A DNA stretch of 64,000 bases from Bacillus pumilus (GTDB lineage Bacteria > Bacillota > Bacilli > Bacillales > Bacillaceae). Location: assembly GCF_009937765.1 (NCBI RefSeq), contig NZ_CP047089.1, positions 372,001-436,000 of the forward strand, given 5' to 3'. The translations under genes were made by a program, and so were the position numbers. Each line of letters begins with the position of its first letter. Within the stretch, counting starts at the first letter, position 1. The notes beneath the pieces are model-generated. The model was given only the letters and a program-made list of their open reading frames with translations, was not told where the DNA came from and did not search any database. Positions 1 through 64,000 of this stretch are shown here, in pieces.

Positions 1-15
1 TGGGGGGAACACATC

Positions 16-672
16 ATGTTTAAAAGTAAAATGATGATATGTCTTTATATGTTTCTATTATTATGCGGTGCTTTTGCAAACCTTGGCAAGGAAGAGACAG
101 CGGCTGCTTCTGCGAATCAGCCTGTTGTGATACCAGATGAAGCCATTCGATTACGCATTTTAGCAAATAGTGATCGTTCAGCAGATCAGGATGTGAAAAG
201 AAGCATACGTGACGAAGTCAATGCCAATATGACGGAATGGGTCAAAGACCTTACATCTATTGAAGAAGCAAGACGTGTGATTCGGTCCAAGCTGCCAGAA
301 ATCAATCGTATTGCCAAAGCGAAATTGAAGGAGCAGCACATTGATCAATCCGTATCAGTCAGCTTCCAAAAAGCCTCATTTCCAACAAAGCTTTATGGAA
401 ATTTCGTTTATCCTGCTGGGAAATATGAAGCCATTTTAATTACGCTAGGAGAAGGGGATGGAGCCAATTGGTGGTGTGTATTATTCCCGCCGCTTTGCTT
501 TATCGATTTTTCAAATGGAGAAGCCATCGCATCGCCAGAGGGTGATGAAGAGAACGAAGTGACAGCCCAGCAAACAGATGAGTCTGTGAATGAAGCGGTC
601 AAAGAAAAGAAAGAAGAGACGAGTGAAGTGAAATTCTTTTTATTTGATTGGGTCTCTAGTCTTTTCTCCTAA
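16..672 (+). CDS. spoIIR: Stage II sporulation protein R
   Basis: SpoIIR is the forespore-made signal that crosses to the intermembrane space and triggers SpoIIGA to process pro-sigma-E in the mother cell. The 218-residue product has a short hydrophobic N-terminal signal segment (about residues 5-22), then the conserved SpoIIR region with the IRLRILANSD motif near residue 43. The C-terminal third is charged and low in complexity. A strong GGGGGGAA ribosome site precedes the ATG. The length is close to the B. subtilis protein and the following ywl genes are in the expected order. Its sigma-F promoter lies outside the window. Confidence 0.93.
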   Translation: MFKSKMMICLYMFLLLCGAFANLGKEETAAASANQPVVIPDEAIRLRILANSDRSADQDVKRSIRDEVNANMTEWVKDLTSIEEARRVIRSKLPEINRIAKAKLKEQHIDQSVSVSFQKASFPTKLYGNFVYPAGKYEAILITLGEGDGANWWCVLFPPLCFIDFSNGEAIASPEGDEENEVTAQQTDESVNEAVKEKKEETSEVKFFLFDWVSSLFS

Positions 673-735
673 AAAAGGTATAAATCTGTTTTTACCTCAT
701 AGAGTTGAAGTAAGAGATCAAAAAGAGGTGAAAGC

Positions 736-1179
736 ATGTATTATCAGTTAAGAATAGCCACAGAAGAAGATGCCCCAGCCATTAATGCTTTTCTTGAAAA
801 AGGACAAGCGAAAGGCGGCGTCACACTTGCAGAGCGTACGACATTTGTTGTTATGGAAGATGCGGACGGTCAACTGGCAGGGTGTTTAGGTCTTGAGCAA
901 CTGAGTGAACAAGAGGGCTTGCTACGGTCTCTTGTCATATCAGATAAACTAGGTCAAGGACATATCGTGTCTTTATTCCAAAGTGTTCAAACGCTTGGAG
1001 GAAAAATAGGTGTGGATACGTTTTATGTCGTTGCCAACCACTCCTCCTCACATGATTTTTTAGCATTGATGGGCTTCACAGCTTTAGAGGATATTCCAGA
1101 AAGCATGTGGGTATCTGCACATGCAAAAGAGATCTTAGCGAAAGAACAGGCTGTGGTTCTTCAAAAAAAAGCCAGTTAA
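736..1179 (+). CDS. ywlB: GNAT-fold acetyltransferase-like protein YwlB
   Basis: A 147-residue protein of the GNAT superfamily, matching YwlB by position and general sequence. The N-terminus (YQLRIATEEDAPAI) is the usual beta1-alpha1 start of GNAT folds, and the segment LLRSLVISDKLGQGH at about residues 56-70 corresponds to the acetyl-CoA-binding strand and loop. The substrate is unknown; the family is related to the acetyltransferase part of argininosuccinate lyase/ArgA-like proteins. The ribosome site AAAGAGGTG precedes the ATG. It ends just before a hairpin that also carries DnaA boxes. Confidence 0.85.
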   Translation: MYYQLRIATEEDAPAINAFLEKGQAKGGVTLAERTTFVVMEDADGQLAGCLGLEQLSEQEGLLRSLVISDKLGQGHIVSLFQSVQTLGGKIGVDTFYVVANHSSSHDFLALMGFTALEDIPESMWVSAHAKEILAKEQAVVLQKKAS

Positions 1180-1207
1180 TCACAATATATTGAACTTATA
1201 CACATAC

Positions 1208-1402
1208 TTATCCACCGTTAAACAAGCGTTATCCACAAATTGTGGACAACGCTTGTTTTATTGATCATCATCTTTTATACTTTCAAAAGGATAATTGAGA
1301 TATATCAACAGTTTTATCTTTTTTAAAAGGAGTTTGTATGATGTTAAATACAAAAAGGTGGTCTGTGGATTTAGAAAAGGATTTATCCACATACTATCCA
1401 CA
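1208..1402. promoter_or_regulatory. DnaA-box cluster upstream of and inside the start of ywlC
   Basis: Nine-base DnaA boxes, consensus TTATCCACA, occur at 1208-1216 (TTATCCACC), 1229-1237 (perfect), 1241-1249 (TGTGGACAA, reverse strand), 1383-1391 (perfect) and 1394-1402 (CTATCCACA). A weaker one is at 1364-1372, and two more lie inside ywlC at 1552-1560 (TTGTCCACA) and 1704-1712 (TTATCCACG). The density is far above chance. I recall ywlC as one of the chromosomal DnaA-binding clusters of B. subtilis, so this is probably a conserved replication or expression control site. Confidence 0.8.
1219..1262 (+). terminator. Hairpin terminator after ywlB built from two DnaA boxes
   Basis: The arms AAACAAGCGTTATCCACAA and TTGTGGACAACGCTTGTTT form a stem of about 19 pairs with one mismatch, followed by TTTATT. 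Each arm holds a DnaA box, so the site can act as RNA terminator and as double-stranded DnaA target. Confidence 0.75.
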
Positions 1403-2393
1403 AATTGAACAGGCAGCGCTGTTATTGAAGCAAAACGAAGTAGTCGCTTTTCCGACAGAAACGGTGTATGGACTAGGGGCTAATGCAAAAGAGACAGAAG
1501 CTGTCATGAAAATATATGAAGCGAAAGGGCGTCCAAGTGATAATCCATTGATTGTCCACATTGCCGAGGTTGAGCAGCTTCATGAATTTGCACAAATAGA
1601 AAGTGAAAGAGCAAAGGCATTGATGAAAGCCTTTTGGCCTGGTGCTTTAACCATTGTGCTTCCGTGTAAGCTGGGCACTTTATCAAAGCAGGTCACAGCG
1701 GGTTTATCCACGGTCGGTGTGAGAATGCCTGACCATCCGATTGCGCTTGAGCTTATCCGAACGGCTGGTCTGCCGATTGCCGCTCCAAGTGCCAACCGTT
1801 CAGGTAAACCTTCTCCGACACAAGCTGACCATGTAGCAAGTGATCTCGATGGGAGAATCGCTGGGATTGTCGATGGTGGTTCAACTGGTATTGGCGTTGA
1901 GTCAACGGTCGTATCCTGTGTGGATGAGATTCCAGTCATCCTAAGACCGGGCGGAATTACAAAAGAAGCTTTAGAAGAGGTAGTAGGAACGGTCAGTATT
2001 GACCCAGGGCTGACAAAAAAGGACGAAGCGCCTGTATCGCCAGGGATGAAATACACACACTATGCCCCTGAAGCTAAAATGTACCTTTTTCATGGAAGTG
2101 ATGAAGAGTTGCAGCGTCACATTCAAACATACCAGACAGAAGGTTTAAAAGTGGGTGTGCTGACAACAGAAGAAAAGAAATCGTTGTTTGCGGCAGATGT
2201 TGTTTTCAGCTGTGGATGGAGAGAAAAACCTGAAACGATAGCAGCAAACTTATATCGCGTGCTGAGACAATTTGATGAGACAGATGTAGATGTTATTATT
2301 TCAGAAACCTTTTCAAAGCAGGGGGTTGGTTCAGCGATTATGAACCGTCTGCAAAAAGCGGCAGGAGGGCGCACTCTCTCTTCATTCAAATAG
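1338..2393 (+). CDS. ywlC: Threonylcarbamoyl-AMP synthase (Sua5/YrdC family)
   Basis: Makes threonylcarbamoyl-AMP from threonine, bicarbonate and ATP, the first step of t6A37 modification of ANN-decoding tRNAs. The 351-residue length shows a two-domain Sua5-type enzyme: a YrdC domain over about residues 20-210, with the KGRPSDNPL nucleotide/RNA-binding motif and SANRSGKPSPT, followed by a linker (SPGMKYTHYAPEA, near 240) and a Sua5 C-terminal domain. The ribosome site AAAAGGAG precedes two adjacent ATGs, so the start may be one codon later. DnaA boxes upstream and within the first codons suggest control by DnaA. Confidence 0.93.
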   Translation: MMLNTKRWSVDLEKDLSTYYPQIEQAALLLKQNEVVAFPTETVYGLGANAKETEAVMKIYEAKGRPSDNPLIVHIAEVEQLHEFAQIESERAKALMKAFWPGALTIVLPCKLGTLSKQVTAGLSTVGVRMPDHPIALELIRTAGLPIAAPSANRSGKPSPTQADHVASDLDGRIAGIVDGGSTGIGVESTVVSCVDEIPVILRPGGITKEALEEVVGTVSIDPGLTKKDEAPVSPGMKYTHYAPEAKMYLFHGSDEELQRHIQTYQTEGLKVGVLTTEEKKSLFAADVVFSCGWREKPETIAANLYRVLRQFDETDVDVIISETFSKQGVGSAIMNRLQKAAGGRTLSSFK

Positions 2394-2453
2394 TTCTAAC
2401 CCTTCTTGGACAAACATAGGTTAAAGGAGAATGCGTGTCCAAGGGGGATTTAC

Positions 2454-3008
2454 ATGTACGAACTAGCCGGCGAATTGCTGACGCTCAGCATCATGGCTTT
2501 TGCACTAGGGATGGATGCTTTTTCGGTTGGACTTGGCATGGGAATGATTCAGCTGAGGTTCCGCCAGATCATTTATATTGGACTTGTCATTGGGATATTT
2601 CATATGTTTATGCCGCTTTTTGGTATGCTAACAGGTCAACTCCTATCAGGCTGGCTCGGTCTCCTTGCCACCTATATCGGCGGGGCGCTGCTTTTGGTGC
2701 TCGGTCTGCAAATGATCATTGCGTCTATTCGAAAAGAAGATAAGCCATTTATCGCACCAGTTGGCGCTGGTCTTGTTCTTTTTGCAACAAGTGTCAGTTT
2801 AGATAGTTTTTCCGTTGGTTTAAGCCTTGGAATTTACGGTTCTCATGTATGGATGACCATTTTATTGTTTGGTTTTTTTAGTATGATCCTCACTTGGCTT
2901 GGATTATTACTCGGTAAACAGGTTCGATCATGGGTGGGATCCTATAGCGGGGCGCTTGGCGGAATCATTTTACTAGCCTTTGGTATCAAATTATTATTTC
3001 CGCTCTAG
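2454..3008 (+). CDS. mntP: Manganese efflux pump MntP
   Basis: A 184-residue membrane protein of the MntP family (YwlD) that exports Mn2+. Six hydrophobic segments are visible, and the two repeat-like helices carry the family acidic motifs [14 protein letters not shown] (about residue 20) and [16 protein letters not shown] (about residue 115). I chose the ATG at 2454, which follows AAGGGGGAT, over an in-frame ATG at 2406 with poor ribosome site, because homologues begin near MYELAGE. No yybP-ykoY-like riboswitch is apparent upstream. Confidence 0.9.
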
Positions 3009-3071
3009 TCAGCCTCCTTACACAACATGTAGAATGAAATGCTATATAATAGAAGAAAAGGAGGGCGAAAG

Positions 3072-3530
3072 ATGAAAATCTTATTTGTTTGTACGGGAAA
3101 TACATGCAGAAGTCCGATGGCTCAAGCCCTTTTTGCTTCAATTGCACAAGATAAAGGTTTAGAGGTCACTGTGAAATCAGCGGGCATTTTTGCCTCAGAT
3201 GCTGGGAAGGCTTCGCCTCAAGCAGTCGAAGCATTATTTGAGAAAAGCATTCCGCTGAATCACTCTTCAGCAAAACTGACAGAGGATCTTCTGCGAGAAG
3301 CTGATTACGTTTTCACCATGACCATGCAACATAAACAGTTGATTGTGGAACAATATGCACATGCAAAAGACAAGACCTTCACTCTAAAGGAATTCGCGAC
3401 AGGAGCAGAAGGTGATGTATCCGATCCATTCGGAGGTAGCCTGTCTGTTTATCAGGAAACACGTGATGAGCTTGAAGGATTGCTCCATCAGCTGGCTGAG
3501 AAATTGAAAAAGGATCGGACATCCTCATAA
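3072..3530 (+). CDS. ywlE: Protein-arginine phosphatase YwlE
   Basis: A low-molecular-weight protein-tyrosine-phosphatase fold of 152 residues. The N-terminal P-loop CTGNTCRSP supplies the catalytic cysteine and arginine (CX5R); the threonine in the loop is the residue known to give YwlE its preference for phosphoarginine. The DPFGGS motif near residue 120 holds the general acid aspartate. It reverses McsB phosphorylation that marks proteins for ClpCP. I chose the start after GGAGGGCGAAAG; an in-frame ATG at 3039 adds 11 unsupported residues. A terminator follows. Confidence 0.92.
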   Translation: MKILFVCTGNTCRSPMAQALFASIAQDKGLEVTVKSAGIFASDAGKASPQAVEALFEKSIPLNHSSAKLTEDLLREADYVFTMTMQHKQLIVEQYAHAKDKTFTLKEFATGAEGDVSDPFGGSLSVYQETRDELEGLLHQLAEKLKKDRTSS

Positions 3531-3542
3531 TGGACAACCTGT

Positions 3543-3569
3543 AAAACCGTTGCAATAACGGTTTTTCTG
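3543..3569 (+). terminator. Intrinsic terminator after ywlE
   Basis: The stem AAAACCGTT / AACGGTTTT closes a five-base loop and is followed by TTC. A sigma-A-like promoter (TTGCAA, 16 bases, TAAAAT) follows at about 3577-3604 and may drive rpiB-ywlG. Confidence 0.7.
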
Positions 3570-3670
3570 CTTTTGTTTGCAAATGGCCAAGCAGAGGTTA
3601 AAATATAACTGTAAATAAAGAATAAATGTAAGGCATAACAGATCAACTCACCCTTAGGAGGAATTGCCCG

Positions 3671-4120
3671 ATGAAAGTAGCTATTGCATCCGATCACGGC
3701 GGAACGAATATTCGTGAAGAAATCAAACAACTGATGGATGAATTGAAGATTGAATACATTGATATGGGTTGTGAATGTGGATCAGGTTCTGTAGACTACC
3801 CAGATTATGCTTTTCCTGTAGCCAACATGGTGGTAAACGGAGAAGTGGACCGCGGCATTTTAATTTGCGGGACAGGCATCGGTATGAGTATCTCAGCAAA
3901 CAAAGTAAAAGGAATTCGCTGTGCGCTGGCGCATGATACATTTAGTGCGAAAGCGACTAGAGAACATAATGACACAAACGTCCTTGCAATGGGAGAACGA
4001 GTCATTGGACCTGGATTAGCACGTGAAATTGCGCATATTTGGCTGACAACAGAGTTTACTGCAGGACGTCATGCTGTACGGATTGGTAAGATCGCTGAGT
4101 ACGAAGAAAAGCACCTATAA
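3671..4120 (+). CDS. rpiB: Ribose-5-phosphate isomerase B
   Basis: Interconverts ribose 5-phosphate and ribulose 5-phosphate in the non-oxidative pentose phosphate pathway (YwlF in B. subtilis). The 149-residue protein has the RpiB/LacAB signature: ASDHGG at residues 6-11, the anion hole CGTGIGMSISANK around residue 65 with the catalytic cysteine, and a downstream HNDTNVLAMG segment. A strong ribosome site, TTAGGAGGAATT, precedes the ATG. It is followed closely by ywlG (12 bases). Confidence 0.95.
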   Translation: MKVAIASDHGGTNIREEIKQLMDELKIEYIDMGCECGSGSVDYPDYAFPVANMVVNGEVDRGILICGTGIGMSISANKVKGIRCALAHDTFSAKATREHNDTNVLAMGERVIGPGLAREIAHIWLTTEFTAGRHAVRIGKIAEYEEKHL

Positions 4121-4132
4121 GGAGCGCTTAAC

Positions 4133-4672
4133 ATGAACATTGGTCAAGATTGGCTTGGAATGTTAAAAGAGTTTCATCAAATGGTCGAACTGCGTGCTGG
4201 GCACATCTTAGTGATCGGATGCAGTACATCAGAAGTGGCTGGGGAGCATATTGGGACAGCAGGAAGTGAGCAAATCGCTGTGTCTATCTATCAAGAATTA
4301 GATCAGTTAAGACGAGAAACTGGCATTGAGCTGGCTTTCCAGTGCTGTGAGCATCTGAATCGTGCTCTTGTTGTGGAAGAAGAAGTGGCTTTCCGGCTTA
4401 ACCTAGAGATTGTGGAGGCAGTACCTGTCCGAAAGGCGGGTGGTTCGATGGCGGCTCATGCGTATCAGCACATGGAACATCCTGTGTTAGTTGAATCCAT
4501 CGAGGCGCATGCTGGAATTGATATTGGTGATACATTCATTGGGATGCATCTAAAGAGAGTCGCTGTACCTGTTCGCCTCAGTCGCCATCAATTAGGGCAT
4601 GCACATGTGACATTTGCGAAAACGCGTCCGAAGCTGATTGGCGGAGAACGAGCGGTTTATACAAGATCATAG
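4133..4672 (+). CDS. ywlG: UPF0340 family protein YwlG
   Basis: A 179-residue conserved protein of the TIGR01440/UPF0340 family; its function is not established. It starts 12 bases after rpiB with ribosome site TAAGGAG, so the two are co-transcribed. Visible conserved features are [19 protein letters not shown] near residue 28 and a glycine-rich [11 protein letters not shown] near 101. No membrane segment or signal peptide is present. Confidence 0.88.
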
Positions 4673-4770
4673 CTTAGATATATTCTAATAAAATATTGAA
4701 TGATGAAGGCGCTTCACCACTTGAATATTCGGTTTTTCGCAAAAAAAGAAGTCGATTTTCCAAAAAAACT

Positions 4771-4800
4771 TTTACATTTCACTCAAAAACCGTGTACAAT
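4771..4800 (+). promoter_or_regulatory. Sigma-A promoter of glyA
   Basis: TTTACA and TACAAT are separated by 18 bases, about 49 bases before the glyA start. A few tens of bases upstream, ATTCGGTTTTT (about 4727-4737) resembles a PurR half-box (CCGAAT on the other strand); PurR control of glyA is known in B. subtilis but is only suggested here. Confidence 0.65.
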
Positions 4801-4848
4801 GAGATGGTGAAAACATCGAATGGAAATAGATTGGAGAGGATTTCGCTG

Positions 4849-6096
4849 ATGAAACATTTACCTGAGCAAGACGCACAAGTATTCAAGGCAATTCAACTAG
4901 AGCGGAAACGCCAGCAGGACAAAATTGAATTAATTGCATCAGAAAACTTTGTAAGCGAAGCAGTCATGGAAGCCCAAGGTTCTGTATTAACAAACAAATA
5001 TGCAGAGGGCTATCCTGGTAAACGCTACTATGGCGGCTGTGAACATGTAGACGTTGTAGAAGATATCGCACGTGACCGCGCAAAAGAAATTTTTGGCGCT
5101 GAGTATGTGAACGTACAGCCTCACTCAGGTGCTCAAGCGAACATGGCCGTATACTTTACCATTCTTGAGCATGGCGATACAGTGCTAGGTATGAACTTGT
5201 CACATGGCGGGCATTTAACACACGGAAGCCCTGTTAACTTTAGTGGTGTACAGTACAACTTTGTAGAATATGGTGTTGATAAAGAAACACAGCATATCGA
5301 CTATCAAGATGTACTTGAAAAAGCACGTGAACATAAGCCGAAGCTCATTGTTGCGGGTGCAAGTGCATACCCACGTCAAATTGATTTCAAAAAGTTCCGT
5401 GAGATTGCGGATGAAGTCGGTGCTTACTTTATGGTCGACATGGCTCACATTGCAGGTCTTGTTGCAGTAGGTCTTCATCCAAATCCAGTTCCATATGCAG
5501 ATTTTGTGACAACGACGACTCACAAAACATTACGTGGACCACGCGGCGGAATGATTCTATGCCGTGAAGAGTTTGGTAAAAAGATCGACAAATCGATCTT
5601 CCCTGGTATTCAAGGTGGACCACTGATGCATGTCATCTCTGCAAAAGCTGTTTCTTTCGGTGAAGTATTGAACGGAGATTTTAAAACATATGCACAAAAC
5701 GTCATTGACAATGCAAAGCAGTTAGCTGAAACCCTTTTATCTGAAGATATTCAGCTTGTGTCTGGTGGAACGGATAACCACCTTGTTCTTATCGACTTGC
5801 GTTCTCTTGGCATCACAGGAAAAATTGCAGAAAATGTTCTTGATGAAATCGGTATTACAGTGAACAAAAATGCGATTCCTTATGATCCAGAAAAACCTTT
5901 TGTCACAAGTGGTGTACGTGTTGGTACAGCAGCAGTGACAAGCCGCGGTTTCGACCAAGAGGCAATGAAAGAAGTCGGTTCTATTATTGCGCTTGCTCTC
6001 AAACATCATGAAGATGAAGCGAAATTAGAAGAAGCGAAAAAGCGTGTATCTGATCTGACTGCCCGCTTTCCTCTATATAACGAATTAGATTATTAA
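4849..6096 (+). CDS. glyA: Serine hydroxymethyltransferase
   Basis: PLP enzyme that moves a one-carbon unit from serine to tetrahydrofolate, giving glycine and 5,10-methylene-THF. The 415-residue protein has the full fold-type I signature: [11 protein letters not shown] near residue 25, YPGKRYYGG near 50, and the PLP lysine in [14 protein letters not shown] near 225. The reading frame stays open 51 codons further upstream, but that stretch covers the promoter and is not coding; the ATG at 4849 follows GGAGAGGA. It stands alone between its own promoter and a terminator. Confidence 0.96.
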
Positions 6097-6103
6097 AAAG
6101 CAG

Positions 6104-6139
6104 ACCCATTTGCCTATTTTTGGCATGTGGGTTTTTTTT
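6104..6139 (+). terminator. Intrinsic terminator after glyA
   Basis: ACCCATTTGCC pairs with GGCATGTGGGT and is followed by eight T. Confidence 0.8.
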
Positions 6140-6243
6140 GTAGGATTTGCGAATCATATTGAAAGATGATGTCTTTTTATGTAGAATTGTAGGAAGTGTG
6201 CAAAGTTCACCGGAAGATGACAGAAAAGGAGTTGTAGCAAGCT

Positions 6244-6873
6244 ATGGCAAAGGTTTATGTATTTGATCACCCGCTTATTCAACACAAACTTACATATATT
6301 CGTGACGTTCATACAGGAACAAAAGAATTTAGAGAGCTAGTGGATGAAGTCGCAACATTAATGGCATTTGAAATCACAAGAGATCTACCGCTTGAAGAGG
6401 TAGATGTAGAAACACCTGTACAAGTAGCAAAATCAAACGTGATCTCAGGGAAGAAACTCGGTGTTGTGCCAATTTTAAGAGCAGGTCTTGGAATGGTGGA
6501 CGGGATTTTGAAACTCATTCCAGCTGCTAAAGTGGGACATGTCGGTTTATACCGTGATCCGAAAACATTAAAACCTGTTGAATATTATGTGAAGCTTCCA
6601 TCTGATGTGGAAGAGCGTGAATTTATCGTAGTAGATCCAATGCTTGCAACTGGTGGTTCAGCAGTCGAAGCATTAAACAGCTTGAAAAAACGCGGGGCGA
6701 AAAACATTCGCTTCATGTGTCTGATTGCTGCTCCTGAAGGTGTAGAAGAAATGCAAAAGCACCATCCTGATGTTGATATCTACATTGCAGCATTAGATGA
6801 GAAATTAAACGAAAAAGGTTACATTATCCCAGGTCTTGGTGATGCCGGTGACCGTATGTATGGAACGAAATAA
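6244..6873 (+). CDS. upp: Uracil phosphoribosyltransferase
   Basis: Salvages uracil with PRPP to form UMP. At 209 residues it has the usual length, with the PRPP-binding loop [12 protein letters not shown] near residue 126 and the uracil-contacting C-terminal segment [13 protein letters not shown] near 193. The ribosome site AAAAGGAG lies 13 bases before the ATG. It is bracketed by the glyA terminator and a strong terminator of its own. Confidence 0.96.
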
Positions 6874-6884
6874 CATGTTTTAAT

Positions 6885-6919
6885 AAAAGCCCACATGCAA
6901 ACGTGCATGTGGGCTTTTT
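6885..6919 (+). terminator. Intrinsic terminator after upp
   Basis: AAAGCCCACATGCA and TGCATGTGGGCTTTTT form a 14-pair stem with a short loop and T-run. Confidence 0.88.
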
Positions 6920-7369
6920 GAAATATATGACAAACGGTTGATATCGTTCTTAGAAAAATCAATGTATACTGAACATTAGCTGTTTTTTTCAATGAATGTC
7001 ACGGGTCTCCTAAAGTTTGATGAAATTGTGAACATTTTGTGTGCTCTATCATTATAGAAAAGTTTTTTAACTTTCAACGGATTGACACATCATAGACGCT
7101 ATTGTATGCTAAACGAGGGTATTATGGTAAGGTTTTCATAGCCTATAGCACTCTACTAATCCTCATTGTGAACCCTTTAATAATCAGGGTTTGTATCAGC
7201 GAATGAAGCAACATCCCATAGATCATTAGATTTCAAGTCTGATTGTGCAATTAGACCGATGGGTGATTGATTTTTTTCGAACAGGACTGCTTATCATAAG
7301 CGTCTTCTACGCAGTTTTCATCACCATTTATCACCTTTTTTACAATACTTTTCATCGGGAGTCAGATGA
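6920..7369 (+). promoter_or_regulatory. Intergenic region and long leader of the atp operon, with sigma-A promoter
   Basis: A 450-base stretch without a gene. The clear promoter is TTGACA at 7082-7087 and TATGCT at 7105-7110 with a 17-base spacer, leaving a 5' leader of about 250 bases before atpI. In the leader, AACCCTTTAATAATCAGGGTT (about 7171-7191) can form a small hairpin. No conserved open reading frame or riboswitch was recognised; some bacilli carry a UDP-GlcNAc epimerase gene here, this one does not. Confidence 0.7.
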
Positions 7370-8495
<1,126 letters not shown>

Positions 8496-8528
8496 AAAAT
8501 TGAGAGTCCAAAATGGACGTTATTTTAA

Positions 8529-8756
<228 letters not shown>

Positions 8757-8785
8757 TATGTGAGAAGCGTTCTAATATGAATTTT

Positions 8786-8822
8786 AATGGCGAAGATCAG
8801 ATTAGTTCGAAACTTCGCCATT
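8786..8822 (+). other. Stem-loop between atpE and atpF
   Basis: AATGGCGAAG (8786-8795) pairs perfectly with CTTCGCCATT (8813-8822) around a 17-base loop. It lacks a proper U-run, so I read it as an mRNA-stabilising or processing hairpin that could favour atpE over downstream genes, not as a full terminator. Confidence 0.6.
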
Positions 8823-8876
8823 CCTTTATGTTTTGTTTCTTAACATATTATTTAAAGAAGGGAGTTGCCGTACTAA

Positions 8877-9394
8877 ATGTCTCAGTTACCAGTGGTTTTA
8901 GGAGCAGGTGGCTTAAGTTTCAACGCTGGAGATATGATATTCCAGCTAATCGCTATGCTCATCTTGCTTGCACTTTTAAAGAAATTTGCGCTTAAGCCTT
9001 TATTAGGGATTATGAAACAGCGTGAAGATTATATAGGAAATGAAATTTCAAGTGCTGAACAAAAGCACGTTCAAGCTGAAAAACTTCTTGAAGAACAACG
9101 TGTCTTATTGAAAGAAGCACGCGAAGAATCACATACACTCATCGAAAATGCGAAAAAGATTGGTGAGAAACAAAAAGAAGAGATCATTCAAGCAGCACGT
9201 CAAGAGTCAGAGCGCTTGAAAGAGTCTGCTAGAACTGAAATCGTGAAAGAAAAAGAACAAGCTGTGGCTGCACTGCGCGAGCAGGTTGCATCACTATCTG
9301 TACTTATTGCATCTAAAGTGATTGAAAGAGAACTTGATGAGCAAGCACAAGAGAAATTGATTCAAGAGTATCTTAAAGAGGCAGGCGAAAGCCG

Positions 9395-9398
<4 letters not shown>
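8877..9398 (+). CDS. atpF: ATP synthase Fo subunit b
   Basis: A 173-residue peripheral-stalk subunit: one N-terminal membrane helix (about residues 18-36, [15 protein letters not shown]) followed by a long charged coiled coil rich in Glu, Lys and Gln that dimerises and contacts delta. The ribosome site AAGGGAG lies 12 bases before the ATG. Its last codons overlap the atpH start by four bases (ATGA), indicating translational coupling. Confidence 0.93.
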
Positions 9399-11465
<2,067 letters not shown>

Positions 11466-11479
11466 TTAGTAATCTTTCC

Positions 11480-11510
11480 GAGAGAAAAAGATTCTCTTTT
11501 TCTCTCTTTT
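11480..11510 (+). terminator. Terminator-like hairpin between atpA and atpG
   Basis: A perfect 12-pair stem (GAGAGAAAAAGA with TCTTTTTCTCTC) closes a three-base loop and is followed by TTTT. It sits inside the operon and could act as a partial attenuator or a 3'-end stabiliser for the upstream Fo/alpha messages. Confidence 0.6.
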
Positions 11511-11535
11511 CACGTAAATGAACACGGATTCCTGA

Positions 11536-12420
<885 letters not shown>

Positions 12421-12426
12421 AAATAA

Positions 12427-13866
<1,440 letters not shown>

Positions 13867-13878
13867 TCTGGTCCTTAG

Positions 13879-14286
<408 letters not shown>

Positions 14287-14291
14287 AACAG

Positions 14292-14329
14292 AAAATCCTT
14301 CTTATCACAATGATAAGAAGGATTTTTTT
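14292..14329. terminator. Bidirectional terminator between atpC and the convergent orphan gene
   Basis: AAAATCCTTCTTATCA and TGATAAGAAGGATTTTTTT form a 15-pair stem with a two-base loop; both orientations end in U-runs. Confidence 0.88.
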
Positions 14330-14834
14330 AAAGTGACATGAGCGATTGGTACATCGACACATATGGATGAGAATCCTGTTTTTCAAGATATAAGTGCTCG
14401 CAAAACTGCGTACTATGCCACGTTTTATTGTGACGGCGCAACCCCAGCGTATATTGATGTGGAGAGTCCATATAAGGCCGTACCACCCAGTCAGCATCTG
14501 AATGATGACGAAGGACAACCTCTCCCATATACACACTCAACATCGCTTCTAATGCATCTATTGGCATTTTCCACTCGGCAAACAGCTGCTTGGTAAATGC
14601 ATCAAAGTAAAGTGATTCTAACTGATACAGGCTCTCCTCAGAGTAATCCAAAGAAATGTTATGAAAATGACACAATTGCGCTAATTCTTCTAGCTGTGTC
14701 TGTCTATAATCAAAGTAGAAAGCAATGGCCTCCCATTCATGATCAAATGAGGGAACCAGTTCTCCGTACAAATCAACAAAGTCAGGAAAAGAATCTTTCA
14801 ATGTGTTCAGCTCCTTCCACACGCAGTATATCAT
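14328..14834 (-). CDS. Uncharacterised protein of about 160 residues
   Basis: I do not recognise this family. The product (up to 168 residues) is acidic and rich in aromatic residues (Tyr, Phe, Trp, His) with no membrane segment or signal. The C-terminal part has LRHHSDADWVVRPY and CEHLYLEKQDSHPYVSMYQ. The start is uncertain: the first ATG abuts its AAGGAG site with no spacer, whereas a TTG at about 14807 lies nine bases after a second AAGGAG, and a GTG lies between them. It is convergent with the atp operon and not in my memory of the B. subtilis order, so it is probably a lineage-specific insertion. Confidence 0.6.
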   Translation of the reverse strand: MIYCVWKELNTLKDSFPDFVDLYGELVPSFDHEWEAIAFYFDYRQTQLEELAQLCHFHNISLDYSEESLYQLESLYFDAFTKQLFAEWKMPIDALEAMLSVYMGEVVLRHHSDADWVVRPYMDSPHQYTLGLRRHNKTWHSTQFCEHLYLEKQDSHPYVSMYQSLMSL

Positions 14835-14971
14835 CTCCTTGGCACCAGGATAAGAGGGGATTCACTCTAAATGTAGCTCTTTTTTCCAAATGATTCATCT
14901 TTCCGATTTTCGAGGATATAATGAAAGGGAGTTTTCCTTTACAGAAATAAATAAAAGGAGGATTCAACTGT

Positions 14972-15202
14972 ATGGAAGACGTAGGACAACAAGCAATCGT
15001 GAGTATTGTGATCCACCTGTTTTTTATTGCAATTACATGGTGGGCATTGCTTGCTATAAATATTGACCCACTGATTAAAAAAGGGAAAATCGTTCAGGCA
15101 AGATTGCTGATGATGCTCATTACCATTGCTATTGCATCTGCAGTCAGCAATTTCTTCCTTGATTACTTAAATTTCTCCAGACAAATACCTTATATGTTCT
15201 AA
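14972..15202 (+). CDS. ywzB: DUF1146 family membrane protein YwzB
   Basis: A 76-residue protein with two membrane helices (about residues 9-29 and 45-65), matching the YwzB/DUF1146 family that usually lies downstream of the atp operon. Its function is unknown. The ribosome site AAAAGGAGG lies nine to ten bases before the ATG. Confidence 0.85.
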   Translation: MEDVGQQAIVSIVIHLFFIAITWWALLAINIDPLIKKGKIVQARLLMMLITIAIASAVSNFFLDYLNFSRQIPYMF

Positions 15203-15330
15203 CATAAAAGGTTTGGTCACTGCCTTATGCGGGAACGTAAAAAGAAGTGTCAAAAGTATGGCCTTTGATGACTTTTCCACGTATGCATAGACCTCCTTGC
15301 GGCAACACTTGTAGCAAGGGGGAATGACAA

Positions 15331-16065
15331 GTGAGAAAGTATATAAAAGGTTGGCCATTATTTGCATTTATTCTTTTTTTTGTTCTGATGATTCAAGGTG
15401 TTCGTGCGGAAGAATCTTCTCCGCTCGCCCAAATAGCAGAAGGTCTGAATAACCAGCAAATTGAAGTAGATGGATGGACTCTTCACGCTAAAACAAATGT
15501 AAACATGTCATCCGAACAATTTTCAAAAAAAGTGAAACGTTTCAAAGACGAACTACGACAGTATGAGTGGACCGAAAAAGAAGAAGAACATGTCACCAAA
15601 GTCACAGGAATTTACAAAGATGAAAAAAATGATACAATATCGAAAATTTTACTCGTGAAGACCGACACAAAATCCAATCAAAAGTCGTATTTATTATATG
15701 AGCAAAAAGGTGCTCGCCCACTGAATACCTGGGAGCATACATATGATCAGTTCGTACGTCATGCAAAAAGCATATTACAAGAGAAATTTGTAATTTTTAC
15801 TTGTCTCGATGGTCATGTAAATGGTATGATGGATGTTGTTTTGCAAAAAAAAGCTGAAATGTTAGCAAATGAATTTCAAGCAAAACCAGTTGAGTATCTC
15901 GTTGAGTCTAATTTTGTGTCGCTTTCCGCTTACACAGATAAGTGGGAACAGTTCATTATGACTTCAAATGATAAAATGAATGTTCAAATTGCCATCAGAA
16001 GTTCGGAAATGAACGAAAATCATACGATTACGGTTGGCACACCAATCGTAACGACTGAATATTAA
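15331..16065 (+). CDS. ywmB: YwmB family secreted or anchored protein
   Basis: A 244-residue protein with an N-terminal hydrophobic segment ending in GVRAEESS (residues about 8-28), consistent with a signal peptide or anchor. The rest is soluble and matches the YwmB family, described as having a TATA-box-binding-protein-like fold; its role is unknown. A GTG at 15331 serves as start after AAGGGGGAATGACAA. It precedes murAA by about 30 bases and may be co-transcribed with it. Confidence 0.82.
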   Translation: MRKYIKGWPLFAFILFFVLMIQGVRAEESSPLAQIAEGLNNQQIEVDGWTLHAKTNVNMSSEQFSKKVKRFKDELRQYEWTEKEEEHVTKVTGIYKDEKNDTISKILLVKTDTKSNQKSYLLYEQKGARPLNTWEHTYDQFVRHAKSILQEKFVIFTCLDGHVNGMMDVVLQKKAEMLANEFQAKPVEYLVESNFVSLSAYTDKWEQFIMTSNDKMNVQIAIRSSEMNENHTITVGTPIVTTEY

Positions 16066-16097
16066 TATAGAGAATTTGGGACGCGGAGGGGAAGACC

Positions 16098-17405
16098 TTG
16101 GAAAAAATCATCGTCCGCGGCGGTCAAAAGTTAAACGGCACAGTTAAAGTAGAAGGAGCAAAAAATGCCGTTTTACCAGTTATCGCTGCATCTTTGTTAG
16201 CAAGTACAGAAAAAAGCGTAATTTGTGATGTACCTACGCTCTCCGATGTATATACAATCAATGAAGTGTTACGTCATTTAGGAGCAGAAGTACATTTTGA
16301 AAATAACGAAGTATCAGTGGATGCATCTCATGCACTAGAAACTGAGGCTCCGTTTGAGTATGTCCGTAAAATGCGAGCGTCAGTGCTCGTCATGGGACCA
16401 CTTTTAGCAAGAACAGGTCATGCAAGAGTTGCATTACCTGGAGGCTGTGCGATTGGTTCAAGACCAATTGACCAGCATTTAAAAGGCTTTGAAGCAATGG
16501 GAGCTAAAATTCAAGTAGGAAATGGTTTCATCGAGGCTGAAGTCAAAGGCCGTTTACAAGGTGCGAAAATCTATTTGGATTTCCCAAGTGTCGGCGCAAC
16601 CGAAAACATCATTATGGCAGCAGCATTAGCTGAAGGCACAACAATTTTAGAAAACGTAGCAAAAGAACCTGAAATTGTTGATTTGGCAAACTACATCAAT
16701 GCCATGGGCGGTAAGGTTCGCGGAGCTGGTACTGGTACAATCAAAATTGAAGGTGTGGAAACACTTCACGGTGCAAAACACAACATCATTCCTGACAGAA
16801 TTGAAGCAGGTACTTTCATGGTGGCAGCAGCCATTACAGAAGGAAATGTTCTTGTGAAAGGCGCAGTGCCTGAGCACATGACATCACTTGTAGCAAAAAT
16901 GGAAGAAATGGGTATTCAGATCATTGAAGAAGAAGAAGGTTTAAGAGTCATTGGACCATCTCAGCTTAAGCCAATCGATCTAAAAACAATGCCACATCCT
17001 GGTTTCCCAACGGATATGCAATCTCAGATGATGGCGCTATTGCTTCGTGCGAACGGAACAAGCATGATTACAGAAACGGTATTTGAAAACCGCTTTATGC
17101 ATGCAGAAGAATTCCGCCGTATGAATGGCGATATTAAAATTGAGGGGCGCTCTGTCATTATCAACGGGCCGGTTCAACTTCAAGGTGCTGAAGTGGCAGC
17201 GACTGATTTAAGAGCAGGAGCAGCACTTGTACTTGCTGGATTAGTAGCAGAAGGTCATACACGTGTCACTGAGTTGAAGCATATCGATCGTGGTTATGTG
17301 AACTTCCACCAGAAGCTTGCAGCAATCGGTGCCGATATTGAAAGAGTAAACGATGAAACAGCAGATGTGACACAAGAACAAGTTGTATCAGATCTGAATG
17401 CGTAA
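16098..17405 (+). CDS. murAA: UDP-N-acetylglucosamine 1-carboxyvinyltransferase
   Basis: First committed enzyme of peptidoglycan precursor synthesis: transfers enolpyruvate from PEP to UDP-GlcNAc in the cytosol. The 435-residue protein begins with the EPSP-synthase-like motif [11 protein letters not shown], and the catalytic, fosfomycin-reactive cysteine is in [11 protein letters not shown] near residue 117. The start is TTG after CGGAGGGGAAGACC. Bacilli have a second copy (murAB) elsewhere; the position beside spoIID identifies this as murAA. Confidence 0.95.
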
Positions 17406-17413
17406 TGATAAAG

Positions 17414-17450
17414 AAATCAGTGTGTCCATAGGGCATGCTGATTTTTTTTT
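17414..17450 (+). terminator. Intrinsic terminator after murAA
   Basis: AAATCAG...CTGATTT forms the base of a hairpin followed by a run of nine T. Confidence 0.75.
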
Positions 17451-17595
17451 AGAATCATAGAATGCTTTATGTTTAAAGCTTATCATTAGTGTATCCAACC
17501 ATCTTAAATTTTATTCATAAAGACGAACAGTAAAATCACTTGATATACAGCCCCTTATCTTCATCAACAGACTTGTCCAATGAATGAAAGAAGCT

Positions 17596-17625
17596 GTCAT
17601 ATTAGCTTGTCCTTCCCCATAGGAT
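17596..17625 (+). promoter_or_regulatory. Sigma-E-type promoter of spoIID
   Basis: GTCATATT (-35-like) and CATAGGAT (-10-like) are separated by 14 bases, the spacing typical of sigma-E promoters (consensus about KMATATT and CATACAMT). spoIID is a known sigma-E gene, which supports the call. Confidence 0.6.
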
Positions 17626-17660
17626 AAAAGAGATTCAATGACAAATGGGGGCAGCCAAAT

Positions 17661-18686
17661 ATGAAACCAATGATATGGACAATCGCAGGAATATGCATCA
17701 TTATTTTAATGATTCCAACTTTACTTGTGTTGCCGACGTTTCAAGGGAAACCAGAGGCAAGTCAGCATGTATCAGCGGAGCCATCAGCTAAAAAAGAAGT
17801 GAAGGGTACAGTCAAATTGAAGCAATCACCCGTTGCTATCCCCGTCTATCGTTCAGCTCACCAGCAGGTAGAAAACATTCCCTTAGAAGAGTATGTGATC
17901 GGTGTCGTAGCGTCTGAAATGCCAGCTGATTTTGAGATGGAAGCACTCAAGGCACAAGCTCTCGCTGCAAGAACGTATATCGTCAGACAAATGATCATCG
18001 ATAAGACCGTCAAATCACCAAAGGGCTCTCTTGTAGATGATACCCAAATGTTCCAAGTGTATAAAAACAAGCAGGAACTCAAGAAAATTTGGGGAAAAGC
18101 ATACAATTGGAAATTGAAAAAAGTTACAGAAGCTGTCGCTAGCACACAAGGAAAAGTGCTCACTTATGACGAAAAACCAATTGATGCCTCATTCTTTTCA
18201 ACAAGTAACGGTAAAACGGAAAATGCCGAAGCTTATTGGAAAAATGAAATCCCATATTTGAAAAGTGTCTCAAGTAAATGGGACGAAAAATCGCCAAAAT
18301 TTCAAAACAAGAAAACCATCCCAGTTAGTGAATTTCAGCAAAAATTAGGTGTGACGCTTACTCAACAGGCTCAGGTAGGACAGATAGTAGAACGGACACC
18401 AGGAAATCAAGTAGCTAAAGTCGTCATAAACGGTAAAACACTGACAGGCAGAGACATTCGTGAGTCATTAGGGCTTCATTCAGCAGACTTTACATGGGAA
18501 CGACAGGGCCAGCAAATTATCATTACGACAAAAGGGTATGGCCATGGTGTTGGAATGAGTCAGTATGGTGCGCATTATATGGCACAGTCAGGCAAAAAAG
18601 TGGATGCTATCGTGAAACATTATTATAAAGGGATTCAAATTGAATCAGCTGATCGTTTTCTTAACACGTATATGGCGAAAAAATAA
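17661..18686 (+). CDS. spoIID: Stage II sporulation protein D
   Basis: A mother-cell lytic transglycosylase that works with SpoIIM and SpoIIP to remodel septal peptidoglycan during engulfment. The 341-residue protein has an N-terminal membrane anchor (about residues 5-27). The SpoIID domain follows, with the conserved segment VASEMPADFEMEALKAQA (residues about 86-103, including the catalytic glutamate), FFSTSNGKTE near 179, and GYGHGVGMSQYGA near 292. A sigma-E-type promoter lies 36-65 bases upstream. Confidence 0.95.
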   Translation: MKPMIWTIAGICIIILMIPTLLVLPTFQGKPEASQHVSAEPSAKKEVKGTVKLKQSPVAIPVYRSAHQQVENIPLEEYVIGVVASEMPADFEMEALKAQALAARTYIVRQMIIDKTVKSPKGSLVDDTQMFQVYKNKQELKKIWGKAYNWKLKKVTEAVASTQGKVLTYDEKPIDASFFSTSNGKTENAEAYWKNEIPYLKSVSSKWDEKSPKFQNKKTIPVSEFQQKLGVTLTQQAQVGQIVERTPGNQVAKVVINGKTLTGRDIRESLGLHSADFTWERQGQQIIITTKGYGHGVGMSQYGAHYMAQSGKKVDAIVKHYYKGIQIESADRFLNTYMAKK

Positions 18687-19008
18687 AGCAAAGGTGCCTC
18701 AAAATGGGGGCATCTTTTTTGTGTGTTTCAAGAGGTTTGAACAGAATGTGTCAATTTGCGACTTAAGACGCACCTCAGGAAATCTTAAACATTTACGTCC
18801 CGACAAGAACCGATGGCCGATACAAAGCCCCTCAAAAGAAGGAGAAAACAAGAGAAGAAGTGATGTGTTAGGTGAATATATCTAGACAAATGACAGATTT
18901 TTAGTGATTTTGATGAAAGAGAAAAAGGGACCGAGTCCTATACCATTCCAAGACGGAATATTTTACGATTAAGATGTTTCAATTTAATACATAGGGAGGA
19001 AGGAAAAA
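18687..19008 (+). other. Intergenic stretch with spoIID terminator
   Basis: A hairpin (AAGGTGCCTC with GGGGCATCTTTTTT, about 18690-18720) terminates spoIID. The remaining roughly 290 bases hold no convincing gene. ATTCCAAGACGGAAT at about 18945 is a short inverted repeat just before the ywmC ribosome site and may be part of its control region. Confidence 0.55.
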
Positions 19009-19710
19009 ATGATGTTGAAAAAAGTATTTACACTCGTAACCTTAGCTGTATTGACATTATCTATGTCAATCTCTTCACCAGTATTTGCAAAAGCATCTAC
19101 AGTCAAAAAACATAACAAAGATGTAAGAGTCACCATCTTACTTGATGCAAGTGGAAGCATGGCAAGAAAAGTAGAGGGAGAACGCAAATTTGACCTCGCT
19201 AAACAAGAGGTATTTAAATTTGCTCAGTCACTTCCAAAAGACGCTAAAATTCGTATGAGCTTGTTTGGCTCTGAAGGAAACAACAAAAATTCAGGTAAAG
19301 CTCAATCATGTGAAGTCATTAGAGGCGTTTATGGCGTACAGCCTTACGAAAAAGAAAGCTTTGAAAACTCTTTAAACGGACTTGGGCCAAATGGCTGGAC
19401 ACCGATTGCTCGTGCTCTTGAACATGCAAAGCAAACGGATGAACAGCTTAATAATGGTACAAAACATATTGTGTACCTCATCACTGATGGCGAAGAAACT
19501 TGTGGCGGAGATCCAGTAAAAGTAGCAAAAGAATTGCATAACTCTAAAGGGTCGACTGTTGTGAATGTCATTGGATTAGACTTTAATGATGGCTATGAAG
19601 GTCAATTAAAGCAAGTAGCTAAAGCTGGTAAAGGCCATTACTACCAAGCAAGCACTGGTAAAGAAATGGGTTCTATCCTGTCAGCAGAATCATTAAAACT
19701 ACACGAATAA
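19009..19710 (+). CDS. ywmC: Secreted von Willebrand factor A domain protein YwmC
   Basis: A 233-residue protein with a signal peptide ending near PVFAKAS (about residue 26) and a single vWA domain. The MIDAS metal site is visible as LLDASGSMA near residue 44, with later ITDGEE. Two cysteines, in AQSCEVI and EETCGGD, are shared with the paralogue downstream and could form a disulfide. The role is unknown; such proteins usually bind other proteins in the wall space. A strong ribosome site (AGGGAGGAAGG) precedes two ATGs. Confidence 0.88.
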   Translation: MMLKKVFTLVTLAVLTLSMSISSPVFAKASTVKKHNKDVRVTILLDASGSMARKVEGERKFDLAKQEVFKFAQSLPKDAKIRMSLFGSEGNNKNSGKAQSCEVIRGVYGVQPYEKESFENSLNGLGPNGWTPIARALEHAKQTDEQLNNGTKHIVYLITDGEETCGGDPVKVAKELHNSKGSTVVNVIGLDFNDGYEGQLKQVAKAGKGHYYQASTGKEMGSILSAESLKLHE

Positions 19711-19723
19711 CTTGCTGAACAAA

Positions 19724-19762
19724 AGGGAAACGATTGATACATGCTTTCGTTTCTCTTTTTCT
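19724..19762 (+). terminator. Hairpin between ywmC and ywmD
   Basis: GGGAAACGA pairs with TCGTTTCTC and is followed by TTTTT; likely a terminator or partial attenuator. Confidence 0.65.
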
Positions 19763-19792
19763 GTACAAATGTAAAAAGGGAGGTTTTTATAA

Positions 19793-20470
19793 ATGAAACG
19801 CAATATTGTATTAACTATTTTGGCTAGTCTTGTCCTGCTTCTTTCTTCACCAGCTCATGCTGTGACAAAAAAACAGGAGCCAGCTCATGTGGTGATATTA
19901 CTCGATTTAAGCGGTAGCATGGCGCAATCAGTTGAAGGCGAAAAGAAAATCGATATCGCCAAACGTTCTATTCAAAGCTTCGCTAGTATTTTATCAGATG
20001 ATACACAAGTCCTTCTTCGTGTGTTTGGTCATGAAGGAACCAATAAAAATGCTGGAAAAGCAATTTCTTGTGGAAGCTCTGAAGCTGTTTATGGATTTGG
20101 ATCATATGAATCATTAACATTTCAGCAAGCACTGAATGTGTATAAGCCAACCGGCTGGACACCACTTGCAAAAGCATTAACAGATACGAAGCAAGATTTT
20201 GAAGATCACCAAGCTGAAGGGAAAAATATTGTCTATGTCGTCAGTGATGGTAAAGAAACTTGTGGAGGAAGCCCTTCACAAGCAGCCAAGGAATTACATG
20301 AAGACGGAATTGACACCATTGTTAATATCATCGGCTTTGATGTGAATGAAAAAGAAGCAAAAAGTTTAAAGTCTGTTGCAAAAGCGGGCGGTGGACAATA
20401 TCAACCGGCTGCTAATGCCGAAGAATTGAATCACATTCTACAAAATGAAGCGAGCGCTTTTGGTCAGTAG
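19793..20470 (+). CDS. ywmD: Secreted von Willebrand factor A domain protein YwmD
   Basis: A 225-residue paralogue of the preceding gene, from tandem duplication. It has a signal peptide (cleavage near SPAHAVTKK, about residue 23) and the MIDAS motif LLDLSGSMA near residue 37. The motif SDGKETCGG is present and both conserved cysteines are kept. The pair probably act together outside the membrane; the partner is unknown. The ribosome site AAAGGGAGG precedes the ATG. Confidence 0.88.
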   Translation: MKRNIVLTILASLVLLLSSPAHAVTKKQEPAHVVILLDLSGSMAQSVEGEKKIDIAKRSIQSFASILSDDTQVLLRVFGHEGTNKNAGKAISCGSSEAVYGFGSYESLTFQQALNVYKPTGWTPLAKALTDTKQDFEDHQAEGKNIVYVVSDGKETCGGSPSQAAKELHEDGIDTIVNIIGFDVNEKEAKSLKSVAKAGGGQYQPAANAEELNHILQNEASAFGQ

Positions 20471-20480
20471 AATATGAAAG

Positions 20481-20514
20481 GGAGCTGGGGATTGTTTTCC
20501 CCAGCTGTTTTTTT
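20481..20514. terminator. Terminator between ywmD and the convergent oxidoreductase gene
   Basis: AGCTGGGG and CCCCAGCT form a perfect eight-pair stem, followed on the + strand by seven T. It can serve ywmD and, more weakly, the convergent gene. Confidence 0.8.
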
Positions 20515-20522
20515 GTTGAAGA

Positions 20523-22871
20523 TCAATTCAAGGTGGTTTCTAATTCATCAATTCGTTTCTCCACGTAGTGCTGGTCTTTTCTTGCATGAAAGGTTTCGGC
20601 TTTTTCTAATATGGCCGCCGTATTATATTCGGGAATCTGTGAGTAGCTCTCATACACACCCTTTGGAATTAAAACGTTCCCTTCTGGCCAATACACAGCG
20701 ATATTGCCACGTTTCAAATCCCCAAATTGAGCGACTCCTTGGTAGGATCCATATTGATTAAACAAAACAACTGGATCACCTTCTTTGACATAAAGCTCTT
20801 TAGCATCATCTTCATTCATCAAGATAGAATGACGCTTCCCACCATTAAAGGCATCCTTTTCGCTATAGATCATGGAATTGAATTGCTTTCCTCTTCTTGT
20901 CGTGATATTAAAATGTCCCTCGGTTTTTCGGTATTGAGGCAGCTGGGCAGGAAGAAGATGTCCTTTGCCGTCCGGTGTTGGACATTCTCCGTCTTCACAT
21001 AGCCAGGCACCTCCCCATTGAAAAACGTCTCCTTTATGACGTAAATGCTGGATGCCATCATAGTTTCGATTTGCGATCGCTATCTCACGGCGAATGTCTT
21101 CAGCCGTTTCGAAATGAATCAGCTCAGCATCTTCAGGCCGTACTCTTTTTGCAAGATCAATATAAATATCCCATTCTGCTCTGGCCTCCTCAATCCGAGG
21201 TCCTTCAATTTCTGGACTGAAATATACCATGCGTTCCGTACTAGTGGAAGTACCGCCGCCTGGCTGCTCATATCTTGTCATAGCAGGGAGAACAATTACT
21301 GTCTCTTCTGCCTCTACAATTGTAGAAGTATTCAAAATGATATCTTGATGGACACGGAGTTCAAGCTCAGATAAAGCTTTTTCGATCGCATCTGGATTTG
21401 GCATCGTTTCTAAAAAGTTCCCGCCGCTCGTAAACAGCATTTTGAGTTTTTGTGGATGCTCTTTTGGGAGCGCCATTTTTTCAAATGATTGCCCAATAGT
21501 GTCACCATGCCATTTCGGAATGTCAAACCCCCAAATCTTTTCGATTCTTTCAATATTCTCTTCATCAAAATCACTGCCCGGCAAAACAAACGGGTCAGCA
21601 CCCATTTCACCAGAACCTTGAACACCGCTATGGCCGCGAATTGGCATGACACCACAATGTTTCCTGCCAATAAATCCACGTAACATAGCAAGGTTGGCGA
21701 CCTGTGATATATTATCTGTTGCAAAGCGGTGCTGGGTAAGACCCATGCTCCAAATGAAAACGCCTGAATTGGCATTGGCAAGAAGGATAGCAAATTCCTT
21801 CATTCTTTCTTTTGATAAGCCTGAAGACGCTTCAAGGTCTTCCCATTCCAACTGTGCGACATGCTGCTTTAAATCCTGTATGCCGGTAGTATGGGCTTGA
21901 ATAAACTCATGGTCAAGTGCGGAATGGGGCGCGTGTTGCTCCATGTCAAACCAATGTTTGATGACACCATTCATAAACGCAATATCGCCGCCTATATTGA
22001 CTTGATAGAAATCATCCGCAATTTTTGTGCCGAATAGAGCACTTTCTGGAATAGAGGGAACCCAGTACTTTTCCATGGCAGGCTCCTTGTACGGATTGAT
22101 GACAATAATTTTGGTTCCTTTCTTTTTCGCCGCATACATATATTTAGTGGAAACGGGCTGATTGTTTGCTGCGACAGATCCCCAAAAAATTAAGACATCT
22201 GTTCCGATCCAGTCGTTGTAATTACAGCTGGAGGCTCCTATCCCAAGGGATCGCTTAAGAGCGGTTTTGCTCGGTGAATGACAAATGCGCGACGCATTAT
22301 CAATATGATTTGTCCCGATAAAGCGAGCTGCCTTTGCCGCGGAATAATAGACTTCATTTGTAATCCCTCTAGCTGTTAAATAGAAAGCGAGCTGTCGTTT
22401 ATCAATTGATTTGATTTTAGCTGCGATTTGATCTAATGCATCATCCCAAGAAATACGCGTAAAGGCATTGTCACCTTTTTTTCGAATGAGTGGATAAGGG
22501 ATACGGCCAAGTTTGCGAAGAGTAGTGCTGTCCATTTGTTTGAGCTGTTGAATGTCTTCAAACCATTTTGGATCAATAGCTGGCATTGTATTAAGACGAA
22601 GTACATTTAGCCTTGTGGTGCATATATGAGGTCCTGTGAGCGTTTGGTCATATAACCCTGAAACACCAAGGGCACAGCCGTCACACACGCCTTGCGTTAA
22701 AATACGATATGCATAGGGGAGATTATCCTTGTTCTCCCACGCCACTTTCATCGTATCTCGAATGTGCTTCGGCTTTACTTTTCCAAGTCCCATAGGCGCA
22801 AAAGAGGCCCATAGCTTTGGTGAGGGTTTTTTATTAAGTTTTATAGGCCCCTTATGTTTTGTTTTCCCCAT
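20523..22871 (-). CDS. FdhF/YdeP-type molybdopterin oxidoreductase
   Basis: A 782-residue protein of the molybdopterin-guanine-dinucleotide oxidoreductase family, closest in features to the YdeP group (formate dehydrogenase alpha-like). The N-terminus has CDGCALGVSG near residue 62 and a further Cys in HICTTRL, a reduced form of the iron-sulfur motif of true formate dehydrogenases. Typical later motifs are NDWIGTDVLIFWGS and MPIRGHSGVQGSGEMG, and a C-terminal MPT-binding domain holds NQYGSYQGVAQFGDL. The substrate of this group is not settled. Neighbours are a formate/oxalate-type carrier, fdhD and moaA, which fits a molybdenum enzyme. The ribosome site GGAGGGTGATG precedes the ATG. Confidence 0.85.
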   Translation of the reverse strand: MGKTKHKGPIKLNKKPSPKLWASFAPMGLGKVKPKHIRDTMKVAWENKDNLPYAYRILTQGVCDGCALGVSGLYDQTLTGPHICTTRLNVLRLNTMPAIDPKWFEDIQQLKQMDSTTLRKLGRIPYPLIRKKGDNAFTRISWDDALDQIAAKIKSIDKRQLAFYLTARGITNEVYYSAAKAARFIGTNHIDNASRICHSPSKTALKRSLGIGASSCNYNDWIGTDVLIFWGSVAANNQPVSTKYMYAAKKKGTKIIVINPYKEPAMEKYWVPSIPESALFGTKIADDFYQVNIGGDIAFMNGVIKHWFDMEQHAPHSALDHEFIQAHTTGIQDLKQHVAQLEWEDLEASSGLSKERMKEFAILLANANSGVFIWSMGLTQHRFATDNISQVANLAMLRGFIGRKHCGVMPIRGHSGVQGSGEMGADPFVLPGSDFDEENIERIEKIWGFDIPKWHGDTIGQSFEKMALPKEHPQKLKMLFTSGGNFLETMPNPDAIEKALSELELRVHQDIILNTSTIVEAEETVIVLPAMTRYEQPGGGTSTSTERMVYFSPEIEGPRIEEARAEWDIYIDLAKRVRPEDAELIHFETAEDIRREIAIANRNYDGIQHLRHKGDVFQWGGAWLCEDGECPTPDGKGHLLPAQLPQYRKTEGHFNITTRRGKQFNSMIYSEKDAFNGGKRHSILMNEDDAKELYVKEGDPVVLFNQYGSYQGVAQFGDLKRGNIAVYWPEGNVLIPKGVYESYSQIPEYNTAAILEKAETFHARKDQHYVEKRIDELETTLN

Positions 22872-22953
22872 GATATCATCACCCTCCTATTACTTTATAA
22901 AGCGTTTTCATATCTAAAAATTACCTTTAGATTGTGATTCTGTCAAATTCAAA

Positions 22954-24219
22954 TTAAGGCCGGGATGAGACAGAAGAAATAGTAGTAAGGTTTGTTTCTC
23001 TAAGCTGCTGAATATCCTTCCGTATGAGAAGAGATATGATAAAAGCGATGAAAAATAAGCCAGAGAACACCATCAGACTTTGCGTGTAGTTACCTGTTAT
23101 ATCCCGGATAAAGGATGAAAATAAAGGTCCTGCTAAACCAGCAGCTGCCCAGGCTGTCAGAATATAGCCGTGTATGGCACCAAGTTGTTTCGTGCCAAAT
23201 AAATCACCAATATAAGCTGGGATTGAGGCAAACCCTCCTCCATAGCACGTATAAATAATCGCCATCACGATTGAAAAGACGAGCGGTTCCTTTAAATAAG
23301 GGAGTAAAGGAAAGGCAATGAGCTGAATACTAAAGAAGATTGTATACGTATTCGGCCTTCCGATATAATCTGAGAAAGAGGCCCAACCAATCCGTCCTAA
23401 ACCATTAAAAGCACCTAAAATGCCAACAAGGGTAGCTGCAGCACCTGCAGTGAAACCAACACTTTCTTGAGCAAGAGGCGATGCTACTGAAATAATGGCA
23501 ATCCCGCATGTGATATTAATAAAGAGCATGAGCCACAAATAATAAAAACGTCGTGTTTTGATCGCTTCATTTGCTGTAAGCTGTGATAAATCCTGAGGGA
23601 TTTTTCTTTGATTTGTTTTTAACACCTCAAATTGTTTGACGTCATCAGGTGTTGGTGGTGATAAATAAAGAGATGAAATCACCATGATCATAAAATAGGA
23701 AATTCCAAGAATGTAAAAGGTAGTTGCGATATCTACTTTTTCAATGAGATATTGGATAATTGGGCTGCAAATAAGAGACGCAAACCCAAAACCCATAATA
23801 GCTAAGCCAGTTGCAAGCCCTCTTCGGTCCGGGAACCATTTCACTAAAGTTGATACAGGTGCAATGTAACCTACCCCTAATCCTATTCCTGCGAGTACAC
23901 CATAGAATAAATAGAGGAGAGGGAGTGAGGACATGTGGACAGCGAATCCTGACCCTGTCATTCCAATACCAAAGAAAACGGCTGAGAAGAGTCCTGATGC
24001 CCTTGGACCATACCTTTCAACGAAATGCCCCATGAAAGCTGCAGATAATCCTAAAAATAAAATAGCAATACTGAAAGTCAGGCTTATTTCTGTCAATGAC
24101 CACTGAAAAGCTTGATGTAAAGGATTCGTAAAAACACTCCAAGCGTAAACAGACCCAATAGATAAATGAATTCCCACAGCACTTGTTGCAATGAGCCAGC
24201 GATTTTTCGATTTGTTCAT
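22954..24219 (-). CDS. OFA-family MFS transporter (oxalate/formate antiporter type)
   Basis: A 421-residue protein with about 12 membrane helices. The N-terminal WSVFTNPL in the first helix region and the RRGLATG loop (residue about 140) are typical of the oxalate:formate antiporter group (OxlT, YhjX). The physiological substrate cannot be told from sequence; a small carboxylate is likely. I chose the ATG after GGGGGGAACAAA; an in-frame ATG nine codons upstream overlaps that ribosome site. It lies 82 bases upstream of the oxidoreductase gene on the same strand, so the two may be co-transcribed. Confidence 0.82.
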   Translation of the reverse strand: MNKSKNRWLIATSAVGIHLSIGSVYAWSVFTNPLHQAFQWSLTEISLTFSIAILFLGLSAAFMGHFVERYGPRASGLFSAVFFGIGMTGSGFAVHMSSLPLLYLFYGVLAGIGLGVGYIAPVSTLVKWFPDRRGLATGLAIMGFGFASLICSPIIQYLIEKVDIATTFYILGISYFMIMVISSLYLSPPTPDDVKQFEVLKTNQRKIPQDLSQLTANEAIKTRRFYYLWLMLFINITCGIAIISVASPLAQESVGFTAGAAATLVGILGAFNGLGRIGWASFSDYIGRPNTYTIFFSIQLIAFPLLPYLKEPLVFSIVMAIIYTCYGGGFASIPAYIGDLFGTKQLGAIHGYILTAWAAAGLAGPLFSSFIRDITGNYTQSLMVFSGLFFIAFIISLLIRKDIQQLRETNLTTISSVSSRP

Positions 24220-24353
24220 TTTGTTCCCCCCATATAAAGCAATCAAAAAGTTTGATAAGATAGAAATATGTTACATTTTTATGACTTTTTAAAATAATAT
24301 CACAATTTGATTGGTTCATATAACTAAATTTGTGCTGAAAGGAAGATCATACT

Positions 24354-25142
24354 ATGAATCCTTCTGTTAAAAAGAAACGAGTTATTCACCAATACCGTGA
24401 AGGTCAATTTACTTGCAAAACAGATGAAGTTGTAGAAGAATTTCCTTTAACTGTGATCGTGAATGGAGAGGAATTTGTAACACTTGTTTGTTCCCCAGAT
24501 CATTTAAAAGAATTGGTGATCGGTTTTTTAGCTTCAGAAGGCGTCATTCGATTTGAAAATGAGATTAAAAGGTTTACAATAGATGAAAGTATGGGCTTTG
24601 CCTATGTTGATTTAGTTCACTCAAGCGGATTTCAGTCATCAGATTTTACTAAGCGGGTGATTGGTTCTTGCTGTGGGAAAGGGAGGCATTTTTATTTTCT
24701 CCAAGATGTGAAAACAGCAAAAACAGCCATTGATCGAATTAACATTTCTGCTGATACTTGTATGCGTCTAATGAAATCTTTACAAGAAGAAAGTCAATTG
24801 TTTCAACATACTGGTGGCGTGCATAATGCTGGACTGTGTGATACAGAAAAGCTATTCATCACTAGAACTGATATAGGAAGACATAATGCATTAGATAAAA
24901 TCTATGGATACTGTTTACTTCATCAAATTCCGCTTAGAGATAAAATTCTTGTGTTTAGCGGCCGGATATCATCAGAAGTTCTGTTGAAGGCAGCAAAACT
25001 AGGAGTGTCGATCGTCATCTCAAAATCAGCACCTACTGAGCTTGCGCTTAATATGGCAGAAGAATTAAATATCACAACAGTTGGATTTGTCAGAGGAGAA
25101 TCTTTTAATATCTACACTCACCATCAGCGTATAACAGAATAG
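24354..25142 (+). CDS. fdhD: Formate dehydrogenase accessory sulfurtransferase FdhD
   Basis: A 262-residue protein that passes sulfur from a cysteine desulfurase to the molybdenum cofactor of formate dehydrogenase. The cysteine-containing loop is [10 protein letters not shown] near residue 104, and the cofactor-binding segments [10 protein letters not shown] (about residue 152) and [13 protein letters not shown] (about 172) are well conserved. It is divergent from the OFA transporter and 10 bases upstream of moaA, so fdhD and moaA form an operon. The ribosome site GAAAGGAAGAT is present. Confidence 0.93.
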
Positions 25143-25152
25143 GAGGCAAAGT

Positions 25153-26160
25153 ATGGACAGTATATTGGATAAGAGACATCGACCATTGCGCGATTTAAGA
25201 ATATCAGTAACAGATCGCTGTAACTTCAGATGTACGTACTGTATGCCTGCTGAAATTTTTGGACCAGATTATCCTTTTTTGAATAAAGAAGAGCTGCTTA
25301 GTTTCGAAGAAATTGAACAGCTTGCTACCCTTTTTGCAAAGGACCTAGGTGTGGTAAAAATACGCATCACAGGTGGCGAACCCTTATTGCGAAAAGATTT
25401 GCCTATCTTAATAGAAAAGCTCTCAAACATTCCAGGAATCGAAGACATTGCTATGACAACAAATGGAACACTTTTACCTGTATATGCTGATAAGTTAAAG
25501 AAAGCAGGTCTTCAAAGAGTCACCATTAGTTTGGATTCATTAAATCCTGACCGTTTTAAGCAAATGAACGGAAGGAATATTTCTATCCAAAAAGTGTTTG
25601 ATGGGATTGAGGCTGCAAAAAAAGCAGGACTTGCTATTAAGATCAATATGGTTGTTCAAAAAGGTGTGAATGATCAGGATGTTTTGCCAATGGCAGCTTA
25701 CTTTAAAAAAGCAGGACATGTTCTCAGATTTATTGAGTTTATGGATGTCGGAAATACGAACAAATGGAATCTAGAGCATGTCATGACAAAAAAAGAAATC
25801 ATTGGTCTAATTGACTCAACATTTCCCATCAAACCAGAACCTCCTCAGTACCCAGGAGAAGTAGCCAACCGATTCTTTTACCAGGATGGTTCAGGAGAGA
25901 TAGGCATTATTTCTTCTGTTTCAGATGCTTTTTGTGGAACATGTAATAGAGCGAGGCTTTCTGCTCGCGGTGAATTGTTTACATGTCTTTTTGCATCATC
26001 GGGTTTTGACCTGAAGCGGGTGATTCGTTCGACAAAAGATAATGAAGAAATAAAGAACATATTGAAGGAACTATGGTCGAATAGAGATGATCAATATTCA
26101 GCCGAGAGAGAGCAAAAGAAAGATCAGAAAAAAGTTGAAATGTCATACATCGGTGGGTAG
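25153..26160 (+). CDS. moaA: GTP 3',8-cyclase (molybdenum cofactor synthesis)
   Basis: A radical-SAM enzyme that starts molybdopterin synthesis from GTP. The N-terminal cluster motif [10 protein letters not shown] is near residue 24. The C-terminal second cluster has [18 protein letters not shown] near residue 261. The chain ends in the double glycine that MoaA enzymes need for activity. At 335 residues it is of normal length. It follows fdhD by 10 bases with ribosome site AGGAGG. The other mo genes are not in the window. Confidence 0.95.
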
Positions 26161-26172
26161 TGACAACAAAGT

Positions 26173-26273
26173 ATCATGATCATGATTTTTTGAAAAGTAG
26201 AGAAAATGTCATAATCATGATTGAAAATCCTTTTATAGAAATAGGTCTATTCATCTTAGAATCCTATCATGAT
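26173..26273. repeat. Three TCATGAT palindromic repeats after moaA
   Basis: ATCATGATCATGAT (26173-26186), AATCATGATT (26213-26222) and ATCATGAT (26266-26273) lie within 100 bases of the moaA stop. They are self-complementary. Their role is unknown. Confidence 0.5.
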
Positions 26274-26274
26274 C

Positions 26275-26303
26275 AAAAACCAGCAGAGATTCTGCTGGTT
26301 TTT
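26275..26303 (+). terminator. Intrinsic terminator after moaA
   Basis: AAAAACCAGCAGA and TCTGCTGGTTTTT form a perfect 13-pair stem with a three-base loop. Confidence 0.88.
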
Positions 26304-26413
26304 AAAATGTTATTTTGTGGCTCAAAAATGTTGAAATAGGCCTAGAAAATCGTTTTTTCAACATTTTTTACTGCTTTACTTTTATAGGAGCTGTGATAAG
26401 ATCAACTCAATCT

Positions 26414-26683
26414 TTACCAACTCGATTTTTTCACTCCTGGAATGTGGCCCTTATAGGCAAGCTCACGAAAAGCAATTCTAGACATTTTAAATTTTCGTAA
26501 GTAACCTCTAGGGCGACCGGTTAATTCACAGCGGTTTTTTAAGCGGGTAGGGGAAGAGTCTCTAGGTAATTTCCGTAAAGCTTCATAGTCACCTTGTTCT
26601 TTTAACTCTTTTCTTAATTCAGCATATTTCAATACAAGCTGCTGCCGCTTTTTTTCTTTAGCAATTTTAGATTTCTTTGCCAC
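26414..26683 (-). CDS. rpsN2: Zinc-independent ribosomal protein S14
   Basis: An 89-residue alternative S14 (RpsNB/YhzA type) without the CXXC...CXXC zinc ribbon of the main S14. The conserved end [27 protein letters not shown], cited here only as residues about 50-76, is clear. It replaces the zinc-containing S14 when zinc is scarce. It lies 16 bases downstream of the CobW-like gene and shares its Zur-controlled promoter. The ribosome site is CCAGGAGGG. Confidence 0.93.
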
Positions 26684-26699
26684 TTAAAACCCTCCTGGC

Positions 26700-27896
26700 T
26701 TAATGTTGGATTTTCCATTGAAAGGGGTCTTCAAACGTAGTCCAATTTTGATCAAATTCCTCAGGTGTGAGTAAGCATTGATCAAGTGTTCGAATGATAT
26801 CTGCTTTAGGTAAATCTACGCCAATAAACACAAGTTTTGTATGCCTGTCACCAAATTCTGCGTCCCACTCATCAAGAAGCTCTGGTTCTTGCTTTAATAT
26901 CTGTGCTTTTTCTTGCTCAGGCACGGCAGCAATCCAGTAGGCAATTGGTTCAATCTGAACAGATTTTCCAGCCTGTGAAATTAAAATGGTTAAATCATGA
27001 TGTGTGGCAAGCCATGTAAATCCTTTAGCGCGAACGATTTGCTCTGGCATCTGATCTAACCAATGATTTAACCTGCTAGTATGGAAAGGAAGTCTTCTCT
27101 CATAAACAAAGGATGAGATGTTGTATTCTTCTGTTTCCGGCGTATGCTGAGAATGCCCAGCGTTGATTTCTTTAATCCAGCCAGCAGAAGCACTGGACTT
27201 TTCAAAGTCGAATAAACCAGTATTTAAAATGTCACTTGGCTTTACTTGCCCTTTTGAGGTTCTGATGATAGATGCTTCTGGTTGAAGTGTTGTCAGCACA
27301 TGCTCAAGTCGGTCTAATTCTGAGTTTGATACTAGATCACATTTATTGATAATCAGTACGTCACAAAATTCAATTTGATCAATCAGTAAATCGGAAATTT
27401 CGCGTTCGTCATCATCTGAAACGGCTTGTTTACGGTCTAATAGACTTTCTCCTGACTGGAAGTCGGTCCAGAAACGATTCGCATCTACAACAGTGACCAT
27501 CGTGTCTAGCCGGCAAAAGCGTGTTAAATCGATGCCCATTTCTTCATCAATATAAGAGAAAGTTTGCGCGACTGGAATTGGTTCACTAATACCTGTAGAC
27601 TCAATGACAATATAATCAATAAGACCAGTCTTACATAGGCGCTCTACTTCAATTAACAAATCTTCTCTTAATGTGCAGCAAATACAACCATTAGATAATT
27701 CAACTAGCTTCTCATCTGATCGAGAGAGCTCACCGCCTTGTTTGACTAGTTCTGCATCAATATTAATTTCGCTCATGTCATTAACAATTACAGCTACTTT
27801 TAACCCTTTACGATTTTGTAGTACATGATTTAATATGGTTGTTTTTCCAGCTCCTAAAAAACCGCTTAATACTGTAATGGGTATTCGCTTATTCAT
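26700..27896 (-). CDS. zagA: CobW/COG0523 GTPase, zinc-starvation metallochaperone (ZagA/YciC type)
   Basis: A 398-residue G3E GTPase with Walker [10 protein letters not shown] at the N-terminus, the metal-binding CxCC in [15 protein letters not shown] (near residue 65), NKCD guanine-specificity motif near 182 and a C-terminal CobW domain. This type delivers scarce zinc to essential enzymes. I chose the ATG at 27896 (homologues begin [11 protein letters not shown]), with GGGACAGAAGGA upstream; a TTG seven codons earlier is possible. A Zur-like box lies about 50 bases upstream. The B. subtilis name is given by similarity of role and neighbours. Confidence 0.85.
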
Positions 27897-27946
27897 TTCC
27901 TTCTGTCCCTTTGCCAACGATCATGTTCATTTCCGCCTCTCTTAAA

Positions 27947-27961
27947 AAGTAATGATTACGA
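27947..27961 (-). promoter_or_regulatory. Zur box upstream of the CobW-type gene
   Basis: AAGTAATGATTACGA matches the Zur consensus TCGTAATNATTACGA at 13 of 14 defined positions or close to it (the first two bases differ). It lies 51-65 bases before the zagA start, in the promoter region. Confidence 0.75.
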
Positions 27962-27977
27962 TTTGTAGTCTAAAAAA

Positions 27978-28127
27978 TTATTTTGTTTCTCTATGAAGGG
28001 TATATTTCTTTAACCGAGGAGAATATTTTTTTAACTCCAGTCGATCCGGATTCGTTCTTTTATTCTTTGTTGTGATATAGTTTCTGTCACCAGTTTCCGT
28101 ACAGGCTAAGGTAATTTTCACACGCAT
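27978..28127 (-). CDS. rpmGC: Zinc-independent ribosomal protein L33 (third L33 type)
   Basis: A 49-residue gene read directly from the reverse strand. The protein starts [20 protein letters not shown] and ends [10 protein letters not shown]. It is a clear L33, but only one cysteine remains of the four in the zinc ribbon (CTET and YSPR replace CXXC), so it is the zinc-free form. The ribosome site AAAGGAGGG lies upstream of the ATG, and a Zur box lies just beyond. As I recall, the corresponding gene in B. subtilis 168 is frameshifted; here it is intact. Confidence 0.9.
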
Positions 28128-28150
28128 CAGTAATAGGGCCCTCCTTTAAT

Positions 28151-28165
28151 TCGTAATGGTTACGA
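28151..28165 (-). promoter_or_regulatory. Zur box upstream of rpmGC
   Basis: TCGTAATGGTTACGA matches the Zur consensus TCGTAATNATTACGA with one change, 24 bases before the rpmGC start. Confidence 0.82.
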
Positions 28166-28235
28166 TTTGTATTTTAAAATGATCACGAAAGAATGTCAAG
28201 CTTTGTAGGGTGATCATGCAAAATGATCAAACAAC

Positions 28236-28264
28236 AGGGGTATCGAATGTTCATTGATACCCCT
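28236..28264 (-). terminator. Hairpin downstream of the YwnF-like gene
   Basis: AGGGGTATC and GATACCCCT form a perfect nine-pair stem. On the reverse strand it is followed by only a weak T-rich stretch (GTTGTTTG). Confidence 0.6.
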
Positions 28265-28269
28265 CTCGA

Positions 28270-28692
28270 TTAATAAAAGTCACCAAGCTCTTCTTCGTAT
28301 TCACCTTCATATTGCTGAATGTCACTAGGAATTTCTTGAAGAAATGCTAGACCGCCTAATATCAGCATCAGGATAATGGCGATGAATGAGAGAATGGCTG
28401 CGACAATACTTGATATGGCAAACAGCGTCTGCATTTTCATCATCTTAGCATATTGTTCCAATAACTCTTCGTAAGAAGTATCAGGAGCTTGAATTAATTG
28501 TTCAGCTGCGTTTACAGATTTTTGTACATGGATTCCCATCATAATGAGGAAGACGCCAAGTGCAGCAGGAAGAACAAGCCAAAAGCCAATAAGAATAGCT
28601 AGGCCGCCTGAAATATAGAGAAATATACTACCAACTTTTCCCCACTTTGTGATCGAATGAAGAGATTGAATGATTTTCTCAGTTTGTTGCAA
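28270..28692 (-). CDS. YwnF-like membrane protein
   Basis: A 140-residue protein with two pairs of membrane helices (about residues 20-55 and 88-118) joined by a soluble linker, and an acidic tail ending EEELGDFY. By size, topology and position before ywnH it is probably the YwnF (DUF5392-like) protein, but I am going on memory of synteny. Function unknown. It marks the conserved left border of the peptide island that follows. Confidence 0.6.
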   Translation of the reverse strand: MQQTEKIIQSLHSITKWGKVGSIFLYISGGLAILIGFWLVLPAALGVFLIMMGIHVQKSVNAAEQLIQAPDTSYEELLEQYAKMMKMQTLFAISSIVAAILSFIAIILMLILGGLAFLQEIPSDIQQYEGEYEEELGDFY

Positions 28693-28991
28693 TGATGTTC
28701 ACTCCTTTATGTATTCACTCTTTATCATACTTGAGCAGGTAGTACTTTAGGAAGAGTGAATGTAGAACAATTTTTAAAAATTTCTATCTATACTTTACTA
28801 TTAATGGATAAATAAATTATCTTCGAATAAGAAAAAAGTAACATTTACCATGAAATTTAACGACAATTTATGTCAAAAATAAGATTAGTAGTTAAAAATA
28901 ATTAGTAAAATTATCAAAATATGTTGTTAGTTGTCTTGTAATTGGTTATTATTGTGTTGTATTACCATAAAAATTGGAAGGTGGAATTCAT
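28693..28991 (+). promoter_or_regulatory. AT-rich control region of the cysteine-rich peptide gene
   Basis: About 300 bases, very rich in A and T, without a gene. A possible promoter is TTGTAA (about 28936) and TATTAC (about 28960), 18 bases apart, close before the peptide gene. Such AT-rich upstream regions are typical targets of AbrB/Rok-like transition-state regulators; that is inference. Confidence 0.4.
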
Positions 28992-29186
28992 ATGTTAGAT
29001 CGTTTTTTAAACAAAATGACCAATGTTCAACCTGCAGCTTCAAGATGTATTTTGCAAAAATTAGTCACTTCATGCAAGTCAGCACCAACTTGTTTCCTTC
29101 AAGGTGTTGGAACTTTCCGTTACTACGTGGATCGTGATACAGGTGAGATTTGTACTAGCCAAGAACGCATTAGATGTGGCTGCTAA
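28992..29186 (+). CDS. Cysteine-rich cationic small peptide, candidate exported antimicrobial or signal
   Basis: A 64-residue product with cysteines at 19, 28, 34, 54, 62 and 64 and a net charge near +4 (nine Lys/Arg against five Asp/Glu). The N-terminal 40 residues look amphipathic (LDRFLNKM, CILQKLVTSCK). The C-terminal part is YYVDRDTGEIC...CGC. There is no Sec signal and no double-glycine leader. The ribosome site GGAAGGTGG precedes the ATG. Nearby are an ABC exporter without peptidase domain and three redox proteins, which suggests export and formation of three disulfides. Leaderless bacteriocin is one possibility; I do not recognise the family. Confidence 0.7.
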   Translation: MLDRFLNKMTNVQPAASRCILQKLVTSCKSAPTCFLQGVGTFRYYVDRDTGEICTSQERIRCGC

Positions 29187-29219
29187 ATTCAAGGATTTTA
29201 TTTAATAGGATGTGAACGC

Positions 29220-29624
29220 ATGAGCATATCTTCAATCTCATTCTTAACAAATGCTATGCAGACGTCAAACAGTCGTCAAGCGAGTCAACCATCCAATTCT
29301 TTTTTAAACCAAGCAGCGAAAATTGTTCAAGGCGACCATTCTCCAGAAGAGAGAAAGGCATTATTTCAACAACTGACCCTAGTTCAGCAAGGAAAAGATT
29401 TAGAGCTTCATGTGTCTAAATTAAAGGAACTAGAGAAAGAGGTTCAAAAAGAATTGTCTTCTTCGTCCGTTACTGTGAATCAACATGGTGACCAAGTAGA
29501 TATTTCAACTGAGGCTCGCAGTGAGTTTGAACAAGCTGAGGAACAAGCCACAGCTTCAAGTGAAGCTGGTGAAATTGCCGCAAGGGAAAAGGATCAGGAT
29601 GTTCAGGTAGATCCAAAACAATAA
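29220..29624 (+). CDS. Small acidic soluble protein paired with the peptide gene
   Basis: A 134-residue hydrophilic protein starting 33 bases after the peptide gene and ending at a strong terminator, so both form a two-gene transcript. The first 35 residues are rich in Ser, Asn and Gln. A predicted coiled coil covers about residues 50-80 (ELHVSKLKELEKEVQKEL). The segment GDQVDISTEARSEFEQAEE resembles short motifs in FlgM-like and other flagellar proteins. It has no membrane segment. It could be an immunity, chaperone or unrelated protein; I do not recognise it. Confidence 0.6.
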   Translation: MSISSISFLTNAMQTSNSRQASQPSNSFLNQAAKIVQGDHSPEERKALFQQLTLVQQGKDLELHVSKLKELEKEVQKELSSSSVTVNQHGDQVDISTEARSEFEQAEEQATASSEAGEIAAREKDQDVQVDPKQ

Positions 29625-29629
29625 AAAAA

Positions 29630-29661
29630 GAGGCATGTGTTTTTTGATCTTCACATGCCTC
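29630..29661. terminator. Bidirectional terminator after the peptide unit
   Basis: GAGGCATGTG and CACATGCCTC form a perfect ten-pair stem, with an A-run before and T-rich sequence within and after; it serves both convergent units. Confidence 0.75.
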
Positions 29662-29669
29662 ATTTATGT

Positions 29670-30179
29670 TTATTTTTCAAACAACCTTGAATAAAGACCA
29701 TCTGGAAAAGGGGCTGCATATGAAATTGTTTCATCTTCTTCTACCATGATGTAATATGGAAATTCTTCAATCTGGAATATGTTAGTCATTTGTTCGTCCA
29801 CTGAGATAATTCGCATGTTGGTTTGGTTATCACGATATAATTCTTGATCCTCTTCTTTCCCATTCTTTAGCAAAATACTAAAAGGAATGTCTAGTTCACG
29901 CTGCTTTTTCGTTTCTAAGAATTGTTCCAGCGATGGGATGCAATGCGGACATGCTGTGTCAGTGAATATAAGCAACTGTTGCTTGTGATTGTTTTGCAGT
30001 AAATCATTCATTTGAATAGGTGATGGTTTTTCGAGTAGCGGATGAACAAGTTTTTGTCCAACATGATGGACTGGTAAGATGATTAAGTCCATCTCGTGTT
30101 TTAGATAGATCATGATTCCGATCGTCAATAAAAGGCTGCAGACAATAAGAGTTAACTGTAAAAGTAAGATTGAAGTCAT
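29670..30179 (-). CDS. Membrane-anchored thioredoxin-like protein with CPHC active site
   Basis: A 169-residue protein: one N-terminal membrane helix (about residues 2-26) and an extracellular thioredoxin-like domain. The redox site is DTACPHCIPSLEQF near residue 81; CPHC is the DsbA/BdbD-type pair that favours disulfide formation. A cis-proline-like position is seen in IEEFPYYIMVEED. The start at 30179 follows AGAGGACGATAT; an ATG 14 codons upstream is possible. It is divergent from the exporter operon. I infer that it acts outside the membrane on the cysteine-rich peptide. Confidence 0.72.
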   Translation of the reverse strand: MTSILLLQLTLIVCSLLLTIGIMIYLKHEMDLIILPVHHVGQKLVHPLLEKPSPIQMNDLLQNNHKQQLLIFTDTACPHCIPSLEQFLETKKQRELDIPFSILLKNGKEEDQELYRDNQTNMRIISVDEQMTNIFQIEEFPYYIMVEEDETISYAAPFPDGLYSRLFEK

Positions 30180-30277
30180 CGTATATCGTCCTCTCAGAGT
30201 GAAGTTACGCAGAGCTATCATAATATAAATATCAAAAATATGTCAATTATACTAAATGGTGTAAGGTGGAGCGTTTG

Positions 30278-32077
30278 ATGAGTACAGTGAACCATTGTTT
30301 ATATGCAATCTCTTATACTTGGAAAAGAAGTCGATCATATCTTCTGTTAACTCTATTCATCCAAGTGATCGTTGGCTTTATGCCTTTGGCTAGTGTCTGG
30401 ATTATTCAAACATTGATTAATGAAATTATTTTATTTATGACTTCTTCTGGAGACATCCAAAAGGTTTTATGGTTATTTGGATTGCAAATGGTCATTGTGG
30501 TTTTAGGGTATGGGCTTCAATTCATTCTTCAGCTTAGTCAGCAGAAAGCGACAAATTTGATTGGTTTGCATTTGAAGGGTGAATTACTTCAAAAGGCGAT
30601 CAGGCTTCCATATATTACATTTGAACACCCGTCTTTTTATAATGAAAGTCAACGTGTGATGAACAGTCATCAGCATGTTCTGAGTATGGTTAGAAGTATA
30701 TTTACAATCATGAGCGCATTGATTACTGTTGTATCACTTCTCATTTATATGATTGGTATCCATTGGGGCTTGGCGGTTATTCTGATCTTATGTACTCTGC
30801 CTGTCTTATGGATTGAGCTTTTCTTTGGAGGCGCACGGTATCAATTAAACCGGATGTTAACGGCCAATGATCGAAGAGAAATGTATGTATCCGACCTTGT
30901 TGCACAGCGAGATTCATTGAAGGAAATCCGTTTATATGGAATTGGAGATTACCTTCTTCAAAAGTGGAAAGGTCATTATGTAAAAAGTGCAGATGAAAAA
31001 TATAAATTACTAAAACGTCAGGTTCGCTGGGAGATGGCAGGCGGATTGCTTATGACATTTGCCTATGTGTGTTGTGGTCTTTTTATTGTCTTTCTTATCT
31101 TTCAAAAGAAATTAGCTGCGGGTACGTTTGTCGCTGTACTCCAAGCTGTGCAAAATATTCAAAGCGGTTTTCAAGATTTAACGAGGGAATGTTCTAGTTT
31201 ATATGAAACGAGTCTCTATATTGATGAAATGAGATCTTTTCAAAAGAGAGAAGAAGAAATTGATGAGCAGACAGAGGAAGGGGCATCGCTTCGGAGGATT
31301 GAATGTATTCAGTCCATTACGCTTGAAAATCTCTCTTTTACCTATCCGAATATGAAAACGCCTGCTATTGAACATATACATTTTCATATCGATAAAGGTG
31401 AACGCATTGCATTGGTCGGGGATAACGGATCAGGTAAGACGACCTTGATTAAATGTTTGACCGGTTTATATGATCCAGACAAGCCGAATATGCAAAAGGT
31501 CAATGGTGAATCGATTTCGACCATTTATAAAAAATCATATCATGCGAGAATGGCTGTCCTTTTTCAAGATTTTATGAAATACGAATTCACTGTGAAAGAA
31601 AACATTGGGTTTGGCCGTATTGACGAAATAGATAAGGGAGAGCGCATAAGCACAGCTGCCCGGCAAGCAGGCATAGAGAAAAGAATTCATCAAATGGAAG
31701 AAAGATACGATGCGCAGCTTGGCCGTTTTTTTGAAGAAGGTCATGAACTGTCTGGCGGACAATGGCAAAAGCTTGCGATGGCGAGGACCTTTTTTAGAGA
31801 AAGTGATTTTATTATTTTAGATGAACCGACCTCTGCTCTCGATCCACTATCAGAGATTTCACTCATTCGAAAGCTTTTTGATCATACGCAGGATCAAGGG
31901 GTCTTATTTATCACACACCGTATGGGGGCGGCCCGCTTAGCAGACCGGATCATCGTGATGAAAGATGGTGCTTTCGTTGAAGAGGGGAACCATGAAGAGC
32001 TAATGGTGCTAGATGGAGAGTACAAAAGGCTTTACGAGGCACAATCCCAACTATTTCAACAAAAGGAGATGGCGTAA
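30278..32077 (+). CDS. ABC exporter, fused membrane and ATPase domains
   Basis: A 599-residue half-transporter of the exporter type: six membrane helices in about residues 20-320, then an ATPase with Walker A GDNGSGKTT (near 385), signature LSGGQWQKLAMAR (near 495) and Walker [13 protein letters not shown], and the switch histidine in FITHRMG. The peptidase C39 domain of double-glycine bacteriocin exporters is absent. It starts at the ATG after AAGGTGGAG. A GTG start of the next gene lies two bases after its stop. By context it exports the cysteine-rich peptide or provides self-protection against it. Confidence 0.82.
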   Translation: MSTVNHCLYAISYTWKRSRSYLLLTLFIQVIVGFMPLASVWIIQTLINEIILFMTSSGDIQKVLWLFGLQMVIVVLGYGLQFILQLSQQKATNLIGLHLKGELLQKAIRLPYITFEHPSFYNESQRVMNSHQHVLSMVRSIFTIMSALITVVSLLIYMIGIHWGLAVILILCTLPVLWIELFFGGARYQLNRMLTANDRREMYVSDLVAQRDSLKEIRLYGIGDYLLQKWKGHYVKSADEKYKLLKRQVRWEMAGGLLMTFAYVCCGLFIVFLIFQKKLAAGTFVAVLQAVQNIQSGFQDLTRECSSLYETSLYIDEMRSFQKREEEIDEQTEEGASLRRIECIQSITLENLSFTYPNMKTPAIEHIHFHIDKGERIALVGDNGSGKTTLIKCLTGLYDPDKPNMQKVNGESISTIYKKSYHARMAVLFQDFMKYEFTVKENIGFGRIDEIDKGERISTAARQAGIEKRIHQMEERYDAQLGRFFEEGHELSGGQWQKLAMARTFFRESDFIILDEPTSALDPLSEISLIRKLFDHTQDQGVLFITHRMGAARLADRIIVMKDGAFVEEGNHEELMVLDGEYKRLYEAQSQLFQQKEMA

Positions 32078-32078
32078 G

Positions 32079-32636
32079 GTGAGTGCCTTTTATTTTATAG
32101 GTGTCTATTTATTAGGAATCGTCTTTGCAGGTGCATGGATTGATAAAGTGAGAAAACAAACGGCGCATATTCAGCAGATGAATGCATATCGATTGCTGCC
32201 ACCTACGCTCACGGCGCCCGTGTTTTATTTGTTTTTGACTGTTGAATTAGCTTGTACGAGCTTATTGTTCGTGTGGAACATGTCTCTTGTACCTGCGATT
32301 GGTCTAACCGCGCTTTTATGTATTTATACTGGAGCGGTCACCTTCAATTTATTGAGAGGACATCGTAACATTTCATGCGGCTGTGGAGGTTTGCTTGAAA
32401 ATGATCATCTTCACTGGGGAATTGTGATTCGTAATGTGTTGATGCTGGCTCTTGTGATTGGGTTGTTTTATGTACATCCCCATGTAGAAACAATTCCGTG
32501 GACTTTTCATATTATTTGTTTTCTCATTGCAGTGGCTGTCTGTTTGATTATAGCGGTGGGGAAAACAATCATGATGTTCAAAAGAAAATGGGTGAATCAA
32601 TTTGAATCGTTTATAGAAGGAGACCAAGTGAAATGA
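32079..32636 (+). CDS. MauE/DoxX-like redox-associated membrane protein
   Basis: A 185-residue protein with four to five membrane helices. The loop NISCGCGG near residue 104 is the paired-cysteine signature of the MauE group, which works with MauD to form the disulfides of the methylamine dehydrogenase small subunit. The start is GTG at 32079, nine bases after AAAAGGAG inside the end of the ABC gene; an open stretch further upstream overlaps that gene and is not coding. Its stop overlaps the next start by four bases, so the three genes are one operon. Confidence 0.75.
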   Translation: MSAFYFIGVYLLGIVFAGAWIDKVRKQTAHIQQMNAYRLLPPTLTAPVFYLFLTVELACTSLLFVWNMSLVPAIGLTALLCIYTGAVTFNLLRGHRNISCGCGGLLENDHLHWGIVIRNVLMLALVIGLFYVHPHVETIPWTFHIICFLIAVAVCLIIAVGKTIMMFKRKWVNQFESFIEGDQVK

Positions 32637-33163
32637 CTGATATTCTACTAATTATTGTGTTACTCATTGTCATTGCTCAGCTGGCAGTTGTGTTTTTGCT
32701 TGCTCGCTTTATCGGGAAATTTATGAGTAAAATTAAATCCTTTGATGGGATTGAGTTAAAGGAAGCGGATATTGGTGATGCTGCGCCGTTATTTCGTAGC
32801 TATACACATTCAGGGAATAAGGTCATTTTAAAGGAGTATTTACAGAACGGAAGAGCCGTGATGCTGTTATTTGTAAATACCACTTGTATGACATGCAAAA
32901 GCATTTTGTCTGATATGCATCAGCACATCTCTAACGATGATACTCAATTCATTTTCATCAATGGCGATGAACAAGGAGATGATGGATTGCTCCTTCAATT
33001 GCTGCCAGATCATGCTGTGTATGTGCGCTCTTCGCAAATCATGGAGCTGTATGGGGTAACGGTTGTTCCGCAAGCGATTTTGATAGATGAACATGGTATC
33101 ATCCTGCAAAGAAAAGCTGTTCAAAATGTGAAACAGTTTGAACAGCTGTTACACGCATCATAA
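32633..33163 (+). CDS. MauD/TlpA-like membrane-anchored redoxin
   Basis: A 176-residue protein: an N-terminal membrane helix (about residues 4-24) and a thioredoxin-like domain whose site is NTTCMTCKSIL near residue 84. The later VVPQAILIDEHG has the cis-proline loop of TlpA-type proteins. The pairing of this protein with a MauE-like partner is the same as in methylamine dehydrogenase maturation. Start overlaps the MauE-like gene (ATGA). It ends at a terminator that has been split by a repeat element. Confidence 0.78.
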   Translation: MTDILLIIVLLIVIAQLAVVFLLARFIGKFMSKIKSFDGIELKEADIGDAAPLFRSYTHSGNKVILKEYLQNGRAVMLLFVNTTCMTCKSILSDMHQHISNDDTQFIFINGDEQGDDGLLLQLLPDHAVYVRSSQIMELYGVTVVPQAILIDEHGIILQRKAVQNVKQFEQLLHAS

Positions 33164-33165
33164 AA

Positions 33166-33394
33166 AAGCGTCTCTTTGTTGGAGAGACGCTCCAGCGTGT
33201 AGACAAACCCTCGCATTCGTTGTCAGTCCTGCGTGCTGGTGCTCACGAATGTCAAATTCGCTCCGCGCCAGTACTCGTCCTTCCTAGAATTCAAAGGTTT
33301 TCTATCACGCTGAAAAGGAGACAAAGGGCTAAAATCAAGATCATTTTAGCCCTTTGTCAACAATCTGAAGCGTCTTTTTGTTGGAGAGACGCTC
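33166..33394. repeat. Structured repeat element (copy 1) flanked by duplicated terminator hairpins
   Basis: A 175-base core (33193-33367) begins CAGCGTGTAGACAAAC and ends in a hairpin ACAAAGGGCTAAAAT...ATTTTAGCCCTTTGT. Internal arms CAGCGTG/CACGCTG pair as well. It is flanked by 27-base direct copies (33166-33192 and 33368-33394, one mismatch) of a hairpin with arms GCGTCTC and GAGACGC. That hairpin is the shared terminator of the convergent redoxin and ywnH genes. A shorter copy of the core is at 48919-49059. Confidence 0.85.
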
Positions 33395-33397
33395 GTT

Positions 33398-33892
33398 TTA
33401 TAATTCTTTTCCTAGAATGTCTAAATCGTATCTGCTGCCGTCCATCTCTGCGATGCGTGGCAGGTGACCCCATGTCTCAAAGCCGTGCTTTTTAAATAAT
33501 CGAATGCTGGCTTCGTTGTGCCCGAAAATAAAGGCGAGTAACGTTCGAATGCCTAGTGAAGGTGCCAACTCAATGGCCTCTTGTAAAAAAAGTGACCCTA
33601 ATCCTTTTCCTCGGTAGTCTTGGTTTAAGTAAATACTCATTTCAACGGTTCCGTTGTAGGCAGGTCTTCCATAAAAGGTTTCAAAGCTGAGCCAGCCATA
33701 AATATGACCATCCTCATCCGTTTTCACATAGAGAGGTCTTTTCTCTGAATGATTCAAAAACCATTGCCGGCGGTCTTCAACTGAAACTGGTTCTGTATCG
33801 GCGGTTACTTCTCTTGAAGCAATGGTCGAATTGTAAATATCAACGATTGCTTTGAGGTCATCTTCTGTTGCTATACGGTTGAAAGTTTTCAC
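33398..33892 (-). CDS. ywnH: GNAT acetyltransferase of the phosphinothricin N-acetyltransferase group (YwnH)
   Basis: A 164-residue GNAT enzyme. The acetyl-CoA-binding loop is DYRGKGLGSLFLQEA near residue 88, the substrate face carries FETFYGRPAYNGTVEMSIYL, and the end is MDGSRYDLDILG. The family acetylates phosphinothricin and methionine sulfoximine-like compounds. I chose the GTG at 33892, seven bases after GGAGG; an ATG five codons upstream overlaps that site. As in B. subtilis, it neighbours spoIIQ. Confidence 0.88.
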   Translation of the reverse strand: MKTFNRIATEDDLKAIVDIYNSTIASREVTADTEPVSVEDRRQWFLNHSEKRPLYVKTDEDGHIYGWLSFETFYGRPAYNGTVEMSIYLNQDYRGKGLGSLFLQEAIELAPSLGIRTLLAFIFGHNEASIRLFKKHGFETWGHLPRIAEMDGSRYDLDILGKEL

Positions 33893-33974
33893 AATAAAGT
33901 CCTCCATCTTTTTTCATTCATCATACATATTATTGATGCGATTGCGCAAAATAAAAAGAAAAATGATTTCGTGT

Positions 33975-34004
33975 GTATATATTTTTTGAAAAGTGTTCAG
34001 AATG
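33975..34004 (+). promoter_or_regulatory. Candidate sigma-F promoter of spoIIQ
   Basis: GTATA and GTTCAGAATG are 15 bases apart, close to the sigma-F pattern (GYWTA and GGNNANANTR, one mismatch), just before the spoIIQ ribosome site. Confidence 0.5.
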
Positions 34005-34022
34005 TTGCTGAGGTGATGAAAA

Positions 34023-34907
34023 ATGAGAGAGGAAGAAAAGAAACGTACTTCCAAAATCACAAAAGTTCAGCAATTTTTCCGTAAGCGCTGGGTATTCCCT
34101 GCAATTTACTTGGTCAGCGCAGCGGTCGTGTTAACAGCCGTTCTTTGGTATCAAGCTGTATCAAAAGATGTGAAAGACCAACTATCTGATGGAAATCAAA
34201 CAGGGCAAGAACAGCGTGATGATGCCGTTGAAGTTGGAAAGCCAATTGAAAATGTTGCCATGCCAGTCCAGAATTCTGATAATGTTTCTGTCGTGAAAAA
34301 GTTCTATGAAGCAGATGCTGATCAAAAAGAAAAAGAAGCAGCACTTGTAAACTATAATAACACCTATACCTTGAGCAAAGGTATTGATCTTGCAGACAAA
34401 GATGGCAAAGTGTTTGATGTCACAGCTGCTCTTAGTGGAACAGTGGTTCAAGCGAAAAAAGATCCAGTTCTCGGTCATGTCGTTGAAATTGAACATGAAG
34501 ATGGATTATCGACTGTTTACCAATCGTTGTCACAAGTGAGTGTTAAAGAAGGCGATGAAGTGAAGCAGAATGATGTCATCGGTGCTTCTGGTAAAAATCT
34601 TTATGGTGCTGAAAGCGGCAACCATGTGCATTTTGAAATTCGTATGGAAGGTTTAGCGCTTAATCCACTTAGCTTTATTGACAAGCCTGTTTCAACTATT
34701 GAAAAGGCCGCACAAGAAGTGACGGAAGAAGCAAAAGAACCTGCTCAGCCCAAAGCTGATGAAAAAACGAAGGAACCTGCTGCTGAAGATAAGGCCAAAG
34801 AGCCTGCTGGAGAAAAGTCTGATGAGAAGGGGAAATCCTCTGATCAAGAAAAGTCTTCTGATTCCTCTAAAGACAGTAGTCAATCTGAAGAAACAAAACA
34901 ATCTTAA
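34023..34907 (+). CDS. spoIIQ: Stage II sporulation protein Q
   Basis: Forespore membrane protein that forms the SpoIIQ-SpoIIIAH channel needed for engulfment and sigma-G activity. The 294-residue protein has a short cytosolic N-terminus, one membrane helix (about residues 22-42) and a LytM-type M23 domain. That domain holds SGKNLYGAESGNHVHFEIR near residue 190, where the peptidase metal site is incomplete as in other SpoIIQ. The C-terminal 60 residues are a low-complexity Lys/Glu/Pro/Ser tail (repeats of KEPA), slightly longer than in B. subtilis. Confidence 0.96.
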   Translation: MREEEKKRTSKITKVQQFFRKRWVFPAIYLVSAAVVLTAVLWYQAVSKDVKDQLSDGNQTGQEQRDDAVEVGKPIENVAMPVQNSDNVSVVKKFYEADADQKEKEAALVNYNNTYTLSKGIDLADKDGKVFDVTAALSGTVVQAKKDPVLGHVVEIEHEDGLSTVYQSLSQVSVKEGDEVKQNDVIGASGKNLYGAESGNHVHFEIRMEGLALNPLSFIDKPVSTIEKAAQEVTEEAKEPAQPKADEKTKEPAAEDKAKEPAGEKSDEKGKSSDQEKSSDSSKDSSQSEETKQS

Positions 34908-34913
34908 GTCTTG

Positions 34914-34948
34914 AAACCTCTGTATATGAATCATGCAGAGGTTTTTTT
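34914..34948 (+). terminator. Intrinsic terminator after spoIIQ
   Basis: AAACCTCTG and CAGAGGTTTTTTT form the stem and U-run. Confidence 0.85.
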
Positions 34949-34956
34949 CTGTCTTA

Positions 34957-34985
34957 AAAAATCCCCCGCACTCGGCGGAGGATGG
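34957..34985 (-). terminator. Terminator of the nrgAB operon
   Basis: On the reverse strand ATCCTCCGC pairs with GCGGGGGAT (one mismatch) and is followed by a T-run. Confidence 0.7.
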
Positions 34986-34986
34986 T

Positions 34987-35334
34987 TTAAAGGGCGGCAG
35001 GACCTTCTTCACCTGTCCGAATGTTGATTGTATTTTCTATCTCATATATAAAAATTTTCCCATCCCCTGGTTCGCCTGTACGAAGTACCTTTTGAGCTGT
35101 TTCAACGACCTGTTCGACAGGTACTTCGCTGAGGACGATTTCAATCTTTAAACGTTCGTACACATTGCTTTCCTTTTTGACGCCGCGATATAACTCTGTA
35201 TGTCCCTTTTGTAAACCGCAGCCGTGTACATTCGAAAAGGTAATGGAAGTGACACCAATCTTTCCAAGCTCCACCTTTAATGTTTCGAAATTGGCTGGAC
35301 GTGTGACAATCTCCACTTTATACATTTTGCTCAT
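34987..35334 (-). CDS. nrgB: PII-type nitrogen regulator (GlnK)
   Basis: A 115-residue PII protein that binds the ammonium channel AmtB at the membrane and tethers TnrA according to the ATP/ADP and 2-oxoglutarate state. The T-loop QKGHTELYRG with the conserved Tyr is near residue 43, and the C-loop signature GDGKIFIYEIENTINIRTGE is near 88. It lies 18 bases downstream of the ammonium transporter gene in the same operon. Confidence 0.95.
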   Translation of the reverse strand: MSKMYKVEIVTRPANFETLKVELGKIGVTSITFSNVHGCGLQKGHTELYRGVKKESNVYERLKIEIVLSEVPVEQVVETAQKVLRTGEPGDGKIFIYEIENTINIRTGEEGPAAL

Positions 35335-35352
35335 AGAGACACCCCTTTTTCT

Positions 35353-36561
35353 TTAATCTTGATAAGCTTTTTCCCCATGCATGGTTAAATCAAGACCCAC
35401 TGATTCTTCTTCTTCGGTTGCGCGAATCTTAAAGAAGAGATTCACCACTTTGATGATCACGTATGTCACAACAGCTACAAAAGCATAGGTGGCCACAATA
35501 GCGACGACTTGCTTCCAAAGTAAGCTAGGATCTCCATAAAATAAGCCATTGGCTCCGCCGTCATTGACAGAGGTTGTTGCGAAAAGCCCTGTTGCAATAC
35601 CTCCCCAAGTCCCGCCAATTCCGTGAAGTCCGAATGCATCTAGTGCATCGTCATAGCCAAATTTGGCTTTGAGCGAGAAAACTCCCCAGAAACATACGAT
35701 GCCGCCGATAATTCCGATAATAATAGAAGCAAAAGGTGTGACAAAACCTGCGGCAGGTGTAATTGCCACAAGACCTGCGATGCCTCCAGATATTGCGCCG
35801 AGCATGGTCGGTTTTTTGTTGATCATCCACTCGACTAACAGCCAGCCGATGATTCCCGCAGCCGCAGCAGTATTGGTGTTAATAAAGGCATACATGGCGA
35901 CACTGTCTAAGGTAAGGGCACTTCCAACGTTAAAGCCAAACCATCCGAACCAAATGACAGCTCCGCCAAGAAGAGTATAAATCAAATTGTGAGGGGAAGA
36001 GCTTGCTGCTTCTTTACGCTTCCCGAGCACAATCGCTACAACTAGACCTGCCACACCTGATGAAATGTGAACCACGTTTCCTCCAGCAAAGTCGAGCGCA
36101 CCCATTTCGCCAATCCAACCGCCTCCCCATACCCAGTGTGCGACTGGCGCGTATACAAATGTGACCCAAAGGAGTGTAAACACGACGACCGCTGAGTAGC
36201 GAATTCGTTCAGCAAAGGCACCTGAAATGATGGCTGTTGTTAAGACGGCAAAGGTCATTTGGAACATCATAAACAATGAATGTGGGATCGTCTCACTGTA
36301 GGAACCAGGTTCAAAGCCAACGCCTTTTAGTCCAACCCAGTCTAAGCCTCCGATCCATGCATTGCCTGGTGCGAAAGCTAAGGAATAGCCAAACAAGATC
36401 CATACGATAGAAACGATCGCTAGTGAAGTTAAGCTGTGCATGGTTGTACTTAAGACGTTTTTACTTCTCACGAGTCCTCCGTAGAATAAGGCTAAACCCG
36501 GTGTCATTAACCACACGAGTAGTGCGCAGAAGAACATAAATACTGTATCACCCATTTGCAT
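35353..36561 (-). CDS. nrgA: Ammonium transporter (AmtB/NrgA)
   Basis: A 402-residue channel with about 11 membrane helices. Family motifs are WLMTPGLALFYGG in helix 1 and FAGGNVVHISSGVAGL with the first pore histidine, then DALDAFGLHGIGGTWGG near residue 310 with the second. I chose the ATG at 36561, which follows AGGGGGAATGCAGC; an ATG seven codons upstream lies before that ribosome site. A TnrA box and -10 element upstream point to induction under nitrogen limitation. Confidence 0.95.
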   Translation of the reverse strand: MQMGDTVFMFFCALLVWLMTPGLALFYGGLVRSKNVLSTTMHSLTSLAIVSIVWILFGYSLAFAPGNAWIGGLDWVGLKGVGFEPGSYSETIPHSLFMMFQMTFAVLTTAIISGAFAERIRYSAVVVFTLLWVTFVYAPVAHWVWGGGWIGEMGALDFAGGNVVHISSGVAGLVVAIVLGKRKEAASSSPHNLIYTLLGGAVIWFGWFGFNVGSALTLDSVAMYAFINTNTAAAAGIIGWLLVEWMINKKPTMLGAISGGIAGLVAITPAAGFVTPFASIIIGIIGGIVCFWGVFSLKAKFGYDDALDAFGLHGIGGTWGGIATGLFATTSVNDGGANGLFYGDPSLLWKQVVAIVATYAFVAVVTYVIIKVVNLFFKIRATEEEESVGLDLTMHGEKAYQD

Positions 36562-36610
36562 GCTGCATTCCCCCTGAATCATTCAGAATTAATTGATTTC
36601 TTAATTCTTC

Positions 36611-36661
36611 ATTATAGAGAGAAAAGTCATATATAACATATTCATGTAAGTTAATCTTACA
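36611..36661 (-). promoter_or_regulatory. TnrA box and promoter of nrgAB
   Basis: TGTAAGATTAACTTACA (36645-36661, reverse strand) is a near-perfect inverted repeat that fits the TnrA/GlnR consensus TGTNANAWWWTNTNACA except at one position. TATAAT (36611-36616) lies 40 bases from its centre. The -35 is poor, as expected at an activated promoter. Confidence 0.85.
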
Positions 36662-36754
36662 TGGTTTTTGGTTATATTCAATATAAATGGATGAAAAGTT
36701 CGTGAAAAATGAGAAAAAACATACATTGAGCATGAAAAATAAAGGGCGTTTGAC

Positions 36755-37495
36755 CTATAAAATGGAGCTGAGAAACAGCTTGGTTCGTTCCTCTCGAGGA
36801 GAATCGAACAATTCTGATGGGGTGCCTTCTTCAACAATACGACCTTCGTGCATATAGACGACACGATCGGCAACTTCTTTCGCAAAGCCCATTTCATGTG
36901 TGACGATCACCATCGTCATGCCTTCTTTTGCGAGACTTTTCATTGTTTGCAGTACCTCGCCTACAAGCTCTGGGTCGAGGGCAGACGTAGGTTCGTCAAA
37001 TAACATGACATCTGGTTTCATGGCGAGTGCTCTTGCAATAGCCACACGCTGCTTTTGACCGCCTGATAGTTTAGAAGGGTATACATTGGCTTTATCCGCA
37101 AGTCCGACCTTTTCTAACAGGACATTGGCTTCTGATACAGCTTGATTCTTTTTTGTTTTTTTCACCATAACAGGCGCCTCGATGATGTTTTCAAGCACAG
37201 TTTTATGCGGAAAGAGGTTGAAATGTTGAAACACCATGCCTATTTTTTGCCGCATCTCGTTTAATTGATCGCGTTTTGGGTGAACTGGGCTGCCATCAAT
37301 GATGATTTCCCCATCATTTTTGATTTCTAAAAAGTTCATACAGCGGAGCAAGGTGCTTTTTCCAGAGCCACTGGCACCAATTAAGACGACCACATCATTT
37401 TCGTAAACAGTGAGATCAATATCCTTTAAAACATGCAGTTCTCCGAAGTGTTTATTGAGTTTTTCAACACGAATGAGTTCCTTTGATTCTGTCAT
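36755..37495 (-). CDS. Polar amino acid ABC transporter ATPase (GlnQ type)
   Basis: A 246-residue ATPase with Walker [10 protein letters not shown] near residue 37, signature [12 protein letters not shown] near 139 and Walker [15 protein letters not shown] near 160. The H-loop is [15 protein letters not shown]. This is the HisP/GlnQ/ArtM subfamily. The start follows TAGGAGGAGAAAC. It is the last gene of an SBP-permease-ATPase operon; the substrate is a polar amino acid, possibly glutamine, arginine or cystine. Confidence 0.88.
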
Positions 37496-37505
37496 GTTTC
37501 TCCTC

Positions 37506-38183
37506 CTAATGGTCACTGACTGATAGTTTTTTCTCAAAGGTTTGGACAGCAAATGTTAACAGCAGGACAAGGACTAAGTAATAGACGGCTACAACAAGTA
37601 AATAGGTCATATTGTCAAAGCTGTTTGAGCCTTGGGTCGTGGCGACGTTAAATAGTTCATTGACGCTAATAAAGGCGGCGAGTGATGAATCTTTTAAGCC
37701 AATAATGAACTGGTTGCCAAGAGGGGGGAGGGCGCGCCGCATCGCTTGCGGGAGAATGATGCGTCTCATTGTTAGAAAACGTCCCATGCCAAGAGAGCGT
37801 CCAGCCTCTTTTTGCCCCTGATCGATTGATTGGATGGCGCCTCTAAATATTTCTGCTATATACGCTCCATTATGAAAGGCGAGCGCAATGGAAGCGGCCC
37901 AGAAGTCGGGGATATTTAATTCTGTCAGTCCAAAATATAGGATGAAGATTTGGACAATCAGTGGTGTGCCGCGTACAAGGAAGATATAGGCGTTGGCGAT
38001 ATAACCGAAGACAGCCACGCGTGATATTTTCAATAAAGCAAAGAAGAGCCCGATGAACATGCCAATGAAGATGCTGATCACAGTGAGTTGTAGGGTGAGC
38101 AGCATTCCTTCTAAAAAAATACTTCTTGAATCAATCAGCGTCTGAAAAAAATGTGATAGGGTAGGCAAAACAATCATCTCCAT
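37506..38183 (-). CDS. Polar amino acid ABC transporter permease
   Basis: A 220-225-residue permease of the HisM/GlnP type with about five membrane helices. It has the EAA loop [22 protein letters not shown] near residue 140 (key E, G, I, LP). The start is uncertain: an ATG at 38183 has little ribosome site, whereas a TTG at 38168 lies nine bases after GGAG. It lies 10 bases upstream of the ATPase gene. Confidence 0.86.
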
Positions 38184-38189
38184 TTGAAG

Positions 38190-38214
38190 AAAGTGCGCCT
38201 AAAAAAGGCGCACA
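38190..38214 (-). other. Stem-loop between binding-protein and permease genes
   Basis: GTGCGCC and GGCGCAC pair perfectly around an A-rich loop. Hairpins at this place usually raise the amount of binding-protein mRNA relative to the permease. Confidence 0.65.
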
Positions 38215-38223
38215 ATCGTGGTT

Positions 38224-39036
38224 TTAATTTTGTTTGACCGTGATATCTTCATCAAAGTATTTCTCGCTAATTTGTTTGAATGTTCCGTCCTTTTTTAATG
38301 CGTCAATTGCATCGTTGATCTCTTTTATAAGCTGTTCATTTTCTTTAGATACAGCGATTGCCTGCTCACTTTGTCCGAGTCTTTCTTGCGCTTCAATCTT
38401 TAATTTTTTCTTCATGGCTTCTGCACCTGTGGCGAAATCCGTCACGACTGCATCGTGTTTTCCGTTGGCTAGTGCTTCTAAAGCGACGACATCACTGTCG
38501 TAATATTTTGGTTCCTGCCCGCTATGTTTCTTTGCGATATCAGCATAGGACGAGCCTTTAGATACAGCGATTTCTTTGCCTTTTAAATCATCAGCCTGCT
38601 CAATGTCTGCTCCTGGTCTTGTGAAAATTTGCGGACCAGAGTAGTAGTAGGGCTTAGAAAGAAGGACGTGTTTTTTTCGTTCCTCATTGATGGTATGACT
38701 TGCAACTGCCGCATCGAATTTTCCAGATTTCACACCTTCGACGATGCCTGCGAATTTATATTTCTTCTGTATAGGCTCGAGGCCTAGTTTGTCACTAATC
38801 GCATTGCCTACATCGATATCAAAGCCTGACATCTGATTTCCATCCATGTAACTGAACGGGTGAAATTCACCTGATGCTGCAAATATAAACTTCCCATCCT
38901 CCAAAATTGGCGACCCTTTCGCTGTAGAATTACGTTTATCTCCGTTCCCATTTGTTTCATTTGAACCACACGAAGACAGAAGTAATACTGCAACCGATAA
39001 AAGGGCTGGGACCCAAAACCGTCTTTTCTTAATAAT
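38224..39036 (-). CDS. Polar amino acid ABC transporter substrate-binding lipoprotein, probable ATT start
   Basis: A lipoprotein of about 270 residues: basic start (IKKRRF), hydrophobic helix, lipobox LLSSC, low-complexity linker, then the SBP_bac_3 fold with GFDIDVGNAISDKLG and an ending EKYFDEDITVKQN. No ATG, GTG or TTG lies near the ribosome site. AAAAAGGAGG is followed after eight bases by ATT (39036), the likely start. An upstream in-frame ATG at 39111 lies in the -10 region of a good promoter, so it would not be transcribed. First gene of the operon. Confidence 0.82.
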   Translation of the reverse strand: MIKKRRFWVPALLSVAVLLLSSCGSNETNGNGDKRNSTAKGSPILEDGKFIFAASGEFHPFSYMDGNQMSGFDIDVGNAISDKLGLEPIQKKYKFAGIVEGVKSGKFDAAVASHTINEERKKHVLLSKPYYYSGPQIFTRPGADIEQADDLKGKEIAVSKGSSYADIAKKHSGQEPKYYDSDVVALEALANGKHDAVVTDFATGAEAMKKKLKIEAQERLGQSEQAIAVSKENEQLIKEINDAIDALKKDGTFKQISEKYFDEDITVKQN

Positions 39037-39101
39037 AAGCTTCTCCTCCTTTTTAGCCGTTCTCCATATAAGGAGAAAGTAGGCTTTTGAATATGTGTAG
39101 C

Positions 39102-39130
39102 ATCTTACCATTTGTTCCTCATATTCTCAA
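39102..39130 (-). promoter_or_regulatory. Sigma-A promoter of the amino acid ABC operon
   Basis: On the reverse strand TTGAGA (39130-39125) and TAAGAT (39107-39102) are 17 bases apart, putting the start point near 39095. Confidence 0.65.
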
Positions 39131-39289
39131 TTTTATATGTGTTTTTCCAACACTCGCCCTTTTTAAAATGTATGTCTTGCTTTTCCAAGAGAGAACTTGA
39201 ATTCATCAGGGTAAAAAAGGGAAATGAATCTCATAATAACGGAAGGATTGGCAAAAAACATGCTAGATCACAAAGAGGGGGGTAGGTGT

Positions 39290-40678
39290 ATGAAGAAGTG
39301 GAGAGACAACCGAAAAGTCTTTTTAACTGCAATTGCCTTTGGGACAATGTTAAATCCGTTGAATTCCTCAATGATTTCTTTGGCCTTGCATCAAATTCAG
39401 CATGAATTCGGTTTGTCATTTACGACTGTATCTTGGCTGATTTCGTCTTTTTATTTAGCTAGTGCGGTGACGCAGCCGGTGAGCGGCCGGATTGGGGATC
39501 ATGTGATGAGCCGGAGAACATTATTTTTATTCGGACTAGGTCTTGTGGCGGTCTCAGCTATCTGTGCGCCGTTTGCCCCGACGTTTGCGGTGCTGATTGT
39601 GATCCGGCTGTTGCAGGCAATTGGGAGCAGTGCCATTTATCCTTCTGGTGTCGGACTTATTCGGGATCATATCCAAGAAAAGCAGGCATCGGCGTTAGCT
39701 GTATTGTCCATTTTTGCTTCGGCGATGACGGCGCTTGGCCCGACACTTGGCGGCTTTTTGATGACGATCGGCGGCTGGCCAGCGATCTTTTTAGTGAATC
39801 TGCCTTTTATTTTGATTAGCTTCTTTCTTGGACTATCTTTGTTTCCGAAGGAACAAAAAAAGAGAAAGCTACGTATAGGTGAAACGGTACGAAAGCTCGA
39901 TTTGCCAGGGATGCTTCTTTTTACCGTTTGTATTGTCCTTTTGCTTTCGTTTTTATTATCACTAGGTCATGGCATTCAATATGTACAGGGGGTTCTTTGT
40001 CTCTTGAGTGCAGGCGCTTTTATTTGGTGGGAGTATCAGGTGGATGAACCGTTTATTCAAATTCGGATGTTCAGACAGGAGCAGCGGCTGTCACTTGTGT
40101 ATGTGCAATTTATCATTTTAAATATCTTTTTCTATTGTCTTTTCTTTGGTTTGCCGAGCTATTTCCAGGATGAATTAGGCTGGCGTGTGGAAATGACAGG
40201 TCTTTTTATGCTTTGCATGTCTGGGGTGAGCATCATTATCTCTCCGCTGACGGGAAAGTGGGTGGACCGAGGGGATGAACGTCATCCGGTATTAGCCAGT
40301 GCGGTATTGATGCTGGCTGGAGCCTCTGCGATGACCTTCTTTTTTATTCCGGCACCATTATGGGGAAAAGGGCTAGTTCTAGCTTTGCTTGGACTTAGTT
40401 ATGGGATTGGAAATGTTGCGCTGCAAGCAGCGATGCTCAAGGCAAGTCCTCAGCATATGATTGGCACGTCCTCTGGGCTTTTTCAAACATGCCGCTACCT
40501 TGGTTCTATTCTTTCGTCTGCTGTTCTCGGTATGCTGTTTGGAGACGAAATTGCTGGTCCGCATTTTGAGCAGTTAGGCTGGACGCTGATCATTATTTCC
40601 CTTACCGGCATCGGTGTCAGTCTTTATTTTTCGAACAAGGTCAAAGAAGGACGGTCAATAAAAAAAGCGGTGCGATAA
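39290..40678 (+). CDS. ywoD: MFS efflux transporter YwoD (DHA2-like)
   Basis: A 462-residue protein with about 14 membrane helices of the drug:H+ antiporter 2 type. Visible motifs are motif A GRIGDHVMSRR after helix 2 and motif C-like ALGPTLGGFLM in helix 5. The substrate is unknown. I chose the ATG after AGAGGGGGGTAGGTGT; an in-frame ATG 22 codons upstream has no ribosome site. It is convergent with bcrC, and both coding ends share a large hairpin. Confidence 0.85.
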   Translation: MKKWRDNRKVFLTAIAFGTMLNPLNSSMISLALHQIQHEFGLSFTTVSWLISSFYLASAVTQPVSGRIGDHVMSRRTLFLFGLGLVAVSAICAPFAPTFAVLIVIRLLQAIGSSAIYPSGVGLIRDHIQEKQASALAVLSIFASAMTALGPTLGGFLMTIGGWPAIFLVNLPFILISFFLGLSLFPKEQKKRKLRIGETVRKLDLPGMLLFTVCIVLLLSFLLSLGHGIQYVQGVLCLLSAGAFIWWEYQVDEPFIQIRMFRQEQRLSLVYVQFIILNIFFYCLFFGLPSYFQDELGWRVEMTGLFMLCMSGVSIIISPLTGKWVDRGDERHPVLASAVLMLAGASAMTFFFIPAPLWGKGLVLALLGLSYGIGNVALQAAMLKASPQHMIGTSSGLFQTCRYLGSILSSAVLGMLFGDEIAGPHFEQLGWTLIIISLTGIGVSLYFSNKVKEGRSIKKAVR

Positions 40679-40720
40679 GTGGAAGAAGAATCTTCATCAC
40701 GTTATCGCAAACCGCTTAAG
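40664..40720. terminator. Large bidirectional hairpin between ywoD and bcrC
   Basis: AAGCGGTGCGATAA pairs with TTATCGCAAACCGCTT (one mismatch), with an inner GAAGA/TCTTC pairing. It overlaps the last codons of both convergent genes. Confidence 0.65.
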
Positions 40721-41315
40721 AGTTAGACAGGTCAGAGCCCTGATCCTTTTGCTTCCTTCTGAATATTTTTCCTTCAATTGTCTCATAGAAAGTGACGATG
40801 CGATCAATTGGAGAGTCAAAGAACTTCCATAATTTATTCATGATAAACACGACCACAATCGATACAATCAAGCTGCCTAAAACATCTAATGGATAATGGT
40901 GACCGACCCAGATGCGGGAGAATCCTGTGAGTAATCCAAAGACGAGCAAGATGTTACCAAGCTTTTTATTACGAGATCGAATGGCAAGTGAAAGAGCCAG
41001 TGCACCTGTTGTATGGTCACTTGGGAAGGAAGCGTCTGCTGAGTGCGGAATGAGTGTGTCAACTTTATGCGCCACAAACGGCCGCTCCTCATAATGAAAC
41101 AGTGTAATGGCAAAATTGACGATAAGTGCCGCGATGCCTGTTACACCAGAAAAGAAGACATGCTTCTTAAATTTGTGATTACCTAAAAACCAGCAAATCA
41201 ATAAAACAAGGGCATACACAAGAAGGGCCTTTTTCGTAATGAAAATCATGGCCTGATCTAAAAACTCAGAATGATGAGCCATCCCGTGTATCAATTTAAA
41301 CAGTTCGTAATTCAA
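40716..41315 (-). CDS. bcrC: Undecaprenyl pyrophosphate phosphatase BcrC
   Basis: A 199-residue PAP2-type membrane phosphatase that recycles the lipid carrier and gives bacitracin tolerance. Catalytic motifs are visible as EERPFVAHK, ASFPSDHTTGA (near residue 104) and SRIWVGHHYPLDV (near 144). The start is TTG at 41315, just after AGGTGATG, matching the family N-terminus NYELFKLIHG; upstream in-frame ATG at 41345 has no suitable site. The B. subtilis gene is under ECF sigma control; I could not find a clear ECF promoter here. Confidence 0.92.
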   Translation of the reverse strand: MNYELFKLIHGMAHHSEFLDQAMIFITKKALLVYALVLLICWFLGNHKFKKHVFFSGVTGIAALIVNFAITLFHYEERPFVAHKVDTLIPHSADASFPSDHTTGALALSLAIRSRNKKLGNILLVFGLLTGFSRIWVGHHYPLDVLGSLIVSIVVVFIMNKLWKFFDSPIDRIVTFYETIEGKIFRRKQKDQGSDLSNS

Positions 41316-41419
41316 AACATCACCTATACCTTCGCTTAATGCCAACTATTTTTCAAATAATCGTCTATTTGAAACATCCTATATTTTAGCATGTTTCCGT
41401 TGAAGTTTAAAATAGAATC

Positions 41420-42607
41420 CTATTCTGATAGGGAGACCTTCTGTGCTTTTGCTTCTTGGGGCTTTCGTTCGCTCCAATAAAAAACAATCATACTGAGCAA
41501 GACAACAATACCTGCAATGAGATATACATTTGAAAAATCGGTGAAGCTGACAAGAAGACCAAATACAAATGAGCCAGCAGCAATCCCCGTATCATATAAA
41601 GTGAAGAAAGTAGCCGTCGCATAGCCTGTACGGTGAGCTGGCGAATGCTGAATGGCAAGTGTTTGTAAACATGGTACTAGTGATCCATAGCCAAGTCCAA
41701 TGACACCACCTGATAAAAGAAGCATTGTAGCTGAATGTGTAGCTGTCAGCATCCATAAACCAATCGCAAAAAGAGCAATCGAAGGATAGATCACAATGTG
41801 AGGTCCTACTCGGTCAAAAAGTCTGCCTGTAAATGGACGTGATCCAAGCATTGCTGCCGCAAACACAATAAAGAAATAACTGCTTGCCCCCATCAAGTCA
41901 AGGGAATTGGCATAGACTGAAATAAATGAAATGATCGGCGAATAACAGAAGGAAATAATGATACCGACTGCTGCTGTTTTTAATGCACCTTTTTCAAACA
42001 AGTGAGAAAAAGTAAATCGGAAGACGACACTACCCCCATCTTCAAGCTCTGGCTGTCTGATTAGCATCGTAAAAGCGGCACCAATGGTAACGATAATGGA
42101 GAAAAGAAGGAATAAGGAATGGAATCCTACTTTTCCTACTTGATTCAATGCAATAAATGGACCGATAACCACAGCAAGGTTCATGGACATGACAAAGTAG
42201 CCGAGTCCTTCCCCGCGTTTATGTTTTGGAATCATATCTGCTGCTATGGCACTGGTTACTGTCGTCAAAATGCTAAAAAAGATGCCCTGCACGAAACGCA
42301 GCATGAGAAGTGTTTGGAATTGATCAATTGGGATGTATAAATAAGTGAGTAAGGCAAATGCCGTTGATGAGAAAATCGCCATCCGTTTTTTACCGAATTT
42401 CTCAATAATCGCTCCAGAAAACGGTCTTGTCACAATGGCGGACAATAAGAAGACCGTCACAAGAAGACCACCCTGTGATTCTGTTCCATTGAGTTCATCC
42501 ATTGTGTAAATAGGCAGCAAGGTCAAAAGGGCATAAAAAGAGGTGAACGTAAATAAATTCACCAGAACAATCATGATAAAGTCTCTCGTCCAAATGCGTT
42601 CGTTCAT
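41420..42607 (-). CDS. ywoG: MFS transporter YwoG
   Basis: A 395-residue, 12-helix carrier of the drug-export type. Motif A-like sequences [16 protein letters not shown] (near residue 60) and [13 protein letters not shown] (near 254) follow helices 2 and 8. It lies 13 bases downstream of a MarR-family gene on the same strand, so its expression is probably relieved by a ligand of that regulator. The substrate is not known. Confidence 0.88.
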
Positions 42608-42620
42608 GATGTATCACTTC

Positions 42621-43034
42621 CTATTCAGTTGATAATTTGTGTAAAAGTGTATGGAGGAGTTGTTTTTCTTCGTGGGTGAAATCTGCAAGACATTCTTCTT
42701 CAAATTGTTCCATCGTACGTTTGATTTCTTCAAATCGGGCCTTAGCATCATCTGTCATCACGATCAGGTTTTCACGTTTGTCTTTTCCTTGTACCCGTTG
42801 CACCCAGCCATTTGCTTCTAGACGGGTTACGGTTCGGGTAATGGTTGGAGCTTCGACGTTCAAGTATGTCCAAATGTCTTTTTGGGTTTTCGGGCCGAAT
42901 GTATCCAAACAAAAAAGTACAGTCCATTGGGACATGTACAAATCATAAGCAGCAAGCGCTTCGTTCGCCTTTTTAGACAGCAATCTGGCGCTTTGGTGTA
43001 TTTGATGTAAACACTCTCTATTTAACGTATCCAT
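42621..43034 (-). CDS. ywoH: MarR family regulator YwoH
   Basis: A 137-residue winged-helix protein. The recognition helix is in TQKDIWTYLNVEAPTITRTVTRLE (about residues 50-73) and the wing is in VQRVQGKDKRENLIVMTDD. It heads a two-gene operon with the efflux gene ywoG, and the palindrome just upstream is probably its own operator. The ribosome site AAGGTGAGCAT precedes the ATG. Confidence 0.88.
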   Translation of the reverse strand: MDTLNRECLHQIHQSARLLSKKANEALAAYDLYMSQWTVLFCLDTFGPKTQKDIWTYLNVEAPTITRTVTRLEANGWVQRVQGKDKRENLIVMTDDAKARFEEIKRTMEQFEEECLADFTHEEKQLLHTLLHKLSTE

Positions 43035-43053
43035 ATGCTCACCTTTATTAAAT

Positions 43054-43069
43054 ATTTAGCTAGGTAAAT
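43054..43069. promoter_or_regulatory. Candidate YwoH operator
   Basis: ATTTAGCTAGGTAAAT is a 16-base palindrome with one mismatched pair, 20-35 bases before the ywoH start, at the size and place usual for MarR autoregulation. Confidence 0.55.
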
Positions 43070-43372
43070 AAAATCACCTTTTCTATTTTACGTGCTCGAC
43101 CCATTCTTGTAAAGTGAAAATTTTCGCCACTCGAAATGATTGCATTTTCTGATAAATCCCTTGTCCCTTCTTCATTTTTAGCATATTCCCTATGCAATGC
43201 TAATACACTGTTACAAACCTGACAAAGAGAGTGTTTGAGGTGAGGGATCGTGTTTGGCATTTGCTACCTAATGGATGAGAAATTAAGACGAACAAGCGCC
43301 GCTGAAAATGGATAATATTGATACGGATCTCATTTCACACTTCTCACATCCATTTTAGGGAGGTCGAGTGGT
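43070..43372 (+). promoter_or_regulatory. Divergent intergenic region between ywoH and spoIIID
   Basis: About 300 bases without a convincing gene. Before spoIIID, TAATATT (about 43314) and TTCACACT (about 43335) are 14 bases apart and loosely resemble a sigma-E promoter, which spoIIID is known to use. The match is weak. Confidence 0.35.
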
Positions 43373-43651
43373 GTGCACGATTACATCAAAGAGCGAACAA
43401 TCAAGATAGGTAAGTATATCGTGGAGACAAAGAAAACCGTTCGTGTAATTGCGAAAGAATTTGGAGTCTCTAAAAGTACTGTACACAAGGATCTAACAGA
43501 AAGACTGCCAGAAATTAATCCAGATCTGGCTAATGAAGTGAAGGAGATACTGGATTATCATAAATCAATCCGCCACTTGCGAGGAGGAGAAGCCACTAAA
43601 TTAAAGTATAAAAAAGAAGAAATTTTAGAAGGCGAGCCTGTGAAACAGTAA
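43373..43651 (+). CDS. spoIIID: Mother-cell transcription regulator SpoIIID
   Basis: A 92-residue DNA-binding protein that switches the mother cell from early sigma-E to sigma-K genes. The helix-turn-helix is VRVIAKEFGVSKSTVHKDL (about residues 23-41) and a basic C-terminal helix (KSIRHLRGGEATKLKYKK) makes the second DNA contact. The start is a GTG shortly after AGGGAGGTCGAGTG. Nearly identical to the B. subtilis protein as I recall it. Confidence 0.97.
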   Translation: MHDYIKERTIKIGKYIVETKKTVRVIAKEFGVSKSTVHKDLTERLPEINPDLANEVKEILDYHKSIRHLRGGEATKLKYKKEEILEGEPVKQ

Positions 43652-43835
43652 GCTTAGTTCTTTGTTCATAAACATGATATATATATCTTCCTCATATCGG
43701 TAGTTTCTAACCACAAATTTTGTAAAGACTTTTGTAAAGAAATATCTTTTTTTCTGCAAATTATGATAGAATATATAATTAGGGCAGAATGTGGTATTTG
43801 CTATGGAAACAGATTTTCAAGGAGGATATATATAG

Positions 43836-44837
43836 ATGTTTGCTAGGGATATTGGAATTGATCTTGGTACTGCCAATGTACTGATTCATGTCAAAGGAAA
43901 AGGAATTGTGTTAAATGAACCATCTGTGGTAGCTCTTGACAAAAACAGCGGGAAAGTTTTGGCTGTTGGAGAAGAGGCGAGACGTATGGTTGGACGTACG
44001 CCTGGGAATATTGTTGCGATTCGTCCATTAAAAGATGGCGTAATTGCTGATTTTGAAGTAACTGAAGCGATGCTCAAGCATTTTATTAACTCATTAAATG
44101 TGAAAGGGCTATTCTCTAAACCGCGTATGCTCATCTGCTGCCCGACAAACATTACATCTGTTGAGCAGAAGGCGATCAAAGAAGCTGCTGAAAAAAGCGG
44201 CGGAAAGCATGTATTTCTTGAAGAAGAGCCAAAAGTAGCAGCTATTGGTGCTGGTATGGATATTTTTCAGCCAAGTGGAAACATGGTCGTAGATATTGGA
44301 GGCGGAACGACAGATATCGCTGTCATCTCAATGGGTGACATTGTAACCGCCTCTTCTATTAAAATGGCTGGAGACAAATTTGATCTGGAAATTCTCAATT
44401 ACATTAAAAAAGAGTACAAGCTGTTGATCGGTGAACGCACGGCTGAGGATATTAAGATCCAAGTTGCAACGGTATTCCCAGACGCACGTCACGAAGAGAT
44501 TTCAATTCGTGGACGAGACATGGTGACAGGATTACCAAGAACGATTACCGTCACAAGCAAAGAAGTAGAAGAAGCATTGCGTGAATCTGTATCTGCGATT
44601 GTTCAGGCTGCGAAGCAAGTTCTTGAGAGAACACCGCCTGAATTATCAGCTGATATTATTGATCGCGGCGTCATCATTACAGGTGGCGGAGCTCTTCTAA
44701 ACGGGCTTGATCAATTGCTTGCAGAAGAGCTGAAAGTACCTGTTTTCGTGGCTGAGAATCCGATGGATTGTGTAGCTGTTGGTACTGGCGTCATGCTTGA
44801 TAATATGGACAAGCTGCCAAAGCGTAAACTCAGCTAA
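43836..44837 (+). CDS. mbl: MreB-like actin homologue Mbl
   Basis: A 333-residue bacterial actin that guides lateral-wall synthesis. The actin ATPase motifs are present: phosphate-1 IDLGTANVLIHV near residue 8, phosphate-2 VVDIGGGTTDIAV near residue 152, and adenosine ITGGGALLNGLDQLL near 282. No N-terminal amphipathic extension. A strong ribosome site (CAAGGAGGAT) precedes the ATG. The position after spoIIID marks it as Mbl and not MreB or MreBH. Confidence 0.96.
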   Translation: MFARDIGIDLGTANVLIHVKGKGIVLNEPSVVALDKNSGKVLAVGEEARRMVGRTPGNIVAIRPLKDGVIADFEVTEAMLKHFINSLNVKGLFSKPRMLICCPTNITSVEQKAIKEAAEKSGGKHVFLEEEPKVAAIGAGMDIFQPSGNMVVDIGGGTTDIAVISMGDIVTASSIKMAGDKFDLEILNYIKKEYKLLIGERTAEDIKIQVATVFPDARHEEISIRGRDMVTGLPRTITVTSKEVEEALRESVSAIVQAAKQVLERTPPELSADIIDRGVIITGGGALLNGLDQLLAEELKVPVFVAENPMDCVAVGTGVMLDNMDKLPKRKLS

Positions 44838-44842
44838 TGATG

Positions 44843-44880
44843 TCCCTCATTCTTTTTCGAAAGAATGGGGGATTTTTATT
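44843..44880 (+). terminator. Intrinsic terminator after mbl
   Basis: CCCTCATTCTTT and AAAGAATGGGGG form the stem, followed by ATTTTTATT. Confidence 0.82.
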
Positions 44881-44961
44881 AAAGAACCCTGCAAATATGC
44901 CGATATATTTCATAGAAGATTGTGTTTAGGTCATGTGAAAGAATTTTAATGAGGTGAGCAC

Positions 44962-45801
44962 GTGTTAAAAGGACTATACACCGCAACATCTGCCATGATC
45001 GCTCAAGAGCGGCGGACAGAAATGCTTTCAAATAATATTGCAAATGCGAATACACCAGGATATAAAGCGGATGAGGGGACGATGAGGGCATTTCCAGAAA
45101 TGCTGTTAAGCCGAATGGAATCAGGACGTTTCCAAACTTCCTCAGGCAAAGGTTTTAGTGTTCCGCAGCAAACGCCAATTGGCGGCATTAATACGGGGAC
45201 ATATATGCAGGAACTGATCCCTCAATTTACACAAGGAACGTTAAAAACAACAGATCAAACAACGGATGTCGCACTAGTCGAAAATAATGTGCCGATCAAC
45301 CCAGAGACTAATCAGAAATCAGCGCTCTTTTATGCGGTCAATACACCAGAAGGCGTTCGTTATACGAAAAGCAGCTCGATTACATTGAACGCACAAAATC
45401 AGTTGACTATCAATGGGCGTGCTCTTCTTTCTGTGACAGGTGAGCCAATCACGGTTCAGAGTGAGAATTTCAAAGTGAACGCAGATGGAACTGTGAGTGA
45501 AAATGGACAAAACCTCGGGCAAATTGATGTACGTGTTGCGATGGATACAAGGAACTTGGCGAGAGAAGGAAATGATTTATACCGTACAGCTGATAACCAG
45601 CCCCTGCCAAGTGCAGTTAATAACGGTCAAATGTCCTATACGTTAAGTCAAGGTGTATCGGAGCTGTCGAACGTGGATGTGACGAAATCATATACAGAAA
45701 TGACAACCGCCTATCGAGCATTTGAAACAAACCAAAAAGTGGTTCAGGCGTATGATAAAAGCTTGGAAAAAGCAGTGAATGAAATCGGCAGAGTGTACTA
45801 A
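44962..45801 (+). CDS. flhO: Flagellar basal-body rod protein FlhO
   Basis: A 279-residue rod/hook-family protein (FlgF/FlgG-like). The N-terminal motif ERRTEMLSNNIANANTPGYKA and the C-terminal SNVDVTKSYTEMTTAYRAFETNQK are the two ends that pair into the coiled-coil D0 domain; both are quoted only as landmarks near residues 15-30 and 240-262. The start is GTG after AATGAGGTGAGCAC. It is followed 30 bases later by flhP. Confidence 0.94.
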   Translation: MLKGLYTATSAMIAQERRTEMLSNNIANANTPGYKADEGTMRAFPEMLLSRMESGRFQTSSGKGFSVPQQTPIGGINTGTYMQELIPQFTQGTLKTTDQTTDVALVENNVPINPETNQKSALFYAVNTPEGVRYTKSSSITLNAQNQLTINGRALLSVTGEPITVQSENFKVNADGTVSENGQNLGQIDVRVAMDTRNLAREGNDLYRTADNQPLPSAVNNGQMSYTLSQGVSELSNVDVTKSYTEMTTAYRAFETNQKVVQAYDKSLEKAVNEIGRVY

Positions 45802-45831
45802 TCAAGAAATGACAAAGAAAGGAGGATTCTT

Positions 45832-46650
45832 ATGCTTAGAACGATGATCAATGCAGCTGTGTCAATGAACGAAGTACAAAAGCAGCTTGATATTATCAGT
45901 AATAATATCGCGAACAGTGAAACAACAGGGTACCGTGCGAAAAATACCCGTTTCTCAGAGCTGATCAGACAACAGTTCAACCAAGTGGATGAAAAAAATG
46001 CGCAGGTGGCAAACAGTCGTCTGACACCTGATGGGTTAAGGCTTGGGACGGGTACGATGGTCAATGCGTCCATTAACTCATTGCAAGGCTCGATTAAAGA
46101 AACAGGCCGTGATCTTGATGTTGCTTTTGGAGCGCCATCTCAGTATATGCAGGTCAATGTCGGCGGTAATATTCGTTATACAAGAGACGGTTCTCTTTAC
46201 TTACAGCCAGGCAATAATCGTAATCAAGTGCAGCTTGTCACTAGCGAAGGGCATCCGATCCTTGATGAAAATGGAAATGAAATCGTCTTAAATGCGAATT
46301 TCCGTGATATTTCAATTGATAAAAATGGTCGTCTGACAGCCATTTCAAGAGATAATCAACCGAATCAGCAAGTGAATCTAGGCGTTGTACAAGTCAATAA
46401 TTCTTCAGCACTTGTCTCTGAAGGAGATAATTTATTCTCAGTTGACGGTACTTATCAAGGCGCATTAACGGCACTAAATGGAGCAAACCGCCAAGCGATT
46501 CAGCTTCAGCAAGGTGCACTTGAAACGTCGAATGTGGATATGTCTAAAGAATTAACAGATCTCATGACAACACAGCGCTCCTATCAGATGAACTCAAGAA
46601 CGATTACGATGGGTGATCAGATGCTTGGATTAGTGAATACAATTCGATAA
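45832..46650 (+). CDS. flhP: Flagellar basal-body rod protein FlhP
   Basis: A 272-residue paralogue of the upstream gene, with QLDIISNNIANSETTGYRA near the N-terminus and ETSNVDMSKELTDLMTTQR near the C-terminus. FlhO and FlhP together form the distal rod. The ribosome site AAAGGAGGATTCTT precedes the ATG. The operon ends at a hairpin shared with the convergent rapD gene. Confidence 0.94.
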   Translation: MLRTMINAAVSMNEVQKQLDIISNNIANSETTGYRAKNTRFSELIRQQFNQVDEKNAQVANSRLTPDGLRLGTGTMVNASINSLQGSIKETGRDLDVAFGAPSQYMQVNVGGNIRYTRDGSLYLQPGNNRNQVQLVTSEGHPILDENGNEIVLNANFRDISIDKNGRLTAISRDNQPNQQVNLGVVQVNNSSALVSEGDNLFSVDGTYQGALTALNGANRQAIQLQQGALETSNVDMSKELTDLMTTQRSYQMNSRTITMGDQMLGLVNTIR

Positions 46651-46664
46651 CGAACAGGCTGACA

Positions 46665-47720
46665 TCAGCCTCTCATGATAAAAAAGGCGGCTCGCTCAAA
46701 GTCGCCCTTTTTTTTGTAAAAATCTGAGACATCGGCAAGCAAATCCTCAAGATCAATCCACGCTTCTTTTCGTTCAAGGCATGTAACAAGCCTTGCGATC
46801 TGCTCATCTGCCTTTGACGTTTGGCTGTAGAGAAGAAATAAGATTTGAAACTTGATTCTTAATATATCAAATTGAGAAGCAACGGCCTCTTTTAATCCTT
46901 TTTGAATATACTTCATTCCTTCATCGGTTAAATTTTCTTTATAACAGGAACGCACAGTTTCATAGAGGCACGATACATAGGAGTGTACGGACTTCCGGTA
47001 TGCTGGGAGACGAAGTGCTTTTTTAAAGTATTCCAGCGCTTTCGTGTGTCGATTTTGTCTCGACTGAATAAAACCAGCATCATAATAAACGATACCGAGC
47101 AGTTCTTGATCATCAATCATTTTCACGTAGTCGATGATCTCGATAAAAAGAGCTTCGGCTTCTTCATATTTTTTTTGATCGCTATAATTAAGGCCGAGCA
47201 CAATTTTACAACGATAGAGGCTATGGTCATCCCCATGCTTTGCAAAGATATCCATCGCTTTTTGAATATGACGAATCGATAGCAGCGAATAGCGATTGTT
47301 ATAATAAACACCACTTGTACGGAAATGGAACTCTGCTTCCTCCAGCTCATCGTTAAGGAATGACAGTCGTTCTTCTGCCTTTTCGAGATAGTAGATTGCA
47401 TCATTTTGATCGCTGTTTAAAGCTTCGTAAAGTCCGAGAAAGAAGTAAAAGTAATAGGCTAGTTCTTCGTTCATATCCTCTTTGTGCTGCATCAATTCAT
47501 GTTTCATTTTTTCTAAGTCTTCTGTTTGATTCATCCACAGCTGATGGCGAAAAAGCATCAGCTGATAATGTAAACAGAGTTCCTGTTTTTTTGATATTTT
47601 ACGTTGATGTTTTAATAGAGTTGTTTTGATTTCTTCAGCCTTCGAAAAATGTCGATGCTTTAGCATTGTATACCACGAATGGAGAAGTTTTTTAATGGAT
47701 TTATCACTTATAAAATTCAT
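46665..47720 (-). CDS. rapD: Response regulator aspartate phosphatase, RapD
   Basis: A 351-residue Rap protein: an N-terminal three-helix bundle (about residues 1-65) and a C-terminal set of tetratricopeptide repeats, for example CKIVLGLNYSDQKKYEEAEALF and DAGFIQSRQNRHTKALEYFKKAL, cited as landmarks near residues 175 and 215. Rap proteins act on Spo0F or ComA. Neighbours flhP and fabZ match RapD, which has no phr peptide gene; none is seen downstream here either, as the gene ends at the flhP terminator. The ATG follows AGAGGGTAAAA; a TTG six codons upstream is not needed. Confidence 0.87.
   Translation of the reverse strand: MNFISDKSIKKLLHSWYTMLKHRHFSKAEEIKTTLLKHQRKISKKQELCLHYQLMLFRHQLWMNQTEDLEKMKHELMQHKEDMNEELAYYFYFFLGLYEALNSDQNDAIYYLEKAEERLSFLNDELEEAEFHFRTSGVYYNNRYSLLSIRHIQKAMDIFAKHGDDHSLYRCKIVLGLNYSDQKKYEEAEALFIEIIDYVKMIDDQELLGIVYYDAGFIQSRQNRHTKALEYFKKALRLPAYRKSVHSYVSCLYETVRSCYKENLTDEGMKYIQKGLKEAVASQFDILRIKFQILFLLYSQTSKADEQIARLVTCLERKEAWIDLEDLLADVSDFYKKKGDFERAAFFIMRG
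46680..46718. terminator. Terminator hairpin at the rapD/flhP junction
   Basis: AAAAAAGGCG...CGCCCTTTTTTTT forms the stem with T-run on the + strand; it overlaps the last codons of rapD. Confidence 0.6.
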
Positions 47721-47938
47721 TTTTACCCTCTTATTCAATCAATGATGTAATATATATTACCATATTTGTGAAAAAACAATGAGTGTAGAGTGGATTATAT
47801 TTGATGACAATAGGTAATAGTAGATTCTATTTTTTACCATATGTGCGGAAGAGACGTTGAAAAATACGAGCATTCATAATATACTTCTATAGGAATCAAA
47901 TGAAGATCATCGATATAGAAAAAAGGAGAGATCAAGAT

Positions 47939-48373
47939 ATGCTTGATGCTCAGCAAATTCAAGACATTATTCCACACCGTTATCCATTCTTATTGGTCGA
48001 CCGTATTTTAGAGGTTGAGGGAGAGAAGAGAGCGGTTGGGATTAAAAATGTCACAGTGAACGAAGAATTTTTTAATGGTCATTTCCCAGGATACCCAGTC
48101 ATGCCGGGTGTGCTTATTGTAGAAGCACTTGCGCAGGTGTTTGGGGTCATTATGTTAGGAAAAGAAGAAAACAAAGGGAAAATTGGTTTATTTGCAGGAA
48201 TTGACGGCTGCCGTTTCAAAAGACAAGTGAAGCCTGGCGATCAGCTTCGTTTAGAGGTAGAAGTGACGCGTCTTAGAGGTCCAGTCGCAAAAGGAAAAGC
48301 AGTAGCCACAGTAGATGGCGAAGTGGCATGCGAAGCAGAACTCACATTTTCTATCGGTCCTAAAGTATCATGA
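47939..48373 (+). CDS. fabZ: 3-hydroxyacyl-ACP dehydratase FabZ
   Basis: Hot-dog-fold dehydratase of fatty acid elongation, 144 residues. The catalytic histidine is in [21 protein letters not shown] (about residues 47-67, quoted in part as [10 protein letters not shown]) with the catalytic glutamate in VEALAQ. I chose the ATG after AAAAGGAGAGATCAAGAT; an ATG 13 codons upstream lacks a ribosome site and homology. It lies alone, followed by a hairpin at about 48381-48412. Confidence 0.94.
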
Positions 48374-48499
48374 TTTGCCTGGCGGTTCATCAAGGATGAA
48401 TCGCTTTTTATATGGAAACAACTAGTCTGAACGGATCAGGACTTGCAATTTTGACAAAAAAACGTCATATTAGACAAAAAAAGATGAAGGTGATAAAAG

Positions 48500-48895
48500 A
48501 TGCTGAAAGAATTTAGAGAATTTGCAGTCAAGGGAAATGTCATTGACTTGGCTGTAGGTGTCATCATTGGGGGAGCATTTGGCAAAATTGTCACTTCTCT
48601 TGTGAATGATTTGATCATGCCGCTCGTTGGTATTATTATTGGCGGACATGATTTTAGCGGTCTATCTATTAAGATCGGATCTGCTCAAATTTTATATGGA
48701 AGCTTCATACAAACAGTGATTGATTTCTTGATTATTTCTTTTTCCATTTTTATCTTTATTCGTTATTTGAATAAATTAAAACGGAAAAAGGTAGAGGAAG
48801 AAGAGGTTGTAGAAACGCCGGATCAAACGGAAGTTTTACTAACAGAAATTAGAGATCTTTTGAAACATCAAAGCCAATCGAAAGATGTTCAATAG
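48500..48895 (+). CDS. mscL: Large-conductance mechanosensitive channel
   Basis: A 131-residue MscL subunit. The N-terminal amphipathic helix [20 protein letters not shown] leads into the gate-lining helix with [13 protein letters not shown], then an external loop and helix 2 (about residues 70-95), and a charged C-terminal bundle helix. The channel opens at high membrane tension to protect against osmotic downshock. The ribosome site is AAGGTGATAAAAG. A terminator split by a repeat element follows. Confidence 0.95.
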
Positions 48896-48898
48896 AAA

Positions 48899-49080
48899 AA
48901 GAGCGCTAATCCCGCTCTCAGCGTGTAGGCAAACTCTCGCATTCGTTGTCAGGTCTGTGCTCCGGTGCTCGCCCTTCCTAGACTGCAAAGGTTTCTATCA
49001 CGCTGAAAGGAAGACAAAGGGCTAAAATAAGATTCATTTTAGCCCTTCGTCAACTATCTAAGAGCGGCTAATCCCGCTCT
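48899..49080. repeat. Structured repeat element (copy 2) flanked by duplicated terminator hairpins
   Basis: A 141-base core (48919-49059) is alignable with copy 1: it begins CAGCGTGTAGGCAAAC, keeps the CACGCTG arm and ends in the AGACAAAGGGCTAAAAT...ATTTTAGCCCTTCGTC hairpin, but lacks about 34 internal bases. It is flanked by direct copies (48899-48918 and 49060-49080, one-base indel) of the hairpin AGAGCG(G)CTAATCCCGCTCT, the shared terminator of convergent mscL and ywpF. Confidence 0.85.
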
Positions 49081-49083
49081 TTT

Positions 49084-49494
49084 TTATGTGTTTTGTTTAA
49101 ATGCATCTAGTAGTTTTTCTCCGGAAAGCCCCTCTTTGACGAGGTCTTTAAGTACTTCTTCGGTTTCTGTTCTGTAGCGATTTGTAATCATCTTACCATC
49201 GAGCAGCACAGAAATGTTTTCTTCTAAAGCAACAATGTTTTTGACTTGGACAGATAGATGAACAGGGCGGTTGTTTTTTTTCGTGATCGTTACTAGAATC
49301 TTCACTTCAGTGTGCTGCTGAAAGAGCACCTCAAACACCTGTCTATGTTTCTTTGGGATGAGTGCCTCGATCATCCAGTGATTTTCTCCATCTTCTTTAT
49401 TAATGATTAAACCGTCACGAAGGGGAATGCTGGACATTTTATCTTGCTTTGGATCAAGTTCGATTTTTAAATCAATCAGCCTAAAGGTTTTCAT
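49084..49494 (-). CDS. ywpF: YwpF family protein
   Basis: A 136-residue cytosolic protein of the YwpF family; function unknown. It begins KTFRLIDLKIELDP, has a central beta-rich region and a charged C-terminus. The start ATG follows GTGAGGTGAAAAAT; an in-frame ATG eight codons upstream lies before that site. Convergent with mscL. Confidence 0.82.
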   Translation of the reverse strand: MKTFRLIDLKIELDPKQDKMSSIPLRDGLIINKEDGENHWMIEALIPKKHRQVFEVLFQQHTEVKILVTITKKNNRPVHLSVQVKNIVALEENISVLLDGKMITNRYRTETEEVLKDLVKEGLSGEKLLDAFKQNT

Positions 49495-49611
49495 ATTTTT
49501 CACCTCACAAGCGTTCATTATTCGTAAGTATTATTATAGCATACAACATCTGTATAAATGAAACCGCTGCCTGCTTAGAACGAGCTGTATTTGAGTGAAA
49601 GGAGATGTTTT

Positions 49612-49968
49612 ATGGAGTCTTATCAATTGCGAAACATACATATTGGCGATGAGTCGGCAAAGAGTACAATGCGCATTTATTCGTGGGGAGACATTCTGAC
49701 ATTTTGTGATGTGTACATGGAAGAAGGCGAGTCACTCACGTTTCAATACGTCACCGAAGATCAAATGGACTATTTTGAATTTCAATTGTCGATTCATGAC
49801 GGGCAGCTTTGTTTTTATTGGTTTGCATGGGATGGATCTGATTATATTCACATGCCTTCAAGTAATTGGATACATTCAGATGTTTTTTATCAATTTATGA
49901 AAAATAAGTTTTTCATTAAACAAAACAAGATGATGTTTTATACTCAAGCGGTAAAAAGCAGAAATTAA
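49612..49968 (+). CDS. ywpG: YwpG family protein
   Basis: A 118-residue acidic soluble protein matching YwpG, which I recall as interacting with the dynamin-like membrane protein DynA. Landmarks are YSWGDILTFCDVYMEEG near residue 22 and FQYVTEDQMDYFEFQLS near 43. The start follows GAAAGGAGATGTTTT; the frame upstream contains that site and is not coding. Confidence 0.8.
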   Translation: MESYQLRNIHIGDESAKSTMRIYSWGDILTFCDVYMEEGESLTFQYVTEDQMDYFEFQLSIHDGQLCFYWFAWDGSDYIHMPSSNWIHSDVFYQFMKNKFFIKQNKMMFYTQAVKSRN

Positions 49969-50029
49969 AGAGGAAATAGACAATTTGAAGGGGCATTTTT
50001 TCATTTTCATGTTTTGTCACATACAATCT

Positions 50030-50250
50030 TTCTCGGTAGACTAAGGGCAGTTAAAAGGAAAGGAGGTACGGTCTGAAACAAAAGGTAACGTCTAGCATCT
50101 GATAGCCCCCCTCTAGCTAAAGCTGATAGACGCTGCCTTGTGCATAAGAACACTGCGTAATAGAACCATCGCTTCTTTGTATAGGTCATGTGTCCCCTTA
50201 AATCCCCTTGTGTGTATCCGGTCATGTAGCGTGGCCGGGTACCCTTTTAT
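50030..50250 (+). ncRNA. Candidate structured RNA between ywpG and ywpJ
   Basis: A 360-base gap with no convincing protein gene but clear structure. A possible promoter -10, CATACAAT, is at about 50030. GTCTA (about 50090) can pair with TAGAC (about 50127). Near the 3' end CCGGTCA and TGGCCGG (about 50219-50239) form a stem of seven pairs followed by GTACCCTTTTATT, like a terminator. An AAAGGAGG sequence at about 50058 is not followed by a usable start codon. I could not match it to a known riboswitch or small RNA. Confidence 0.4.
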
Positions 50251-50330
50251 TCCATAAAAAACCGATCACCTCTTGATGATGGATTTTATCAGCGGTATGA
50301 TAGCCAAAATGGAGACAAAAGGAGAGAAAG

Positions 50331-51200
50331 ATGACAAACATTCAATTGATCGCAACGGATTTAGACGGAACGTTATTGAATAGTGAACACAAAGTGAGCC
50401 GGGAAAATGAGCAGGCATTAAAGGAAGCAGCGGCGAATGGAATGGAAGTTGTCGTTTCTACAGGAAGAGCGTATTTTGATGTGAGGTCTATTTTTGATGA
50501 GCTTGGGATGAATACATGGGTGATTAGTGCCAATGGAGCTGTGATTCATGATCCGACTGGGCAAGTATATCATTCAGCTGCTTTACAAGAAGAAAAGGCC
50601 AAACGCATATTATCATGGCTTGAAGAACGTGGTTATTACTATGAAGTTTTTACAAACGAGGCCATTTTCACACCGAATCGTGGTAGAGAGCTTCTGGCGA
50701 TTGAAATGGACCGCTTAAAAAGTGCAAATCCAGAAACGGACCTGAGTGTTTTAAAACAAGCGGCAGAAGTTCAATACAGTCAGTCAGGTTTTTCTTATAT
50801 TGATACATATAAAGAGTTGTTTCGTGAGGATCGGAAGCTTTCATTCTACAACATCTTAGGTTTCTCTTTCTTTGAAGACAGATTGAAGGCAGGGTGGGAT
50901 CAGTTTGGTGATGATGCAAGTGTCACAATGGTCAGTTCAGCCGATCATAACTTTGAAATTGGTGCAAAGGACGCTTCTAAAGGCCAAGCATTAACAAGGT
51001 TGGCAGAACGTCTTGGTATTCCTTTAAGCCAGACAGCGGCTGTAGGAGATAGTTTAAATGACGAATCGATGCTTCGAGCAGCTGGTGTTGGGGTTGCGAT
51101 GGGCAATGCGAGACAGGATATAAAAGAAATCGCTGATCATGTCACGTTAACAAATGATGAACATGGTGTGGCGCATATGATTCGACACCTTTTGAAATAG
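50331..51200 (+). CDS. ywpJ: HAD-superfamily phosphatase of the Cof type (YwpJ)
   Basis: A 289-residue Cof/IIB HAD phosphatase. Motif I with the nucleophile is ATDLDGTLLN near residue 8, motif II is VSTGRAYFD near 43, and motif III/IV is AVGDSLNDESMLRAAGVGVAMGNA near 240. Such enzymes act on phosphosugars or other small phosphates. The ribosome site AAAAGGAGAGAAAG precedes the ATG. In B. subtilis it follows glcR; here glcR and ssbB are not upstream. Confidence 0.88.
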   Translation: MTNIQLIATDLDGTLLNSEHKVSRENEQALKEAAANGMEVVVSTGRAYFDVRSIFDELGMNTWVISANGAVIHDPTGQVYHSAALQEEKAKRILSWLEERGYYYEVFTNEAIFTPNRGRELLAIEMDRLKSANPETDLSVLKQAAEVQYSQSGFSYIDTYKELFREDRKLSFYNILGFSFFEDRLKAGWDQFGDDASVTMVSSADHNFEIGAKDASKGQALTRLAERLGIPLSQTAAVGDSLNDESMLRAAGVGVAMGNARQDIKEIADHVTLTNDEHGVAHMIRHLLK

Positions 51201-51275
51201 ATGCATCAGATGTCGTTGTATAAATCACATAGGATAAAGCGCATTCTACAAAAGAGGAATTCAGAACTACTTCTA

Positions 51276-51304
51276 TTTACACATGATGTGGAACATCATA
51301 TAAT
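51276..51304 (+). promoter_or_regulatory. ytvA promoter with a perfect operator-like palindrome in its spacer
   Basis: TTTACA (51276-51281) and TATAAT (51299-51304) are 17 bases apart, a near-ideal sigma-A promoter. The spacer is occupied by ATGATGT-GGA-ACATCAT (51283-51299), a perfect seven-base inverted repeat. A repressor bound there would block RNA polymerase. Confidence 0.75.
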
Positions 51305-51353
51305 TTAATTATGAACATAACCCGCTTGTAAGGAAATTAAGGAGAGTAAACGA

Positions 51354-52142
51354 ATGGCGCTGGAATCTTATAAGTCCGAAAATCTGCATTTAATCAAGGA
51401 AGCCTTAGACTATACTCAGGTTGGCCTGACGGTGACGGACCCGTCTTTACCTGATAATCCTTTAATATATGTGAACAAGGGCTTTTTAGATATGACAGGC
51501 TATCAAGAACCCGAAGTATTGGGGAAGAATTGTCGTTTCCTTCAAGGAAATGAAACAGAGCAAATTGCTCTCCAACAAATTAGAACAGCTATTGAGAACA
51601 AAGAGGCTGTCACTGTTCAGCTGAAAAATTATAAAAAATCTGGACAGATGTTTTGGAATGAGTTAAGTGTAGCTCCTCTTTGGATTGACGAAAATGAAGG
51701 GAAACGTCTTTATTTCGTAGGTCTGCAAAAGGATGTCACGAAAGAGAAGGAACAGCAGGAGCTTCTTGAGCAATCAATTGATGAAGTGCTGAACATTTCT
51801 GTTCCAATTGTTCCTGTGAAAGATGGCATTTCTGTGTTACCGATCATTGGTACGTTAACAGCGCCAAGATTTGATAAGATTATCTCTACAGTCTCCACCT
51901 ATATCTCTCAATCTAAGGACGATTATTTTATTGTCGATCTGTCAGGTTTATTAGAAGTCGATTCATTTGTAGCAGATGCGATTTTTAAGCTGAACGATTT
52001 GATTTTAATGACAGGTACGGAACTCATCGTGACAGGGATTAAACCGAATCTAGCGATGAAAATGGGAGAAATGAGAGAAGATTTCCGTGAATTGAATACG
52101 TATATGAACGTGAAATCTGCATTGAAAAAACTGCACATTTAA
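51354..52142 (+). CDS. ytvA: Blue-light photoreceptor YtvA (LOV-STAS)
   Basis: A 262-residue flavin photoreceptor that feeds light signals into the stressosome and sigma-B. The LOV domain (about residues 10-125) has the adduct-forming cysteine in GKNCRFLQG near residue 62. The FMN-contacting NPLIYVNKGFLDMTGY comes before it. A J-alpha linker (about 127-147) and a C-terminal STAS domain (about 150-260) follow. In B. subtilis the gene is at a different chromosomal place. The ribosome site is AAGGAGAGT. Confidence 0.93.
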   Translation: MALESYKSENLHLIKEALDYTQVGLTVTDPSLPDNPLIYVNKGFLDMTGYQEPEVLGKNCRFLQGNETEQIALQQIRTAIENKEAVTVQLKNYKKSGQMFWNELSVAPLWIDENEGKRLYFVGLQKDVTKEKEQQELLEQSIDEVLNISVPIVPVKDGISVLPIIGTLTAPRFDKIISTVSTYISQSKDDYFIVDLSGLLEVDSFVADAIFKLNDLILMTGTELIVTGIKPNLAMKMGEMREDFRELNTYMNVKSALKKLHI

Positions 52143-52161
52143 CCTATGTTCATATGAAATG

Positions 52162-52206
52162 AAAAAAGAGGACTTTTCATCATGTTTGAGAAAAGTCCTC
52201 TTTTTG
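52162..52206. terminator. Bidirectional terminator between ytvA and ywqA
   Basis: AAAAAAGAGGACTTTTC and GAAAAGTCCTCTTTTT form a stem of more than 15 pairs; both strands end in U-runs. Confidence 0.85.
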
Positions 52207-52212
52207 CTTGGA

Positions 52213-54993
52213 TTAAGATGATTGAGCGGCGGCACTTAATGTGAATAAATCCTCTAGTTCGTTTGTTGATAGCTCTGTAATCCAGCTTTCACTTTGGATA
52301 ATTTGATCATTTAACGTTTGTTTTGTTTCGAGCATCTGATCGATTTTTTCCTCGATCGTGCCTGTTGTGATCATCTTATGAACGTGAACGAATCGTTTTT
52401 GTCCGATCCGATAAGCTCGGTCGGTCGCTTGGTTTTCCACAGCGGGATTCCACCATCTGTCGTAGTGAATGACATGGTTTGCGGCGGTTAGGTTAAGTCC
52501 AGTTCCTCCTGCTTTTAAAGAGAGAATTAAGATGTTAAATTCTTTCTTCTGGAAGCGGTCCACCATTTTATCTCGCTCCTGTTTGGACAGACTGCCATTT
52601 AAAAATTGAACGGGTTCGCCAAACATCTTTTCCGCCAGCTGCTTGATCATGTTCCCCATTCCAATATACTGCGTAAAGATGAGGCAGCTTTCGCCTTGCT
52701 CATGTATTGCTTTTAACAGCTCTGCGAGTTTATCCATTTTTAATGAACGTTTCAGCAGTTTCACATCGGTTCCACTCTCTTTTAAATAGAGTGCTGGGTG
52801 ATCACAAATCTGTTTGAGTCTGCCTAGCATACTTAAAATAATGGCTTTCCGCTGCATTCCTGTTAACGAAGCCATGTGTTCGAATGTATCTTTCACGAGC
52901 TGTTCATATAAAGAAGCCTGCTCGGCGGAGAGCGGAATGAATTCTTTTTCTTCGAGTTTCTCAGGCAAGTTCAGGGCGACCTCTTCATCTTGCTTTGTTC
53001 GTCTTAATAGGAAAGGTTTAATCAGCTGCTGCAGCTGTTCAATTCTTTTTTCTTCACGGTCTTTTTCGATCGGCAGAACGAATTTCTTATGAAAGCTTGT
53101 CAAGCTGCCAAGATACCCTTTGTTGACGAAGTCAAAAATGGACCAAAGCTCTGTTAAACGGTTTTCCATAGGTGTCCCGCTAAGGGCAATGTGATGCTGT
53201 CCTTTGAGCTGTCTGATCGCTCTCGATTGTTTCGTATGGGCATTCTTAATGTTTTGAGCTTCGTCTAAACAAATCGTATCCCACTTTGCTGATGTTAATT
53301 CATCACGATCAGAATGTGAGAGTCCATAAGACGTCAGGACAATATCTGTTGACTCGTATGCCTTTGTAAAGTGTTCCCCTTGAGGACGCGATGGCCCGTA
53401 ATGCAAGGCAACATTCAAATGTGGTGCGAAGGTTTCAAGCTCTCGTTGCCAGTTTCCTAAAACAGAGGTCGGCGCAATGATGAGAGATGGAGCGGCATTT
53501 GACTCCTGCTCCTTCAAATATGTGAAATATGCAATCATTTGAATTGTTTTCCCAAGCCCCATATCGTCTGCTAAACAAGCTCCAAATCCATGAGACCTTA
53601 AGAATAACAGCCAGTTGACACCATGCTGCTGATACGGCCTGAGTGTGCCTTTAAAGGAATCACTCATTTCGTAGGAAGGCAGCTCATGCGTATCATTTAA
53701 CTGATGGACAAGTCCTCTTAATTGAGACGAAAGTTCAAATTGAATATGTGCAAATGCTGAGCTGTCTAGCAGCTCTGGAATCGATTCAGAAGATGCTTCT
53801 TGATCTGCCAGTTCGCGTGACAAAATATCAGACATGTGCAGCCCTTCATTTTCGGCACGCTCCATCCATTTTTTCATTTGCTGGATGAAGGTTGGATCGA
53901 TTTTGATCCATTGTCCACGAATATTGACAAGACGTCGTTTACTTTGGACAAGCTCGTTGAACTCATCTTCTGTCAGCTCGATGCCGTTTGTAGCAAAGCG
54001 CCAATTAAAATCCATCAACGCATCCATTCCGACATGCGACTCGCCTCTTGGGGTAGAGGAAATCCTTGCTTTTAGCATCATGGTGCTTTCTTTGACAATT
54101 TGCCACCACGATGGGAGTAGAATCTCAATTCCCATATTCACAAGGGTTTCACTTGCTTCTGATAGGAAAAGCCAAGCTTCGTCTTCTGACATGAGTGTGG
54201 TGCCAGATGTGAAAGAGAGCCAAGGCACAATTTGACCGAATCGCTCCAGCTCTCTGGAGATTTTATCTTGATACGGATGCCAAGATCTTTTTAATGAACG
54301 GATGCCTTCAAAAAAGTGAAGATCACTGTTTTTCTTATCACGCAGAAACAATTCGATCTTCCAATCGTCTCCGTCGAAATCAGGTTCATTTAAACGCAAG
54401 CCGACAGTGAAAGGTGTGTCGTCATCAATCCAGCCAATCGTTTCCAAGAAATCCTGCTCATCTAAAAAATGTCCTTGGAAGGATGAGAGCGCAGGCGATT
54501 GTTCTGTCATGCGGTTCCATTTGTGCTGTAATGCATCATCATATTGAATGTAATCCTGTACAGCAAAGGAGAACCATTCAGCCGTATAGCCATCTAATAG
54601 TCCTTCTTTGTCTTTAAAACGTAGTACACCTTTTGTCCACGCCTCGTAATCCGGAATAAAATCTTCATCCTCAATGAATTCATAAATGGTGGAGGCTGTC
54701 TTCATCAGTGGTTCCGTTTCCTTGGTTAGTGTCACATGACTAAAGGTATTAAATGAATTTTTTCCTAGTAGTTCAACGGTCATCCAAGGGCTTAGCAGGA
54801 AGGCAGGTGTGCCAATAAAGCTCACATCTTCTAAAAATGTTCCGTAAAAAGACGATTCGTGCCATTGGAAAAGCTGCCTCTTCATTTCATTAAGCGGAAC
54901 AGGGTGTCCGTCCTCTGCTTGCGCTGAAATGGTGAAAGAGAAATCTTCTGTTTGTTCTGCATGAATGACAATTTGTTTATGGCGTGTCATCAA
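52213..54993 (-). CDS. ywqA: SNF2-family helicase YwqA
   Basis: A 926-residue SWI2/SNF2 ATPase. The N-terminal half is a bacterial SNF2-associated region; the ATPase core begins near residue 455. Motifs seen are Walker A DDMGLGKTIQM, the Walker B box CLDEAQNI, ALSGTPMENRLTELW, and in the second lobe LSLKAGGTGLNLTAANHVIHYDRWWNPAVENQATDRAYRIGQ, cited as landmark at about residues 830-870. Probably moves along duplex DNA. Its start overlaps the ywqB stop by 17 bases, so both are translated from one message. Confidence 0.92.
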   Translation of the reverse strand: MMTRHKQIVIHAEQTEDFSFTISAQAEDGHPVPLNEMKRQLFQWHESSFYGTFLEDVSFIGTPAFLLSPWMTVELLGKNSFNTFSHVTLTKETEPLMKTASTIYEFIEDEDFIPDYEAWTKGVLRFKDKEGLLDGYTAEWFSFAVQDYIQYDDALQHKWNRMTEQSPALSSFQGHFLDEQDFLETIGWIDDDTPFTVGLRLNEPDFDGDDWKIELFLRDKKNSDLHFFEGIRSLKRSWHPYQDKISRELERFGQIVPWLSFTSGTTLMSEDEAWLFLSEASETLVNMGIEILLPSWWQIVKESTMMLKARISSTPRGESHVGMDALMDFNWRFATNGIELTEDEFNELVQSKRRLVNIRGQWIKIDPTFIQQMKKWMERAENEGLHMSDILSRELADQEASSESIPELLDSSAFAHIQFELSSQLRGLVHQLNDTHELPSYEMSDSFKGTLRPYQQHGVNWLLFLRSHGFGACLADDMGLGKTIQMIAYFTYLKEQESNAAPSLIIAPTSVLGNWQRELETFAPHLNVALHYGPSRPQGEHFTKAYESTDIVLTSYGLSHSDRDELTSAKWDTICLDEAQNIKNAHTKQSRAIRQLKGQHHIALSGTPMENRLTELWSIFDFVNKGYLGSLTSFHKKFVLPIEKDREEKRIEQLQQLIKPFLLRRTKQDEEVALNLPEKLEEKEFIPLSAEQASLYEQLVKDTFEHMASLTGMQRKAIILSMLGRLKQICDHPALYLKESGTDVKLLKRSLKMDKLAELLKAIHEQGESCLIFTQYIGMGNMIKQLAEKMFGEPVQFLNGSLSKQERDKMVDRFQKKEFNILILSLKAGGTGLNLTAANHVIHYDRWWNPAVENQATDRAYRIGQKRFVHVHKMITTGTIEEKIDQMLETKQTLNDQIIQSESWITELSTNELEDLFTLSAAAQSS

Positions 54994-56584
54994 TTAATTT
55001 TCCTTTCTTCATTTCCTCTTGGAACGCACGCAGCCGTTTCGTTGAATCTTGTAGCTGCTTTACATATCTTTCCCAAATCGTAGTTTTTTTCGTTTTATGA
55101 TAAAGCGTGCGCAGTTTTTTTAGCATTTTCACAGATTCTCGGTATGCACTTCGATTTTTTTGATCGAGAAGCTGTGAGATTTCACGGTGATACGATGGAA
55201 TGAGCGCCTCAGGTTCCTCTTTTGCAATTTGTTTGATCAGATCCTTCTCCAGTTCACTGATGGAGAAACCAACAAGGCTGTGAATCTCAATCCATTCTGC
55301 ATAACGCTGTTGTGCATATAAGAGCTGACTATATTCAGTAAACGCATAGGGCATGCAGATCTGGAGGTAGCGTTCATATAAATGATGATCCTTCGTCTGT
55401 TTAAAGTATGCGTCTAAATAGTAGAAGAAATCACTAACGGCTCCACGTAGTTCTCTGTAGGAAAGGTCGAGCTGACAATATTCCTCTAAAATATAGGTGA
55501 TCTCTTCATACCAGAGCTTGAGCCGCTTCCAGTCCTTGCGGTTTGTCAGATCCTTCAGCCAATTGAGCACATTTGGCAGCATATCTGCATTGAGCATTTT
55601 TAATTGCTGAAAGAGGTGATCGTCTTCTTTCAGTAAATAATCCATGTGCATCAATCCGATGGTACGTTCTACCGTTTTTTCTTGCTGCTGAGCGTTCTTT
55701 AGTAATTCTGTTTCTTTTTTTACCCATTTCCCTCTATTTAATATGGTGCCCCAAATCTCCATAAAGACCGCTACTCGTTCATGTTGAAAAGGTCCGTTTA
55801 TTTGAAGAAGTGTCCGAACGGCAGTTGGTGTGTTTTCAAGAAACGGATCGAGGGAAAAGGAAAGGGCGTATGTCTTCAAGTGATCCACTGAATCAAAAAT
55901 GGTGTTCATGAGCTGTTCGACATATGGATTCATGGAATAATAGTCCTTCTCGGCATCAAGCTGGCCAAGATCGATTAATTCATAAATCCTTAACCACACA
56001 TCGATTGACGTATGAATCGCATACAAACTCTTGAATTCAGGTGAATGAGGTGCGTGTTTTTTTAGGATCGATAAATAGCCGTAATACAAATGCTGCGGTG
56101 TTTGCTGGTGCTTTGGTGTCCGTTTCAGCCAGAGGTTAAATTCCTCTTGGAAAAAATTCAACCAGCTTTGAAGTGATTGTTCGTCTGGGCGCTTCACTTG
56201 GAAGTGCTGGCGAATTAATTCTTTGCTGCGTTGTAATTCATCCTTTTCTGACCAATTTTCTGTAAATCCGGTCACACTCTCTACTTGAGCGTATAGCGAA
56301 AAGAAGACAGCGAGAATGTGTTTACAAAGTCCATCTGCTGGACATGAGCAGCTGCTTCTCACAGGAAACAATACATGAAAGTGGACTCTGGCTGCCACGA
56401 CATCATGTACATAAGCTGACCATTCCGTATCAGATTCTTGCTTGAGACGATATACACTGTCCTGTCTATAAGTAATCAATGCTTTTTTGATGAGTTGTTT
56501 GTTTTCATCTGTTGCAGGAAGAAGTTCTTTGATTTGTTCTGCTGTTTGCTTGAGTTCTTCTTCGTTGATGTTGTGCTGAAGCAT
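54977..56584 (-). CDS. ywqB: SWIM zinc-finger protein YwqB
   Basis: A 535-residue protein with an N-terminal SWIM zinc finger: CSCPADGLCKH (CXCXnCXH) near residue 76. The rest is predicted helical and rich in aromatic and charged residues without a recognised domain. SWIM proteins commonly pair with SNF2 helicases, as here with ywqA. The ATG at 56584 follows AGGAGCGGATCAA; an ATG 11 codons upstream lies before that site. The function is unknown. Confidence 0.87.
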   Translation of the reverse strand: MLQHNINEEELKQTAEQIKELLPATDENKQLIKKALITYRQDSVYRLKQESDTEWSAYVHDVVAARVHFHVLFPVRSSCSCPADGLCKHILAVFFSLYAQVESVTGFTENWSEKDELQRSKELIRQHFQVKRPDEQSLQSWLNFFQEEFNLWLKRTPKHQQTPQHLYYGYLSILKKHAPHSPEFKSLYAIHTSIDVWLRIYELIDLGQLDAEKDYYSMNPYVEQLMNTIFDSVDHLKTYALSFSLDPFLENTPTAVRTLLQINGPFQHERVAVFMEIWGTILNRGKWVKKETELLKNAQQQEKTVERTIGLMHMDYLLKEDDHLFQQLKMLNADMLPNVLNWLKDLTNRKDWKRLKLWYEEITYILEEYCQLDLSYRELRGAVSDFFYYLDAYFKQTKDHHLYERYLQICMPYAFTEYSQLLYAQQRYAEWIEIHSLVGFSISELEKDLIKQIAKEEPEALIPSYHREISQLLDQKNRSAYRESVKMLKKLRTLYHKTKKTTIWERYVKQLQDSTKRLRAFQEEMKKGKLIDDTP

Positions 56585-56770
56585 TTGATCCGCTCCTAAC
56601 CAAGTAAAAGATTCCAATTCTTTTATTATAGCTCAATGGTGATTTATAAAAAAGTTTTTCATGAAAATGGTCATAAATTTCAAAAGCTGTCGAATGATGT
56701 ATTAGAGTATTGCATAAACCAACCTTACAGCATATAATAATGAAATTAGTGGAATCGAAAGGATACAGAC

Positions 56771-56914
56771 ATGGATAATAAGGGTTTGAATCAAGAAGAG
56801 TTTTTAAAAATTTTGATGTACGCTCATGATATTGGTGAGAATTCAAATGATGTCACAACAAAAGAAATGCTTGAAAATCTGATTGCTCATATTCGAAATG
56901 GTCTTGTTTCATAA
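56771..56914 (+). CDS. Small conserved-looking protein of 47 residues (YwzD-like)
   Basis: Read directly from the sequence: ATG at 56771, stop TAA at 56912. The product begins MDNKGLNQEEFLKILMYAHD and ends AHIRNGLVS. It is helical and acidic, without membrane segment. The ribosome site AAAGGATA precedes the ATG and a strong terminator follows within ten bases, which supports a real gene. Position suggests the B. subtilis ywzD gene, but I am unsure of the match. Confidence 0.65.
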   Translation: MDNKGLNQEEFLKILMYAHDIGENSNDVTTKEMLENLIAHIRNGLVS

Positions 56915-56920
56915 AAGTAA

Positions 56921-56949
56921 CCCCCTGCTAGTGATGGCAGGGGGTTTTT
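56921..56949 (+). terminator. Intrinsic terminator after the 47-residue gene
   Basis: CCCCCTGC and GCAGGGGG form a perfect eight-pair stem followed by TTTTT. Confidence 0.88.
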
Positions 56950-57030
56950 GTATGCTTTTATGAATGGAACGAAAGCTCTCAGCATACGATGTCTTTACAA
57001 GTATAAGGCGTATAGGGAGCTGATGGTGTC

Positions 57031-58350
57031 ATGAATATAGCCATTGCAGGCTGTGGATATGTGGGACTGGTCACAGGTGTGTGTTTAGCGGAGGCAGGGC
57101 ACAATGTGGCGTGTATTGATATTGACCGGAGAAAGATCATGCAACTGAAACAGGGACGTCCACCAATGTATGAGCCAGGATTAAAAGAACTGCTGAAACG
57201 CAATCTTGCGCAAGGACGAATTCAATTTCACATAAATGGAGAGGTAGCCTACCCGCAGGCTGATGTGTTAATGATTGCGGTTGGTACCCCGCAGCAAGCA
57301 GATGGCCAAGCTGATTTACAATATGTGCTTCAAGCCGCAAAGGAGATCGGTACAAAAGCAAAATCAGGTGCGGTTCTTGTGGTGAAAAGTACAGTGCCTG
57401 TTGGAACAGGTGATCAAATCGAACAGATGATACATCAAGAATTAGGACGGAAAGAGCCATTATCAATTGCATCTAACCCAGAGTTTTTACGAGAAGGCTC
57501 TGCCATTTCAGATACATTGAGGGCAGATCGGCTTGTGATTGGGGCTGAAACAAAAGCGGTATTAGACCGGCTCGAGGAGATGTATGCTGATTTCCACTTG
57601 CCAGTAGTCAAGACAGACCGAAAAAGTGCAGAAATGATCAAGTATGCATCAAACGCTTTTCTTGCGACCAAAATCAGCTTCATGAATGAGATCGCCTCTA
57701 TTTGTGAGAAAACAGGTGCTGATGTGGAATGGGTGGCGCAGGGAATGGGGCTCGATCAACGGATCGGTTCTTCGTTTCTCAAGGCGGGGATTGGCTACGG
57801 AGGTTCTTGTTTCCCAAAGGATACAAATGCACTTGTCCAAATCGCAGGGCATGTGTCGCATGATTTTGAGCTACTAAAGGCTGTTATCAAAGTAAACAAT
57901 GAGCAGCGAGCCGGTTTTATCAGAAGTATTCAAGAGAGACTGGGGGCAAATCTTGAAGGGAAGCGAATTGCACTGCTTGGTCTTGCTTTTAAACCGAATA
58001 CAGACGATATGAGGGAGGCGCCATCTGTTCCAATAGCTCATGAACTCCATCAATTAGGCGCGGAGCTTGTGGCGTATGATCCTGTTGCCTCACGCCATGC
58101 CGCTCGTGAATTACCGGATCAAGTCGTGTTTGCTCATACGATTGAAGAAGCGATAAAGGATGTCCATGCAGTGTGTATATTAACAGAGTGGACAGAGATT
58201 CAGACGTTTCCTCTCAAGTCCTATAAGGAATGGATGAGACAGCCGCTTATTTTTGATGGACGAAACTGTCATACACTTGAAGCGGCAGAACAAGCAGGAG
58301 TCGAATATCATTCGATTGGGCGCAGACCAGTTTCTCCAATCTATATGTAA
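57031..58350 (+). CDS. ywqF: UDP-glucose 6-dehydrogenase (YwqF/TuaD type)
   Basis: Oxidises UDP-glucose to UDP-glucuronate with two NAD+, for acidic polysaccharides. The 439-residue protein has the NAD-binding GCGYVGLVTG at the N-terminus. The catalytic cysteine is in GYGGSCFPKDTNAL near residue 257, and the C-terminal UDP-binding domain begins near LGLAFKPNTDDMREAPS (about 313). In B. subtilis ywqF follows the tyrosine kinase genes ywqCD and phosphatase ywqE; these are absent here. Weak ribosome site (GGGAGCTGATGG). Confidence 0.92.
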   Translation: MNIAIAGCGYVGLVTGVCLAEAGHNVACIDIDRRKIMQLKQGRPPMYEPGLKELLKRNLAQGRIQFHINGEVAYPQADVLMIAVGTPQQADGQADLQYVLQAAKEIGTKAKSGAVLVVKSTVPVGTGDQIEQMIHQELGRKEPLSIASNPEFLREGSAISDTLRADRLVIGAETKAVLDRLEEMYADFHLPVVKTDRKSAEMIKYASNAFLATKISFMNEIASICEKTGADVEWVAQGMGLDQRIGSSFLKAGIGYGGSCFPKDTNALVQIAGHVSHDFELLKAVIKVNNEQRAGFIRSIQERLGANLEGKRIALLGLAFKPNTDDMREAPSVPIAHELHQLGAELVAYDPVASRHAARELPDQVVFAHTIEEAIKDVHAVCILTEWTEIQTFPLKSYKEWMRQPLIFDGRNCHTLEAAEQAGVEYHSIGRRPVSPIYM

Positions 58351-58353
58351 AAG

Positions 58354-58387
58354 AAAACCGATAACAGATCATGTTATCGGTTTTTTT
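58354..58387. terminator. Terminator between ywqF and the convergent chromate transporter genes
   Basis: AAAACCGATAACA and TGTTATCGGTTTTTTT form a 13-pair stem with a five-base loop. Confidence 0.88.
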
Positions 58388-58922
58388 AATGCGGTAGAAT
58401 GAATCCGCCATATAAAAAGGCAGCCACAATGAGAAAGGCGGGGTGCATTTTGTATTTAGTCATAAAGAAAAAGGAGATCGCAGCAATGGCAAGCGATTGC
58501 ATCCAGCCAATGGCTTTCACTGCATCTCCGCCAATTTCCCATGTTAATAAAAGCATCATCATCGCAATGACAGGCTGGACGGATAAGGTCATGCCTTTGA
58601 CGACAGGTGATTGGCGAAAACGGTCAATCAGCTTGAGCAATAGAATCAATCCAATGGCTGATGGCAGTACAGTTGCAAGCAGTGCCACAATAAAGCCTGG
58701 CCAGCCCATGACGTCATAGCCGACATATGCTGCGATTTTCGTCGCAATTGGTCCTGGAAGTGCATTGGCTAAAGCAAGCATATTGGAAAATCCTTCGTTC
58801 GTCATCCAATGAAAATGGTTGACGATTTCTTCATAATTCAGCGGAATTGATGCAGGTCCTCCGCCATATCCTAATAGATTGGACAAGAAGAATGCCCAGA
58901 ATAAAAAGAGAATCAGCATCAT
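58386..58922 (-). CDS. ywrA: Chromate transporter half YwrA
   Basis: A 178-residue half-size CHR-family protein with about five to six membrane helices. The family motif GYGGGPASIPL is near residue 18 and LALANALPGPIATKIAAYVGY near 50 (quoted in part as NALPGPIATK). It needs its partner YwrB to form a functional pair of opposite orientation. Its start overlaps the ywrB stop by four bases. The transported ion may be chromate or sulfate-like; some homologues transport neither with certainty. Confidence 0.88.
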   Translation of the reverse strand: MMLILFLFWAFFLSNLLGYGGGPASIPLNYEEIVNHFHWMTNEGFSNMLALANALPGPIATKIAAYVGYDVMGWPGFIVALLATVLPSAIGLILLLKLIDRFRQSPVVKGMTLSVQPVIAMMMLLLTWEIGGDAVKAIGWMQSLAIAAISFFFMTKYKMHPAFLIVAAFLYGGFILPH

Positions 58923-59509
58923 GAAGACACTCCTTTCTCTTTATTTGGTCGATTCCAGCGTTGTTTTAGTTTGAAATGAAATGCGCCATAGCATAAAAAG
59001 ATAATGACAATGATTCCTGGATGAATGGACAGGACCTGCAGCCCGATAAAGGCCAGAAGGAACAGAGCAATCCCGAAGATCATTCCGAAGCCTTTCAGCG
59101 TTTTTTGTCCAAACTCGTATGCCATGATCCCAAGTAGAACGGCAATGACTGGTGTCACAGCGCCAATCATATTTTGAATGATTTGTGAGGAGCTCAAGAC
59201 GCTGACAAGTGTGACGAGTGCCACCATGGCGAGACATGTCGGTAAAATATGGGCAGCTGTTGCGACGATTGCGCCGGATACGCCCTTCAATCGATAGCCA
59301 AGATAGGCTGACATTTTGGTCGCGATTGGACCTGGTAATGCATTGGCGATGGCGAGTGTTTCTCCAAATTCGTCATCATTGACCCATTGATATTTCACCA
59401 CCGCTTCATGGCGAATGAGTGGTATAACGGAAGGACCTCCGCCAAAACCGAGAATGCCGGTTCGCACCATAGCGATGATGAGTTCGATATATGATTGCAA
59501 GTGCTTCAA
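58919..59509 (-). CDS. ywrB: Chromate transporter half YwrB
   Basis: A 196-residue CHR half-protein, paralogous to the next gene, with GFGGGPSVIPLIRHE near residue 20 and NALPGPIATKMSAYLGY near 53. About six membrane helices. It follows the Lrp-type regulator gene by eight bases, so ywrC-ywrB-ywrA form one operon. Confidence 0.88.
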   Translation of the reverse strand: MKHLQSYIELIIAMVRTGILGFGGGPSVIPLIRHEAVVKYQWVNDDEFGETLAIANALPGPIATKMSAYLGYRLKGVSGAIVATAAHILPTCLAMVALVTLVSVLSSSQIIQNMIGAVTPVIAVLLGIMAYEFGQKTLKGFGMIFGIALFLLAFIGLQVLSIHPGIIVIIFLCYGAFHFKLKQRWNRPNKEKGVSS

Positions 59510-59516
59510 CTCCTGT

Positions 59517-59993
59517 CTACAATTTCATGCCCATTCGGCTTTTGTACCGTTTAATAAGCATTTGGCAGTCCACACTCACGACGCCTTCTAGCGGGTACAG
59601 TTTTTTTGTTAGAAATGTCTCCATTTCTTGTTCGTTTTGAAAAATGCCATGCATATGCAGTTTGCTTGGCCCTGTCATGTGATAAAGGCTTGTGACAGCT
59701 GTTTCTTGCTCAAGCTGAAGGGCGACTGCTTCTAAAAATTTCGGCTCCACTTCTACATTAAAGAAGACAGAAACATGAATGCCGATCTTAGCAGGGTTGA
59801 TGACTGTTGTGAATCGTTCAATGACGCCTGCTTCAATCAGCTGCTGAATACGGGCTTGCACAGCAACACGTGAAAGACCGACTTGTTTCCCGAGATCTGT
59901 ATAGGACATACGCCCGTCCTCATGTAATAGGGATAAAATTTGTTTATCTCGTTCGTCTAATGTTAAGTTCGGAATGCTATAGTCGTTTGACAC
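59517..59993 (-). CDS. ywrC: Lrp/AsnC family regulator YwrC
   Basis: A 158-residue regulator: an N-terminal helix-turn-helix ([20 protein letters not shown], about residues 30-49) and a C-terminal RAM/AsnC ligand domain. The GTG at 59993 follows AAGGTGGTCATACG and gives the usual family length; an ATG 12 codons upstream is less likely. By position it controls the chromate transporter pair, perhaps in response to the ion or an amino acid. Confidence 0.88.
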
Positions 59994-60112
59994 CGTATGA
60001 CCACCTTTCTTCTGTTGATATTTTAACACACTTTATTACGAATGGAATGTGTGTAATTTAATATACTAACGAAATGAATATCAATAAAGTGATGTATATT
60101 CCTTTCGCATAA

Positions 60113-60143
60113 AAAGACACCCCGGAATTACCGGGGTGTCTTT
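60113..60143. terminator. Terminator after alsD
   Basis: AAAGACACCCCGG and CCGGGGTGTCTTT form a perfect 13-pair stem with a five-base loop. Confidence 0.88.
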
Positions 60144-60146
60144 CTT

Positions 60147-60917
60147 TTATTGATCTGGGCTACTTTCTGCATTGGCAATTTGCTGTGCGAGGTCAGCTCG
60201 ATCAATGTCTGCTTGGAAGAATTCCTGCGTGTTCGGCAGGTGTAAATTCATATGACGCTTTTGTGAAATTCGGATGGTCACTTGATCAACAGTGTAATCA
60301 AATACGTGTCCGCCAACACTTCGATCGTCATCAATGAAATGAAGATGATATCCACTCACCGCAATACCATGTGCATACTGAGGTGTACGGAAACCGGCGA
60401 TTGTTCCTTGAATATCCTCGAAATCGAAGATGGGCTGTGACTTGACTGCTTCCACCATCGGAACGTAAGGTTTTTCCTGTTTTTCGACCGTACGTGTTTG
60501 AACCTTTTTGAATGTACCATCAATGCGGATCGCATAAAACACATTCTTACTCGGTAAAATGCGGTCGATTTCTTCTTCTAGCTCTTTGCTCGTCATGGCT
60601 GCATCAATTCGATGAACGATATCAGTTTCAAAGAATGCTAGAGAGCAGAAAGGCGAATAGTCTTGATCGGTAACTGGTGTCGCTGTTCCATCCGAGCGCA
60701 GTCGATAAAATGCGCCGTCAAAGCCGATCAGCTCTCCATCTAATTGATTGAATGTACCAATCCCGAAATCACCGTGCTCGGGAATTTGTGAAAGGGAGAA
60801 ATCTCCATCATATACGGCTTCCAGCAAAGAGGTCATCGTCGATACTTGATAGACTTCTTGCTGTTTGTCATGTTGTCTTGTGTCGTTCTGTTGATTCATT
60901 GGGTGCATCATACCCAT
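60147..60917 (-). CDS. alsD: Alpha-acetolactate decarboxylase
   Basis: Converts acetolactate to acetoin, the second step of the overflow pathway. The 256-residue protein has the zinc ligands in AVSGYHLHFIDDDRSVGGH near residue 195. Upstream landmarks are GDFGIGTF near residue 44 and PFCSLAFF near 89. The N-terminal 25 residues differ from those of B. subtilis and are hydrophilic. It is 35 bases downstream of alsS in the alsSD operon, with ribosome site AGGAGTGAGCGG. Confidence 0.95.
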   Translation of the reverse strand: MGMMHPMNQQNDTRQHDKQQEVYQVSTMTSLLEAVYDGDFSLSQIPEHGDFGIGTFNQLDGELIGFDGAFYRLRSDGTATPVTDQDYSPFCSLAFFETDIVHRIDAAMTSKELEEEIDRILPSKNVFYAIRIDGTFKKVQTRTVEKQEKPYVPMVEAVKSQPIFDFEDIQGTIAGFRTPQYAHGIAVSGYHLHFIDDDRSVGGHVFDYTVDQVTIRISQKRHMNLHLPNTQEFFQADIDRADLAQQIANAESSPDQ

Positions 60918-60952
60918 ATCCGCTCACTCCTTTGGTGTAATGTATGGACAAC

Positions 60953-62653
60953 TTATCTAACGTTCAATGTGTGTGTTTCACGAAAGACTTCTGGCCATTT
61001 TTGACTGGCGAGGTCTGGGTTGTCTTGATAGTCAATCGGAATATCAATAATAACAGGTCCTTCTATGTTTATACCCTTTTGAAGGACAGTTGAAAGCTCT
61101 TCAGGTGAGTTTACTCGTAATCCAGTCGCTCCAAAGCTTTCTGCATATTTCACTAAGTCGATCTGTCCGAATTCAACGCAGGATGTGCGGTCATATTTCA
61201 TTTCCTGCTGAAATGCCACCATATCGTATGTGCTGTCATTCCAAACAAGGTGAACGAGATTTGTTTTCATGCGGACGGCTGTTTCTAGCTCCATTGCAGA
61301 GAAGAGAAAACCGCCATCACCAGAGACCGAAACGATCTTTTCATCTGGATTCAATATGGAAGCCGCAATGGCCCATGGTAAGGCAACGCCTAATGTTTGC
61401 ATCCCGTTGCTCACAAGGAATGTGTTCGGCTCATAGACGCGGAAATGACGCGACATCCAAATTGCGTGAGACCCGATATCACAAGTGACCTTCGTGTCAT
61501 CAGGAATCAAGCGTCTTAATGTATGAATGACATCCAGCGGATGAGATAGATGACTTTCTCTTTCTGGTGCTTTTTCAATGTCGCTTAACAGCTCCTGCAA
61601 TTCAGTAACGAATTCAACTTGTTCTTTGCATAGAGAAAGTTGAACACTGTCATGGGCTAGATGTTTAATGGTTTCAGCTATATTGCCGACAAGCTCAAGT
61701 GCCGGCTCGTAAAAATGATCAATATCTGCCTGCATGTCATCGACATGGATGATCTGTCGCTGCTTCGGCTGAATATTCCAATGCTTTGGATCATATTCAA
61801 TTGGATCAAAGCCGATGCTCAAAAGGACATCTGCTTGTTCAATGAGAAGATCTCCCGGCTGATTTCGGAATAAACCGATTCTGCCTACATATTGAGACTC
61901 AAGCTCTCTTGAGAGAACGCCGGCTCCTTGGTATGTTTCAACAAATGGAATTCCAAGTGTTTTCAATAATGTTCTTGTAGCCTTTGCAGCAGCTGGACGA
62001 CTTGCTTTCATTCCCACAATGGCAACAGGTAAGTGTGCATTTTGAATTTTGGCGATAGCCGAGCTGATGAGAGCATCCGGTGCAGGACCTAGTTCTGGAG
62101 AAGGGTGAGCAGACACTGGTGTTTGTGTGGTGTGTTCTGTCACGACATCTTGTGGAAAGCTGATAAATGCTGCTCCAGCCTGCCCCTTTTGTGCCGCGCG
62201 AAAAGCATTTGTTAAGGCTTCGGGTATATTATGAACGTCTTGTACTTCAACACTGTATTTTGTGACTGGTTTGAATAATGCCGCATTGTCGAGTGATTGA
62301 TGTGTTCGTTTGAGCCGATCAGCACGAATGACGTTTCCAGCGATTGCGACAACAGGGTCACCTTCTGTATTAGCTGTTAATAGACCTGTTGCTAAATTAG
62401 ATGCGCCAGGACCTGATGTGACGAGACAAACACCTGGTTTGCCAGTTAAACGGCCGACAGCAGCTGCCATAAAGGCGGCATTTTGTTCGTGTCTGCATAG
62501 GACAAGCTCTGGACCTCTGTCTTTTAATACATCAAATACAGCGTCAATTTTTGCACCTGGAATCGCAAAAACATGGGTCACACCTTGAGCAATCAACGTA
62601 TCAACAATCAATTCTGCTCCTCGTCTTGTTAGGGGTTGTGCTTGAGAATTCAT
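60953..62653 (-). CDS. alsS: Catabolic acetolactate synthase
   Basis: Thiamine-diphosphate enzyme that condenses two pyruvates to acetolactate. The 566-residue protein has the catalytic glutamate region [18 protein letters not shown] near residue 54 and the ThDP/Mg motif [16 protein letters not shown]...WND near 440-465. It is the FAD-independent catabolic type with no regulatory subunit. Divergent from alsR, which activates it in response to acetate and acid. First gene of the alsSD operon. Confidence 0.95.
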
Positions 62654-62803
62654 TTACCCCGCACTCCTTTCGGCAAGTAAAATTTTTTATGAAAATATAT
62701 TTTCATGATATGATTTACTATACATTTCAAAATGGAAAATTTCCAATATATGTTTAACGTGGTTTTAATATGTTTCACGAATAAGTGTGCGAGGGGTGAA
62801 AGG
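62654..62803. promoter_or_regulatory. alsS-alsR divergent control region with two palindromes
   Basis: ATGAAAATATATTTTCAT (62689-62706) is a perfect 18-base palindrome, and TGGAAAATTTCCA (62733-62745) a perfect 13-base one. LysR-type activators bind T-N11-A dyads in such regions, so these are the best candidates for AlsR sites controlling both genes. Confidence 0.65.
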
Positions 62804-63700
62804 ATGGAACTGAGACATTTGCAGTATTTTGTCACAGTAGCGGAGGAGCTGCATTTTGGCAGAGCAGCCGCACGGTTGAATATGACACAGCCTCCACTTA
62901 GTCAGCAAATTAAGCAATTTGAAGAAGAATTGGGATTTCCTTTGTTTCACCGGTCGAAGCGAGTAGTGGAGCTAACAGCTGCTGGAAAGGTCTTTTTACA
63001 TGAGGTGCGGGGTGTGCTGCATCAGCTTGATAAAGCCGTTGATCATGCCCGGCATACAGCAAGAGGAGAGCTGGGAAAAATCATCATAGGGTTTGTTGGA
63101 ACAGCGACATATGATATTCTGCCACCAGTTGTACGCGAATTCAGAGAGCTGTATCCCTCTGTCAGTATTGAGCTGGAGCAGCTTTCTGTTCCGCAGCAGC
63201 TAGGCGCGCTTTTAAATGGGGAGATTGATATCGGTTTTTTACATCCTACATCTCCTCATGAAGAACTGATCAGCCGTTTGATGAAGCAAAGTGAATGTAT
63301 TTTTGCGATTCCGAAAAATCATCCGCTGGCGAAAAAAGAGGCGGTCACGATCGAAGATATTCGAAATGAACCGATTATTTCTTTATCACAGGAATCATGG
63401 CCGTCCCTTTATCAACACTTTGTCCTGCTATGTGAAAAGTACGGGTTTTCTCCAAATATCGTGCAGGAAGCGGCGGAATATCAAATGGTGATTGGCCTTG
63501 TCACAGCTGGGATCGGCATTGCGGTCATTCCGAAATCAGCCCGGCGTTTATTTAATCTAGATGTTGTGTATCGGTCGATTGAAGGTGAACAGCTTCTGGC
63601 AGAATGGACGATTTCCTATAGACGAGAAAATCATAATCCTGCTTTATTTCATCTTGTCCACCATATCCTGCATCGCACCGAGTCTGAATCAGAGGCATAG
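62804..63700 (+). CDS. alsR: LysR-type activator AlsR
   Basis: A 298-residue LysR regulator: winged helix-turn-helix in residues 1-60 (LHFGRAAARLNMTQPPLSQQ, about 18-37) and a periplasmic-binding-like effector domain from about 90. It activates alsSD during acetate overflow. I chose the ATG at 62804, the family start ELRHLQYFVTVAEE, preceded by GAGGGGTGAAAGG; an ATG 24 codons upstream falls in the operator region. Transcribed away from alsS. Confidence 0.93.
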   Translation: MELRHLQYFVTVAEELHFGRAAARLNMTQPPLSQQIKQFEEELGFPLFHRSKRVVELTAAGKVFLHEVRGVLHQLDKAVDHARHTARGELGKIIIGFVGTATYDILPPVVREFRELYPSVSIELEQLSVPQQLGALLNGEIDIGFLHPTSPHEELISRLMKQSECIFAIPKNHPLAKKEAVTIEDIRNEPIISLSQESWPSLYQHFVLLCEKYGFSPNIVQEAAEYQMVIGLVTAGIGIAVIPKSARRLFNLDVVYRSIEGEQLLAEWTISYRRENHNPALFHLVHHILHRTESESEA

Positions 63701-63750
63701 AAAAAGAGATATGGTATGATGTCGATACACCAAAAGGAGGCTTGTCTGAA

Positions 63751-64000
63751 GTGATTACGTTGCAAATGGATCAGCTATCACGAAAAGAAGCATATAAATT
63801 ATTATCGGGTTCTATTGTTCCACGACCGATTGCGTTTATTACAAGTCTGTCTAAAGACGATATCGTCAATGCCGCACCATTTAGTTTCTTTAATGTCATC
63901 AGCGGACACCCACCGCTCCTCGCCGTTTCTATCGGACGACGAGAAGGTCAGATGAAAGATACAGCGCAGCATGTGATTGACAGGGGAGAATTTGTGGTCC
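63751..64000 (+). CDS. ywrF: Flavin reductase-like FMN-binding protein YwrF (partial)
   Basis: The first 83 codons are present; the gene runs off the window. The start is GTG at 63751, ten bases after AAAAGGAGG. The N-terminus contains SGSIVPRPIAFITSLSK and NAAPFSFFNVISGHPPLL, the FMN-binding split-barrel motifs of the flavin reductase-like family. As in B. subtilis it follows alsR. The substrate is unknown. Confidence 0.85.
   Translation, partial: MITLQMDQLSRKEAYKLLSGSIVPRPIAFITSLSKDDIVNAAPFSFFNVISGHPPLLAVSIGRREGQMKDTAQHVIDRGEFVV

Follow-up and report, generated by a model that had tools for sequence, protein, structure and literature searches.

Sublancin and other glycocin loci encode a disulfide peptide, a dedicated ABC exporter (SunT) and a thiol oxidoreductase (BdbB). 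Laterosporulin, a Brevibacillus class IId defensin-like peptide (PF17861/NF033806) whose solved relatives are 4ozk, 6lwy and 6lwz, is a bacteriocin (PMC3293901). It is described as having three disulfides; expression of its clusters in other hosts is described as having failed, and the authors held the cloned clusters to be complete (PMC6510442, in the part accessible). Actifensin, with a 32-residue leader and three disulfides, is an example of the C6 bacteriocins, whose defensin-like motif is given as C-x5-12-C-x3-C-x9-10-C-x4-5-C-x-C (PMC6989792); the words thioredoxin and oxidoreductase are absent from the main text of that paper. A 2020 study proposed that MauE and MauD modify cysteine-rich precursors in three Streptomyces families found by decRiPPter, and MauE is there speculated to assist the beta-subunit disulfides of methylamine dehydrogenase (PMC7794033).

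The window, by which we mean the whole 64,000-nucleotide stretch of Bacillus pumilus DNA that was analysed, contains an island of about 4.48 kb (28825..33301, no strand assigned). Its boundaries come from blastn of positions 28001-34200 against locus L203 of the island-less relative G061, where the match stops at 28824 and restarts at 33302. The flanking genes, which we take to be ywnF-like and ywnH-like, directly adjoin in G061, in substance the neighbourhood given in a first-pass annotation of this DNA. G061 is a clean empty site and a second relative, G020, carries a deletion scar; in both the peptide described below is absent together with the machinery. The island is thus not essential.

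The first gene (28992..29186, plus strand) encodes a 64-residue peptide with six cysteines, a computed pI of 8.9 and a charge of about +3.4 at pH 7. AAGGTGG lies immediately 5′ of its ATG, and its N-terminus is the amphipathic motif MLDRFLNKMT. Close homologues are 92-100% identical, residues 1-15 are the same in 11/11 pumilus-group genomes and family alignments (A3, A4 and A5) could be built. The peptide is encoded by a real gene, as its presence in these 11 genomes and a dN/dS of about 0.08, indicating purifying selection, rule out a chance ORF. No family in either Pfam or NCBIfam matched it at E up to 1, and no credible solved relative was found. We did not observe a plasmid copy by tblastn at E up to 1; distant members of the family do occur on Exiguobacterium plasmids.

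Downstream lies an operon of three plus-strand genes. The ABC protein (30266..32077, likely start ATG 30278) has exporter membrane and ATPase domains (PF00005, 103.7 bits; PF00664, 27.0 bits, just under the cut-off of 28), with no C39 peptidase among its best 25 Pfam matches. It is followed by a MauE-family membrane protein with an ISCGCGG loop (32079..32636; PF07291, 77.1 bits against a cut-off of 27). The third gene (32633..33163) encodes a MauD/TlpA-like, membrane-anchored redoxin with a CMTC motif, which matches PF00578 and PF13098 (AhpC-TSA, 33.7 bits against a cut-off of 26). The cationic peptide and these three proteins had all been named in the first-pass annotation, and each identification is confirmed. 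That annotation did not list two further genes, an acidic 134-residue ORF and a second redoxin. The latter (29670..30221, minus strand) is thioredoxin-like, with an N-terminal hydrophobic anchor, a CPHC motif and sub-cut-off matches to Pfam Thioredoxin_2 and MauD; it is divergent from the ABC gene and likely starts at ORF residue 15. A promoter-like site for it (30246-30217) matches at 11/12 positions, such sites in the region being no more frequent than chance (12 against 15.4 in shuffles). Neither redoxin reaches the cut-off of the MauD equivalog TIGR02661 (188.6 bits), the CMTC protein scoring 55.4 bits and the CPHC protein 19.4 bits.

How does this locus compare with the described systems? 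Like the sublancin and glycocin loci it has a disulfide-type peptide with its own ABC exporter and thiol oxidoreductase. It differs in having MauE in place of the BdbC/BdbB type, and no glycosyltransferase was found among the island proteins scanned against Pfam and NCBIfam. The GG leader and C39 ABC protein of double-glycine class II bacteriocins and glycocins are likewise missing, with no GG ahead of the first cysteine and no C39 domain among the 25 best Pfam matches; the misfit to sublancin-type loci proposed earlier stands. The companion statement that there is no leader holds for the double-glycine type but needs amending, since a conserved non-GG N-terminal motif is present. Leaderless class II bacteriocins lose no leader during export; in the island no protease was found with Pfam, and the conserved motif may or may not be cleaved off. 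The methylamine dehydrogenase maturation system shares the MauE family (Pfam) and a MauD-like redoxin with the island; the island differs in that its redoxins fall below the MauD cut-off and no methylamine dehydrogenase gene was found among its proteins scanned (Pfam, NCBIfam). The actifensin-type C6 bacteriocins resemble the window peptide in their six cysteines, C-x-C end and nearby ABC transporters (PMC6989792), but its spacing (x8, x5, x19, x7, x1) departs from the C6 motif.

The decRiPPter families resemble the island in placing MauE next to a cysteine-rich precursor, one of them having MauD as well. They are actinobacterial, likened here by published description and not by sequence, and their precursors have 8 or more cysteines; the accessible part of the report describes no pairing with a peptidase-less exporter, no N-terminal tag and no laterosporulin link (PMC7794033). 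Laterosporulin was found within MauE/redoxin/ABC clusters in 3/3 sampled genomes carrying it (L142, L146 and L152). Laterosporulin is similar in size to the window peptide, also has six cysteines and no double-glycine leader, and its cluster also encodes a peptidase-less ABC protein, MauE and CxxC redoxin-like proteins. This setting of PF17861 is a feature found here and is not part of the published family definition; no published statement of it occurs among the literature matches listed. The cysteine spacing differs, however, laterosporulin begins with MAC and lacks the N-terminal motif of the window peptide, its MauE carries CxCFG in place of CGCGG and the gene order is different. The ABC proteins are 28% identical over 590 positions, and the first redoxin-like ORF of the laterosporulin cluster matches nothing in Pfam and gives just a weak profile hit. 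Kinship of the peptides themselves was considered and rejected: hhalign of A4 with A6, an alignment of three laterosporulins plus two 8-Cys relatives, gave a probability of 0.1%, and the window peptide did not match the PF17861 model. The system had been called undescribed. This is only partly right, because the 2020 study had already proposed a MauE/MauD role (PMC7794033, as far as accessible) and laterosporulin was known.

The co-occurrence of peptide and three-gene operon across genomes, proposed earlier as a check, was borne out. Among 44 genus genomes the island is whole in 11, at a fixed chromosomal position in the pumilus group, and all 11 close peptide homologues accompany a whole island. 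In 397 genomes of the order, the peptide family occurs in 11, all of them within the 20 MauE-positive genomes and none outside; as most of the loci behind the A3 profile had been located by way of MauE, this 11/11 is not blind, though hits elsewhere could have appeared. Across Bacilli, a small ORF with at least six cysteines lies near 42/51 MauE+ABC loci and 0/15 MauE loci without the exporter (Fisher 5e-9, with related rows). For at least four cysteines the counts are 49/51 and 2/15, leaving 9/51 MauE+ABC loci without a six-cysteine ORF and 2/51 without either kind. Some of the four-cysteine ORFs near such loci look like chance. Counted once per genome or plasmid, 35/41 have the six-cysteine ORF. 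Of 62 listed places 40 were examined, 3 had been covered before and 19 were left out. The 51 include two of eleven pumilus-group loci (L030 and L039), the remaining nine, that of the window among them, being omitted as near-copies; L114, which duplicates plasmid L045 and is itself removed from the per-genome count; and L075, although its ABC protein groups with an unrelated exporter. L041 (G002) was dropped before the tally, its weak MauE match lying in a 438-residue protein that we presume to be NfeD-like.

The ABC, MauE and MauD distances are congruent (r 0.81, 0.64 and 0.76) in a Mantel-type test on 45/51 loci, part of which shared ancestry alone can yield; L114, L121, L124, L075, L030 and L069 were left out, the last having no redoxin by profile. 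The MauE CxC motif is present in 50/50 loci. In the phylum sample MauE matches occur in 9/249 genomes, of which G000, G003 and G433 are Bacilli. The complete gene set was absent from the 8 loci of the six other matching genomes; two of these loci have other ABC proteins only (66 and 74 bits) and two have distant, chance-like six-cysteine ORFs. When ten other small ORFs were compared with Pfam and NCBIfam, laterosporulin alone had a family name.

Many of the precursors, that of the window included, share the amphipathic N-terminus despite different cores. The pattern was found in 28/40 precursors with a late first cysteine, against 4.3 in shuffles (sd 2.0, maximum 11), and in 0/30 early-cysteine precursors; it was defined post hoc from sequences already inspected, and the count takes all 40 distinct late-cysteine N-termini, a few likely chance ORFs among them, in three registers. 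A separate comparison of 18 N-termini used sequences picked by hand and 'leaderless' groups set by eye. Across 25 aligned rows, extra cysteines at columns 21 and 48 are both present in 5/25 rows, both absent in 19/25 and single in 1/25; one of the five (L131) lacks C19 and its alignment there is unsure. Such paired gain or loss supports disulfides and implies that the two positions would lie close together in the fold.

Judging from sequence, we consider it likely that the island is a pathway devoted to the export and oxidative folding of disulfide-rich peptides that are probably antibacterial. The precursor would carry neither a double-glycine leader nor an evident Sec signal, and its first ten residues, possibly an amphipathic helix, would probably be the recognition tag of the machinery. 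The peptidase-less ABC exporter would carry the reduced peptide out of the cell, where the two CxxC redoxins and MauE would form and/or reshuffle three disulfides. One secreted disulfide-rich peptide would be the product of a self-contained island. The earlier suggestion that a MauE/MauD pair was recruited for an exported peptide is supported by the co-occurrence, by the all-or-none island and by the presence of laterosporulin in related machinery. With moderate confidence we extend this to a modular pathway across Bacilli, in which the N-terminal tag would route unrelated cores of 4-8 cysteines to a peptidase-less ABC exporter and a MauE/redoxin relay, laterosporulin would arise from a tagless branch of this machinery, and further products would be encoded by dozens of other small ORFs, the one in the window included.

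The proposed 'oxidise' could instead be 'isomerise'. It is a serious, if tentative, alternative that within the same pathway MauE works with the MauD-like redoxin to pass reducing power outward, as CcdA/DsbD do, and isomerise wrong disulfides, primary oxidation being spontaneous or left to the second redoxin or to Bdb proteins of the host. The MauE CxC loop has K/R on its flanks and is predicted to be cytoplasmic by a positive-inside charge argument only; such a location would suit a protein that shuttles electrons for isomerisation more than one acting as a simple oxidase. The CMTC redoxin matches AhpC-TSA and, weakly, the ResA and DsbE models, a group that is usually reductive, and 31/50 loci have at least two CxxC redoxins (MauD profile built here). 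Against this reading, the topology is that charge argument, only chance-like matches to solved structures were found for MauE and the literature ties MauE to disulfide formation (PMC7794033, as far as accessible).

By analogy with the laterosporulin clusters, which carry related machinery, the peptide most likely acts against bacteria in the manner of laterosporulin. Its high conservation would be unusual in a rapidly evolving bacteriocin and would also suit a signal peptide with a different role. We regard it as rather unlikely that the same kit matures the peptide for secretion as a signal or for a part in development: its near-invariance across species (dN/dS 0.08), the fixed chromosomal position and the lack of any clearly recognised immunity gene in the island would suit this, but the bacteriocin laterosporulin (PMC3293901) has related machinery, copies elsewhere include plasmid-borne and tandem ones, and two relatives do without the island. 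That peptide and operon are chance neighbours, the operon serving another substrate, is very improbable; the two are transcribed separately and a convergent gene lies between them, but they co-occur, come and go as one island, and in L040, L072, L116 and L128 the peptide directly adjoins or lies within the gene set. Small cysteine-rich proteins often bind zinc, and the peptide might on that ground stay inside the cell with its thiols free, as a metal-binding or toxin-antitoxin peptide. We give this hardly any credence in view of the linked exporter and CxxC redoxins, the correlated gain of a cysteine pair and the three disulfides described for laterosporulin, which comes from such a cluster (PMC6510442).

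If the preferred pathway is correct, MauE, whose role is only speculated, would gain a testable function in a tractable Bacillus, and a route would be suggested by which a bacterial defensin-like peptide gains its disulfides. MauE with a peptidase-less ABC protein would also be a genome-mining handle for small peptides possibly overlooked in gene tables. The pathway may also bear on the failed expression of laterosporulin clusters (PMC6510442), for which other causes are possible.

The acidic ORF (29220..29624, plus strand, 134 residues, pI 4.8) occurs in the same 11/44 genus genomes as the island and has no Pfam or NCBIfam match above cut-off. It is probably co-transcribed with the peptide; an immunity factor or regulator is a possible guess at its role. 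Between this unit and the converging minus-strand redoxin sits a hairpin (29630..29661, no strand assigned; 10-bp stem, 12-base loop, -17.2 kcal/mol), a possible bidirectional terminator. Its loop places it outside the list from our terminator scan, which took loops of 3-8 only; that scan gave 8 terminator-like sites in the region against 2.9 in shuffles, above chance.

The island (28825–33301) lies between a DUF5362 (ywnF-like) gene on one side and a GNAT (ywnH-like) gene on the other, in a window belonging to a 3.77-Mb single-contig genome. Its first gene, on the forward strand, encodes the 64-residue peptide with six cysteines and is followed by a forward acidic ORF of 134 residues (29220–29624). 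A hairpin separates this ORF from a reverse-strand redoxin gene (motif CPHC), beyond which a forward-strand operon encodes the ABC exporter (likely start ATG 30278), MauE and a second redoxin (CMTC). The first-pass annotation had listed the peptide, ABC, MauE and CMTC redoxin genes; its list is now extended by the CPHC redoxin and the 134-residue ORF. The likely start of the CPHC redoxin is residue 15 of its ORF, because the counterpart in one relative is an ORF of 169 residues and a site resembling a promoter (11 of 12 positions) overlaps the longer start, promoter-like sites in the region being no more numerous than expected by chance. The island encodes no protease, and there is no peptidase domain among the ABC protein's 25 top-scoring Pfam matches. 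The G+C content of the island is 38.5%, against 41.4% for the remainder of the window. The 134-residue ORF belongs to no known family and, within the 44 genus genomes searched, is found only alongside the island; our guess is that it may be an immunity gene.

The peptide and the machinery come and go as one. The whole gene set is syntenic in 11 genomes (ten relatives and the window's own), and close relatives of the peptide are encoded in B. pumilus, B. safensis, B. australimaris, B. zhangzhouensis and B. xiamenensis (six loci on named contigs). The peptide search matched 10 of 61 genomes, the window's among them; the eleventh peptide-bearing genome, G064, lies outside that set and was found in the synteny comparison. 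Of the 44 genus genomes, 13 have a MauE match, which is strong in 11, and the same 11 island carriers hold the 134-residue ORF. Two genomes whose ywnH is 98% and 93% identical lack the machinery. In the relative G061 the flanking genes abut cleanly, from which the limits of the island were taken. The relative G020 has a decayed scar between ywnH and ywnF (L202, 2589–2847) with remnants of the MauD-like redoxin and ABC genes only; the peptide gene is gone. Synteny, the matching presence counts and these two sites thus indicate joint gain and loss. Purifying selection on the peptide is strong, with dN/dS around 0.08 (exporter 0.06, redox proteins 0.12–0.17).

We aligned 22 precursors of the window type (A3), five of them pumilus-group near-copies. 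In window numbering C19, C28, C54, C62 and C64 are invariant and C34, D47 and G51 nearly so; most C-termini read C-x(6-7)-C-x-C, with C-C endings in three. Co-occurrence of peptide homologues with the machinery, suggested earlier as a check, is observed: the A3 profile matches 11 of 397 order genomes, all within the 20 that are MauE-positive (p 2e-16, hypergeometric), a figure to be read knowing that nearly all A3 rows originate from MauE loci. Of 25 rows, 5 have extra cysteines at both positions 21 and 48, one has a cysteine at a single one of them and 19 have neither (p 1e-4, the rows being related). Ancestry alone does not account for this pairing, since within the three-gene array of L115 both are absent from one paralogue and present in the other two. 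A fourth disulfide would be expected to leave such a pattern, which argues for cysteines that are oxidised in the predicted product.

In the order sample the A1 MauE profile matches 20 of 397 genomes, spread over 13 of 135 genera; in the class sample it matches 47 of 398, from 22 of 145 genera. Two of the latter genomes, G579 and G598, have six and four matches respectively. A plasmid search with one MauE protein matched 12 records, four of which were read. We tallied 66 MauE loci, excluding L041, including 2 of the 11 pumilus-group loci and leaving out 19 of the 62 places matched in the class sample; in 51 an exporter is encoded no more than 4 kb from MauE. Near 42 of these 51 sets there is a small ORF that has at least six cysteines and a Shine-Dalgarno-like site, whereas none of the 15 loci lacking an exporter has one; with at least four cysteines the counts are 49/51 and 2/15. 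Counted once per genome or plasmid, the figures are 35/41 (at least six) and 40/41 (at least four). Within the same loci, 96.0 kb of nearby noncoding sequence holds 56 six-cysteine ORFs and 85 with at least four, against 4 and 12 in 53.1 kb further away. The MauE CxC motif is present in 50/50 loci, and by profile 49/50 have one or more CxxC redoxins nearby; the exception is L069, where BLAST nevertheless found a redoxin-like ORF. Peptide ORFs of Priestia megaterium are entered in the PLSDB gene table as hypothetical proteins, and those of the Exiguobacterium plasmids are missing from that table, which is itself incomplete. Immediately past the peptide genes, two of these Exiguobacterium plasmids (L044, L045) encode a permease of FtsX type paired with an ATPase, plausibly an immunity transporter. 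One cluster (L128, G549) has three different six-cysteine precursors. At L124 (4269–6111) the exporter gene is broken across two overlapping frames, by frameshift or sequencing error.

Precursors whose first cysteine comes late often start with an amphipathic tag, hydrophobic at residues 2, 5 and 9 and polar at 3 and 7 (MLDRFLNKMT in the window; MLDQFSKLIG, MIKKLMAKMT and MFKKLLQKLG elsewhere). This pattern, defined after viewing the sequences, fits 28 of 40 distinct late-cysteine N-termini in any of three registers (shuffles 4.3, sd 2.0, maximum 11 in 2000) and none of 30 early-cysteine precursors. The cores behind it vary from four cysteines in 32 residues up to eight, so the natural inference is that shared exporter or folding proteins would recognise the tag. 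Tagged 32-residue precursors with four cysteines lie beside MauE/ABC sets at L127 (5386–5484) and L130 (6745–6843), perhaps giving two-disulfide products. The MauE variant CxCFG accompanies untagged precursors, starting MAC, MGC or MC, in 7/7 loci. A different Bacillus set (L040, G019, 2354–5539), ordered MauE, redoxin, 54-residue six-cysteine peptide and ABC, has an untagged MAC-type peptide.

The window peptide is neither of double-glycine nor of glycocin (sublancin) type, as the first-pass annotation had held and sequence and domain matches bear out; its spacing differs from that of C6 defensins, and profile comparison rules out a laterosporulin. The laterosporulin family (PF17861) occurs in 3 of 398 class-sample genomes, each time in a cluster of peptide, redoxin-like ORF, ABC, redoxin and MauE (L142, L146, L152). 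At L146 a CxxC motif is present in the first redoxin-like ORF, which no Pfam model matches and the redoxin profile matches weakly (21 bits); Pfam models match MauE and, below cut-off, the second redoxin. Three solved chains match the L146 peptide, 4ozk, 6lwy (‘Laterosporulin3’) and 6lwz, of which 4ozk and 6lwy start at residue 2 of the ORF, consistent with loss of Met. The machinery is judged homologous to the window's by comparison of exporters (28% identical over 590 positions) and MauE (profile match E 3e-9). In a tree of 48 exporters the window's group, placed via L039, clusters with Exiguobacterium-type and tagged systems in an eight-member clade that has full support.

Sections of the 2012 laterosporulin paper describe, next to the bacteriocin gene, a hypothetical protein, an ABC transporter and ‘a dehydrogenase gene’, and remark on the absent protease domain (PMC3293901). 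Excerpts of two open-access laterosporulin/oxidoreductase papers name no redox genes beside the laterosporulin gene; one names the adjacent ABC transporter. The open-access literature yielded no relevant paper linking laterosporulin with MauE and, judged from titles, PMC7794033 alone for MauE and bacteriocins. As parts of that paper already propose MauE/MauD with cysteine-rich precursors for three Streptomyces families, the general theme had been glimpsed; the peptide family, the breadth of occurrence, the tag and the connection to an already characterised bacteriocin are new.

We propose that the ABC protein would export the reduced peptide and that the redoxins and MauE would, outside the cell, create its three disulfides or rearrange them, giving a product that may, like laterosporulin, be antibacterial. 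Averaged charges place the MauE CxC loop on the cytoplasmic side, a prediction that leans toward MauE being part of an isomerisation relay; among solved structures no credible MauE relative turned up. Two laterosporulin genomes carry a second set (L136 in G562, L137 in G498) comprising MauE, ABC, a pair of redoxins and three eight-cysteine MGC peptides encoded in tandem.
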